From Thermoanaerobaculia bacterium (GTDB lineage Bacteria; Acidobacteriota; Thermoanaerobaculia; Gp7-AA8), in assembly GCA_017883205.1 (NCBI GenBank), contig JADGNZ010000050.1:1-44879 (forward strand): a stretch of DNA of 44,879 bases, given 5' to 3'. A program made the position numbers and the translations under genes. Below, one piece after another: positions 1-44,879 of this stretch (its first letter is position 1; each line of letters opens with the position of its first letter). The notes beneath the pieces were generated by a model. It was not told the DNA's origin. It saw only the letters and a list, made by a program, of their open reading frames with translations, and searched no databases.

Positions 1-62
1 CGGCCACCGAGTCCTCGCCGGTGACGCCATCGTCATCGACGACCGATCCGAAGACCGAGTAA
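1..62 (+). CDS. C-terminal end of an unidentified protein (partial)
   Basis: An open frame enters from the window edge (reading from base 3) and stops at TAA 60-62. The 19 visible residues are rich in Ser, Thr and Pro, and nearly every codon has G or C in the third position, as in the real genes of this window. A strong hairpin terminator follows 22 bases later, which supports a gene ending here. No function can be given from so little sequence. The second forward frame is also open as far as a stop near base 80, so the choice of frame is not certain. Confidence 0.4.
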   Translation, partial: ATESSPVTPSSSTTDPKTE

Positions 63-84
63 CCGGTCACGTGCAGTAAACCCC

Positions 85-125
85 GCGCGGGCGCGTCCGA
101 AGGCGCGCCCGCGCATTTGTTTTTT
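85..125 (+). terminator. Rho-independent terminator
   Basis: A perfect 11-bp G+C stem (GCGCGGGCGCG 85-95 with its complement at 104-114) is extended by inner T-G and C-G pairs around a CGAA loop. It is followed by ATTTG and a run of six T (120-125). It lies 22 bases after the TAA of the partial gene at the window edge. Confidence 0.8.
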
Positions 126-165
126 GCAGGGGTTTCAAATGCTGCGCGAAGCGCCTCGATGCGAA

Positions 166-355
166 TCAAACCCCGGCATCCTTATCCTCGCTTCGGCCGG
201 CGTGTCCGTTGCGCGCGCGTTCGCGGAGCTGCAGTGCCAGTCCGAGCTTTGATCTCCATGAACTCCGCTTCGGATGCGTCGAGCCCGAGGAAGTCTTTCG
301 CATCACCAAGTTTCCAACCGGCCTTCGCGAGTCTCTTTGCTTTAGCCGTAAACAT
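166..355 (-). pseudogene. Frameshifted, truncated XRE-family-like regulator fragment
   Basis: From ATG 353-355 the minus strand encodes a segment like the N-terminus of small XRE-type antitoxin/regulator proteins: a KAGWKLGDAKDFLGL motif followed by an acidic turn ending EAEFMEI. The expected continuation (K-L-x-L-A-x-x-L-R-E-R) is present but in the next frame, reading KLGLALQLRERARNG to TGA 166-168. One indel near base 250 therefore splits the gene. The helix-turn-helix domain that normally follows this N-terminal piece is missing, so the gene is also truncated. No Shine-Dalgarno sequence is visible. It lies 61 bases downstream of another frameshifted gene on the same strand. Either it is a decayed gene or the assembly has an error here. 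The family assignment is from motif memory only. Confidence 0.45.
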
Positions 356-416
356 TGGCGGGCACCATAGTCCTCGAATGCGCTCAGTCTCGCGGTCGCG
401 GCTTCGTTGCGGAGAC

Positions 417-1129
417 TCACTTCTTGCCAGAAGACTTTTGTGTTGCCGGCGTATCGCTGGCGGCCTTAGTGGCCGCCCCCGTCGACTTGCCACCATTACT
501 TTTCGTCTGTGATCCGTGCGGGAGCATTACTACATCCGGTCCGGCTGCGGTTCTCTGGAAGCTGCCCTCAAAGATTTTCGCGATGATGCCCTTGTTGTCT
601 TCCATGGTGATGGCGATCCTTTCCGGCTGCGGAACTTCCTTCGACGAGGTTTGGTAGTTGACACCTGCGAATGTCAGCAGCAGAGCAATACCGACGACAA
701 AACACCAAAAGGAATACAGGTTGAATGTGCCTACTCGAGTGCGAAACGGTTGGTGATCGTGGTTCTTCCAGTGGCGAAAAGCTCGTCGTTCATCTTCAAA
801 AGACGACTGTATGAGTTCTGAAGGTTCAAGAAGGCTCGCACGTTCAGGAGGAGCGCGACGGTGAGGATACCCCACGAGGTGTAGAGCAGCGGTTTGAGCA
901 GTCCGGCCGACCCAAGCTTCTCGACAAACGTGACTGAAAGCGCGATCGCACCCGCGCAAAGCGTGAGTAGAGTTTTGTCAAACCCTTGTCCTGCAACACT
1001 TTCGCCTTCGACGAGGAGCCTACGCTCGTCAAGGTACTGCTGGTAGGTGCGGCCGTCCGGACCGACAGGCGCCTCTCCTTCTTTCTTGCCCACGTCGGTA
1101 GCGTACCCGATGAGAGCCGAGGAGGCCAA
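417..1129 (-). pseudogene. Small multi-pass membrane protein, split by a frameshift
   Basis: The first part (731-1129, TTG start or a later one) carries a Y-L-x-E-R-R-L-L-V helix, then FDKTLLTLCAGAIALSVTF (membrane segment 1) and a second membrane segment, and ends at TAG 731-733. The second part (stop TGA 417-419) is in another frame with no usable start near the break. It supplies the third membrane segment (SFWCFVVGIALLLTFAGV) and a Lys/Ser/Thr-rich hydrophilic tail. A common family of bacterial hypothetical proteins has exactly this order on one chain: charged helix, SFDK-x-x-L-x-L-x-A-G segment, second segment, linker, final segment. I therefore read one gene broken near base 735-780. 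Function unknown. It is divergent from the glycerate kinase gene, with 41 bases between the starts. Confidence 0.6.
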
Positions 1130-1170
1130 AGCACATACGGGCCGCGAAAAGAACCTAAGATCGTGCCGCC

Positions 1171-2454
1171 TTGCTCGATCAACTGAAGACCATCTACCTC
1201 CGCACGCTCAATGCGTGTACGCCCGAGCGGCTCGTGCGCGCGGCGATCACGCGCGACATGCCGCGCGACGTCGTGGCGATCGGCAAGTGTGCGGGGGCGT
1301 TGCGGGATGGACTCGATGACGTTGATGACGCGCTCGTCGTCGTCCCCGAGGGGTACCGTCTGCCGGTGAAACGATCGCAGATCGCGATCGGCGGTCATCC
1401 CGACATCACGGCTGCGAGCTTTGAAGCAGGCAAGGAAATACGAGCCTTTGTCGATGCGCACGATGACATCCTCTTTCTCATTTCCGGCGGCGGATCGGCG
1501 TGCGTGGATCTGCCGCTGACACCGTGGTTCGATGAGCGGGATCTGATCGAGACGAATACCAAGCTGGTGGCCTCGGCGCTTCCGATCGGCGATATCAACT
1601 GCGTCCGTAAGCATCTCTCGGCGATCAAAGGCGGACGGCTGGCGGCGCGGGTGAAGCGGAGCGTTACGCTCGTTTACTCCGATGTGTCGACTGGCGCGCT
1701 GGCGGATGTGGCGTCCGGGCCGACGCTGGTGGATGTAACGACGAAGGCGGATGCCATCGCCCTCCTCGAGCGCATCGGCGGATGTGACCGGATCGTCGCC
1801 AGGCTGCGCGACGAAGAATGTCCGGAGACGGTCAAGCACATCGATGATTCGCGCTTCGCGCTCATCGCGGACAACCGCACGCTGGTCGCAGCGGCCGCGG
1901 AGATAACGTCATCGATGGGGTTCGTGCCGGTTGTCGTCGAGCAGCAGATCGAGTCGGAGATCGGTGATGCTGCGCGCGATCTGCTGGAACGAGTGAGCCG
2001 CCTGCGATCCGGCGAGGTGCTGATCGCAGGCGGCGAGCCGACGCTCGTGCGCCGAGGAGATGGGAAGGGCGGACGGTGCATCGAGCTGGCTGTGCGCATG
2101 GCGCTGGCGGAAGGCGAACGTAGGTCGGACTCTCTAGTCCGACTGCCCGTCGGTTCAGAGAGAGAACTGTCGGACTGGAGAGTCCGACCTACGTCAGCCT
2201 CTGACACCTCAGTCCAATCGTCGTCAATCCTTCCGTCGCTCCACGCACTCCTCGGCACCTCCGATGGCGTCGACGGAAACAGCGGCGTCGCCGCCATCGT
2301 CCTCACTCTTCCGGCATCGTTCGATCGCGAAGTCGCAGAACGCGAACTGTTGCGGTCGAACAGTCTCGCTGTGGCCGAGGAGATCGGGGAGACCGTTATG
2401 ATTCCCCCGGCCGGCAATAACCTCCGTGACCTCTATCTTTTGGCTCGCACTTAG
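1171..2454 (+). CDS. Glycerate 2-kinase (DUF4147/MOFRL family)
   Basis: This 427-residue protein matches the GckA/TtuD-type glycerate kinases, which make 2-phosphoglycerate from D-glycerate and feed it into glycolysis. Visible signatures are the N-terminal A-I-G-K-C-A-G-A-L segment, LISGGGSACVDLP around residue 110, the N-x-V-R-K-H-L-S-x-I-K-G-G-R-L-A motif near 150, and the C-terminal MOFRL-type GTSDGVDGNSG. The start is TTG 1171; an in-frame TAA at 1156-1158 rules out any start further upstream, and no good ribosome site is visible. About 40 extra residues lie between the M-A-L-A-E segment and the MOFRL motif. They are encoded by a palindromic repeat (2118-2194) and a Ser-rich stretch, at a place where relatives usually have a short loop. 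Older annotations often call this family hydroxypyruvate reductase. The next gene starts 24 bases after the stop. Confidence 0.85.
   Translation: MLDQLKTIYLRTLNACTPERLVRAAITRDMPRDVVAIGKCAGALRDGLDDVDDALVVVPEGYRLPVKRSQIAIGGHPDITAASFEAGKEIRAFVDAHDDILFLISGGGSACVDLPLTPWFDERDLIETNTKLVASALPIGDINCVRKHLSAIKGGRLAARVKRSVTLVYSDVSTGALADVASGPTLVDVTTKADAIALLERIGGCDRIVARLRDEECPETVKHIDDSRFALIADNRTLVAAAAEITSSMGFVPVVVEQQIESEIGDAARDLLERVSRLRSGEVLIAGGEPTLVRRGDGKGGRCIELAVRMALAEGERRSDSLVRLPVGSERELSDWRVRPTSASDTSVQSSSILPSLHALLGTSDGVDGNSGVAAIVLTLPASFDREVAERELLRSNSLAVAEEIGETVMIPPAGNNLRDLYLLART
2118..2194. repeat. Palindromic repeat, copy 1, inside the glycerate kinase frame
   Basis: The 26-base arms 2118-2143 and 2169-2194 are inverted copies with one mismatch, separated by 25 bases. 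The outer sequence ACGTAGGTCGGACTCTC and its complement are shared with a second copy at 43003-43062 inside the Lhr helicase gene. Both copies are read in the same frame on the coding strand (E-R-R-S-D-S at the left edge). The element keeps the reading frame open. Confidence 0.9.
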
Positions 2455-2478
2455 CAGGAGACTGACGGCCGCAACGAA

Positions 2479-5400
2479 ATGACGATCTTCCCAGCACCTG
2501 AGGAACACGCGGAGCACACCGAGCACGTTCACCGCTCCGCGCGTGAGCGGCAGCGGAGAGGCCCGATGTGGGGCTGTCTGCGCGGCGTCGGTTGCACCGC
2601 GATCGGCTTCTTCGCGCTCCTCGCCATCGTCATCCTCGGCGGGTGGTGGTATCTCGGATCTTCGAGTTTCGCCGGACTGGTGCGGCTGCGCATCGAGAAG
2701 ACGCTCGAAGCGCGCCTTGGCCGCGACGTGTATGTCGGGCCGGTCACCATCGAGGGCGGACGCCAGAGCCGCATCATCATCAATGGCCTGCGCATCGCCA
2801 ACGCGCCGGGATCAGTGCATCCGTACTTTGCCACCGCATCGCAGATCATCGTCAACGGCGGCATCGACTCGTTCTGGGGACGCAAGATCCGCGTAGGGCG
2901 CGTCGACATCGTCGAGCCGCATCTCTACTTCGAGATCTATCCCGCCGGCGCGAAGCTGACGCACAACTTCCCGCACTGGAATTCCGGTACGCCGTCGCGC
3001 TACGAGATCTATCACCTCGACCTCGGCAACCTCTACGTGACGCATGGCGCATTCGACTTCCTCGACCGCCGCCACGACATCGCCGCGGTCACGTCCGACA
3101 TTACCTCGACGATCAACGTCACGCCGCTCGAAGACCTCTACGCCGGCGTCGTCAGCAGTCCGCAATTCACATTACGCATTCAGGACTACGTTCCGATGAC
3201 GACGAGTCTGCGCGGACAGTTTCGCTTTACGCCCGACAACCTCGAGCTGCGGTCATTGGCGCTCGAAGGCGGACCCGATCTGCGCGTCTTTCTCAATGGA
3301 CACGTCGCGCCTCTGAGCGACGCTGTCTACAACCTGCACGTTACGTCGCAGGTCGGACTCAATCGCGTCCGCCAGATTTTCAAAGTCAACAAAGTGCTCG
3401 ACGGCACGATCGATCTTGACGGCATGCTGCGCGGCAAGGCCGGAACATTCGCGCTTACCGGCGGATGGTTATCGCCGAAGATGAAAGCCGACGCCTATGA
3501 CCTCACCAATGCGCGCGGGACACTGAAAATCACCGGCGACCGCACGGACGTCGACATTCAGCGCGCCACGTACGCGGGCGGCACGGTGGCCGGCAAGTAC
3601 GCACTGCCGCAATACAACGAGCCGTACGCGATGAGCGCCGAACTTCGCTACAACAACATCGGGCTCGAAAAGCTCTTCAACGACCTCGGCATCAAAGACA
3701 CCGGCTTGCGCAGCGCGGCAACGGGCACGATCAATCACTACTGGGAAAAAGACCGAGTCCTCGCCGGCATCGGCGATGGGAAGGCCACGCTGGCGAAAAG
3801 CGCCACACCGTATTCGAACGCCGCGTATCCGATTCCGCTCGCAGGGTCGGTCGATTTCAAGATCGAGAACAAGTACATCAAATTCAAGCGCGCGGATCTC
3901 GTCACCGACGCTTCCACCATCAACCTTAACGATGCGTCTTTTCAACTCGAAACCGGCTCGATTCAACTCTGGACGAAGATCGACAGCCGCGACTTCGCAG
4001 AGCTCGATCGCATCGGCTACAACCTCGCCCACTCCGCCGGCAAGAACAGCTACACGCTGCTCGGTCTCGGTGGGAGTGGCACCATCACCGCCGCCATGCA
4101 GGGAGTGCTCAAGTCGCCGAGGGTGAACGCAAGGATTACGAGTATCGGTGCGAAGTACAACAACGTTCTTCTCGGCGATCTCGACATGGATCTGCTGTAC
4201 GAGGGCCTGAGGCTTGTCGGCCAGGATGAGCGTGGTGACTTCCATTGGGCGCCGAAGAATCTGCTGACGTTCGAGAAGACCACGATTCGCGACGGCGCCA
4301 CACGGCTCGGCATGACCGGCACGATCTTCTTCCCCGACAAAGGTCCTCCGCAGTTCGATCTCGCCCTCGACGCCGTGAACTACAACGTCGAGCGCGCCAT
4401 GCAGGCCGTCGATCTGAAGCTCGCGATCAAGGGCTCAGGCACCGGCCACCTCGTCGTCACCGGAACAGCCGACGCCGGCAAAGTGACCTTCGCAAACTTT
4501 CTTGTGCACGAGGCGAAGGGCGATCTGCGCCTCAACGGAGCTGTGGCCTGGTCGCCCGGCAAGGGAACGACCAACTTCGACCTCGACATCGCCACAACAA
4601 GCTTCCCCGTCGCCGACATCATCACCTTCCTCGACCTCGGCACGCTTCCCATCACCGGCGACGTGAGCGGGAAGCTGCACCTTTCGGGACCGAAAGCAAC
4701 GCTCGGCGGCACCGGCCAGGTGACGATCACCAACGGCTCGATTTACGGCGAGCCAGTAACGAGTGCGAAGGCCGACATCAATTTCACGAAGGGCGCGCTG
4801 AAGGCAACCAACGTGACCGTCGTCGCGCCTGCCGGCACGATCACCGGAGAAGCGCAGATCGATTTCGGCACGAACCAGTTCTCGTACACGATCAAGTCAT
4901 CGTCGATCGATCTCTCCAAACTGAAACTGCTGTCATCTCTGGCGAACATCCTCGGCGGCAACATCACGCTGACGTCGACAGGCGCAGGCACGCTGGAACA
5001 ACCCGAGCTCGTGCTCGAGGCGACGCTCAACCAAGCCACGCTCAGCGGACTGAATCTGCCGGCCGATGCACCGCCGCCGAAGCTCTACATCGCCGTCCGC
5101 AACGGGCAGCTCATCGTTAAAGGATCGGCTGCAGGGCTGCTGACGATCGACGGCAACGGCAGCGTGGCCACGGACGGCACGCTCTCGGGACTCGTGCAGG
5201 TGAAGGTGACCGACCTCGCCAAAGCGCTGGCGATGTCGCCGAAAACGGCTTCACTTCCCGCGTCGGGCAAGCTGACCATGAACCTGCAACTAGGTGGCAA
5301 GCTGACCTCGATCGAGACGCTGCGCGTCGATGCCACCTTCCCCGAATTCGATGTCCGCGTTTCGGAGCACGCCTTCACGCCGGCGCGTCCGATGCACCTG

Positions 5401-8400
5401 AGCCTTCACGATGGCCGCATCGCCTTCGATGACTTCGAGCTGTCCCAGGGACTCGGCGGCGCATCGCCATCAACCTTCGCGATTGGCGGGTTCGCCGAGC
5501 TGACCGGCGCGAAGCGGCTCAAGATCGATCTGCACGGCACGATCGAAGCGGCGCTGTTGCAGCTCTTCGTGCCCGACCTTCGCGCCGGTGGCCAGATCGT
5601 CGTCGCCGGCAGTCTCGGCGGAACAATGGCCGCGCCGCGCTTCACCGGTACCGCGGAATTCCAAAACGCCTCGGCGCGCATCCCCGGATTCCCGCAGGCG
5701 CTCGATGCCATCACCGGCACGCTCGTATTCCGCGAAGACCGGATCGACATCGACTCCATCCGCCTCCGGCTCGGCGGCGGACAGATCGTTCTCGGAGGAT
5801 CGGTTGCGCTCGAAGGGATGTCGCCGAAGAGCGTCCGCATCACGATGCAGGGAACGGAAGTGGCGATCCGCTACTTCGAGGGATTGACGCTCGAAGCGAA
5901 CTTCACGCTGCTCCTCAGCGGCGATCTGGAGCGCTCCATCCTCACCGGCGACGTCACCGTCAATCGCGCGCTCTACTTCAAAGACACCGACATCGGTGCG
6001 GCCCTGCTCAACGCCGTACTGGCCCGGCGCAGCGTCACGCCGGTCGTCAGCGCTTCGTGGCAGGACAAGGTCGGCCTGCGCGTTCATCTCACCAGCGACA
6101 ACACGCTGGCGATCCGAAACAACATCGCCGACTTCACCGGCAGCGCAGACATCGAAGTCAATGGCACGCTCGCCAACCCCGCCATCCTCGGCCTGGTCAC
6201 GCTCAACGAAGGCGGCAAGGTGCGCTTTCAGGACATCGACTACCGCGTCGTGCGCGGCTCGATCAACTTCCAGAATCCGTTTCGCATCGATCCGTTCTTC
6301 GACATCGCACTCGAAGCGCGCGTGCGCGGAGGCATCTCCGAAGTCGAGTCCGGCCCGATCGATGTCACGGTAACGCTGACCGGAACGCTCGACCGGATGA
6401 CGCCTTCGATCACGAGCGATCCACCCGCCAGCGACATCACGCTTTTCTCGCTCCTCGGGCTCGGTGCTTTGACGCGCAACACGGCCACCGGGCCGCTCAC
6501 CGCGGGAACGGCCGGCCGATCGCTGCTCTTTCAGTCCGTCAGCCGTCTGATCAACTCCAACGGTCTGTCGCTGTTCGACTCCTTCGCCATCTCACCCGAC
6601 GCCGGTGATCTCGACAAGACCGGCGATCCCGGCACGAAGGTCTCCTTCGAGAAGCAGATCTCCAACACCGTCCGCATCCTCGTCATCTACAACACACGCG
6701 ACTCCAGGAATCGTATCTCGCTGGAGTGGCAGGTCACTCCCGATTGGGTTCTCCAATTCACGCGCGATCAACTCTCGAACGAGTACGACATCCAGGCTCG
6801 CTTCCGGCGGCGTTACGACGGACGCTGGGTCTGGGGATCGCGCGGCCGCAATCCGTTCCTGCTGCTGACGTCATCGAGTATCGCGACGGCGAGCGTTCCC
6901 GCGCCGCCGCCGATCTCGATCGCCACAACCACCGTCGCCCCACCGTCCGCAGCAATCGTCACGAGCGTCGCGTTCCGCGCCGATTCGTCCGTCGACACGT
7001 CCACGTTCAATCAAAACGTCGCCGTGAAAATCGGCGAGCCGTTATCGATCGGAAACGTTCAGAGCTCGATCAAGAGCCTCTTCGCCACGGGCAACTTCCG
7101 CGACATCCGCGTCGACTCCACGCCGTCCGGAAACGGCGTCGCGATCGTCTTCGCGCTTTACACGAACTTCCGTGTTGCGTCGATTGAGCTCGAAGGACTG
7201 ACCGGACCCGATCACGACCGCGCCATGCGCGCCCTGACCTTCCACCTCGGCGACGTCCTTTCGCTGAACGCCGTCGACCACGGTGCCGACGCCGTGCAGG
7301 AGCAGCTCAAACGCTCGGGCTATCTCGACGCCACCGTCGATCCCGAGACGACATTCGTCCGCGTGCAGAGCAAAGCTACCGTCATCTTCCATGTCACGCG
7401 CGGCACGGTGGCAACGGTCGGCGACGTCATCATCGATGGCAACACGTCACCATTCACGCCGCAACAACTCATTGGCCAGATGAAGCGCGGTCCAGGCAAG
7501 AAGTTCGACCTCGACGAGGCCCGCATCGATGCTGACCGCATGCGGCAGTGGCTAGTTCGCCAGGAGTATCGCAAGGCCGGTGTCCGCTACGTCAGCAACA
7601 CCTACGACGCGGCCGCTCACAGAGTCGCGCTGCACTATACGGCGTCCGCCGGTCCGATCGTGAAGGTCGAAGTGACCGGCATCGCGCGCCGTTCCATCGG
7701 CGGCATCCTCCCGTTCGGCCGCAATCAGCCCTACAGCGGAGATGCGATCGAGCGCGCTGCGGCGGCCATCGTGACCAACCTGCAGCAGCGCGGCTTCTAC
7801 AACGCCACCGTCGACACCGAGGAGTCGCTGCACGGCAACGTCTGGACCTCGACCTTCCACGTCAGTCCTGGTCAGCAGTTCCACCTCACCGCCGTCACGT
7901 TCACCGGCAACGCCTCGATTCCCGACAAGAAATTGCAGGGCGTCGTCACGACGTCTGCGAGTGGCGGAGTCAAAGGATTGCTCGCCTCAATTCTGCGCCG
8001 GCCGCAGGGCGTCACGCACGAGCAACTCGCGGACGATCGCACCACACTCGAGTCGTACTACCGGCTTCAGGGCTTCCAAAGTGCGACGGTCGGTACGCCG
8101 AGCGTGAGCCTGAATGCCGCCAGTGGCGACATGACGATCGACTTCCCGATCACCGAGGGGCCGCGGACGATGGTGGCGTCGGTGGGGATCGAGGGGAACG
8201 AGCAGGTCGCGGCGAGGGACCTGCCGAGGCTCATCCTGAAACCGGGCGACGCGCTGAATCCGACGATCGAGCGCGACGACATCATCGCCCTGCAGGCGTT
8301 CTACGGCGACCGCGGCAATGCCGAGGTGCAGGTGCACGTGCGGGAGGAAGTGAGTACCGATAAGGCGTCGGCGCGCGTCGTCTACACGATCGTGGAAGGG

Positions 8401-9795
8401 CCGAAGATCAGCCTCGGCGACGTCGTCGTTCGCGGCAACACCTACACCAACAACAACGTCATCCTTCGCACGGCCGAGCTGGAAAAAGGGCAACCCTTCA
8501 GCTACACCGCGATTCTCGAAGCGCAGCAGCGGCTCTACCGGCTCGGGATCTTCCAGCGCGTCGACATTCAGCCGGCGCAAGCCTCGACCAACGTCTCCGA
8601 ACGAAACGTCTCCATCTCCGTCGCCGAAGGGAAAGACCTGACTGTTGCCGGTTCGTTCGGCGGCACATCACCGATCACCGCCGACACCGGCGCACACCGC
8701 ATCTCTCCGCTCGTTTCCGCATCGATCGCCCACCGCAATCTCTTCGGCACGGGACGTTACCTCGGCCTGGAACTGATCTACGCGCACCCAAACCGGCAGG
8801 ACGCCTTCCTCACCTACCGCGAGCCGTCCATCGGCAGATTCGATGTTCCCGTCCAGGTCACCGCCTTCCAGAGCGATGATTCCCGGCCGCATACGCGTAT
8901 CGTCGAGCGCGGCGGGTTCATCGAGGCCTCACGCATCACGCGCAATCAAACGCGCTGGTCGCTTCGCTACGAATACCGCATCGCCGAATGCAAGTCCGGT
9001 GACCTTTGCGCGCTGGCGCAGAGCGTCCTTCTTCCGGGTCTCGACCGCAACGCCACCAACGTTGCCATCTCCAGCGTCACGCCGGCATTTTTCTGGGACA
9101 AGCGCGATGATTCGCTCAATCCGCACCGCGGATTCTTCACGACAGCGTCGATCGAATACGCCTTCCCGCTCATCGCTGCGAACGCGCGGTTCCTGAAAGA
9201 GTTCACGCAGACGTCGTGGTATCTGCCGGTCACCGAGCAAAGCACGTTCGCGATGTCGGGACGCATCGGTCTGATCCAGGACCTCGGCCTGGGCATGAAG
9301 GTCGATCCCGATACCGGGAACCTGATTCCGACCAGCGGCGTGCCGCTGTCGGAGCGCTTCACCTCCGGTGGCGATACATCGAACCGCGCCTACGCTCTCG
9401 ATTCCCTCGGCACGGCGTGCCCGACGCAGGCCTCGATCGATGCCGGTTGCCGCCCGACGCTCATCGACGTCGTCGATCTAAATGGCCACCACAACCCCGC
9501 GCCGCTGGGTGGTCGCGCGCTCCTCATTCTCAACGCGGAGTACCGCTTCCCGATCGCCGGCTCCTTCGGCGGCCAGCTCTTCGCCGACGCCGGCAATACG
9601 TTCTCCGACACCAACATCCGCTTCGGCGATCTGAAGTACGGCGTCGGCACCGGCATGCGGTACATCTCCCCCGTCGGCCCCATCCGCTTCGACCTCGGCT
9701 ACAAACTAAAACGCCAGATCCTTCGCTACGACGGCGGCAACGCCGTGTACGAGAAGCCGTTCGCGTACTTCATTACGCTGGGGTACGCGTTCTGA
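2479..9795 (+). CDS. Giant TamB-Omp85 (TamA/BamA-like) fusion protein
   Basis: This 2438-residue chain has, in order: a His-rich basic N-terminus; one inner-membrane anchor (about 33-58); an AsmA/TamB-like N-terminal region; a very long repetitive beta-strand region (about 100-1050); a TamB C-terminal (DUF490) domain ending near 1450; an Ala/Pro/Ser/Thr-rich linker (about 1455-1495); seven POTRA-like repeats starting near 1497, 1564, 1644, 1728, 1801, 1897 and 1976; and an Omp85 barrel (about 2054-2438) ending in Phe. TamB forms a periplasmic hydrophobic groove for lipid transport and normally docks on the POTRA domains of a separate TamA. Here both halves are one polypeptide with no stop or frame change. 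The barrel motif R-F-x-x-G-G is kept, but the usual VRG(F/Y) reads NRAY near 2301. ATG 2566 (residue 30) has a closer ribosome site (GGAGAGG) than ATG 2479 and may be the true start. Confidence 0.9.
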   Translation: MTIFPAPEEHAEHTEHVHRSARERQRRGPMWGCLRGVGCTAIGFFALLAIVILGGWWYLGSSSFAGLVRLRIEKTLEARLGRDVYVGPVTIEGGRQSRIIINGLRIANAPGSVHPYFATASQIIVNGGIDSFWGRKIRVGRVDIVEPHLYFEIYPAGAKLTHNFPHWNSGTPSRYEIYHLDLGNLYVTHGAFDFLDRRHDIAAVTSDITSTINVTPLEDLYAGVVSSPQFTLRIQDYVPMTTSLRGQFRFTPDNLELRSLALEGGPDLRVFLNGHVAPLSDAVYNLHVTSQVGLNRVRQIFKVNKVLDGTIDLDGMLRGKAGTFALTGGWLSPKMKADAYDLTNARGTLKITGDRTDVDIQRATYAGGTVAGKYALPQYNEPYAMSAELRYNNIGLEKLFNDLGIKDTGLRSAATGTINHYWEKDRVLAGIGDGKATLAKSATPYSNAAYPIPLAGSVDFKIENKYIKFKRADLVTDASTINLNDASFQLETGSIQLWTKIDSRDFAELDRIGYNLAHSAGKNSYTLLGLGGSGTITAAMQGVLKSPRVNARITSIGAKYNNVLLGDLDMDLLYEGLRLVGQDERGDFHWAPKNLLTFEKTTIRDGATRLGMTGTIFFPDKGPPQFDLALDAVNYNVERAMQAVDLKLAIKGSGTGHLVVTGTADAGKVTFANFLVHEAKGDLRLNGAVAWSPGKGTTNFDLDIATTSFPVADIITFLDLGTLPITGDVSGKLHLSGPKATLGGTGQVTITNGSIYGEPVTSAKADINFTKGALKATNVTVVAPAGTITGEAQIDFGTNQFSYTIKSSSIDLSKLKLLSSLANILGGNITLTSTGAGTLEQPELVLEATLNQATLSGLNLPADAPPPKLYIAVRNGQLIVKGSAAGLLTIDGNGSVATDGTLSGLVQVKVTDLAKALAMSPKTASLPASGKLTMNLQLGGKLTSIETLRVDATFPEFDVRVSEHAFTPARPMHLSLHDGRIAFDDFELSQGLGGASPSTFAIGGFAELTGAKRLKIDLHGTIEAALLQLFVPDLRAGGQIVVAGSLGGTMAAPRFTGTAEFQNASARIPGFPQALDAITGTLVFREDRIDIDSIRLRLGGGQIVLGGSVALEGMSPKSVRITMQGTEVAIRYFEGLTLEANFTLLLSGDLERSILTGDVTVNRALYFKDTDIGAALLNAVLARRSVTPVVSASWQDKVGLRVHLTSDNTLAIRNNIADFTGSADIEVNGTLANPAILGLVTLNEGGKVRFQDIDYRVVRGSINFQNPFRIDPFFDIALEARVRGGISEVESGPIDVTVTLTGTLDRMTPSITSDPPASDITLFSLLGLGALTRNTATGPLTAGTAGRSLLFQSVSRLINSNGLSLFDSFAISPDAGDLDKTGDPGTKVSFEKQISNTVRILVIYNTRDSRNRISLEWQVTPDWVLQFTRDQLSNEYDIQARFRRRYDGRWVWGSRGRNPFLLLTSSSIATASVPAPPPISIATTTVAPPSAAIVTSVAFRADSSVDTSTFNQNVAVKIGEPLSIGNVQSSIKSLFATGNFRDIRVDSTPSGNGVAIVFALYTNFRVASIELEGLTGPDHDRAMRALTFHLGDVLSLNAVDHGADAVQEQLKRSGYLDATVDPETTFVRVQSKATVIFHVTRGTVATVGDVIIDGNTSPFTPQQLIGQMKRGPGKKFDLDEARIDADRMRQWLVRQEYRKAGVRYVSNTYDAAAHRVALHYTASAGPIVKVEVTGIARRSIGGILPFGRNQPYSGDAIERAAAAIVTNLQQRGFYNATVDTEESLHGNVWTSTFHVSPGQQFHLTAVTFTGNASIPDKKLQGVVTTSASGGVKGLLASILRRPQGVTHEQLADDRTTLESYYRLQGFQSATVGTPSVSLNAASGDMTIDFPITEGPRTMVASVGIEGNEQVAARDLPRLILKPGDALNPTIERDDIIALQAFYGDRGNAEVQVHVREEVSTDKASARVVYTIVEGPKISLGDVVVRGNTYTNNNVILRTAELEKGQPFSYTAILEAQQRLYRLGIFQRVDIQPAQASTNVSERNVSISVAEGKDLTVAGSFGGTSPITADTGAHRISPLVSASIAHRNLFGTGRYLGLELIYAHPNRQDAFLTYREPSIGRFDVPVQVTAFQSDDSRPHTRIVERGGFIEASRITRNQTRWSLRYEYRIAECKSGDLCALAQSVLLPGLDRNATNVAISSVTPAFFWDKRDDSLNPHRGFFTTASIEYAFPLIAANARFLKEFTQTSWYLPVTEQSTFAMSGRIGLIQDLGLGMKVDPDTGNLIPTSGVPLSERFTSGGDTSNRAYALDSLGTACPTQASIDAGCRPTLIDVVDLNGHHNPAPLGGRALLILNAEYRFPIAGSFGGQLFADAGNTFSDTNIRFGDLKYGVGTGMRYISPVGPIRFDLGYKLKRQILRYDGGNAVYEKPFAYFITLGYAF

Positions 9796-9811
9796 GCTTG
9801 CGGGGGGCGGG

Positions 9812-9899
9812 TAACGCGGTTGATCGGTCTCTCGGTGGGGTTGCTCGGTTGCTGAGTGGAGCAGATTCTGTTTGGCTTCAGGTCAACTTGGCGTTAGGT
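9812..9899. other. attC-like dyad after the Omp85 fusion gene
   Basis: TAACGC-GGTTGA (9812-9823) is complementary to TCAACTTGGCGTTA (9883-9896), and the right end reads GTTAGGT (9893-9899), a match to the integron core GTTRRRY. On the minus strand the ACCTAAC box begins 5 bases after the stop codon of the protease gene (TAG 9904-9906), the usual position of attC after a cassette gene. The left box (GGGTAAC) matches RYYYAAC only in part, and pairing of the centre is weak, so the call is tentative. Confidence 0.35.
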
Positions 9900-9903
9900 T
9901 GAC

Positions 9904-10998
9904 CTATCGCGGGTATAGCTGCGAAATGAACTTCTGATCACCTGCCGAGAGATGATCATTGCTGCCTACAACGAGCTTCCCGTCAGTCCAGCTCGCGGGA
10001 ATGGCAAACATCATTATCGAAGTCGGATCAAAAGCGCGGTAGCTCCTGTAGTCTTTGGCGGATTCCTTATCGAACATGTTTTGCTCGACTTCTTTTTTCG
10101 ACCAGCGATTCCGAGGTCCAGTGAGTTCAGCGATAATCGCCGCGCGGTTCCATGGAATCTCGGCCTTGGGGTTTTTCATTTCTTCAACTAATCCCAGTGT
10201 GTGCCCGAATTCGTGAAGAACAACGCGGCGCACATCTGCCTCGTCACTGTTCGCCTGCAACTCACCAAAGTTTATTGTCGGTTGATCCCTCGCAATCCCG
10301 AGTGCGTCTGTGCCTACTGTCGACCATGATCCTTGATCATGGCGAAAGGACGCACGAACCTGCGCCTCCTTGGACGGAACATATCTAATGTGAAGATTGG
10401 TGTGAGAGATCCATTCTTCCATGTAGCTCTTGACGCGCGAGATCAAAACGGTGTCACCTTCCATGAACCCAACCATGAGTGTGGACCCGTTGGGCCAAAG
10501 CTTCGGTAGAAATCCTTGCTGATTTCCGCCTAGTTGTTGCGCGGCAGCTGCTGCCGTTTGTTGTTCAACAGGTGTTAACTTCTGCTGAAATGAAACTAGG
10601 TACGCGTTGATTTGTACGACCTTCTCCTGCGCCCGCCGTCGTAGCTCATCCAGTTCTCCTGAGAGTTGCTGTGCTGTTACACGGGCTTTTTCCAAGTCGG
10701 CACGTGCTGTCGCGAGATCTGTGGCCGCGTCTCGCAGCTTCGGTTCGAGATCAGACATCTCCTTCTGCAGATCGCGCGCGTGCTCCACGGCAACCTCAAT
10801 CTTGAATCCGAACGCAAACGCGCCAAAAATCACGAAGACGCCAAGCACCGCGAGAGCAAACTTCGCGAATCGAATCAGATCTCTGTCGACCACGTACGTG
10901 ACGCGACGATCGTCCTCGCCAGCGACCATCGAGGAGCAGTGCGGACATCGGGAGGCATCGTCATGCATCGCCTCTCGGCAGAACTTGCAAGTAGCCAT
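9904..10998 (-). CDS. Membrane-anchored metzincin-like zinc protease with zinc ribbon and coiled coil
   Basis: This 364-residue protein has an N-terminal zinc ribbon (CKFC at 4-7, CPHC at 18-21), one membrane helix (about 44-65), a long Glu/Lys/Arg-rich coiled coil (about 68-140) and a C-terminal protease domain. That domain carries HEFGHTLGLVEE (His262, Glu263, His266) and a SIMMF Met-turn (about 326-330). Metzincins use HExxHxxGxxH or HExxHxxGxxD; here the third-ligand position (272) is Glu, which is unusual. The catalytic domain should face the periplasm, with the ribbon in the cytoplasm. I chose ATG 10996-10998 because the ribbon begins there; the frame is open further upstream but shows no domain, and no clear ribosome site is visible. 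The gene stands alone, has lower G+C than its neighbours, and ends beside an attC-like sequence. Its substrate is unknown. Confidence 0.7.
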   Translation of the reverse strand: MATCKFCREAMHDDASRCPHCSSMVAGEDDRRVTYVVDRDLIRFAKFALAVLGVFVIFGAFAFGFKIEVAVEHARDLQKEMSDLEPKLRDAATDLATARADLEKARVTAQQLSGELDELRRRAQEKVVQINAYLVSFQQKLTPVEQQTAAAAAQQLGGNQQGFLPKLWPNGSTLMVGFMEGDTVLISRVKSYMEEWISHTNLHIRYVPSKEAQVRASFRHDQGSWSTVGTDALGIARDQPTINFGELQANSDEADVRRVVLHEFGHTLGLVEEMKNPKAEIPWNRAAIIAELTGPRNRWSKKEVEQNMFDKESAKDYRSYRAFDPTSIMMFAIPASWTDGKLVVGSNDHLSAGDQKFISQLYPR

Positions 10999-11320
10999 GT
11001 CATCAGAGGAGTGTCCGCAAACGCTAAAACCCCTACCCCGCCAATAGCGAATGGGTAAGCCGGGCGGATAAACTCGACCTTTCAAGCCAACTGCGCCGAT
11101 TCGCCGACGGCGGCTAAGCCGCTTTTGCGAGCGTTTGGCGGAGAACGGCGTGTTCCACTGAAGGCCGCCGCGCCGAACGTTCGTTGATCGCATCACTGAC
11201 CGAGCCGCGCTGCCGCACGACGGTGTAGCTCCTGCGGCTTAAGCGCAGAGTCGTTAGGTGTTGTGCGCCAAGGGGTAGGGAAAGTCGCCGGTCTGTCACT
11301 CCATAACAGGGGGGAACAAA
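10999..11320. other. Intergenic region between divergent genes
   Basis: There are 322 bases without a gene between the minus-strand protease and the plus-strand SGNH hydrolase, so promoters for both should lie here, though I see no convincing pair of promoter boxes. It contains a self-complementary GCGGCTAAGCCGC (11110-11122) followed by TTTT, a related GCGGCTTAAGCGC at 11234-11246, and a GTTAGGT box (11253-11259) that could be the remnant of a second attC-like site. A G-rich ribosome site (GGGGGGAAC) ends the region just before ATG 11321. Confidence 0.45.
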
Positions 11321-12277
11321 ATGGCGACCAAAACGGCTGCGAAGAAGAAGGCGAAACCTGCGCGACCCACGGTAGGCGATGTTGTCGACGATGTGCTGAA
11401 GCGCCGCGCTCAGGCGTTGCGGGCGCGCGCGAAGGCCCTCGCGGAGATGCCAGCGCCGGCTGCGGCGAAGGCGCTCAAGGCGTTGCCGAAGGCGAAGTCC
11501 ACACCGCACATGGATCTCGCGATCGCCGCGAACGCCGGAACGAAGGGATGGCTGATCGCGGAAGGGGACTCCTGGTTCGACTATCCGGGAACCGACATTC
11601 TCGATGCGCTGGAACAATCCGCGTACGACGTCGAGTCGGTCGCGCGCGCCGGTGATCGCGTCGAGATGATGGCCTTCGGCCGAGGGCAGCTCGACGGTTT
11701 CGCTGCTGCTGTGGAGAAGATCATCGGCAACGGGAACACTCCCAAAGCAATTCTGCTCTCCGGCGGCGGCAACGACATCGCAGGCAGCGAGTTCGGATTC
11801 CTCATCAATCACGCCGGCTCACCAAATCAGGGGTTCAACGACAGCGTCGTGCGCGGCGTCATCGAGGAGAGGGTGCGCGACGCCTACGTTTGGATTATCA
11901 AGACCATCACCGATCTGTGTCAGAAGACCCTGAAGCAGAAAGTGCGGATCATCCTGCACGGCTACGGCTATCCGATTCCCGACGGTGTCGGTGTCCTCGG
12001 TGGCTGGGGACCGCTGCCGGGACCGTGGCTCCGTCCCGGTTTCATCGAGAAGGGCTTCGACAGCCTGGCGCAGAATACGGACATGATGCACGCGCTCATG
12101 GACCGCTTCAACAGCATGATCAAGGGCGTCGCAGCGGACTTCGATCACGTCCGCTACGTCGATTTGCGCAACGTTCTTCCGGCGACGAAAACGCTTTGGG
12201 CGAACGAGCTACATCCGAAAGAGACCGGATTCAAACTGGCGGCGAAGGAGATCCAGAACGCGATCGAAGCGCCGTAG
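11321..12277 (+). CDS. SGNH/GDSL-family hydrolase with basic Lys/Ala-rich tail
   Basis: This is a 318-residue SGNH-fold hydrolase (esterase, lipase or carbohydrate deacylase type). Blocks seen: the nucleophile motif AEGDSWFDYPGTD (Ser84), SGGGND (Asn151), and the last block NELHP (His298). In the last block the usual Asp of D-x-x-H is Asn295. The first 60 residues are rich in Lys and Ala (TKTAAKKKAKPARP), like a histone-H1-type tail, and show no signal peptide, so the enzyme may be cytoplasmic. The start ATG 11321 has a G-rich Shine-Dalgarno 4 bases upstream. Its substrate cannot be read from the sequence. It stands alone and converges on a small coiled-coil gene; two copies of GGTTAGCCC lie between the stops. 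Confidence 0.75.
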   Translation: MATKTAAKKKAKPARPTVGDVVDDVLKRRAQALRARAKALAEMPAPAAAKALKALPKAKSTPHMDLAIAANAGTKGWLIAEGDSWFDYPGTDILDALEQSAYDVESVARAGDRVEMMAFGRGQLDGFAAAVEKIIGNGNTPKAILLSGGGNDIAGSEFGFLINHAGSPNQGFNDSVVRGVIEERVRDAYVWIIKTITDLCQKTLKQKVRIILHGYGYPIPDGVGVLGGWGPLPGPWLRPGFIEKGFDSLAQNTDMMHALMDRFNSMIKGVAADFDHVRYVDLRNVLPATKTLWANELHPKETGFKLAAKEIQNAIEAP

Positions 12278-12314
12278 AACGGTGGTTAGCCCTGGTTAGC
12301 CCCGCAACCGCGAA

Positions 12315-12545
12315 TCAAACCGTCTCCGCCGCGTCGTCGATCTTCTCTTTTTCCAGCGCGGCCACGCGCTCGCGGAGGTCGTTGACCTCGGTGTGGAGTT
12401 TCGTGAGCTCGTCTTTCAGGGCTTCGCGGGCCATTTCCTGGAGACGCGACTGCAGCCGTTGCTTCTGTTCGGACGAGAATTGCGTCAGGCGGTCGAGCGA
12501 ATCGCCGAAGACGTCTTTGAGCAGTTGTTCGAAGTCGGTGGGCAT
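12315..12545 (-). CDS. Small coiled-coil protein, possibly UbiK/BMFP-like
   Basis: This 76-residue soluble protein has a short helical N-terminus (FEQLLKDVFGD) and a long amphipathic helix rich in Glu, Lys, Arg and Leu ending in ELTKLHTEVNDLRERVAALEKE, a clear heptad pattern. The size and the C-terminal L-x-x-R-V-A-A-L-E helix resemble UbiK/BMFP accessory factors of ubiquinone synthesis, but many unrelated small coiled-coil proteins look the same, and no ubi gene is nearby. The start is ATG 12543-12545. It is divergent from the Mpo1-like gene 59 bases away. Confidence 0.55.
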   Translation of the reverse strand: MPTDFEQLLKDVFGDSLDRLTQFSSEQKQRLQSRLQEMAREALKDELTKLHTEVNDLRERVAALEKEKIDDAAETV

Positions 12546-12604
12546 GTCCCAAGGCGCAGCAATTGAAGTGCCATGGAGGAACGTGGGAGAATCGCCGCGT
12601 TTCC

Positions 12605-12934
12605 ATGCAGAGCCGCGGCTTCGCCGATTTCTGGCCGGAATACGTTCGCGCCCACTCCCGTGCGCAGACGCGCGCCTTGCACGCGATTGGCTCGGTGCTG
12701 GCGGTAGTGATGCTGGGCCTCGGCTTCGCTGTCAGCCTCTGGTTTCTGATCGGCGTGCCGCTCGTCGGTTACGCCTTCGCCTGGTACGCGCACTTCTTTG
12801 TCGAGCACAACCGGCCGGCCACGTTCGAGCATCCGTTCTATTCGCTGGCAGCCGATTACCGGATGCTCTTCCTGATGATGGCCGGGCGCATGGATGCCGA
12901 GGTGGAGAGGTGTTGCGGGGAGGCGGCAGCGTAG
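12605..12934 (+). CDS. Mpo1-like (DUF962) small membrane protein
   Basis: This 109-residue protein matches DUF962/Mpo1-like proteins, whose yeast member is an iron-dependent dioxygenase in alpha-oxidation of 2-hydroxy fatty acids. Family landmarks: FADFWPEYVRAHSRAQTRALHAIG at the N-terminus (first conserved His), two hydrophobic helices, the HFFVEHNRPATFEHP segment (second conserved His cluster) and a final LAADYRM helix. The His residues that would bind iron in Mpo1 are present. ATG 12605 is chosen because the conserved start of the family follows it directly; an upstream ATG at 12563 adds residues not typical of the family. The C-terminus runs into a repeat-rich intergenic stretch. Confidence 0.75.
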   Translation: MQSRGFADFWPEYVRAHSRAQTRALHAIGSVLAVVMLGLGFAVSLWFLIGVPLVGYAFAWYAHFFVEHNRPATFEHPFYSLAADYRMLFLMMAGRMDAEVERCCGEAAA

Positions 12935-12937
12935 TCT

Positions 12938-13120
12938 TCGGGGGTCGGTTTTCGGTGGTCGGGGGTCGGAGATTGGCAACTGGCGAGACTCCGGAATCTC
13001 GCAGCGCGTTGCGCTCCTGATCTCTCGTATCTCTTGTCTCTGATCTCCCAAAGAGAGTCGTTTCGGAAACGCGCATCGCATAACTACTCCGACCCCCGAC
13101 CCCCGAAAACCGACTCCCGG
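12938..13120. repeat. Long inverted repeat with G-rich/C-rich arms
   Basis: The 34-base arm 12938-12971 (TCGGGGGTCGGTTTTCGG and onwards) is the inverse of 13087-13120 with two internal mismatches plus one at the end. The 115-base centre holds several TCTCTGATCTC-type words that recur in the inverted repeat at 14284-14387, so the two elements seem related. It occupies the intergenic region just upstream of the sugar dehydrogenase start. Confidence 0.8.
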
Positions 13121-13144
13121 CGAACCTATTGCATCGATCAGCGC

Positions 13145-14287
13145 ATGACCCGTATTCTCCCAATCCTCCTGCTGCTACTTGCTGCAACCGTCGCGGCGCA
13201 AGATGTCGTTCTTCAGCAGCTCGCGAGCGGACTCACTCAGCCGGTCGCGCTGACCCACGCCGGCGACACGCGGCTTTTCATCACCCAGCAGATTGGGACC
13301 ATCGTCATCTTCGACGGGACCGCAGTTCGTGCCACGCCCTTCCTCGACATCCGCTCGCTCGTGCTCAGCGGCGGCGAGCGGGGTCTGCTCAGCGTGGCCT
13401 TTGATCCGCACTACAGCCAGAACGGATTCTTCTTCGTCTACTACACGAACAAGAACGGGGACAACTCCATCGCCCGCTACAAAGTCTCGGCCGGCGATCC
13501 AAACCTGGCCGATGTGTCGTCGGGCTCGATTTTGCTGACCATTCCCCATCCCACCTTCGCCAACCACAACGGCGGCCAACTGCAGTTCGGTCCGGACGGC
13601 TACCTCTACATCGGCACCGGCGACGGCGGCTCCGCCGGCGATCCAGGCAACAACGCGCAGAATATCGATCAACTCCTCGGCAAGATCCTGCGCATCGACG
13701 TCGATCACGGCTCGCCGTACAGCGTCCCGGCCTCGAATCCCTTCTTTCTGCGCCCCGGCCCGCGCGGCGAGATCTGGGCGTACGGACTTCGCAATCCGTG
13801 GCGTTTCAGTTTCGATCGTGAGACCGGCGACCTCTGGATCGGCGACGTCGGCCAGGACAACTACGAAGAGGTCGACCTGCAGCTGGCCACGAGCATCGGC
13901 GGCGAAAACTATGGCTGGCGGAAGATGGAAGGCTTCCACTGCTACAACCCGGCCACGAACTGCATCGATCCTTCGTTCACGATGCCCGTGATCGAGTATT
14001 CGCACACGCTGGGAGCCTGCTCGATCAGCGGCGGCTATCGCTACCGCGGTACGCAGATTCCGGCGCTGCGCGGCGCGTATCTCTATGGCGACTATTGCAA
14101 CGGCACGATCTCGAGCGCAACCCAAACCGGTGCGGTCTGGACGCCGAAGACGCTCTTCACGACTTCGATCAGCATCAGCAGTTTCGGGGAGGATGTCGCC
14201 GGCGAGCTGTACGTGCTCGATGTTGCAAAGGGCATCGTCTACAAGATCGTGCCGCGCAACGGGCCGCGGCGCCGGGCAGTGAGGTGA
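13145..14287 (+). CDS. Secreted PQQ-dependent sugar dehydrogenase-like protein (GSDH/YliI family)
   Basis: This 380-residue protein starts with a signal peptide (TRILPILLLLLAATVAAQD). A six-bladed propeller of the soluble glucose/aldose-sugar dehydrogenase family follows. Landmarks are ERGLLSVAFDPHY, the active-site HNGGQLQFGPDGYLYIGTGD, DPGNNAQ, the LGKILRIDVD strand, YGLRNPWRFSFD, DVGQDNYEEVD and ENYGWRKMEG. The family oxidises aldoses with PQQ in the periplasm, but many members have no proven substrate. ATG 13145 is the first residue of the signal peptide. Four Cys (in FHCYNPATNCID, GACSISGG and GDYC) could form disulfides, which fits export. It stands alone; an inverted repeat overlaps its stop codon. 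Confidence 0.8.
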   Translation: MTRILPILLLLLAATVAAQDVVLQQLASGLTQPVALTHAGDTRLFITQQIGTIVIFDGTAVRATPFLDIRSLVLSGGERGLLSVAFDPHYSQNGFFFVYYTNKNGDNSIARYKVSAGDPNLADVSSGSILLTIPHPTFANHNGGQLQFGPDGYLYIGTGDGGSAGDPGNNAQNIDQLLGKILRIDVDHGSPYSVPASNPFFLRPGPRGEIWAYGLRNPWRFSFDRETGDLWIGDVGQDNYEEVDLQLATSIGGENYGWRKMEGFHCYNPATNCIDPSFTMPVIEYSHTLGACSISGGYRYRGTQIPALRGAYLYGDYCNGTISSATQTGAVWTPKTLFTTSISISSFGEDVAGELYVLDVAKGIVYKIVPRNGPRRRAVR

Positions 14288-14387
14288 GGCAGAGATCAGA
14301 GACAGGAGACAAGAGATCAGGGCATCATCTGTCAACCCGTCTGATGATCTCTAGTCTCTGATCTCTAGTCTCTGATCTCTGCCTCAC
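14284..14387. repeat. Inverted repeat across the ends of two converging genes
   Basis: A perfect 20-bp outer stem joins 14284-14303 (GTGAGGCAGAGATCAGAGAC) and 14368-14387. The inside holds repeated GATCTCTAGTCTCT words that pair further with GACAAGAGATC. It covers the sugar dehydrogenase stop codon and the last codons of the CPBP gene. It could end transcription from both sides, but it has no T-run. Confidence 0.85.
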
Positions 14388-15063
14388 CCGCCTCCACCCA
14401 TCGTGGGATGAGCACCCCCGCTGTCAGGTCGTACGCGAAGTGAACGGCCATGATCGGGATCAGCGACTGCGACAGCCACACGAGCGCGTGGCAAGCCAGC
14501 GCGATGACGAAAATCCCGGCCACGCTGCGCAGACCCTGCATCGAGTGCGCAATGGCAAAGCTCACCGAGAGCGTGACGACGGTCACGAGCGTGATGCCCG
14601 TTATTCGCTGCAGGAGCCCTGTCAGAACACCGCGATAGATGAGCTCCTCCGCCACCCCGGCCACGATGCAGAGCAGCACGTACTCGCCGAACTCAGCCGA
14701 GGTTCGCGGGAGGATGTCGTAGAGCCGCTGCTTCGCGGCGCTGCTGCGGCTCTTCCAGCGAAGCTTCAATGTGGCGAGCATCACGAGATAGAGGATCACA
14801 GCCGCGCCGAAGGAGATCAGCGGGCGCTCCGGCAACGGCATGACCAGGATTCCGTGCACCCACGCGGCCCAGGCGCACAGCAGCGCCAGCACCAACTGAA
14901 AGATGATCGTCTGACGGAAGAATCGTGATCGCGAGATTGGCAGCGGCCTCGATCCGAGCTTTCGCGCCGAGCGGAAAATCAGAACCGGCAGCACCACGCC
15001 CACGAACAGCAGCAGCACGTAGCCGAGCGCGTTGACGCTGTCAGGAACGAAGGCGCGAATCAC
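14365..15063 (-). CDS. CPBP-family intramembrane metalloprotease
   Basis: This 232-residue protein with about seven hydrophobic segments carries the three CPBP (Rce1/Abi-type) motifs: EELIYRG (Glu139, Glu140, Arg144), SFAIAHS with His173, and VHFAYD (His208, Asp212). Members are intramembrane glutamic-type endopeptidases; in bacteria they act in bacteriocin immunity or unknown processing. The GTG start (15061-15063) lies 3 bases after the stop of the upstream DUF2007 gene, so the two should be co-transcribed. The final codons are part of an inverted repeat. Confidence 0.8.
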   Translation of the reverse strand: MIRAFVPDSVNALGYVLLLFVGVVLPVLIFRSARKLGSRPLPISRSRFFRQTIIFQLVLALLCAWAAWVHGILVMPLPERPLISFGAAVILYLVMLATLKLRWKSRSSAAKQRLYDILPRTSAEFGEYVLLCIVAGVAEELIYRGVLTGLLQRITGITLVTVVTLSVSFAIAHSMQGLRSVAGIFVIALACHALVWLSQSLIPIMAVHFAYDLTAGVLIPRWVEAGEAEIRD

Positions 15064-15066
15064 GAT

Positions 15067-15528
15067 TCACCATCGATGGCCGCAGTTCGCGCAGCGGAAC
15101 GGCGAGGCCACGAGAAAGAAGATGCAGATAGCCATGGCCAGATAGAACGTCATGACCAGTTGATCGACAGCCACGCCCACAGCGAAGAGCAGCGCTGCGG
15201 CGATGGAGAAGCCGAGGAGCCTGCGGGTGCGGCGAATGTCAGGTGAACCGCAGCGAGGGCACTGCTCCGGATGACGAATAGCGCGCTCGGCGCTGGCCGT
15301 GCTCTTCTCCGCGACATCCATCCCCGCGATGCGATTCAGAATCCCCTCGGCGCGATCGAAGTCATCCGCCGCAACCTGCAAACGCACGCCATTCGGCACG
15401 ACATAGGGAGCGATCGAGGAGACGTTCTCGTCGCCGAGAAAGGCGGGAACACCTTCGTCTTCGAGCACCGCTTTGGCGAGATGGGCGTCTTGGGCAGTCC
15501 GGAATGTGGTCAGCGTTACGAGCGGCAT
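15067..15528 (-). CDS. DUF2007-type putative signal-transducing protein with zinc ribbon and membrane helices
   Basis: This 153-residue protein has an N-terminal DUF2007 domain (TTFRTAQDAHLAKAVLEDEGVPAFLGDE, about 1-70) and a split zinc ribbon: CPRCGS near 90 and a C-terminal CANCGHRW. Two hydrophobic helices lie between them. The domain is similar to regulators of the GlnB fold, but its ligand is not known. It is translated just before the CPBP protease gene (3-base gap), suggesting a functional pair. It is divergent from the uracil-DNA glycosylase gene, with only 29 bases between the starts. Confidence 0.75.
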   Translation of the reverse strand: MPLVTLTTFRTAQDAHLAKAVLEDEGVPAFLGDENVSSIAPYVVPNGVRLQVAADDFDRAEGILNRIAGMDVAEKSTASAERAIRHPEQCPRCGSPDIRRTRRLLGFSIAAALLFAVGVAVDQLVMTFYLAMAICIFFLVASPFRCANCGHRW

Positions 15529-15557
15529 TGCCGCGGATTGTACTGGCCGCCGCTATC

Positions 15558-16229
15558 ATGCGCGCCGTGTCGCGGCGCTTCGATCGTTTCGTCGATGATC
15601 TTTCGCGCGTGGAGCTGAGCTCGCGCGCCTGCAACCAGTTCGCGCGCATAGGCGCCGAGGGTGATCGAAATGCGATCCGCCGCCGCAATCTGCGTCTCTA
15701 CCTCGAGGAGCTCGACGCGATCGGACCGCGCATCCTGCTCGTCGGTGAAGCGGTATCGCATCGCGGCGGACGCTTGACTGGAATCGCCTTCGTGAGCGAG
15801 TCCGTCATGCTGGCCGGCGTGGACCTCGCCAACGGAGCGCGCGTCCTCGGTGAAGATCGCGGCTATCGCAAAGCGGATCTCTCAACGCCCCGATCGACCG
15901 AAGCAAGCGCCACGATGGTCTGGGGAACGATCCGCAACATCGAGCCGCTGCCGCTGCTCTGGAACGCGTTCCCGTTTCACCCGTTCGTGGCCGGTAACCC
16001 GCTGTCGAACCGGATGCCGACACCTGACGAGCTGCGCATCGGCGAGCGTTTCGTGCGCCGCTTGATCGACCTGTTCGGCATCGAACGCATTGCCGCGATC
16101 GGGAATCAGGCGTCGCTCACACTCACCCGGCTCGGAGTCGAGCACGACAAGGTGCGGCATCCGTCGCAAGGGGGGAAGACAAAGTTCGTAGCGGGCATGG
16201 AAGCGATTTCGCGAGCTCACAATCGTTAA
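15558..16229 (+). CDS. Uracil-DNA glycosylase family protein
   Basis: This 223-residue protein belongs to the uracil-DNA glycosylase superfamily, which excises uracil in base-excision repair. Motif A region: LLVGEAVSHRGGRLTGIAFVSE (residues about 61-81), where many relatives have GEAPG. WNAFPFHPF and GNPLSNRMPT follow, then a motif B-like VRHPSQGGK near 210. ATG 15558 is used because the conserved part follows closely and it just clears the divergent DUF2007 gene. The enzyme is cytoplasmic. Together with nei and lhr it makes three DNA-repair genes in the window, though they are far apart. Confidence 0.75.
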   Translation: MRAVSRRFDRFVDDLSRVELSSRACNQFARIGAEGDRNAIRRRNLRLYLEELDAIGPRILLVGEAVSHRGGRLTGIAFVSESVMLAGVDLANGARVLGEDRGYRKADLSTPRSTEASATMVWGTIRNIEPLPLLWNAFPFHPFVAGNPLSNRMPTPDELRIGERFVRRLIDLFGIERIAAIGNQASLTLTRLGVEHDKVRHPSQGGKTKFVAGMEAISRAHNR

Positions 16230-16231
16230 CT

Positions 16232-16371
16232 GGAGAGCACAGACAAGAGTGTCTGTGCCACATCATCTGCTTCAGGTGGCGACGGCGTTGCCACCAACGC
16301 CTACTCCATGGGCACAGACGCTGCCACCAGCGCTGCTCCATGTGGCACAGACACTCTTGTCTGTGCTCTCC
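16232..16371. repeat. Perfect 32-bp inverted repeat between converging genes
   Basis: GGAGAGCACAGACAAGAGTG and the next 12 bases (16232-16263) have an exact inverse at 16340-16371. The 76-base loop contains its own hairpin (GGTGGC with GCCACC) and partial copies of the arm (GGCACAGACGCTGCC). It fills the gap between the glycosylase and moaA stops. It could be folded in RNA read from either side, but no T-run follows. Confidence 0.9.
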
Positions 16372-16374
16372 TGC

Positions 16375-17379
16375 TCACCCCCCGATATGCGACATCTCCA
16401 CTTTCGTTGCCGGAGTCGCTTCAGTACGGATCTCGGAATAGCGGTCGTCGCGTTTGTGCCAGCGTGAGCGGATGGCGGCGGCGATCGTTTCGTCGTCCGC
16501 AGCGCCCCGCAGGAGGCCGCGAAGGTCGTGGCCGGTGCCGGCGAAGAGGCAGAGGTAGAGTTTGCCGTCGGCCGAAAGGCGCGCGCGCGTGCAGCTTCCG
16601 CAGAACGGTTGCGTGACTGACGAGATGATGCCGATCTCGCCTGCGCCATCGATGTAGCGCCAGCGCTCGGCCACCTCGCCGAAATAGTTCGACGGGATAG
16701 GCTCGATCGGCCACTGCTCGGCAATGCGCTCGGCGATCTCGCGCGCAGAGACGACGTCTTCCATCCGCCAGCCGTTCGTGTTGCCCACGTCCATGTACTC
16801 GATGAAGCGGACGATGTGGCCGGTGCCACGGAAGCGCGAGGCCATGCCCACGATGCTGTCGTCGTTCTCGCCGCGCTTGACGACCATGTCGATCTTGATC
16901 GGAGTGAGACCGGCATCGGACGCGGCATCGATCGCGTCGAGCACGCGCGCGACGGGGAACTCGACATCATTCATCCGACGGAAGACCGCGTCGTCGAGCG
17001 AGTCGAGGCTGAGCGTGATGCGATTCAGGCCGGCGTTGCGCAGGGCCAGCGCCTTTTCGCGCGTGAGCAGCGCACCGTTCGTCGTCAGCGCGATGTCCTC
17101 AACTCCACGAATGCGCGACAGCATTGCCACGAGCCGCTCGATGTCGCGGCGGAGGAGCGGCTCGCCGCCGGTGAGACGGAACTTCGTGACGCCTTCACGC
17201 ACGAAGAGCTGCGCCAGACGCGCAATCTCCTCGAAGGTCAACAACTCCGCGCGCTCGAGAAAGGCGAAGTCGCGGCCGAAGACCTCTTTCGGCATGCAGT
17301 ACGTGCAGCGGAAGTTGCACCGGTCGGTGACAGAGATCCGCAGATCGCGAAGCGGGCGGCCGAGGGCGTCAACTGCCAT
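16375..17379 (-). CDS. moaA: GTP 3',8-cyclase MoaA (molybdenum cofactor biosynthesis)
   Basis: This 334-residue radical-SAM enzyme carries out the first step of molybdopterin synthesis, turning GTP into 3',8-cyclo-GTP. The N-terminal cluster CNFRCTYC uses Cys21, Cys25 and Cys28. [13 protein letters not shown] follows, and a C-terminal second cluster C-G-S-C-T-R-A-R with a later C-L-F. The protein ends in Gly-Gly (SHIGG), which in MoaA reaches the active site. ATG 17377-17379 overlaps the end of the esterase gene by 11 bases, so it is the last gene of a flavin reductase-esterase-moaA operon. Its product would serve molybdoenzymes such as the XdhA-containing dehydrogenase encoded 12 kb away. 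Confidence 0.93.
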
Positions 17380-18241
17380 TTGGGATGGACAACTCGACCG
17401 GCGGGAACAAAAACTCCAGCACCGCCGGTGCGCGCTTGGCCCAGGAGCGCTCACTGTGGTCGGCGCGGCGGTCTTCGAAGTAACGAAAGTTGCCGGCGTA
17501 ACGCCAGCCGCTTGCGAGCAACCGGTCGCGCAGCGTGCGCGCATTGGCCAACCCATCGGCCCCCTCGCGCCCGCCCATGTCGAGCCAGATGCGCGGGCGA
17601 TTGCGGCCGTCAAAGCGCTCGACGTCGTCAAGAATGATGTGGTTGTCCCACCAGACGGAAGGCGACATCACGGCAAGACCGCCGAAAGAATCAGGATGCT
17701 TCAGTCCGAGGTGAAGCGTGGCCAGGCCGCCGAGGGAAGAGCCGCCGAGTGCGGTGTTCGACGGATCAGCCAGCGTTCGAAACTGCGCATCGATGACAGG
17801 CTTCAGCTCTTCGATCAGCATCCGGCCGTATTCGCTCGCTTTGCCGCCGCTGTGGTGCTTGATGTCCCGTGTCGGCGTGTACTCGTCGATGCGCGAAGGG
17901 CCGGTGTTGTCGATGGCGACGATGATCATCGGCCGCGCCGTGCGTGCGCCGATGACTTCGTCGGCCGCCTCGGCAAGACGCCAGTGCTGGCCGGGTATGA
18001 ACGCACGCTCCGGCTCGAAGAGGTTCTGCCCGTCGTGCATGTAGAGCACCGGATAGCGCAGCTCATCGCGGTCGTGATAGCCGGGCGGCAGGTAGATGGT
18101 GATGTCGCGCTCGTTGTCGAGAATGTCGGAGTGAAAGCCGCGAATGTGATCGAGCGTTCCGCGGCGGACCTCTTTGCGGCGATTGTCGAGCCGCAGTACG
18201 CGAAGAAACGCCGCGCGCAACGTGTCGCGCATCGGCTGCAT
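17369..18241 (-). CDS. Esterase of the enterochelin-esterase/EsterD (PF00756) type
   Basis: This 290-residue alpha/beta hydrolase has the nucleophile elbow GGSSLGG (near 155-160), the [11 protein letters not shown] start strand and the L-Y-M-H-D-G-Q-N-L oxyanion segment typical of this family. [10 protein letters not shown] near the C-terminus holds the likely catalytic His. It has no signal peptide. The ATG at 18239-18241 overlaps the TGA of the flavin reductase gene (TGATG), and its own end overlaps moaA, so translation is coupled on both sides. The physiological ester is not known. Confidence 0.75.
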
Positions 18242-18714
18242 CAGCTTCGCATCTCGCGATAGCCACTGCGGAAATAGAGGAGAGGATCGCCTTCGCGGGT
18301 CTGGATGTCGACGACTTCGCCGACGAAGATGGAGTGATCGCCTCCGGGGAGCTGTGACTGCAGCCGGCACTCGATCGTGGTGAGCGCTCCGCTGATCATC
18401 GGCAGATCGAGCGTGCCGCGAAAGACATCGACGCCGGTGAATTTGTCGTCGCTCCGCGATGCGAATTTGGAGGAGATGCCGCTCTGGTCGCTGGCGAGAA
18501 TGCTGACACCGAACTTTCCGGCAGCGACAATCGCCTCGTGCGTTTTCACCGACGTTTCGATGCAGACGAGAACGAGTTTGGGATTCAGCGACAGCGACGC
18601 GAAGGATGCTACGGTCATTCCAAACGGCCGCCCTTCATGCTCGGTCGTGACGATCGTGACTCCGCTCGCGAAGTGCGACATGGCCAGTCTGAAATGAGCG
18701 TCATCGATCGGCAT
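18241..18714 (-). CDS. Flavin reductase-like FMN-binding protein
   Basis: This 157-residue protein matches the flavin reductase-like domain (PF01613): FRLAMSHFASGVTIVTT at the start, GMTVASFASLSLNPKLVLVCI, the T-H-E-A-I segment and a C-terminal GGDHSIFVGEVVDI strand with the conserved His. Such proteins reduce FMN with NAD(P)H for partner monooxygenases or act as FMN-linked oxidoreductases. The start ATG 18712-18714 has a strong GGAGGT site 5 bases upstream. It is the first gene of the operon with the esterase and moaA, and is divergent from sucC. Confidence 0.85.
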   Translation of the reverse strand: MPIDDAHFRLAMSHFASGVTIVTTEHEGRPFGMTVASFASLSLNPKLVLVCIETSVKTHEAIVAAGKFGVSILASDQSGISSKFASRSDDKFTGVDVFRGTLDLPMISGALTTIECRLQSQLPGGDHSIFVGEVVDIQTREGDPLLYFRSGYREMRS

Positions 18715-18777
18715 CGGGTACCTCCGGGCGCGGCAGTTTAATGCAACTTCCGGGCGCGCCCGCGCTTCGTCGTTCAA

Positions 18778-18786
18778 TGTGATAAA
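18778..18786 (+). promoter_or_regulatory. Possible extended -10 element of sucC
   Basis: TGTGATAAA lies 12 bases before the sucC ATG and fits an extended -10 box (TGnTATAAT type). No -35 box is evident, and sucC has no Shine-Dalgarno, so the transcript could be nearly leaderless. Weak evidence. Confidence 0.3.
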
Positions 18787-18798
18787 AGTCGCCGCCCT

Positions 18799-19962
18799 AT
18801 GAAAGTTCACGAGTATCAGGCCAAAGAAATCCTGCGCCGTTACGGCGTACCGACGCCGCGCGGAATTGTTGTCGACAATCCCGAAGACGCACGCGCCGCC
18901 GCCAAAGAGCTGGGCGGACGCGTCGTCGTCAAGGCGCAGATCCACGCGGGCGGCCGCGGCAAAGGCGGCGGCGTCAAGCTGGCCAAAGATCCCGACGAAG
19001 CCGTGGAGCTTGCGAAGAAGATCATCGGCATGACCCTCGTCACTCACCAGACCGGCCCCGAAGGACGCATCGTCGGGAAGGTGCTGATTGAAGAAGCGCT
19101 CAACATCGACAAGGAGCTCTACCTCGGCATCACGCTCGACCGCCGCATCGGCATGCCGGTGGTCATGGCGTCGAAGCAGGGCGGCATGGAGATCGAGGAG
19201 GTGGCCGAGCGCGATCCGTCCGCGATTCATCGCGAGCCGATCGACAGCGTCCTCGGCACGCTGCCATTCCAAGCGCGCGCCGTCGCAAATGCCCTCGGGC
19301 TCACCGGCGACTCGTACAAGAAGTGCGTCGACTTTGTCCAGAAGCTGATGCGCTGCTACATCGAGATGGATGCGTCGCTCGCCGAGATCAATCCGCTGCT
19401 GGTGACGAAGGAAGGCGATGTTCTCGCGCTCGACTGCAAAATGAACTTCGACGACAACGCTCTGTTCCGGCACAAAGACGTCGCCGAGATGCGCGATCTG
19501 AAGGAAGAGGATGCGCTCGAAGTGGAGGCCTCGCAGTTCGGCCTCAACTACATCAAGCTCGATGGCAACGTCGGCTGCATGGTGAACGGCGCCGGCCTGG
19601 CCATGGCCACGATGGACATCATCAAGCTCGCAGGTGGACAACCCGCGAATTTCCTCGACGTCGGCGGTGGCGCGAGCGCGGAACAGGTCCGCAACGCGTT
19701 CCGCATCATCCTTTCCGACGCCAACGTGAAGGCGATCCTCATCAACATCTTCGGCGGCATCATGCGTTGCGATCGCATCGCCGAGGGCGTGGTCAGCGCG
19801 TCAAGGGAAGTCGGGTTGCCGGTGCCGGTCGTCGTGCGCCTCGAAGGGACGAACGTCGAGCTCGGGAAAGAGATCCTGGCGAAGTCGGGACTCCCGCTGA
19901 TCACCGCCGATGGGATGTGGGACGCCGCGCAGAAAGTCGTCGCTGCAGCGCAGGGAAAATAG
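18799..19962 (+). CDS. sucC: Succinate-CoA ligase, beta subunit
   Basis: This 387-residue ATP-grasp subunit of succinyl-CoA synthetase makes ATP or GTP from succinyl-CoA in the TCA cycle. It starts [20 protein letters not shown], has the nucleotide-binding [16 protein letters not shown] loop, [20 protein letters not shown] near 200, and [13 protein letters not shown] plus [18 protein letters not shown] in the C-terminal ligase domain. The length is normal. sucD follows 11 bases after the stop. No Shine-Dalgarno precedes the ATG. Confidence 0.97.
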
Positions 19963-19973
19963 AGACCAACATT

Positions 19974-20873
19974 ATGGCTATCTGGGCAGACAAGAACACA
20001 CGAGTGATCGTGCAGGGCATCACCGGACGCGAAGGAACGTTTCACGCCATTCAGTGCCGCGAGTACGGGACGCAAATGGTCGGCGGCGTGACGCCGGGCA
20101 AGGGCGGGACGACGCATGAGGGTTTCGCGGTCTTCAACAGCGTTCGTGAAGCGCGCGAGAAAGCGGGCGCGAATTGCTCGCTGATCTTCGTGCCGCCTCC
20201 GTTCGCGGCCGACGCGGTCATGGAAGCGGCGGATGCCGGAATCGAGCTGATCATCTGCATTACGGAAGGGATTCCGGTCAACGACATGATTCGCGCCCAC
20301 GACTTTCTGAAGAAGTCGAATGCGCGGGCGATTCAATCGGGCGCAACGCCGTCACGTCTCATCGGTCCGAACTGCCCGGGCATCATCACGCCCGGCGAGG
20401 CGAAGATCGGCATCATGCCGGGCCACATCCACCGCCCAGGCCCGATCGGCATCGTGTCGCGCTCGGGAACGCTGACGTACGAAGCGGTCGGCCAGACGCG
20501 CACGATGGGCCAGTCGACCGCAGTCGGCATCGGCGGCGATCCGCTGCCGGGAACGAACTTCATCGACTGCCTCGCCGCGTTCCAGAACGATCCGGCCACC
20601 GAGGCCATCATCATGATCGGCGAGATCGGCGGCTCGGCGGAGGAAGAGGCTGCAGCGTTCGTCAAAGCAAACGTAACCAAGCCGGTCGTCGCCTTCATCG
20701 CCGGCCAGACCGCACCGCCGGGACGCCGCATGGGCCACGCCGGCGCAATCATCAGCGGCGGCAAGGGGACGGCCTCGGAGAAGATGGCCGCGCTGAAGGC
20801 CGCCGGAATCCACGTCGTCGAAGCGCCGAGCGAGATGGGGGCGAAGGTGGCGGAGGTTTGGAAGGGGCGGTAG
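19974..20873 (+). CDS. sucD: Succinate-CoA ligase, alpha subunit
   Basis: This 299-residue CoA-binding subunit partners SucC. Landmarks are [14 protein letters not shown] (CoA-binding Rossmann start), [34 protein letters not shown], and the active-site phosphohistidine motif [18 protein letters not shown] 19974 is the start; the frame is open further upstream only because it overlaps sucC in another frame. It is co-transcribed with sucC. A hairpin without a T-run lies after the stop. Confidence 0.97.
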
Positions 20874-20895
20874 GTAGCGGCCTAGCAGTTACGCG

Positions 20896-20934
20896 GTCGC
20901 GATGTCGCACGGCGGTGCGTCGTCATCGCGCGAC
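20896..20934. other. Hairpin downstream of sucD
   Basis: A two-part stem: GTCGCGATG (20896-20904) with CATCGCG-C-GAC (20924-20934), and inside it CGCAC/GTGCG around GGCG. It lies 23 bases after the sucD stop and could stall RNA polymerase or protect the transcript end, but there is no T-tract, so I do not call it a proven terminator. Confidence 0.4.
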
Positions 20935-20946
20935 TAGCGCAAGACC

Positions 20947-21120
20947 CTGTCATTCCGATCCGGCGGAACCGCAGGGGTGGAAGGGCGGGGGAGCGGTGGA
21001 GCGCGGAGAGGAATCCCTTGCCGATGTGAGTGATTCGCTACGAGACGGGGGATTTCTCATCGTGCTACACCGCGGCCAACCACCCGTCCGCCCTCGCGGT
21101 TCTGCCGAGCGAAATGACAG
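20947..21120. repeat. Dispersed repeat-like element bounded by CTGTCATT/AATGACAG
   Basis: The 174-base segment starts CTGTCATTCCGA and ends GCGAAATGACAG, with GAGGAATCCC and GGGGGATTTCTC words inside. This is the layout of a type of imperfect palindromic element found between genes in many bacteria. There is no coding signal. It lies directly after the orphan antitoxin gene (minus strand), where a toxin gene would be expected. Confidence 0.6.
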
Positions 21121-21132
21121 TCGCGTTCACAA

Positions 21133-21381
21133 TCAAGGATCGAACTCAATCGGCACGACCGTATAGCCGCGCAGCTCGGCAATTTCATCGTCGATGCCCA
21201 CGCCGTGAAAGATAGCCGCGAGCTGTGTTCCTAATCCCAAAGGTATGCCGCTTTCACTCTTGACCGCGTCACGCAGGATCTCGCAGACTTCTTCCTCCAA
21301 GCCGCGCCCGTGGCGGTCGGCGCGTTGCTGAAGCTTCTTCAGCACGTCATCTTCGATTCCGTCAACCAGAAGTTCGGTCAT
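21133..21381 (-). CDS. Orphan FitA/VapB-like ribbon-helix-helix antitoxin
   Basis: This 82-residue protein begins TELLVDGIEDDVLKKLQQRADRHGRGLEEEV, a ribbon-helix-helix DNA-binding fold typical of FitA-like antitoxins, then CEILRDAV and a C-terminal toxin-binding segment (GLGTQLAAIFHGVGIDDEIAELRG). The family normally overlaps a downstream PIN-domain ribonuclease gene (FitB/VapC). Here the gene ends at 21133 and a palindromic repeat follows, so the toxin is absent. ATG 21379-21381 is preferred over a TTG two codons earlier. The protein is full length, so it may still bind DNA or neutralise a toxin encoded elsewhere. Confidence 0.75.
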   Translation of the reverse strand: MTELLVDGIEDDVLKKLQQRADRHGRGLEEEVCEILRDAVKSESGIPLGLGTQLAAIFHGVGIDDEIAELRGYTVVPIEFDP

Positions 21382-21399
21382 CGCCAAGGTAAGGTACGC

Positions 21400-22083
21400 C
21401 TACTGCTTCACTTCCTCCACCTTGCCGCTCTTCAAGTTGTAGTACGCCACGATCAATCCGACGTGATGCTCCAGCACTGCTTTGCGGATCACCGTGCTGT
21501 GCGCGAGCAGGTAGGCGGCCGAGCTGCGGGCATTGGCCTTGACTGCCCTTTCGACGCGATCGGGTCCGGTCCACGTCGGAAGCAGGAATGATTCGCGGAT
21601 CCGCTGCACGAGCGAGACAAGGCTCGGCGTTCCCGGGTCGTCCGGATCGAGCGCTGCCTTGACGGCGCCGCAATCCTCATGACCCATCACCACGATCAGC
21701 CTCGTCCACTCGTGATCAATGGCGTACTCGATGCTGGCGATGTCGAAGGGGCCGGCCACATTGCCGGCGACACGAACGACGAAGAGATCGCCGATTGCGC
21801 GGCCGAAGATCAGTTCCGGCGGGACCCGGCTGTCGGCGCAGGAGAGAACGGTCACCGGCGGATGCTGGCCCCCGGCGGTTGCTTCGCGCTCTGCCCCCAA
21901 TCCTGAGTACGGAAGGGCGCCGGCCATGTACGTGGCGTTCCCGGTCATGAGCGTCTGCCAATACGCCTCGGGCGCCAACGGCTTCGGCCACGGGGCAGGA
22001 AATTGCGTCTGCCCGACAGAGGGAAGCGCGAGGCACCAGGACAGGATGACGAACGCGAGGACGGACCGATGCGCTGAATTCAT
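21400..22083 (-). CDS. Secreted beta-class carbonic anhydrase
   Basis: This 227-residue protein has a signal peptide (about 1-25, with hydrophobic core VLAFVILSWCLALPSVG) before a beta-carbonic anhydrase domain. Zinc and active-site residues are Cys82, Asp84 and Arg86 in SCADSRV, and His135 and Cys138 in GHEDCGA. It interconverts CO2 and bicarbonate and should act in the periplasm. The start ATG 22081-22083 has a strong GGAAGGAG site 7 bases upstream and gives a proper signal peptide; a start eight codons earlier is less likely. A short Lys/Glu tail ends the protein. The SDR gene lies upstream on the same strand, 33 bases away. Confidence 0.88.
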   Translation of the reverse strand: MNSAHRSVLAFVILSWCLALPSVGQTQFPAPWPKPLAPEAYWQTLMTGNATYMAGALPYSGLGAEREATAGGQHPPVTVLSCADSRVPPELIFGRAIGDLFVVRVAGNVAGPFDIASIEYAIDHEWTRLIVVMGHEDCGAVKAALDPDDPGTPSLVSLVQRIRESFLLPTWTGPDRVERAVKANARSSAAYLLAHSTVIRKAVLEHHVGLIVAYYNLKSGKVEEVKQ

Positions 22084-22116
22084 CTGAGAGCTCCTTCCGT
22101 CATGCATGATAGCGGT

Positions 22117-22731
22117 TCATCGCCGCGTGATGACGATCTCGCTGATGTCGACGGGACGGTCGATGGCATCGATGATTGTCGCTGCGACATCCGCGGGATC
22201 CATGAAGCCTTTGCGCGGCTCACTCCAGAACGGCGTATTCATCCCGCCGGGCGCCACCGCGATGATCCGCGCCTTCGTCCCCTTCGCCTCGGCCTTCAAC
22301 GCCTCGCCATAACCGCGGGCGCCCCCCTTTGCCGCGCAGTAGACGCTCTCGTTCGCTTTGCCGATGAGAGCAGCCGTCGAGAGAACGTTCACGATCGTGC
22401 CGCCGTGCTCCTTGAAACGTGGGAAGAACACCTCGCAAAAATTGATGGTGGCGATGAGGTTCGAATTGATGACCGCGGCGATGGATGGTTCGTCGTACGA
22501 GCCGGCCGGACCAAAGATGCCGAGGCCTGCGCAGTTGACGAGGAGGTCGATGGCACCGAGGCGCTCGGCTGCTTCGATGGCGCGCAAGGCGGTCTCGCGT
22601 TTCGAGGCATCGCCGGCGATGTCAGCATTCGCTCGCCGCGAAACGCCGACAACGAGCGTGTCTCGAGCGCGCAACTGTTGTGCGATCTCCAGCCCGAGCC
22701 CGCTCGATGATCCGGTGACGATGGCAACCAT
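22117..22731 (-). CDS. Short-chain dehydrogenase/reductase
   Basis: This 204-residue classical SDR has the cofactor-binding loop TGSSSGLG at the N-terminus, a NCAG motif near 88, the catalytic Ser near LSTAAL and YCAAK (Tyr and Lys). Arg residues after the second strand (VSRR) favour NADP(H). It is shorter than many SDRs (about 250), with a compact substrate loop after PGGMNTPFW. The substrate is unknown. It may be co-transcribed with the downstream carbonic anhydrase gene (33 bases), though the link in function is not obvious. Confidence 0.85.
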   Translation of the reverse strand: MVAIVTGSSSGLGLEIAQQLRARDTLVVGVSRRANADIAGDASKRETALRAIEAAERLGAIDLLVNCAGLGIFGPAGSYDEPSIAAVINSNLIATINFCEVFFPRFKEHGGTIVNVLSTAALIGKANESVYCAAKGGARGYGEALKAEAKGTKARIIAVAPGGMNTPFWSEPRKGFMDPADVAATIIDAIDRPVDISEIVITRR

Positions 22732-22790
22732 GTCTGGATTGTAAGGCTTGCTCCCGCATGACGAACTGGACGCCGGGTAAGATGCGGTTA

Positions 22791-24125
22791 ATGAAGAATG
22801 ATCGGCGGGCCATCGTCTGGACTTGTCTGGCGATCTGGATCTTCGCAGTGGGCTACGCGGTCATCACTCCCCCGTTTCAAGTGCCGGACGAGGTTGCGCA
22901 CTACTGGCACGCGGTTTCGCTCGCTCACGGCAACGTCTTTCATGTGATGCAGAACGGGCGGATGGGCACGTATGTCCCGAAGAGCGCTCGTGATTTCGTT
23001 TATCTGACGTGGGTGGAGACCGCGGGGAAGCCTGAGAACAAAATCGGAATGGCGCGGTTGCGCGCGGCCAATGAGCTGCCGTATGAGCCCGAGCCGGTGT
23101 TCCGCTCGTTTCCCGCTCTCTATACGCCGATTCCCTACCTACCCGGGACCCTGACGAGCATGGTGGCTGATTCGCTGCACGTGCGGCCACTCATCGCGTT
23201 TTACGCCGGTCGGATCGTGACGGCTACGGCTTGTGTACTGCTGATCGCGGCCGCAATGCTGGAGTGCGGAGAGCTCGCCGCGATCATCGCCGCAATTGCA
23301 GCTCTGCCGATGACGCTCTACATGTTTGGGTCGTTCTCGGCCGATGCCGTCACAATCAGCCTGGCGATTTATACGACTGCCGTAGCCTGGCGCGCGCGGT
23401 CGGATGACACGATGAATACAAGGCGGTGGGCGAGGTTGTGCGTTGCCGCGGCTGCGCTGGCGTTGTGCAAGATGCTTTATGCGCCGCTCGCGCTGCTGGC
23501 ACTTGCGCCGCGCGCCCGCGGTTACGGCGGATCTCCAAATAGGCCGCGGCAAGCGATTTCGCTGTTCGTGTCCCTCGCGATCGGGTTGGCATTGTCGGCA
23601 GCAATGGTGTCGCGCCAATATCATCCGCTCCGGCCGGATGCGAATCCGAAGGTGCAATTGCAGTCAATCGCAGCGCACCCCGCCCATATCGCGAGTCTCG
23701 TAGCGAAAGACTTCGTGGCCCAGTACGCCGGCTATCGCGACCAGTTTATCGGCCGCCTCGGATGGGTCGACCTCCCGTTGTCCGGTTTCCTGACGGTGGC
23801 GGCGTTCTATCTGCTTTTTGCCGTGGCGATGACGAGGGACGTCGCCATTACCCCAGCCGCGCGGCTCTTCGCGCTGCTTCTCACTCTCTCCCTTTTCTTC
23901 GCGGTGAGCCTCTCGCAATACGTGGCATGGACACCTCCCGGTGTGGAGTACGTCGATGGCATTCAGGGACGCTACTTTCTGCCGTTGGCGGTGGTCCTTT
24001 TGCTGCCGGTCGTGTCCATCGTGCGAAATAAGAGGGTGAGCGTTGCCGTGCTCGCTCTGTACGCGTTCACGGCAGTGGCGATCAATATCGATGCGTTTGT
24101 CGTTCTCGTAAAGCGCTATTACTAA
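22791..24125 (+). CDS. DUF2142-like polytopic membrane protein
   Basis: This 444-residue protein has about ten or more membrane helices. The start KNDRRAIVWTCLAIWIFAVGYAVITPPFQVPDEVAHYW, with the P-P-x-x-x-P-D-E-x-x-H motif after the first helix, is characteristic of DUF2142 and related GT-C-like membrane proteins tied to cell-surface glycan synthesis. The acidic D-E pair in the first periplasmic loop resembles the catalytic site of GT-C glycosyltransferases. The start could also be ATG 22782 or 22758; 22791 gives basic residues directly before the first helix. It converges on another large membrane gene only 11 bases away. Confidence 0.7.
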   Translation: MKNDRRAIVWTCLAIWIFAVGYAVITPPFQVPDEVAHYWHAVSLAHGNVFHVMQNGRMGTYVPKSARDFVYLTWVETAGKPENKIGMARLRAANELPYEPEPVFRSFPALYTPIPYLPGTLTSMVADSLHVRPLIAFYAGRIVTATACVLLIAAAMLECGELAAIIAAIAALPMTLYMFGSFSADAVTISLAIYTTAVAWRARSDDTMNTRRWARLCVAAAALALCKMLYAPLALLALAPRARGYGGSPNRPRQAISLFVSLAIGLALSAAMVSRQYHPLRPDANPKVQLQSIAAHPAHIASLVAKDFVAQYAGYRDQFIGRLGWVDLPLSGFLTVAAFYLLFAVAMTRDVAITPAARLFALLLTLSLFFAVSLSQYVAWTPPGVEYVDGIQGRYFLPLAVVLLLPVVSIVRNKRVSVAVLALYAFTAVAINIDAFVVLVKRYY

Positions 24126-24136
24126 GCATTTGCACG

Positions 24137-26077
24137 TCAATTCCAATCAATCCAGCGGTCGTCGAGCAATGTACGCCCGCCGCGGCCGTCGACGATCTCC
24201 ACCTGCACATCTGTAAGAATCCGGACATTCGCCGGCCTCGCTTCGAACGTTCGCGCGTATGACGGCTTCGTGGTGGCGTCATAGAAGCGATACCAGCGGC
24301 TCGTGGCTGGGTCCGTAACGAGCGTCGCCGGGTACCGGACCCTCCCGTTGTTGAACAGGAGATTCACCTCGCGCACGCCGAACGGCGAGAGCGCAACGCC
24401 GGAAAACGTCGCTCGCCCCTTGAGCGGCTCGTGGCCGGTGGGCTGAACGAGTGCGCCGAACGTCGACTCGTTGTACGTCACGTGGCCGCCAAGCATCGAC
24501 CGCAGCTCGGGCGAATCACCGCGCGCCCCGATGCGGAAGACCCAGTCGCCCCAGGCGCCATCGTCGAAGCGCTTCACGACGCCGAGGAGGCCGCGGTCAA
24601 CCATACGGCCCAGCCATGCACGGCCAGGAGCGTCGAGGCCGACGCCTCGCACGACCACGTGCGTCACGCCGATGCGCGCAAGCTCAGGCACAAGGTCATC
24701 CGACCACGATTGCGCGAGCGAGGCGACCTTCAGGTATTCGGAGGGCGCGAAGCCGGAGACCCCGTTGACGATGGGCCTGTGGTGAACGGTGGCGTTGAGC
24801 ATGACTCCGTATTCGTCGTTCTGGTCGGACAACGGGAGCTCGGCCATCGCGTGAGGGCGGGCCGCAGCCGCCCAGCGATCGACGGGCCGCACGACGGTCG
24901 GTGCCATATACCAGCGAATCGGTCCGTGCAGTTCCGCGATAAACGCAATTGACGCAACGATGCCAGCCCACGCCGCGCGTTTGGCGATCCAGCCGACGGC
25001 GACCGCAACGAGAAGCGCAAGCCCTACGTGCGTGATCACTGCCCAGCGTGCGGGCGCACGAATGGCGTGAAATCCCGGCACGTAGTTGAAGAGAAGCTGG
25101 TAGAAGGGCGTGTGCAGTCCAAGTGAGCCGATAAATCCGAGAAGGACCCAGCTCCATCCCAATACCAATGGCTTCCATTGACGCGAAGCGATCGCGATGA
25201 GCGCAAGGCAGAGCGCCAGTGCACCCGGAAAGAGCCATCGTTCCGGGTTGACCGTCGGGTCACTATGTGTCGGGTACGGACGATGCGCAAAGTTGTCGAC
25301 CAACCAGTCGCCCGGCCACGCGGAGTAACTCAATGTCTCGTCCCATGAGCGCTCCATCCCGTATAACTTCGATGCTTCGTGATACGGGTAGAGAAACGGC
25401 GCGAGCACTAACAAAGCCACGGTCAAAGTGACGGCGATGCGGCGGAGCGGCGGCCGTAATAACGCAATCGTCATCACAATGGCGATGCTGCCGAAAAAGA
25501 AGAAGTGGACGTTCGACAGGCCGTTCCACAAGAAGGCGGCGCCGAAGCCGATTGCGTGACGCCAGTCAGGCACGCGCGCATACCGGATCAGCGCATAGAG
25601 CAGCAGCGGCAATGTTCCCGCCCAGACGTACTGCACGTGTGACGAGTGCGTAAAGCGAAAGGGAACGAACGCATAGAAGATCCCCGCCGCAATTGCCCCA
25701 GCGACGCCTCCTGTGACTTCTCGCGTCAGCCGGTAGGCGAAGAATCCGCACATCGCGAAACCCAGCAGCATGGCCACGTTGTATGCAGTCAGCGGCGGCA
25801 CACCGACGGCGCGAAGCGGAAAAAGAACGACCGCGATTCCGTAAAGGTTTTCGCTGAAAGCAAGCGAGTACTTCGCGGGATAGAAGATGTTCGCCTGGAA
25901 CAGCCGTCCGGGCTGATGAAACGTGGCGTGATAGTCCCAGTCGAGAATCCAGGTGTTGATGTAGGGATCCCCCGGATAGGCAACGGCGCGATTGAGGTTC
26001 GGCAACAGCGGCCACGTCATGAAGATGGCGAGAACCGCGAAGAGGACGGCTGCAGCGGCGTGCTTGGGCAGCTTCAC
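24137..26077 (-). CDS. Large polytopic membrane protein, YfhO/GT-C-like
   Basis: This roughly 646-residue protein has about 12 membrane helices in the first 420 residues and a soluble periplasmic C-terminal part. The first loop after helix 1 reads GDPYINTWILDWDYH, an acidic loop of the kind seen in YfhO-like and GT-C-fold lipid-linked sugar transferases. A GFHAIRAPARWAVI motif precedes a middle helix. The function is not known; a role in surface glycan or lipid modification is inferred from architecture only. GTG 26075-26077 is chosen as start because the basic V-K-L-P-K-H stretch and first helix follow; a GTG at 26131 is possible. Its end faces the end of the DUF2142-like gene. Confidence 0.6.
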   Translation of the reverse strand: MKLPKHAAAAVLFAVLAIFMTWPLLPNLNRAVAYPGDPYINTWILDWDYHATFHQPGRLFQANIFYPAKYSLAFSENLYGIAVVLFPLRAVGVPPLTAYNVAMLLGFAMCGFFAYRLTREVTGGVAGAIAAGIFYAFVPFRFTHSSHVQYVWAGTLPLLLYALIRYARVPDWRHAIGFGAAFLWNGLSNVHFFFFGSIAIVMTIALLRPPLRRIAVTLTVALLVLAPFLYPYHEASKLYGMERSWDETLSYSAWPGDWLVDNFAHRPYPTHSDPTVNPERWLFPGALALCLALIAIASRQWKPLVLGWSWVLLGFIGSLGLHTPFYQLLFNYVPGFHAIRAPARWAVITHVGLALLVAVAVGWIAKRAAWAGIVASIAFIAELHGPIRWYMAPTVVRPVDRWAAAARPHAMAELPLSDQNDEYGVMLNATVHHRPIVNGVSGFAPSEYLKVASLAQSWSDDLVPELARIGVTHVVVRGVGLDAPGRAWLGRMVDRGLLGVVKRFDDGAWGDWVFRIGARGDSPELRSMLGGHVTYNESTFGALVQPTGHEPLKGRATFSGVALSPFGVREVNLLFNNGRVRYPATLVTDPATSRWYRFYDATTKPSYARTFEARPANVRILTDVQVEIVDGRGGRTLLDDRWIDWN

Positions 26078-26247
26078 CCGCCGATGATAGCGGCAGCCGG
26101 AGCCTTCCCATGGCGACTGATACGCACTCACCGCGCCTCCGGATGCCCTGCTTTATCTACGACTCCCGACTCCCGACACCCCACAAACCGCGTGTGGCAG
26201 AATGTCGCGCTTCCCCTCATTTTGGGAATCCCGCACGGAGGCGATCG

Positions 26248-27750
26248 ATGACTGATGCAGTCATTCAACACGAAGACGGACGTGTCGAGCTTCGCTCAGA
26301 CGAAGGCATTCGCACCAGCGCGCTCTACAACCACGATCTGGCGCCCGTGCCGGTCTCGCAGCGAAACTGGACCACGTACAACTACGCGGCGCTCTGGATC
26401 GCCATGGCGCACTGCATCCCGACCTACATGATGTCGTCGGGCCTCATCGGCGCGGGGATGAACTGGTGGCAGGCGCTGCTTACGATCCTCGTCGGAAACA
26501 CGATCGTGCTCGTTCCGATCCTGCTCAACTCGCACGCCGGCACCAAGTACGGCATCCCTTTCCCCGTCTTCGCACGCGCCAGCTACGGCACGATCGGCTC
26601 GAACCTGCCGGCGCTCATGCGCGCCATCGTCGCTTGCGGCTGGTTCGGCATTCAGGCGTGGATCGGCGGAGAAGCGCTGCACACGTTTTTCACCTCGATC
26701 CTTCCCGCGTGGCCGTCGCTGCTCGGCAAGTTCGCGGGACATCCGACGACAGAGTGGATCTCGTTTCTTCTCTTCTGGGCGCTGAACATCCTGATCATCT
26801 ACCGCGGGATGGACCTGCTGCGGCGCTTCGAAAACTGGGCTGCTCCCTTCGTTCTCGTCATGACCGCGCTTCTCCTCGGCTGGGCCGTCTGGCGCGCACA
26901 CGGACTCGGCTACCTGCTGCACGAGAAGGGCAAATTCGAAACGTGGGCGCAGTTCCGGCCGATCTTCATCCCATCGCTGACAGCGATGATCGGCTTCTGG
27001 GCCACGCTGTCGCTGAACATGCCGGACTTCACGCGCTTCGGACGCAGCCAGCGCGAGCAGGCCATCGGTCAAACCGTGGCGCTGCCGACGACGATGACCG
27101 TCTTCGCGGCGATGGGCGTCATCATCACCTCCGCGGCCGTCGTCATCTATCCGACGATGGGCATCAACGAGCTGTGGGATCCGCTCAGGCTCGTTGCGCA
27201 GTTCAAGCAGCCTCTCGTCGTAGCCATCTCGATGTTCACCGTGGTCATCGCCACGCTGTCAGTCAACATCGCCGCGAACGTCGTCTCGCCCGCGAATGAC
27301 TTCGCCAACGCCTTTCCCAAGTGGATCTCCTTCCGCACCGGTGGCCTGATCACCGGCCTCCTCGCCATCGCCATGCAGCCGTGGCGCCTCCTCGCCGATC
27401 CTTCCGGCTACATCTTCACCTGGCTCCTCGGCTACTCCGGCGGCCTGGGATCGATCGGCGGCGTGATGATCGTCGACTACTGGATCGTGCGAAAGAAGCA
27501 TCTCATCCTCGGCGATCTCTATCGCACCGAGGGGACGTACCGGTACGCCGCCGGCTGGAATTGGCGCGCTGTCATCGCCACGCTCCTCGGCTGTACCGCA
27601 GCGTGGATCGGCCTCGTCGTCCCCGCCCTGCGCCCGCTATACGATTACGCTTGGTTCATCGGCTTCGGCGTCGCCGCGGTGACGCACCTCATCCTGATGA
27701 AAGTGATGCCGCCGAGCGATATCGTGGAAGCAACTCCAGCCCCGGCATGA
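26248..27750 (+). CDS. NCS1-family nucleobase/allantoin/hydantoin transporter
   Basis: This 500-residue, 12-helix transporter of the nucleobase-cation-symport-1 family (Mhp1, PucI, uracil permease type) imports uracil, allantoin or hydantoins with Na+ or H+. Landmarks are YNHDLAPVPVSQRNWTTYNYAALWIAMAHCIPTYM, NSHAGTKYGIPFPVFARASYG, GWFGIQAWIGGEAL, SLNMPDFTRF and NIAANVVSPANDF. ATG 26248 has a good GGAGG site 7 bases upstream. The Pro-rich open frame starts in its stop codon (ATGA), followed by the amidase and xdhA, which supports a role in uptake of a purine or pyrimidine breakdown product. Confidence 0.9.
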   Translation: MTDAVIQHEDGRVELRSDEGIRTSALYNHDLAPVPVSQRNWTTYNYAALWIAMAHCIPTYMMSSGLIGAGMNWWQALLTILVGNTIVLVPILLNSHAGTKYGIPFPVFARASYGTIGSNLPALMRAIVACGWFGIQAWIGGEALHTFFTSILPAWPSLLGKFAGHPTTEWISFLLFWALNILIIYRGMDLLRRFENWAAPFVLVMTALLLGWAVWRAHGLGYLLHEKGKFETWAQFRPIFIPSLTAMIGFWATLSLNMPDFTRFGRSQREQAIGQTVALPTTMTVFAAMGVIITSAAVVIYPTMGINELWDPLRLVAQFKQPLVVAISMFTVVIATLSVNIAANVVSPANDFANAFPKWISFRTGGLITGLLAIAMQPWRLLADPSGYIFTWLLGYSGGLGSIGGVMIVDYWIVRKKHLILGDLYRTEGTYRYAAGWNWRAVIATLLGCTAAWIGLVVPALRPLYDYAWFIGFGVAAVTHLILMKVMPPSDIVEATPAPA

Positions 27751-28580
27751 TCACACTACTCATCCTCGGCGGCGCCGCAGTGGCCGCACTCGTAGCAGGC
27801 GCCTCGCTGAAGCGAAAAAAAGCCCAACGCGACGTAGAGCAGGCGTCCTTGCCTGCTCCCGACGGGCGTCCCCGCCCGGCGGTGGTTACGAATCCGGAAT
27901 CCCAACAAGAAACCGGATCGCCAAAGATCGCGCCGGCCCACTCCGAGCCCGAGCCGCAGAGTGGGGATGAGCGGGCTGAAGTCAACCCGCCAGCGCTGGA
28001 ACTTCCTTCCACACCGATCGAACCAGGGACGGTGGAACCGGCTCCTTATCCCGCGTTTCGCACCGACGTACCGCCGGGCAGGGACGCCCGGCGGCAGCAG
28101 GCAGGGATGCCTGCTCTACGATCGGAGCCTGATTTCGCACCGCAGCCGTTGGCGATGTCCGATCCTCAGCCGCAACCGCCCGCGATCCCCGATTTGCCGC
28201 CGGTCACCGATCCCGAGCCGCTACCAGAAGCCGACCCAGAACCGCTCCCGATCATCGAGCCCGAGCCTCAGCCAGCGCCCGAGCCACCGTCTTCGCCGGA
28301 GCCAACGCAGCCAACGATCATCGTCGCCAGCGACCAACCGCCGGTCACCGATCCCGAGCCGCTTCCCAACGCCGATCCCGAACCGCTCCCGATCATCGAG
28401 CCGGAGCCTCAACCAGCACCCGAGCCGCCACCGCCGGAACTAATGCAGCCAACGATCATCGTCGCCGCCGAGCGACTGCCCAAACAGACATTCACGGCCA
28501 CAGGTAGGCTAAGCCGAAGGCAACAAGCGCTGCGGGCCGTGCCCGCTATAATGCGCGGACCAAAATCGGAGAGAACGCAC
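27747..28580 (+). CDS. Membrane-anchored Pro/Glu-rich segment read in frame into the nitrilase-family gene
   Basis: From ATG 27747, overlapping the transporter stop, 278 codons run without a stop directly into the amidase at 28581, so translation would give one 567-residue protein. The start ITLLILGGAAVAALVAGASLKRKK is a single membrane helix with a basic stop-transfer. The rest is low complexity, rich in Pro, Glu and Asp, with a 47-residue tandem duplication (DPEPLP...IIEPEPQPAPEP). Two inverted 51-base repeats (27833-27883 and 28070-28120) lie inside the frame. Either the amidase carries a long tethered tail, or this is a separate open stretch and the amidase begins at its own ATG, which has a promoter-like TATAAT and a ribosome site. 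I cannot tell which. Confidence 0.5.
27833..28120. repeat. Pair of inverted 51-bp repeats in the Pro-rich frame
   Basis: 27833-27883 (begins CGTAGAGCAGGCGTCC) and 28070-28120 (ends GGATGCCTGCTCTACG) are inverted copies with 46 of 51 positions matching, 186 bases apart. Each arm also contains short internal palindromes (GCAGGC/GCCTGC, CGGGCG/CGCCCG). Both arms are in frame and give no stop codon. Confidence 0.85.
28203..28482 (+). repeat. Two-copy 141-bp tandem repeat encoding Pro/Glu-rich peptide
   Basis: The sequence starting GTCACCGATCCCGAGCCGCT recurs after exactly 141 bases (28203 and 28344), keeping frame and encoding two 47-residue units ending in Q-P-T-I-I-V-A. The copies differ at scattered sites and in a few codons near the end. 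It may expand or contract by recombination. Confidence 0.85.
28546..28551 (+). promoter_or_regulatory. Possible -10 box for the nitrilase-family gene
   Basis: A perfect TATAAT lies 29 bases upstream of ATG 28581, with the ribosome site GGAGAG between. No clear -35 box lies 16-18 bases before it. It supports independent expression of the amidase from its own start. Confidence 0.4.
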
Positions 28581-29450
28581 ATGTCCCGAATCGTCAAAGG
28601 TGGTTTGATTCAGACGTCCCTCGCTTGCGATACCAGCGAGCCGCTCGACAAGATCCGCGAGGCCCAGACCGAGCGCACCCTCAAGTACGTCGATCAGGCC
28701 GGAGCCGAAGGTGTGCAGATTCTCTGCATGCAGGAGATCTTCACCGGTCCCTACTTCTGCGCCGAGCAGAACACGCGCTGGTACGACTCCGTCGAGAAAA
28801 TCCCCGACGGACCAACCACGAAGCTCATGCAGGAGTACGCCAAGAAATACAACATGGTCATCGTCGTGCCTCTTTACGAAGAGGAAGAGACCGGCGTGTA
28901 CTACAACACCGCCGCCGTCATCGACGCCGATGGCAAGTACCTCGGCAAGTACCGCAAGAACCACATCCCGCACGTTGCTCCCGGTTTCTGGGAGAAGTTC
29001 TACTTCCGCCCGGGCAACCTCGGGTACCCGGTGTTCGAGACCGCCTACGCGAAGGTCGGCGTCTACATCTGCTACGACCGCCACTTCCCCGAAGGCGCGC
29101 GCGAGCTTGGGCTGGCCGGCGCGGAGATCGTGATGAACCCCTCGGCCACCGTGGCCGGGCTCTCCGAGTATCTCTGGAAGCTCGAGCAGCCCGCGCACGC
29201 CGTCGCCAACGGCTACTTCATCGGCGCCATCAACCGCGTCGGCTATGAAGCGCCGTGGAACATCGGCGAGTTCTACGGGCAGAGCTACTTCTGCGATCCG
29301 CGCGGCCAAATGCTGGCTGTTGGCCCGCGCGATGCCGATGCCCTCGTCACCGCCGATCTCGACATGGACAAGATCCGCGAAGTGCGCAACACGTGGCAGT
29401 TTTATCGCGACCGGCGTCCGGAGACGTACACCGGAATCGTGCGGCTGTAG
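28581..29450 (+). CDS. Nitrilase-superfamily amidohydrolase (beta-ureidopropionase / N-carbamoyl amidase type)
   Basis: This 289-residue domain has the nitrilase triad: Glu52 (CMQEIF), Lys126 (KYRKNHIPH) and Cys164 (VYICYDRHFPE). The RKNHIPH and CYDRHFPEGARELGLAGAEI segments, and the C-terminal RDRRPETY, fit N-carbamoyl-beta-alanine amidohydrolases, which release beta-alanine, CO2 and ammonia in pyrimidine degradation. Agmatine/N-carbamoylputrescine amidases are similar. ATG 28581 has GGAGAG 7 bases upstream. The upstream frame is open as far as 27747, so a longer form is possible. Its place between an NCS1 transporter and xdhA supports a nucleobase-catabolic role. Confidence 0.88.
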   Translation: MSRIVKGGLIQTSLACDTSEPLDKIREAQTERTLKYVDQAGAEGVQILCMQEIFTGPYFCAEQNTRWYDSVEKIPDGPTTKLMQEYAKKYNMVIVVPLYEEEETGVYYNTAAVIDADGKYLGKYRKNHIPHVAPGFWEKFYFRPGNLGYPVFETAYAKVGVYICYDRHFPEGARELGLAGAEIVMNPSATVAGLSEYLWKLEQPAHAVANGYFIGAINRVGYEAPWNIGEFYGQSYFCDPRGQMLAVGPRDADALVTADLDMDKIREVRNTWQFYRDRRPETYTGIVRL

Positions 29451-29469
29451 ATCTTCGTTCGCTAAAACC

Positions 29470-29530
29470 TTTCACGCGGAGGCGCGGAGACGCGAAGGGT
29501 TTCTCCGCACCTCCGCGTCTCCGCGTGAAA
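29470..29530. repeat. Inverted repeat upstream of xdhA
   Basis: The 28-base arms 29470-29497 (TTTCACGCGGAGGCGCGGAG and onwards) and 29503-29530 are inverted with four mismatches and a 5-base loop. It fills most of the gap between the amidase stop and ATG 29548, so the xdhA leader RNA would begin with a long stem. It has no clear coding role. Confidence 0.85.
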
Positions 29531-29547
29531 CCGGTTTTCTTGAAATC

Positions 29548-30954
29548 ATGCGCGACCACATCCTCATCCACATCAACGGCAAACCGCATCGCATCGACGG
29601 CGACGCCGCGTTCGAGACGCTGGCGAACTATCTGCGGCGGGATGTCGCCGCCACCGGCACGAAGATCGTCTGCGAAGAAGGCGACTGCGGCGCCTGCACC
29701 GTGCTCACGCGACGCAGTGCCGAGGACGACTATCGCGCCGTCAACTCGTGCATCCTGAACCTCGCGCAACTCGATGGCTCGTCGATCGTGACGGTCGAAG
29801 GTCTGCGCGACGAGAAGTCGCTGCATCCCGTGCAGGAAGCGATGGTGCAGTGCCACGGCGCGCAGTGCGGCTACTGCACGCCCGGCTTCGTCGTGGCGAT
29901 GGTCGGGATGTTCGAGCGCTGCGATCGCCCTTGTGATCGCATTGATGAGAAACAGGTTCGCGACGGACTGACGGGAAACCTCTGCCGCTGCACCGGCTAC
30001 GAGCCGATCATCAAAGCGGCGCTGGCGGTGGACGGCGCGCCGGCCGCGAAGATGCGCCAGCGTTACCCTTCGTTGCCTGACGCGAACGACTCCGTGCAGG
30101 TCGGCACCTTCTGCGCGCCCGCAACGCTCGACGAAGCGATCGCGTTCAAACGCGAGCATCCAGGCTGCACGATCGTGCAGGGCGGAACCGACGTCGGCGT
30201 CTGGGTCAACAAGCGCCGCTACCAGGCTCCGGCGATGCTGTCGCTGGCAAAGATCGATTCACTGCGCGAGCTTCGCGAAGAAGACGGCACGGTCGTCGTA
30301 GGCGCAAACACGACGCTGGCTGATTTCGAAGCGTTCATCGCTGACCGCATCCCCGAGCTGGCCGGAATCATGGCCATCTTCGGCTCGCCGCAGATCAAGA
30401 ACGCAGGCACGCTCGTCGGCAACATCGCCAACGGCTCCCCGATCGGCGACACCTTGCCCTACCTCTTCGTCGCCGGCGCCGTACTCGAACTGAACGGCGG
30501 CGCCCGCACCGTTCCCATCGACCGCTTCTACCTCGGCTACCGCAAATTCGATCTCCAACCCGACGAGATCATCACGCGCGTCCGCATCGGTATCGTCCGC
30601 GACACGCTCAAACTCTACAAAGTCTCGCGACGCAAAGATCTCGACATCTCCGCCTTCACCGCCGCCATCCGCCTGGCCATGACCGGCGATCGCATCGACC
30701 GCGCCGGAATCGCATACGGCGGCGTGGCGCCAACTGTCATCCGCCTTCCGCGCACGGAAGCATTTCTCACCGGCAAATCAGCGACGCTCGAAACGTTCGA
30801 ACAAGCAGGCCGCATCGCCCGCAGCGAGATTAAGCCGATCAGCGACGTCCGCGGCTCCGCCGACTACCGCCTGCAGCTCGCCGAGAACATCATGACCAAG
30901 TTCTGGTACGAGGTGTTTGGAGAAACGACTACACCGCGGCTCGCACACGCGTAG
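29548..30954 (+). CDS. xdhA: Xanthine dehydrogenase small (FeS/FAD) subunit
   Basis: This 468-residue protein has an N-terminal plant-type [2Fe-2S] domain with Cys42, Cys47, Cys50 and Cys68; a second [2Fe-2S] domain with Cys107, Cys110, Cys146 and Cys148 (QCGYCTPGF, LCRCTGYEP); and an FAD-binding domain with VQGGTDVG and SPQIKNAGTLVGNIANGSPIGD. This is the XdhA layout of two-subunit bacterial xanthine dehydrogenases, which oxidise hypoxanthine and xanthine to urate. The molybdopterin subunit XdhB, which normally follows at once, is not in the window. Instead the gene is followed within 50 bases by a decayed toxin-antitoxin region on the opposite strand. A complete enzyme needs XdhB from elsewhere, plus molybdenum cofactor (moaA is at 17 kb). 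Confidence 0.92.
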   Translation: MRDHILIHINGKPHRIDGDAAFETLANYLRRDVAATGTKIVCEEGDCGACTVLTRRSAEDDYRAVNSCILNLAQLDGSSIVTVEGLRDEKSLHPVQEAMVQCHGAQCGYCTPGFVVAMVGMFERCDRPCDRIDEKQVRDGLTGNLCRCTGYEPIIKAALAVDGAPAAKMRQRYPSLPDANDSVQVGTFCAPATLDEAIAFKREHPGCTIVQGGTDVGVWVNKRRYQAPAMLSLAKIDSLRELREEDGTVVVGANTTLADFEAFIADRIPELAGIMAIFGSPQIKNAGTLVGNIANGSPIGDTLPYLFVAGAVLELNGGARTVPIDRFYLGYRKFDLQPDEIITRVRIGIVRDTLKLYKVSRRKDLDISAFTAAIRLAMTGDRIDRAGIAYGGVAPTVIRLPRTEAFLTGKSATLETFEQAGRIARSEIKPISDVRGSADYRLQLAENIMTKFWYEVFGETTTPRLAHA

Positions 30955-30957
30955 CCT

Positions 30958-31002
30958 CCTAGCTCGATGCAGACCAAGGTCGTCTGAAGCGACGGGTTAG
31001 GC
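30958..31002. other. Imperfect palindrome with attC-like half-site after the YgiT-like gene
   Basis: On the minus strand GCCTAAC (30996-31002, containing the TAA stop of the gene) is followed by CCGTC and GCTTCAG, the order of an attC R''-L'' half. CAGAC/GTCTG pair around a 7-base loop, and CCTAACCCGTCG pairs imperfectly with CATCGAGCTAGG. The far end lacks a good GTTRRRY box, so at best it is a decayed or partial site. Confidence 0.35.
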
Positions 31003-31248
31003 AGCCGCGCTCGGGCGCTCCGGGAAGACTGCGACGGGAACCGGCCGCAGAGCAGCCATGCTTCGCCGTTTCGCCTTGATTCGCGATACCTCATGGAGCG
31101 TTTCGGCCGTAAAGTAACTCTCGCCGCACCTCGGGCAAGAAAACATCGGAATGTTCTCGATTACGAGGAGAGTCGCGCCGCTACCGTAGCTCCTTGTGAC
31201 GTGGCGAAGTGACACCTCGGCGTTTCCGCAAAATGCACAAGGGTCACT
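30997..31248 (-). CDS. YgiT-type zinc-finger antitoxin-like protein (start uncertain)
   Basis: About 83 residues begin SDPCAFCGNAEV and continue T-R-S-Y-G-x-G-A-T-L-L-V-I-E-N-I-P-M-F-SCPRCGESYF, the two-CxxC zinc domain of YgiT/MqsA-type antitoxins, but with no C-terminal HTH domain. A short basic C-terminus (KAKRRS) ends it. Its first residues overlap the stop of the DUF4258 reading frame, as in real toxin-antitoxin pairs. No ATG, GTG or TTG stands where the protein should start: the codon before Ser is TCG, and the nearest in-frame start is a TTG at 31302. The gene may have lost its start codon, matching the nonsense mutation in its partner. Confidence 0.55.
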   Translation of the reverse strand, partial: SDPCAFCGNAEVSLRHVTRSYGSGATLLVIENIPMFSCPRCGESYFTAETLHEVSRIKAKRRSMAALRPVPVAVFPERPSAAA

Positions 31249-31525
31249 CGAGGTAGACGGTGATGATGACCGCGCGTCCGACTGAGTCGAACTTGGCGAC
31301 AACGGTGCCGATAGCGTTCGCGAGCGTGATGCCCCGGATGACGTACTTTGCTTCGCCCGTCCTGTGGTCCTTTTGACGCTCGATGATTTTGTCCGTGAGG
31401 ACGATGCTTTCGAGGTCGAGAATGTCGAGTTCGTCATCTTCCAGTTACTCGGCCGCGTGGGAGGAGACCAAGTATCGATGCTGCCGGACGAGGTCGCGAA
31501 GGCGCGGCAACTTCCGGTCGGCCAC
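31244..31525 (-). pseudogene. DUF4258 toxin-like gene with an internal stop codon
   Basis: From GTG 31523-31525 the minus strand reads RDLVRQHRYLVSSHAAE, then TAA (31445-31447), then LEDDELDILDLESIVLTDKI and on through ERQKDHRTGEAKYVIRGITL to AVIITVYLE and TGA 31244-31246. Both sides of the TAA are in the same frame and together match the DUF4258 fold (a relative of RelE/MqsR-type mRNA interferases). The stop stands where relatives have Glu (GAA to TAA). This looks like a nonsense mutation of a toxin, paired with the YgiT-like gene just downstream. The gene is too short to be seen as one open frame. Confidence 0.65.
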
Positions 31526-31598
31526 TTCGGCACAATTCTATCGCTCTCTTCTGGCTGGCCAAAAGATCCCCAGCTTGGAGCCGCACGCGGAGCTCCGA

Positions 31599-31697
31599 GG
31601 TATGGGGTCAGACCGAAAGTGAAAGTGACGAAAACCGGCTTCCAGCCAGGCGGCGAACGAGATTTCGTCACTTTCACTTTCGGTCTGACCCCATACC
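31599..31697. repeat. Perfect 35-bp inverted repeat
   Basis: 31599-31633 (starts GGTATGGGGTCAGACCGAAA) and 31663-31697 are exact inverse copies with a 29-base loop. It lies between the HEPN-like gene and the DUF4258 pseudogene. The arms contain the doublet GAAAGTGAAAGTGACGAAA. A REP-like mobile element spread by a tyrosine transposase (RAYT) is possible, but no transposase is in the window. Confidence 0.95.
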
Positions 31698-31712
31698 CGT
31701 CCGCGGCGTGTG

Positions 31713-32690
31713 TCAGCCAGAATCCTGACGCCGCGCTAGAAGACGAATCCGCGCCGCTAGCTCAGCGGGAAGCTCGGCTCGGGACGATACCGCCGCCAGT
31801 GCCGACTCGGCCCATTCGGCGGTGTTTTGTGCGATCCCGTGAAGGCTGCGACGTTCTGCCTGTGAGAGCAGTTGCCCGAAGGCCCAAGGCAAGTCACTAA
31901 TCCCAGTACGCTCTAGGAATTGCACCCTACTTTCAACGCTGCGTAGCATGTCAGGAAGAAACTTGAGGAAGTTGGCGAGTTGGTCCGCGTTGTAAGCTTC
32001 GAGTTCGCTCGCGTGTATCTGTGCCAACGACTCGGACATCCAACGGTAGAACTCTACGACGATGGAATGATGCCGCTCGCATAGGTCGCGCAGATCGATT
32101 TCCTCGCCGCCGGTGGATATGAAGCGTCTAGCATGTGAGTTCCAGCCGTCGAATTTGAGGAGATCGTCCCGACGGAGAATGACACGAGTCGACGTCTCGT
32201 CGTCGCTAGTCGTGCGTCTGATTAGCACGATGCTAGGCAGTTGGTAATGCTGAGCCATTTCGCGCAGGCACTGGACGGTCTGCACGATACCGTTGGTTGC
32301 AAAAACACGCCGAACCTCAGGTTCGTACTCGGGGAACAGCCCACGATCTTTGTAGAGCTTTTTGTAGAGCCGCCGGGAGTGATCGACGAGTGATTTCACC
32401 GCTGCCAAATAGTCGTGCAAGCGGAAAGTCAGTTCCTTCAACATGTCATGCCGCAACCACGCGTCGGTTGTATCTAGGATGTGTCTTGGAGCGGGACTGC
32501 CAAGCACATAGCTGACCATTTCGGTCAGGGCGGCATAGTTCCTATGCACTAACTCAACCGTATGGCCAAAGTACTTCACGCGATGGAGGATCACCGCTGT
32601 TGAATTAGGAGGCATTTGTATACTGTGTTCTGTCGCGATGCGCAAGCGTTTAGGTGCGTGGTCGCTAAGTGTAAGCTTACTGACGCGCAC
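31713..32690 (-). CDS. HEPN-like hypothetical protein
   Basis: This 325-residue, mostly helical protein has no membrane segment. The region RLHDYLAAVKSLVDHSRRLYKKLY followed by CLREMAQHYQLPSIV resembles a widespread family of uncharacterised HEPN-like helical proteins. There, an R-x4-6-H pair can form an RNase site; here it would be R-E-M-A-Q-H. The C-terminal half is helical and Leu-rich. The GTG start at 32690 is weakly supported (GGAAA upstream); an ATG 25 codons later is possible. The gene has visibly lower G+C than its neighbours and stands beside a decayed toxin-antitoxin pair, suggesting horizontal arrival. Function not recognised with confidence. Confidence 0.55.
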   Translation of the reverse strand: MRVSKLTLSDHAPKRLRIATEHSIQMPPNSTAVILHRVKYFGHTVELVHRNYAALTEMVSYVLGSPAPRHILDTTDAWLRHDMLKELTFRLHDYLAAVKSLVDHSRRLYKKLYKDRGLFPEYEPEVRRVFATNGIVQTVQCLREMAQHYQLPSIVLIRRTTSDDETSTRVILRRDDLLKFDGWNSHARRFISTGGEEIDLRDLCERHHSIVVEFYRWMSESLAQIHASELEAYNADQLANFLKFLPDMLRSVESRVQFLERTGISDLPWAFGQLLSQAERRSLHGIAQNTAEWAESALAAVSSRAELPAELAARIRLLARRQDSG

Positions 32691-32788
32691 TTTCCGAAAA
32701 TGGGTCAGTCGATAGTTTGAAAAGTGATAGTCGATGCCTGATCTCTAACAGCGCCTCTGTGTAGTCACTTTCAATTCTGAACGTGACT

Positions 32789-33199
32789 TCATTTCGAAAG
32801 CTCATCCAGCTCGAGCTGAGAGAACGCACTGATCGTGACGTAGTAACCGTCCGGATCGCGGAGCGAGAACTCGCGGGTTCCTGTATTCGGGTTCGTGCTC
32901 GGCTCCTCTTCGAATTGGACAACGAGAGAGCGCGCGCGCTTCAGCGCGCTATCGAAATCGTCGACGCGAAAGAACAATAGGAGGCCGTTGCCAGGCTGCA
33001 CGTGATCGGGGCTCGTCAAGGAGGGATGATCGTGAGCGCCCCACTGATGAAGGCAGAGCAGGACCGTTCCATCCGCGTCGAGGATTTGACCGAAGTATTC
33101 GTGGGCGGGAGCCGTCTCCGGCAGGCCAAGTAGCGACTGGTACCACTTGAAGCTACCAGGCACGTCGCCAACCCCGATGATCGTCCACGTGCGCCTCAT
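32789..33199 (-). CDS. VOC-family (glyoxalase/bleomycin-resistance-like) protein
   Basis: This 136-residue single-domain VOC protein has one beta-alpha-beta-beta-beta module starting TWTIIGVGDVPGSFKWYQSLLGLP and a second ending F-S-L-R-D-P-D-G-Y-Y-V-T-I-S. Members bind a metal and act as glyoxalases, dioxygenases or drug-binding resistance proteins; the ligand here is not known. ATG 33197-33199 has a strong AGGAGG 6 bases upstream. It is alone on its strand, upstream of the HEPN-like gene by about 100 bases. Just upstream is a GTTACGC box with a CTGAAGC segment resembling the end of an attC site. Confidence 0.85.
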   Translation of the reverse strand: MRRTWTIIGVGDVPGSFKWYQSLLGLPETAPAHEYFGQILDADGTVLLCLHQWGAHDHPSLTSPDHVQPGNGLLLFFRVDDFDSALKRARSLVVQFEEEPSTNPNTGTREFSLRDPDGYYVTISAFSQLELDELSK

Positions 33200-33485
33200 A
33201 ACGGTCCTCCTGCGGCGTAACGGGCTTGCGCTTCAGCGGCGTGGCCGCGACGCGGGATGCTAGCGCACTTCCTACGCGGCTGCGCAAGGGCCACGCTGGG
33301 CAGCACGCGCCTGTGAACCTCGCCGAAACCCCAGATCGATCGTTCCGTGCTTTCCTCCGTTGACCGAATCAAGCTTATCGATCGCGAGATCGTCAACTCC
33401 TTCCGCGCGCCGCCGGCGATTCTCCTCTCGCAACCGGACGACTCACCATGCGCGCCGACGGATTCACCGCCTGTGCTGGCGGTTC
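33200..33485. other. Non-coding stretch before the 21-bp array, with an attC-like half-site
   Basis: 286 bases separate the VOC gene from the repeat array. Near 33211-33240 the minus strand reads CTGAAGCGCAAGCCCGTTACGC, whose CTGAAGC is the exact complement of GCTTCAG in the attC-like half at 30990. GTG 33347 opens a frame whose first 30 residues (SSVDRIKLIDREIVNSFRAP) look protein-like, but it runs into the array and ends there, so I do not call it a gene. Confidence 0.4.
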
Positions 33486-34040
33486 GCCGTGTGCACCGAC
33501 TAACGGGCCGTGTGCACCGAATCGCCGATCGTGCGCACACACATGCCGATCGTGTGCACACACTTGCCCATCGTGCGCACACACATGCTCATCGTGCGCT
33601 CACACATGCCCATCGTGCGCACCGATCTGCCCATCGTGTGCACACACTTGCCCATCGTGTGCGCTGACATGCCGACCGTGTGCACCGACTTGCCCATCGT
33701 GCGCACCCGCTTGCCGACCGTGCGCGCCAGCCAGCTCAGCCGGTACGCCGACTGGTTGGCGTGTTGCACCGTCGGTTCACACGGTCCGCTAGTCGGTGCG
33801 CAGGATGGGCATGTGTGTGCGCACGATGGGCATGTCAGCGCACACGATGGGCATGTCGGTGCGCACGGTGGGCATGTCGGTGCGCACGGTGGGCATGTCG
33901 GTGCACACGATGGGCATGTCAGCGCACACGATCAGCATGTCGGTGCACATGATGGGCATGCCAGCGCACACGATCAGCTAGTCGGTGTACACGATCAGCT
34001 AGTCAGCGTACCCCGCCTGGCAGTCAGTGTTCCGGGTCGC
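33486..34040. repeat. Inverted array: 12 + 12 tandem 21-bp units around a 51-bp centre
   Basis: Twelve units of exactly 21 bases run from 33486 to 33737 (consensus ATCGTGCGCAC then CGACATGCCC or a close variant). Twelve more run from 33789 to 34040 in the opposite orientation (CATGTCGGTGCGCAC then GATGGG). The centre, 33738-33788, holds degenerate unit-like sequence and a CGCC/GGCG hairpin. Most units contain TGCGCA or TGTGCACA, self-complementary cores, so cores recur every two helical turns on one face of the DNA. Because 21 is a multiple of 3 and units lack stops, long frames are open on both strands, but I see no sign that any is a gene. It lies between the VOC gene and the diguanylate cyclase gene. 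Confidence 0.95.
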
Positions 34041-34133
34041 CCAACTAGGTTCTTACGGACGCCTTCGTCGAGCCGCTGTGAGAATCGCCGCGCGCGCCGA
34101 GGGATCGGTGGGTGTCAACGCGTTCATCAAGGC

Positions 34134-34188
34134 TTCACCTCAGAGGCGCAGAGAACACAGAGAAAAACCTCTGTGTCCTCTGTGGTTA
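34134..34188. repeat. Imperfect inverted repeat after the 21-bp array
   Basis: TTCACCTCAGAGGCGCAGAG and onwards is imperfectly complementary to CCTCTGTGTCCTCTGTGGTTAA, with a loop of A residues. This CACAGAGG-type palindrome is unlike the 21-bp units and lies 16 bases beyond the end of the diguanylate cyclase gene, where it might act as a transcript-end hairpin. Confidence 0.65.
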
Positions 34189-34204
34189 AAGACTTCTTCG
34201 CAAC

Positions 34205-35395
34205 CTACGAGGAAACGCGCATTGCGGTGGAAGTGCCAACCACCACTCGATTCCGCCCCGCTTTCTTCGCCGCGTAAAGCCGCTCATCGGCAACGCGGAA
34301 GAGCACATCGACGCTGTTGCCGTCGTCAGGGAAGATCGATGCCCCGATGCTGACCGTCACGGCGGCGCCATCCTTTGGCGCGGGCATCGACTCGATCCCT
34401 TCGCGGACTCGTTCGGCGATCGCTGCCAGCGACGCGGAGTCGATCTGCGGAACGATTACCGCGAACTCCTCGCCGCCGTAGCGCGCCGGAAAATCGACCG
34501 AGCGCACCGTCTCGCGAATCACACGCCCCACGCGCTGCAATGCATCGTTCCCGGCGAGGTGGCCGTAGGTGTCGTTGTATTTCTTGAAGCGGTCGAGATC
34601 GAGGATGAGGATGCCGACGTGTTCCGGGTAGCGGCTTGCACGCTCGATCTCGATGTCGATGCGCTCGCGAAAGGCGCGGAAGTTCGGCAAGTTCGTCAGC
34701 TCGTCGGTCCGGGCATGCGCCTTCAACTCATCCGCCATGTGATTGACCGCCGCGGCCAGGTTGGCGATCTCGAAATCGCCCTCCACCTGCGCGCGTGCGC
34801 CGAGGTCGCCGGCGGCGATGCGGTCGGCAGCGTGGGAGAGGTCTTCGAGCGGACGCACGACCTTGCGCAGCGTCACCTGCACCGCCGCGAAGCTGCAGAT
34901 GACGACGATCCACGCTACGGCCAGGCCAGCGGTCATCAACTCGCGCGATTCACGCTCGAGCATCGGCAGTTGCCGCGCGATCTCGCGCTTTCGCTCGTCG
35001 ATCATCCTCTGCGCCTCGGCCACAACGCGCAGCGACTCGGTGTCGATCTCATCGGACTGGGAAGTGCTGTCGCCGATCGCGCTACGAAATGTCTCCATCC
35101 TGCGCCGCAGTGCCGCTGTGTCGATCGTCGACAACGAATCCGACTCCAGCAGTTGCGCGACGATGCGGTAGCGCGAGGCGTCGCCGGCGACTGCGTGCGC
35201 GCGATACGCGTTCTGCGCGCGGATCAGCTCCTCGAGCGTAGCAATCGCCCGCGTCTCGACGCCGACGAGCCGGCTCCAGCGGTCCTGCGCCACCTGCGCG
35301 CGCCAGCTCAGACCGAACGTGATTCCGAAAAGCACGAGCGCAAATGCTGCCGTCAGAAGCCACACGCGCGAGCGAAGCCGGGTGCGCCGAACCAT
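34205..35395 (-). CDS. Membrane diguanylate cyclase (HAMP-GGDEF)
   Basis: This 396-residue protein has a membrane helix at 11-31, a periplasmic helical sensor region (about 32-154), a second membrane helix (about 155-176), a HAMP linker (177-229) and a GGDEF domain starting DELTNLPNFRAF. The active site is GGEEF (307-311), and an inhibitory RxxD site (Arg298-Asp301) stands exactly five residues before it, so it should make cyclic di-GMP from two GTP with product feedback. The ATG at 35393-35395 lies 2 bases after the glucoamylase stop, with a GGAAAAAA site inside that gene, so the two are co-transcribed. The signal it senses is unknown. Confidence 0.92.
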   Translation of the reverse strand: MVRRTRLRSRVWLLTAAFALVLFGITFGLSWRAQVAQDRWSRLVGVETRAIATLEELIRAQNAYRAHAVAGDASRYRIVAQLLESDSLSTIDTAALRRRMETFRSAIGDSTSQSDEIDTESLRVVAEAQRMIDERKREIARQLPMLERESRELMTAGLAVAWIVVICSFAAVQVTLRKVVRPLEDLSHAADRIAAGDLGARAQVEGDFEIANLAAAVNHMADELKAHARTDELTNLPNFRAFRERIDIEIERASRYPEHVGILILDLDRFKKYNDTYGHLAGNDALQRVGRVIRETVRSVDFPARYGGEEFAVIVPQIDSASLAAIAERVREGIESMPAPKDGAAVTVSIGASIFPDDGNSVDVLFRVADERLYAAKKAGRNRVVVGTSTAMRVSS

Positions 35396-35397
35396 CG

Positions 35398-37371
35398 TCA
35401 GCTTTTTTCCGCCAGTTCGATGGCGCGCCGTGCAACGACGTGCGTGGCCAGCACAAACGCGGCGTGACTCCAGGTCAGTGGCGCGACGGAGAGTGGCGCG
35501 CCGGTGTAGGGATCGAGCTGTTCCGCGAGCACCCCGCTCGGTAGCGCGCGATCGCACGCCCACAGCAGAATGTCGATCGCCTTCTGCAGCTCGGCTGTCG
35601 TTTGCGCCTGCATCGCATACCAGTGCGCGACTGAGAGCGTGCAGACGATCCACGGATTGCCGGCAACGTTCTGCACATCCTTCGACACCTGAAAGTAGTA
35701 ATCGTTCTCGTAGCGCGCCACGCCGCCGACGTCGGTCTTGATCGTCAGCCGCGCGATCATCGCCTCCATCGTGGCCACGATCTTCGGATCGCCAGGGTCG
35801 AACATCCCGAAGAGCCAGAGCCCGGCCATCGAGGCGTCGAGCGTCGGGTCGGTCGTGATCTCCCCTTCGCGGGACACATTCACGGATCGCGCAAAGCAGC
35901 CAGTCGTCTCGTCAAAGAGGAAGCGCGACGTCGCTTCACGGATCTCTGAGGCCGCGCGCCGGTACTTCTCCGCCTGCGCAGTCTCGCCGAAGGCGTCGGT
36001 GAATCGCGCCGCAGCGTACAGACCCGCCCAGACCGAGCCGATCGTGTACGCAGCAATCCCGCGGCGCTCCTCCCATAAATCCCACGACGGCGCGGGCAAA
36101 CGTGTGTGCGGCTCACGGTAGCGCGCCAGAAAATCGGCCATCTGCTTGATGATCGGCTTGTAGAGCGGCTTCACGAACTCGACGTCGTGAAACTTCTCGA
36201 AATGCGTCCAGAGCGCGACGACGACCAGCGCGGTCTCGTCTTCCTGAATCGGCAGTTGCCGCTTGCCGTCCGCGAGCCATGGATGCCAGGACGATCCCAC
36301 CGATCCATCCGGGTTGTACTTGTGCAGCAGAAATCCCTCGGGCGTGATGAGCCGGCAACAGAAATCGAAAAAACGTCGCGTGATCTCCGCGTAACCGGCC
36401 TGCAGCAGTGCCATGGCCACGATCGCGCCGTCGCGCGGCCACATATAGGTGTACGTGTCCTTGCCGAACTGCACGATGTCGGAGTCGGTCGCGGCGATGA
36501 CGGCACCGCTGTGATCGACCTGCGTGCGGATGATCAGCAACGATCGTCGATACAGCCGCTGCACCGCCTCGGGTAATCGGCTGACATCGACGTCGTTCTT
36601 GACCCACAACTTCCAATAGTCGCGCGTGCGATCGAGCAGCGACGCCGCGCCGCGCTCGCGAACGAAGGTGTCGAGCGCAACGACCTCCTTGTAGGACTGC
36701 CCGAAAACCCACCAGACGTAAGCTGTCGACACCGCGCCCGGCAGTAGCGCAATCTCGATCATCCCGGTGCAATCGACCGATCCCTGAGCGATTGCTTTGT
36801 TTGGTTCGAACACGCCATCCTCGGCGTCGCGCCACGTTCCCTGATAGCCCTCCCGCTCCTTCGTGCCGATGGCGAAGGCCTTGAAGCCGAATTGATCGTC
36901 GCTCACCGCATTGATCAAAACGTAGCGCTGCGCCTTGTACGCGACGAAGCCGTCGAACTCCGGGTCGAAGAAGATCGTGTCGCCGATGGCGTTTCCGCTG
37001 AGATGCGGATCGAAGTGACTGAAGAGGCGCACGGTCCGCTTCGTGTCGGCCAGATTGCGGAGCTCGACGCGCCGGATGAAGACATCGCGATCGAAATCGA
37101 CCGCGTCGTTGATCGTCATATCGAGCTGCAGCGAATCGGAATGCGCGTCCATCCGCGTGACGAGCGTGTCGCCGTCGTAGTCGAGCCGCTTCACCCACGC
37201 CGGATCGCCGATCCAGGCAAACTTCCCATCGCACCAAATGCCAAAGAAGCTAACATCCCCGTTGGTCTGGTTGTCCTGCCCGACATGCGGGTAGTAAACG
37301 TCGCGGATGTTGTACTCATGATCGAAGTTGACCATGAGGCTGCCGTTGCCGATAGGAAGATCGCGCGCCAC
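35398..37371 (-). CDS. GH15-family glucoamylase-like glycoside hydrolase
   Basis: This 657-residue protein starts ARDLPIGNGSLMVNFDHEYNIRDVYYPHVGQ, the standard beginning of bacterial GH15 proteins: an N-terminal beta-sandwich (about 1-270), then an (alpha/alpha)6 barrel. The barrel shows YTYMWPRDG (near 320), WDLWEERRG with the likely general acid Glu near 431, and AEQLDPYTGAPLSVAPLTWSHA near 615 with the general base Glu. Family members hydrolyse alpha-1,4/1,6-glucans, or trehalose or dextrans, by inversion. There is no signal peptide, so it probably works on intracellular glycogen or trehalose. Start is GTG 37369-37371 by family homology. It is the first gene of an operon with the diguanylate cyclase. 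Confidence 0.88.
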   Translation of the reverse strand: MARDLPIGNGSLMVNFDHEYNIRDVYYPHVGQDNQTNGDVSFFGIWCDGKFAWIGDPAWVKRLDYDGDTLVTRMDAHSDSLQLDMTINDAVDFDRDVFIRRVELRNLADTKRTVRLFSHFDPHLSGNAIGDTIFFDPEFDGFVAYKAQRYVLINAVSDDQFGFKAFAIGTKEREGYQGTWRDAEDGVFEPNKAIAQGSVDCTGMIEIALLPGAVSTAYVWWVFGQSYKEVVALDTFVRERGAASLLDRTRDYWKLWVKNDVDVSRLPEAVQRLYRRSLLIIRTQVDHSGAVIAATDSDIVQFGKDTYTYMWPRDGAIVAMALLQAGYAEITRRFFDFCCRLITPEGFLLHKYNPDGSVGSSWHPWLADGKRQLPIQEDETALVVVALWTHFEKFHDVEFVKPLYKPIIKQMADFLARYREPHTRLPAPSWDLWEERRGIAAYTIGSVWAGLYAAARFTDAFGETAQAEKYRRAASEIREATSRFLFDETTGCFARSVNVSREGEITTDPTLDASMAGLWLFGMFDPGDPKIVATMEAMIARLTIKTDVGGVARYENDYYFQVSKDVQNVAGNPWIVCTLSVAHWYAMQAQTTAELQKAIDILLWACDRALPSGVLAEQLDPYTGAPLSVAPLTWSHAAFVLATHVVARRAIELAEKS

Positions 37372-37463
37372 CTTGGCAGGATAACCGGGTTTGCCCGAAC
37401 ACCCAATCCAGCACCATCGTGACCAGGCTCGGTGTCAACGCCCACTCATCAACAATTGGCCGG

Positions 37464-38318
37464 TCAAACGTCGGATTTCACTGGCGACTCCAAGCTACGC
37501 CAGTAGGCCCGAAGCAAGGCGCGTGTCGCCTCCTCGAATTGCATGACTTTAATAAGTATGATCGTCACAAAGATACCGACCAACGCGCAGAATACATCCA
37601 TAGCAATCGCACGGAACTTTCGATCCCCGCTCAGCTTATTCCAAATCGGAACATGATCAATATTGAAGGCCGACCCAATGAAATGCCACGAGGCCACATC
37701 AAGCGCGATGATCAGTAGTATCGCGGCTGCCGGAAGAAACAAAAGCCAAACTGCAGAGCGCCGAAAGAATGTGTAAAATGCCGAGGTGTGGGGAGCACCT
37801 TCTGACACAGCAAGCTTTGCCGGAAGGCGATCATATGGAGCATCGGTTTGAGTGACTCGTACAAACAACAGCCGCGACAATATTCCGACGAATATCTCGC
37901 GCCGAAGCTGGGGGTCACTCTCAAGTGTGTCCGTGAGTAGCCACGCAACGATGTGATTCTCGAGGCGGACACCGATTAGGAACCAGATCGCGATCATGGC
38001 CAAGCCAAGCGAGCCCCATACGGCAAGGTCGTCAGATCCGATCTGAATCCCCAAGGGTCCGACCGTCAACCATCGGGAGCTAATCCATTTGTCGATTTGG
38101 GCCGTATGGACGGCTGCTAGTGCCGTCAGCGTTTGACCATTCCTCACAGGCCAGACGTTCTCGTAGGCAGGAAAGTCACACCAAGACAGATAGGAGTTCC
38201 ATGCCGTTACCATCACTGCCAACGCTGCCGTTGTAAGGACTATGAAGGCCAAGCGTGTTCGGCTTGCCGCATCGCGCAGTGACTCCATCCTAAGCTTGAG
38301 ATATTCAGGTTCATTCAT
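37464..38318 (-). CDS. Hypothetical four-helix membrane protein
   Basis: This 284-residue protein has four clear membrane helices, near residues 23-43 (AFIVLTTAALAVMVTAW), 105-120, 190-208 and 240-258, and a loop of about 60 residues after the first helix. I do not recognise the family. ATG 38316-38318 has GGAG 6 bases upstream and is preferred over the ATG four codons earlier, whose first bases form that site. The gene is visibly richer in A+T than those around it, stands alone on the minus strand, and may be acquired DNA. No repeats or integration boxes are seen next to it. Confidence 0.65.
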   Translation of the reverse strand: MNEPEYLKLRMESLRDAASRTRLAFIVLTTAALAVMVTAWNSYLSWCDFPAYENVWPVRNGQTLTALAAVHTAQIDKWISSRWLTVGPLGIQIGSDDLAVWGSLGLAMIAIWFLIGVRLENHIVAWLLTDTLESDPQLRREIFVGILSRLLFVRVTQTDAPYDRLPAKLAVSEGAPHTSAFYTFFRRSAVWLLFLPAAAILLIIALDVASWHFIGSAFNIDHVPIWNKLSGDRKFRAIAMDVFCALVGIFVTIILIKVMQFEEATRALLRAYWRSLESPVKSDV

Positions 38319-38437
38319 GCCGATCTCCATCCGTTAAATAGCTCTTGCTCGAATAACCATCCCATACCTAGGAGTGTCCACGGACGGACAATCCCTACCC
38401 GTCTCATCTCCTTTCGCATCATGTCAGGTGCGATCCG

Positions 38438-39205
38438 TTAACTCTTCTGGCACGTAGCGCACCAGTACGTTCCCCGCGCATCCGCGCCCTGCTTTCGATA
38501 GCGGATCGGCGCGCGGCATTTGCGGCAGGGATCGCCGCCGCGGCTGTAGACGGCGAATTCGCCTCGCCCTTCGGCGCTGCGGCGGAGGAGCTTCAGCGCG
38601 GAGGTGATGATCCGATCGAGTTGGGTATCGTCGAGCGCGGACACGTGCGTGAAGGGATCGATGCCAGCGTCGAACAACGTCTCCGACTTCCAGATGTTGC
38701 CGATGCCGGCGACGACGCGCTGGTTGAGGAGGACGTTCGCAATCTCTTCGTCCGGATGCGCGCGGATGCGGCGCAACGCCTCGGCGTGATCGAACGTCGC
38801 ACCGAGGAGGTCGGGGCCGATGCGGCGGAGGTTCTCGTCGCGCGCCAGGCTGCGGCTGGTGTGAAACTCGGCCACCGGGACCGTGAAGGCGACGGCGACA
38901 AATTCGTCCGTTGTGATCACGATGCGCATGTCGCGATGCGGACGCTGCCAGCGCTCGCCAGGGCGGTAGATGTGCCAGCTTCCGTTCATCTTCATGTGCG
39001 TGTGAAGGTGAAGATCGCCGGAGAACACGATGATGAGGTTCTTGCCCGCGGAGATCACGCGCTCGATTGTGCGGCCCTTCAGCGGCGCGTCTTCATCGAT
39101 GCGCGCGAGTTTGGGAAGCACCGTCTCGAACGATGTGACCGTCTTGCCTGCCAGCGCGCGATGCAGCGCCTTGGCCGCGCGGAAAATGCTGTCGCCTTCA
39201 GGCAT
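38438..39205 (-). CDS. nei: Fpg/Nei-family DNA glycosylase (endonuclease VIII-like)
   Basis: This 255-residue base-excision-repair enzyme removes oxidised bases and nicks the strand through its N-terminal proline. PEGDSIFRAAKALHRALAGK gives catalytic Pro2 and Glu3 after Met removal. The helix-two-turn-helix region follows (NVLLNQRVVAGIGNIWKSETLF), and the C-terminal zinc finger is C-R-K-C...C-A-T-C-Q. The D after PEG and the WHIYRPGERW segment point to the Nei2-like branch rather than Fpg. It lies 13 bases downstream of the lhr stop on the same strand, so both may be co-transcribed as repair genes. Confidence 0.92.
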   Translation of the reverse strand: MPEGDSIFRAAKALHRALAGKTVTSFETVLPKLARIDEDAPLKGRTIERVISAGKNLIIVFSGDLHLHTHMKMNGSWHIYRPGERWQRPHRDMRIVITTDEFVAVAFTVPVAEFHTSRSLARDENLRRIGPDLLGATFDHAEALRRIRAHPDEEIANVLLNQRVVAGIGNIWKSETLFDAGIDPFTHVSALDDTQLDRIITSALKLLRRSAEGRGEFAVYSRGGDPCRKCRAPIRYRKQGADARGTYWCATCQKS

Positions 39206-39218
39206 GGCTCTTCATCGC

Positions 39219-42200
39219 TCAGATTCGAAGCGCCCGCATCTGATACCCCATCGCCGTCGGGACGAATCCCGCCTCGGCCAGATACGGCGCGAGATCCGAT
39301 TTCGCGGCCGGGGCGCCATTCACATCGGCGATCAGCATCGCGCGGCGCAGGCCGTTCGTTACGAGAGAAGCCAACGTCTTCGCGATCTCGCGCGCGACGA
39401 TGCCGCGCATCGGTTCGTTCTCGGGAAGGAAAACGGAGAGTTGTTTCTCGCCGCGGCCGACGTAGGCACCGAGCATGCCGTTCACGAGGATGACGTTCGC
39501 GCCCGGTACGCGCATCAGACCGGCAAGCGGCCATTTCAGCAGTGAGCCGTATGGATTGGCGGGGTCGGTGGCGGCGAGCATCACCGTCTCCGGTTCGTCG
39601 GGCTCGTCGCGATACGAGCGTAGAAGGTCAAGCGCGCCGGCGCTGCCGAACTGCGTCGCGCCGAAGCCGGCCACGAAGTAGCCGCGGCGCGTGCGGCCCG
39701 ACTCCTCCATGCCTTTGAGCACGGGATAGATCGCGCTGAAACCGCCGGGGATGCCTTCGACCGCGGCTGCTTCACGCACCACGATCCCGTAGCGTGCCAG
39801 GAGCTGATGCGCGGTCGCGCTGGCGCGCTCCGTTGCCGTGCCGCGAGACGGTTGAATGAGCGACCAACGGCCCTGCGTCGATGGCGGCGCGACGCGGCGT
39901 GAACGGAATCCGGTCGTGCGCGGCGATGCCTTCGGGCGCGTGTAGGCGCGCAACGCATGGAACGTGTCGTTGGTGATGACGCCGCGCCAGACGAGGTTCC
40001 AGAGAGCATCGACGACGTCGTTCGCGAATCCGCCGAGCGCCGTCTGGACCTCGGCGAAGAACGAAGCGCCGCTCGCGCGAAGGTGATCGACAATCTGCTG
40101 CTCCAGCTCGCTCGCTTCCGTCGCTACGTTCGAATGCAGCAACGGCAGATGATCGGTGAGGTAGAGCGCGATTCGTCCGTCGCGATCGCCGAGCGGTTCG
40201 ACGCCGGTCCAGATGATTTCTCCGGCGGCGCTGAGCGTGTCGAGATCGGACGGTTTGTAGCCATCGATGCGCGCGGTCAGGATCTCCGACTCGAAGATCG
40301 AGGCCGGCAACGCGGCACCTTGCAGCGCTTCGATCACCTCGAGCAGTCCTTCGAGGCCACGGCGTTTCTTCGTGACGAATTGCCAATGGTTGATGAGCCG
40401 GACGTAGGCTTTCGTCTCGACCGGCTCGACTTCCTTGCGAAGTTTCGCCAGCGAACGGCGGCGAATGGCGCTCAGCACGTCGTTATCGCACCACTCGCGC
40501 TGCGTACCGCCGGGACGGAACTCGCCTTCGATGAGGCGTCCGCGCTCGACGAATCGTTCCAACGCGCTCGTCACGACAGCGACGCCGAGGCCGTAACGAT
40601 GCGCGACGTCGTGCGGTGTGAACGGGCCATGCGTACGCGCGTAGCGGAGAACGAGATCGCCGGTCGGATCGGCGACCGGTTGCAGGTAACGATCGGCCAG
40701 TCCGGGAGGTAACGGCGCGCCGAGGGCGTCGCGGTAGCGGCTGGCGTCTTCGATGGCGATGAAGCGCTTCTCGCGCGCGACGCCGACTTCGATGATGCGG
40801 CGGGTCTTGATCAGCTCACGGATTGCGGCTTTGACTTGCGTTTCAACCGTTGCGCCGGGCTTCGCGGGCGACGGGCCAACGGTCGGCAGCGATCTGGCGA
40901 CGACCTCGTCGAAGCTCAGATCGCCGAGACGGAGAAAGAGATCGTGAAGGGCATCGAGCGATTTCGCTTTGTGGCGGTCGTCGAGGTGCTGCAGTTCGAT
41001 CTCGAGCGCGTTGAGCGCATCGGCGTCGAGCAGCTCGCGCAACTCCGGCTCGCCGAGTAGCTCGCGGAGCTGGGCCTGGTCTATGGACAATGCTTGAGCG
41101 CGGCGCTCGGCGAGCGGCGCGTCGCCGTCGTAGATGAAGTTGGCGACGTAGCGGAAGAGAAGCGATCCGGCGAACGGCGACGGCTTGTCGGTGTCGGCGA
41201 CGACGACACGAATGGTTCGCTGCTGGATCTTCTTCATCGTGGCCACGAGCGCGGGGACGTCGAAGACATCGCGCAGGACTTCGCGATACGTCTCGAGGAT
41301 GATCGGGAACGAGCCGAAGCGCGAGGCTACTTGCAGCAGATCGTAAGCGCGTTTGCGTTGCTGCCAGAGCGGTTGGCGGCGGTCGGGACGGAAGCGCGGC
41401 AGCAGCAGCGCGCGGGCCGCGGCTTCGCGGAACTTTGCGGCGAACATCGAGCTGGAGCCAAGTTGGCGGACGACGAGCTGCTCGATCTCGTCGGCGTCGG
41501 GAATGAGCAACTCCGCGCGCGGCGGCGCGTCGGTGTCGGGGAAGCGGACGATGAAGCCGTCGTCGCTCCACATCGTTTCGACGTCGATCTGCAGCTCGTT
41601 GCGCACCTTCGCCGTCACGGCCATCGCCCAGGGCGCGTGAATGCGGCCGCCGAACGGGGTGAGGACGCAGACGCGCCAGTCGCCGAGGTCGTCGAGGACG
41701 CGCTCGATGACGATGGTGCGGTCGTCGGGGACGGCGCCGGTGGCAGCGTGTTGATCGTCGAGATACTGGATGAAGTTCTTCGCGGCAAGCTCGCCGAGGT
41801 CGTGTTTGGTCGTCAGACGTTTGATGGCGGCGGCGGGCTGCATCAGACCGATCTCGCGGACGAGCGCGCCGATCGCTTCGCCGAAGGGAACCGTTCGCTC
41901 GGCGGCGTCGGCTTTCCAAAACGGCATCTTCCCCGGCTCGCCGGGCGCGGGCGTGACGAGCACGCGGTCGTGCGTGATCTCTTCGATGCGCCACGTCGAC
42001 GCGCCGAGGAGGAAGGTCTCGCCGACGCGCGATTCGAAGACCATCTCTTCGTCGAGCTCGCCGACACGCGCGCTCTGCACTCTTTCGCCCCCGGCCAGGA
42101 AGACACCGAAGAGACCGCGGTCCGGGATCGTGCCGCCGCTGATGATGGCCACGCGCTTCGCGTTCGGGCGCGGTGTGAGGATGTTCGTGACGCGATCCCA

Positions 42201-43712
42201 CGTGATGCGCGGCCGCAGCTCGGCGAATTCGTCCGAGGGGTAGAGGCCGGAGAGCATGTCGAGCACGCCGTCGAATGACGTTCGCGAGAGCTCGGCGAAC
42301 GGCGCGGCCTGGCGGACGAGCGCGAAGAGCTCGTCGGCGTGGTACGAGTCGGTGGCGATCATGGCTACAACCTGCTGCGCGAGCACGTCGAGCGGATTGC
42401 GCGGGTAGCGCGTCGGCTCGATGGCGCCGCGGTGCATGGCGTCGGTGATCGCCGCGCACGCGAGCAGGTCGCCGCGAAACTTCGGAAAGATGATTCCTTC
42501 GCTGACGGTGCCGACCTGGTGCGAGGCGCGGCCGATGCGCTGCATGCCGCTGGCGATCGACGGCGGCGCTTCGATCTGGATGACGAGGTCGATCGCGCCC
42601 ATGTCGATGCCCAGCTCGAGCGACGACGTAGCCACGAGCGCGGGCAGCCGTCCCGATTTGAGGTTGTCTTCGATCTCGATCCGTTGTGCGCGCGCGATCG
42701 AGCCGTGATGCGCCTGCACGAGCATCTCGCCGGCAAGCTCGTTGATCGCGCCGGCCAGGCGTTCGGCAAGGCGCCGCGAGTTAACGAAGATGAGCGTCGA
42801 GCGATGCGCGCGAATCAGCTCCAGCAACCGCGGATGAATGGCCGGCCAGATCGACGCGCGAACACCTTGCCCGGCCGGCCCGCTCGGGATGTCGTCGCGC
42901 GACGACTCATTGAGCTTGGCCATCTCCTCGACCGGCACTTCGACATGAAGCGTGAGCTGCTTTTTCTCGCCGGTGTTGATGATTGTGACGTTGCGGGGAG
43001 TTACGTAGGTCGGACTCTCAGTCCGACTGTTCGTGATGTCGGACTGAGAGTCCGACCTACGTTCAATCACGAACCCACCAAGGTACTTTGCAACTTCTTC
43101 CAACGGATTCTGCGTCGCGGAGAGCCCGATGCGCTGAGGCACCTTGTGCGCCGCGCGCTGCAGGCGCTCCAGCGACAGCGCCAGATGCGCGCCGCGCTTG
43201 TTCGGAACCAGCGCGTGGACCTCGTCGATGATGATCGTCTCCACGCCGCGCAGGACGTCGCGGGCGTTCGACGTCAGCATCAGGTAGATCGACTCAGGGG
43301 TGGTGATGAGGATGTCGGCTGGATCGCGAAGGAATCGCGCACGCTCGTTTTGCGGCGTGTCGCCGGTGCGGATGGCGATCGACGGGAGCACGAACGATTC
43401 GCCGCGCTCGGCAGCGAGATTGGCGATTCCCACCAGAGGCGCGCGCAGGTTTCGCTCGACATCGACAGCCAGCGCTTTGAGCGGCGAGATATAGACGACG
43501 CGGCACCGGCGATCCTTTTCCGGTCGCTCGGCGAACATCAGTCGATCGAGCGCCCAGAGGAACGCCGTCAGCGTCTTACCGCTGCCGGTTGGAGCGAAAA
43601 TCAACGTCCAGTCGCCGCGGGCGATGGCCGGCCAGCCGAGCTCCTGCGCGCGCGTCGGCGTGCTGAAAACGTTCGTGAACCAGTCGCGAACGGCCGGGTG
43701 AAACGGCGCCAT
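39219..43712 (-). CDS. lhr: Lhr-type superfamily 2 DNA helicase
   Basis: This roughly 1497-residue protein is a full-length Lhr helicase (3'-5' DNA/DNA-RNA translocase linked to DNA repair). Motifs: a Q-type start P-T-R-A-Q-E-L-G-W-P, Walker A FAPTGSGKT, DEVH (IIDEVHALVPNKRG), LSATQ, the second RecA lobe with TSSLELGIDMG and QRIGRASHQVG, a winged-helix part, and the long Lhr C-terminal region. ATG 43710-43712 is preferred because the helicase start (FHPAVRDWF) follows; a GTG at 43832 would overlap the divergent upstream region. Twenty residues (within R-S-D-S-Q-S-D-I-T-N-S-R-T-E-S-P, about 217-237) are encoded by a palindromic repeat and sit between the two RecA lobes. nei follows. Confidence 0.9.
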   Translation of the reverse strand: MAPFHPAVRDWFTNVFSTPTRAQELGWPAIARGDWTLIFAPTGSGKTLTAFLWALDRLMFAERPEKDRRCRVVYISPLKALAVDVERNLRAPLVGIANLAAERGESFVLPSIAIRTGDTPQNERARFLRDPADILITTPESIYLMLTSNARDVLRGVETIIIDEVHALVPNKRGAHLALSLERLQRAAHKVPQRIGLSATQNPLEEVAKYLGGFVIERRSDSQSDITNSRTESPTYVTPRNVTIINTGEKKQLTLHVEVPVEEMAKLNESSRDDIPSGPAGQGVRASIWPAIHPRLLELIRAHRSTLIFVNSRRLAERLAGAINELAGEMLVQAHHGSIARAQRIEIEDNLKSGRLPALVATSSLELGIDMGAIDLVIQIEAPPSIASGMQRIGRASHQVGTVSEGIIFPKFRGDLLACAAITDAMHRGAIEPTRYPRNPLDVLAQQVVAMIATDSYHADELFALVRQAAPFAELSRTSFDGVLDMLSGLYPSDEFAELRPRITWDRVTNILTPRPNAKRVAIISGGTIPDRGLFGVFLAGGERVQSARVGELDEEMVFESRVGETFLLGASTWRIEEITHDRVLVTPAPGEPGKMPFWKADAAERTVPFGEAIGALVREIGLMQPAAAIKRLTTKHDLGELAAKNFIQYLDDQHAATGAVPDDRTIVIERVLDDLGDWRVCVLTPFGGRIHAPWAMAVTAKVRNELQIDVETMWSDDGFIVRFPDTDAPPRAELLIPDADEIEQLVVRQLGSSSMFAAKFREAAARALLLPRFRPDRRQPLWQQRKRAYDLLQVASRFGSFPIILETYREVLRDVFDVPALVATMKKIQQRTIRVVVADTDKPSPFAGSLLFRYVANFIYDGDAPLAERRAQALSIDQAQLRELLGEPELRELLDADALNALEIELQHLDDRHKAKSLDALHDLFLRLGDLSFDEVVARSLPTVGPSPAKPGATVETQVKAAIRELIKTRRIIEVGVAREKRFIAIEDASRYRDALGAPLPPGLADRYLQPVADPTGDLVLRYARTHGPFTPHDVAHRYGLGVAVVTSALERFVERGRLIEGEFRPGGTQREWCDNDVLSAIRRRSLAKLRKEVEPVETKAYVRLINHWQFVTKKRRGLEGLLEVIEALQGAALPASIFESEILTARIDGYKPSDLDTLSAAGEIIWTGVEPLGDRDGRIALYLTDHLPLLHSNVATEASELEQQIVDHLRASGASFFAEVQTALGGFANDVVDALWNLVWRGVITNDTFHALRAYTRPKASPRTTGFRSRRVAPPSTQGRWSLIQPSRGTATERASATAHQLLARYGIVVREAAAVEGIPGGFSAIYPVLKGMEESGRTRRGYFVAGFGATQFGSAGALDLLRSYRDEPDEPETVMLAATDPANPYGSLLKWPLAGLMRVPGANVILVNGMLGAYVGRGEKQLSVFLPENEPMRGIVAREIAKTLASLVTNGLRRAMLIADVNGAPAAKSDLAPYLAEAGFVPTAMGYQMRALRI
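43003..43062. repeat. Palindromic repeat, copy 2, inside the lhr frame
   Basis: The perfect 25-base arms 43003-43027 (ACGTAGGTCGGACTCTCAGT and onwards) and 43038-43062 are separated by 10 bases. The 60-base unit adds exactly 20 codons. The arms match the copy in the glycerate kinase gene, which is 17 bases longer because of a bigger loop. It sits in the linker between helicase lobes. Confidence 0.95.
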
Positions 43713-43856
43713 GGCCGCATCGGCGGGAGAGCCCGGGCGAGCCTTTCGTGATGTGGTCAACGTGTGAACCTTCCGCCAACGCTGGACATTAAGTTCTTCC
43801 GCTGCAAGAATAGTCTCCTTCCAGGCGGCCACAGACAGGCGGGGCGAAGGACAGGG

Positions 43857-44621
43857 ATGCGGCTCAAGGTGCTCGGCGCGTACGGCGCGTCAGATGCTGA
43901 ACATAATCTGACGGGCTACCTGATCGACGACTGGTTTGCAGTCGACGCCGGGACCCTCACATCCAAGCTCTCCTTCGCGCAGCAGGCGCGCATCCAGGCT
44001 GTCTTCATTACTCATACCCACGCCGATCACATCCGCGATCTGCCGCATCTCATCCACAACCGCTTCAGCCAGACCGCCGGTCCGCTGACCGTTTTCGCGG
44101 CGAAAGATGTGATGGAGCTGCTGATCTCCAACGTCTTCAACGGAATCATCTGGCCCGATTTCTCGACGCTCATCTCTCCGCTGACGAACAAACCGGCCGT
44201 GATCTACCGTGCCCTCACTCCCGGCAAGAAGGTGATGTTCGAAGGCATCGGCATGACCGCCGTCCCCGTCCATCACCAGATCCCCGCCGCCGGCGTGATC
44301 GTGGAGATGAACGGCCAGGCCATCACCTTCACCGGCGACACCGGCCCCACCTCGGAAATCTGGAAGCGGACGAACAAGACGCCCGGCGTCGTAGCCGTGG
44401 TGACCGAGGCGTCGTTCCCGAACGACCAGCAACAGCTTGCCGACGACACCGCCCACCTCTCCCCCAACACCTTCGGCGAAGAGCTGAAGAAGATCACGGT
44501 TGACGCCCCCGTCTACGCCAGCCACCGCAAGATCCCGTACGAGCGCGACATCGAGTCGCAGATCCGGAATCTGCGCGATCGGCGAGCGAGGGTGCTGCTG
44601 GAGAAGAACTACACATTGTAA
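43857..44621 (+). CDS. Metallo-beta-lactamase-fold hydrolase, class II cAMP phosphodiesterase-like
   Basis: This 254-residue protein has a metallo-beta-lactamase fold with the metal motif THTHADH (His53, His55, Asp57, His58), a later conserved GDTGP, and EASFPNDQQQLADDTAHLSP. The start RLKVLGAYGASDAEHNLTGYLIDD resembles class II cyclic-nucleotide phosphodiesterases (CpdP/PDE1 type), which break down cAMP. Other MBL hydrolases are possible. The ATG at 43857 has AAGGACAGGG just upstream; a longer frame is open but without domain sequence. It is divergent from lhr, with 144 bases between. Confidence 0.78.
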   Translation: MRLKVLGAYGASDAEHNLTGYLIDDWFAVDAGTLTSKLSFAQQARIQAVFITHTHADHIRDLPHLIHNRFSQTAGPLTVFAAKDVMELLISNVFNGIIWPDFSTLISPLTNKPAVIYRALTPGKKVMFEGIGMTAVPVHHQIPAAGVIVEMNGQAITFTGDTGPTSEIWKRTNKTPGVVAVVTEASFPNDQQQLADDTAHLSPNTFGEELKKITVDAPVYASHRKIPYERDIESQIRNLRDRRARVLLEKNYTL

Positions 44622-44879
44622 GGGTGAAGTTCATTTTTCAGTCGACACACCAACGCACCCGGTTCATGCAACTCCCGTTAGGAAACACCGTCTGATCGAG
44701 GAACTGACTTTGCTTCCGACGGGTGATCCTGGCCGTGCGCAACGGATGGAACGTCGGTGAATTTCGACCGCCCACTGACAGCACTCGGGCGAGGACGCCC
44801 GAGTGCCCGCGGTCGAGACGACCGCACTCGTGCGCCCGAAAGCGCATCTGAAAAGGAGGTGTGATCCCTCTCAACCAAA
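44622..44879. other. Terminal non-coding stretch with a perfect 11-bp hairpin
   Basis: 258 bases without a gene. GCACTCGGGCG (44781-44791) pairs exactly with 44796-44806 around AGGA; GCGGTC/GACCGC and GCACTCG/CGTGCGC partly pair further on. The end (44851-44859, AAAAGGAGG) is a strong ribosome-site-like sequence that could belong to a gene just outside the window. Nothing else is seen. Confidence 0.5.

Follow-up and report, generated by a model that had tools for sequence, protein, structure and literature searches.

A mirror-image array of 21-bp units in a Thermoanaerobaculia bacterium as a probable member of a dispersed minisatellite family

The window, which is the whole stretch of 44,879 nucleotides from a Thermoanaerobaculia bacterium analyzed here, contains an array of tandem 21-bp units in a 1-kb gap between two genes. 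On one side lies a glyoxalase/VOC-family gene (32789–33199, minus strand), whose start codon is 286 bp from the array, and on the other a HAMP-GGDEF gene (34205–35653, minus strand), whose stop codon is 188 bp from it. The array consists of a left arm of 12 units (33485–33736; unit starts at 33485, 33506, and so on to 33716), with the core in reverse orientation (minus strand), and of an inverted right arm, also of 12 units (33766–34017, plus strand), which are near GTGCGCACGATGGGCATGTCG in the forward orientation. Both arms were recovered by TRF, and the 16-mer unit pattern was matched 23 times in the window when 3.84 matches were expected, a number reached in none of 100 shuffles (largest 11); 18 of the 23 matches fall within 33485–33996. 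The unit register, TRF, and the shuffles bear out a sequence-only reading of this DNA, which had described 12 units facing 12 inverted units, and the exact 21-bp spacing that it gave for each side holds inside both arms. Its 51-base centre results from taking the outermost unit on the right, where the innermost should be counted; the centre, a strandless segment without a clear unit, is 29 bp long (33737–33765). A degenerate outermost unit is located at 34018–34038 (plus strand), and the outer right units contain GATCAGCTAG (33973–34003, plus strand), which was found too in the outer right units of another array, C23, as GATCAGCTAGCCGGTGCGCAC. The units are contiguous at 21 bp, without unique spacers between repeats, so that the exclusion of a CRISPR stands, and a self-complementary core (GTGCGCAC), which had been attributed to the units in general, is present in some of them and only in those. 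Two other repeats were seen in the window, namely a short palindromic repeat of the CTCTGTG...CACAGAG type at 34135–34196, a copy of which (82% alike over 50 bp) is found near the C3 array (L131 2746–2794), and a 141-bp tandem repeat of 1.9 copies at 28197–28466, within a long ORF (27321–29450). The window gave no Rfam match at gathering scores.

The complementarity of the two arms depends on the register, with 74% in one (259 nt) and 78% in another (237 nt). The likeness of units was.744 and.653 within the arms versus.692 between them, and 192 of 1000 label shuffles, performed with 11 left and 13 right units, reached the observed separation of the arms. Both arms are drawn from one unit population. 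From one arm to the other, core centres are 244 bp apart, which by our arithmetic from the unit coordinates amounts to 23.2 helical turns of 10.5 bp each and puts the two arms out of phase by roughly a quarter of a turn. The cores, all proposed to lie on the same face of the helix, do so within an arm but not between arms. Artefactual inversions are expected to be near identical. The assembly is fragmented (105 contigs), with arrays located at contig ends (C16, C44, and C68), but since the arms differ at roughly a quarter of their positions (74–78% alike), we consider it extremely unlikely that the inversion was created by the assembly, which had been named as an observation that would undo the dyad.

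The genome to which the window belongs (G000) contains at least 17 arrays of 21-bp units, amounting in all to about 9 kb and 15 of them complete, located at C1, C2, C3, C16, C19, C23, C31, C44 (three arrays), C53, C65, C68, C75, C87, C90 (the window), and C103; the C16 array probably carries on into the end of C44, where the unit is identical. A two-unit pattern was matched 119 + 82 times in this genome versus 26 + 10 times for the reversed control, and model R1, a two-unit sequence model of 71 unit pairs, gave 156 matches at E ≤ 0.1, those listed all falling in the known array loci. This census scored 150 of 3505 candidates, and short divergent arrays may thus be missing from it. The 15 complete arrays are 420–708 bp long, as determined by one method at two thresholds (.64 and.60), with a mean of 555 bp (~26 units) and a CV of.118, although long arrays may be under-represented because the C16, C44a, and C68 arrays stop at contig ends. 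As the window array is part of a family that occupies many loci and has a common core, slippage alone is inadequate to account for it, as had been suspected. It is the only array with two full inverted arms, none being observed among the 16 others as far as seen; C16 and C68 were incomplete in this comparison, and at C23 one lone unit, at the edge of the array, is reversed.

The pooled consensus of the units is GTCCGCACGGTAAACCCTCCG, in which positions 1, 4, 5, 6, 8, and 16 are the most conserved. Positions 1–11 differ by.24 within blocks and.29 between them, whereas positions 12–21 differ by.33 within and.57 between, indicating that the second half of the unit is locus-specific while an 11-bp core is common to all arrays. 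Ten arrays fit an arrangement in which an A block is followed by a B block in a single orientation. Automatic counts of A + B units run from 7 + 17 to 18 + 12, with totals of 22–30 units; the sizes of the two blocks are anticorrelated (r = −0.74), and totals as even were obtained in 413 of 50,000 permutations, under a block model that forces A before B and whose starting templates were taken from these same arrays. This automatic count supersedes an earlier one, made partly by eye (r = −0.83; 237 of 100,000 permutations). Inverted blocks hinted at by orientation signs at C3 and C75 were rejected: the X block is of A type in the same orientation, and both arrays fit the one-orientation model.

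These features bear on the idea that the arrays are functional multi-site platforms, in which a putative protein would bind the core every two turns, about 26 sites would be needed, and total length would be selected, the platform in the window being two-sided. The core is kept between loci while the remainder of the unit diverges, the spacing of units is exactly 21 in 268 of 305 cases (13 stretches), the totals stay in their range whatever the mix of blocks, and no short canonical array occurs among the census matches listed. However, 20- and 22-bp spacings are present (for example, six in C2 and four in C44b), the arms of the window are out of phase by our arithmetic, and the upper length limit may reflect the assembly, in view of the three arrays that stop at contig ends. 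Named neighbours without a common pathway and the lack of arrays in the sister species searched, both described below, also speak against platforms, which we hold to be an unlikely explanation, albeit the strongest of the alternatives.

A unit of 21 bp corresponds to seven codons, and the arrays might encode heptapeptide-repeat proteins, for example of the VRTxxxx type. One reading frame is free of stops in 17 of the 18 blocks and a second one in 16, and, according to the ORF lists of all 17 array stretches, arrays lie between larger GC3-biased ORFs, with ORFs of at least 90 codons overlapping several of them (e.g., C75, C103, C87, C31, and the window). Because of these two open frames, the case against coding rests on substitutions and not on stops: synonymous changes were 0.95–1.08 of expectation in all six frames (18 blocks, 542 unit differences; two of the blocks, the window left arm and C31, were out of register, and their frame labels are shifted), with no synonymous excess. 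Moreover, the remaining four frames have stops in 5–10 of the 18 blocks, one-base slips occur inside the C2, C31, and C44b arrays, the arms of the window are inverted, and the two window ORFs searched in Pfam matched no family. Judging from these sequence comparisons, the arrays are probably non-coding, and a heptapeptide-repeat product has hardly any probability in our estimation.

The dyad of the window could also be transcribed or extruded as a functional long hairpin RNA or cruciform. As RNA, the whole dyad folds with a z of about −24 for either strand (25 shuffles each), and as single-stranded DNA with a z of −13.5 (100 shuffles), and mirror register 0 was the best of the 13 tried (.775). 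Nevertheless, registers −1 to −4 are nearly as good (.746–.768), the best parallel register reaches.771, each arm folded alone gives z values of only −2.6 to +0.1, and no promoter-like site was found, with 0.2 expected. Among the 10 other arrays that were folded, C2, C31, C44b, and C23 fold well, with z values between −7.7 and −12 for one strand or both, whereas the six others (C75, C103, C1, C19, C16, and C3) fold at −2.7 to +2.4. Since two full inverted arms are confined to the window array, the hairpin is a local feature, and a hairpin RNA, as envisaged in the sequence-only reading, finds no support as the purpose of the family; a functional hairpin or cruciform at the window itself seems to us very unlikely.

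Several arrays share flanking DNA. C3, C87, and C44d have 77–120 bp in common with C53 or with one another, of which ~60–100 bp, located directly before the array, correspond to the end of an acyl-CoA dehydrogenase gene. The intact copy of this gene (410 codons, all three domains found in Pfam) immediately precedes the C53 array. Other shared flanks were found between C2 and C31 (172 bp), between C103 and C68 (743 bp), and among C1, C65, and C44c (110–127 bp). These shared gene ends and flanks show that several arrays were copied along with neighbouring DNA. In G007, G008, and G011, no array follows the stop codon of the acyl-CoA dehydrogenase orthologues (three of the four loci examined); at the fourth locus, in G016, the gene end was not located by motif. 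A second dispersed palindromic repeat, of 66–96 bp and 95–98% alike, was observed near three arrays of the genome (L136 5558–5653; L271 4736–4801; L268 4305–4400 and 7100–7185).

The neighbours, named at part of the loci, encode diguanylate cyclase/EAL, DUF2911, glyoxalase, GNAT, ABC membrane, glycosyltransferase, amidohydrolase, asparaginase, Met-zincin, carbamoyl-phosphate synthase, and acyl-CoA dehydrogenase proteins. No common pathway or theme, and no mobility gene beside an array, was found among those named. The proposal of an iteron-type replication origin or partition site agrees with tandem phased units and a quasi-palindromic core, but at least 17 arrays are present, the named neighbours are unrelated and include no replication or partition gene, and a comparison of the array with plasmids and phages gave no match, making such a role scarcely credible. 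Flank scores for terminal inverted repeats were at the cross-locus background in 14 of the 15 complete arrays. The sole exception, the C23 array, is enclosed by a 49-nt inverted repeat that is 88% complementary (L036 776–824 and 1568–1616). This array adjoins the gene for the large subunit of carbamoyl-phosphate synthase.

The distribution of the arrays is narrow. In a sample of 396 genomes of the phylum, 86 matches were found in the genome of the window and no more than 5 in any of the remaining 395, and 17 further genomes of the family gave 0–13 matches each, scattered among the matches listed, versus 97. The array is absent beside the HAMP-GGDEF orthologues of two genomes of the same genus, in which the GGDEF gene and the next gene are conserved, and no exact empty site for it was recovered in relatives because the neighbour on the VOC side differs there too. 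A lack of any conserved array in relatives had been proposed as evidence against an organized structure; this lack is true of the relatives searched, but both the core and the period of 21 bp are retained by the 16 other arrays of the window's own genome.

A scan of genome contigs with the full unit found nothing, and a second contig scan, which selected for the core, returned 33 stretches, with arrays in only some of them. Outside the phylum, Gordonia rhizosphera NBRC 16068 (106 matches versus 2) has multi-locus 21-bp arrays (L197–L210) with the core GGTGCGCACGRT; as the scan that found it selected for the core, the shared core is partly circular and is not independent evidence. Blocks in both orientations are present in 8 of the 14 stretches, all 8 being reverse-then-forward as in the window, and these signs held at the 8 loci when rechecked with a longer, less palindromic word. 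The 21 blocks of G. rhizosphera have a mean length of 134 bp (CV.36), and the arrays closely follow stop codons in three of four stretches according to ORF lists, the fourth fitting less well. Shorter 21-bp arrays with a similar core were also observed in Pedosphaera, Frankia, Streptomyces violaceoruber, and Streptacidiphilus (L067, L073, L077, and L097).

A scan of viral sequences returned three stretches (L292, L293, and L294), with no match to the A-type pattern. Their membership in the family was considered and rejected, the units of L292 being inside an ORF (VRTDRQT) and L294 matching L292 in its unit and in the repeats nearby, and these viral repeats are taken as chance or coding repeats. 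On contig L293 (8644–8795), a 21-bp unit that includes GTGTACGCGCGAT is repeated 7.2 times near an ORF read as large-terminase-like.

Several known kinds of repeats may be compared with these arrays. REP/REPIN elements, which are associated with Y1 (RAYT) transposases, are dispersed short palindromic units, sometimes in inverted pairs, and REPs occur as singlets or pairs rather than as arrays of 26. The arrays resemble them in their dispersed units and in the presence of 15 Y1 transposase matches in the genome (versus 9, 8, 7, and 1 in G007, G008, G011, and G016, respectively). However, no array unit was matched at the 10 Y1 loci examined (3 of the 15 in the genome of the window and 7 in relatives), and G. 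rhizosphera has arrays without a Y1 match. In eukaryotic minisatellite families, each locus has its own unit, homogenized within the locus, around one common core. Locus-specific units around one core are likewise found here, but the arrays are bacterial, have lengths near 550 bp, and their copies carry flanking gene ends. Foldback elements have inverted arms of tandem repeats, as does the window array, in contrast to the 16 other arrays as far as seen.

No description of this array family was found in the open-licence PMC literature searched. The nearest system is BrickBuilt, a minisatellite-MITE of Porphyromonas gingivalis which has a 23-nt tandem unit without spacers and 19 copies covering 10,276 bp, each of 1 to 22.8 units, with IS5-like terminal inverted repeats, both of which are present in 4 of the 19 copies, and with relatives in P. 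gulae (PMC4596501). The two families have in common imperfect spacerless units with more and less conserved parts (21 nt here versus 23 nt), a similar extent (here, at least 17 arrays that cover about 9 kb), a restricted host range, within the phylum sample in our case and with a similar family in G. rhizosphera, and homology of leader or tail outside the repeats in some copies. BrickBuilt is intergenic; the present arrays lie between larger ORFs, and several are overlapped by ORFs of at least 90 codons. Our arrays differ in their limited length range, in the two-block layout of ten of them, and in the inverted array of the window. Terminal inverted repeats, by which a MITE is recognized, were wanting in all complete arrays except C23, and the ends of the elements are too degenerate to be located exactly. 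The best reading is that the arrays form a dispersed bacterial minisatellite family nearest to BrickBuilt, and that the dyad is a rearranged member of it.

Taken together, these results make it fairly probable that the window array belongs to a family of dispersed minisatellites that is lineage-specific and probably non-coding, comprising at least 17 arrays of ~26 tandem 21-bp units. Copies would reach new sites through a copying process that captures flanks, for which the candidates are template switching during repair or recombination and the action of a transposase in trans, and unequal exchange or conversion may afterwards turn over the units within each locus. The mirror in the window might have arisen through reversed copying or exchange of one half of a single array, a step that the quasi-palindromic core may have aided. 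The core is most likely the part of the array that a putative protein would recognize, and its conservation, together with the narrow length range, exceeds the needs of a purely parasitic repeat. Going further, the arrays could be length-regulated platforms offering ~26 phased sites to one putative core-binding protein and renewed by in-register conversion, by which the type of unit could change while the total number would remain fixed; the same arrangement would have arisen in, or been transferred to, the unrelated G. rhizosphera, with its uniform reverse-then-forward order. We regard this extended proposal as a long shot, improbable as a whole.

The mirror arrangement is unusual, but elements of a similar kind have been described before. 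A striking dyad at a single locus can turn out to be the exception within a family spread over the whole genome, and the parallel family of G. rhizosphera raises the question of a shared recogniser of the core. Bacterial minisatellites that occupy many loci with a common core and a differing remainder, and that combine narrow lengths with captured gene ends, make both their route of spread and the constraint on their length testable.
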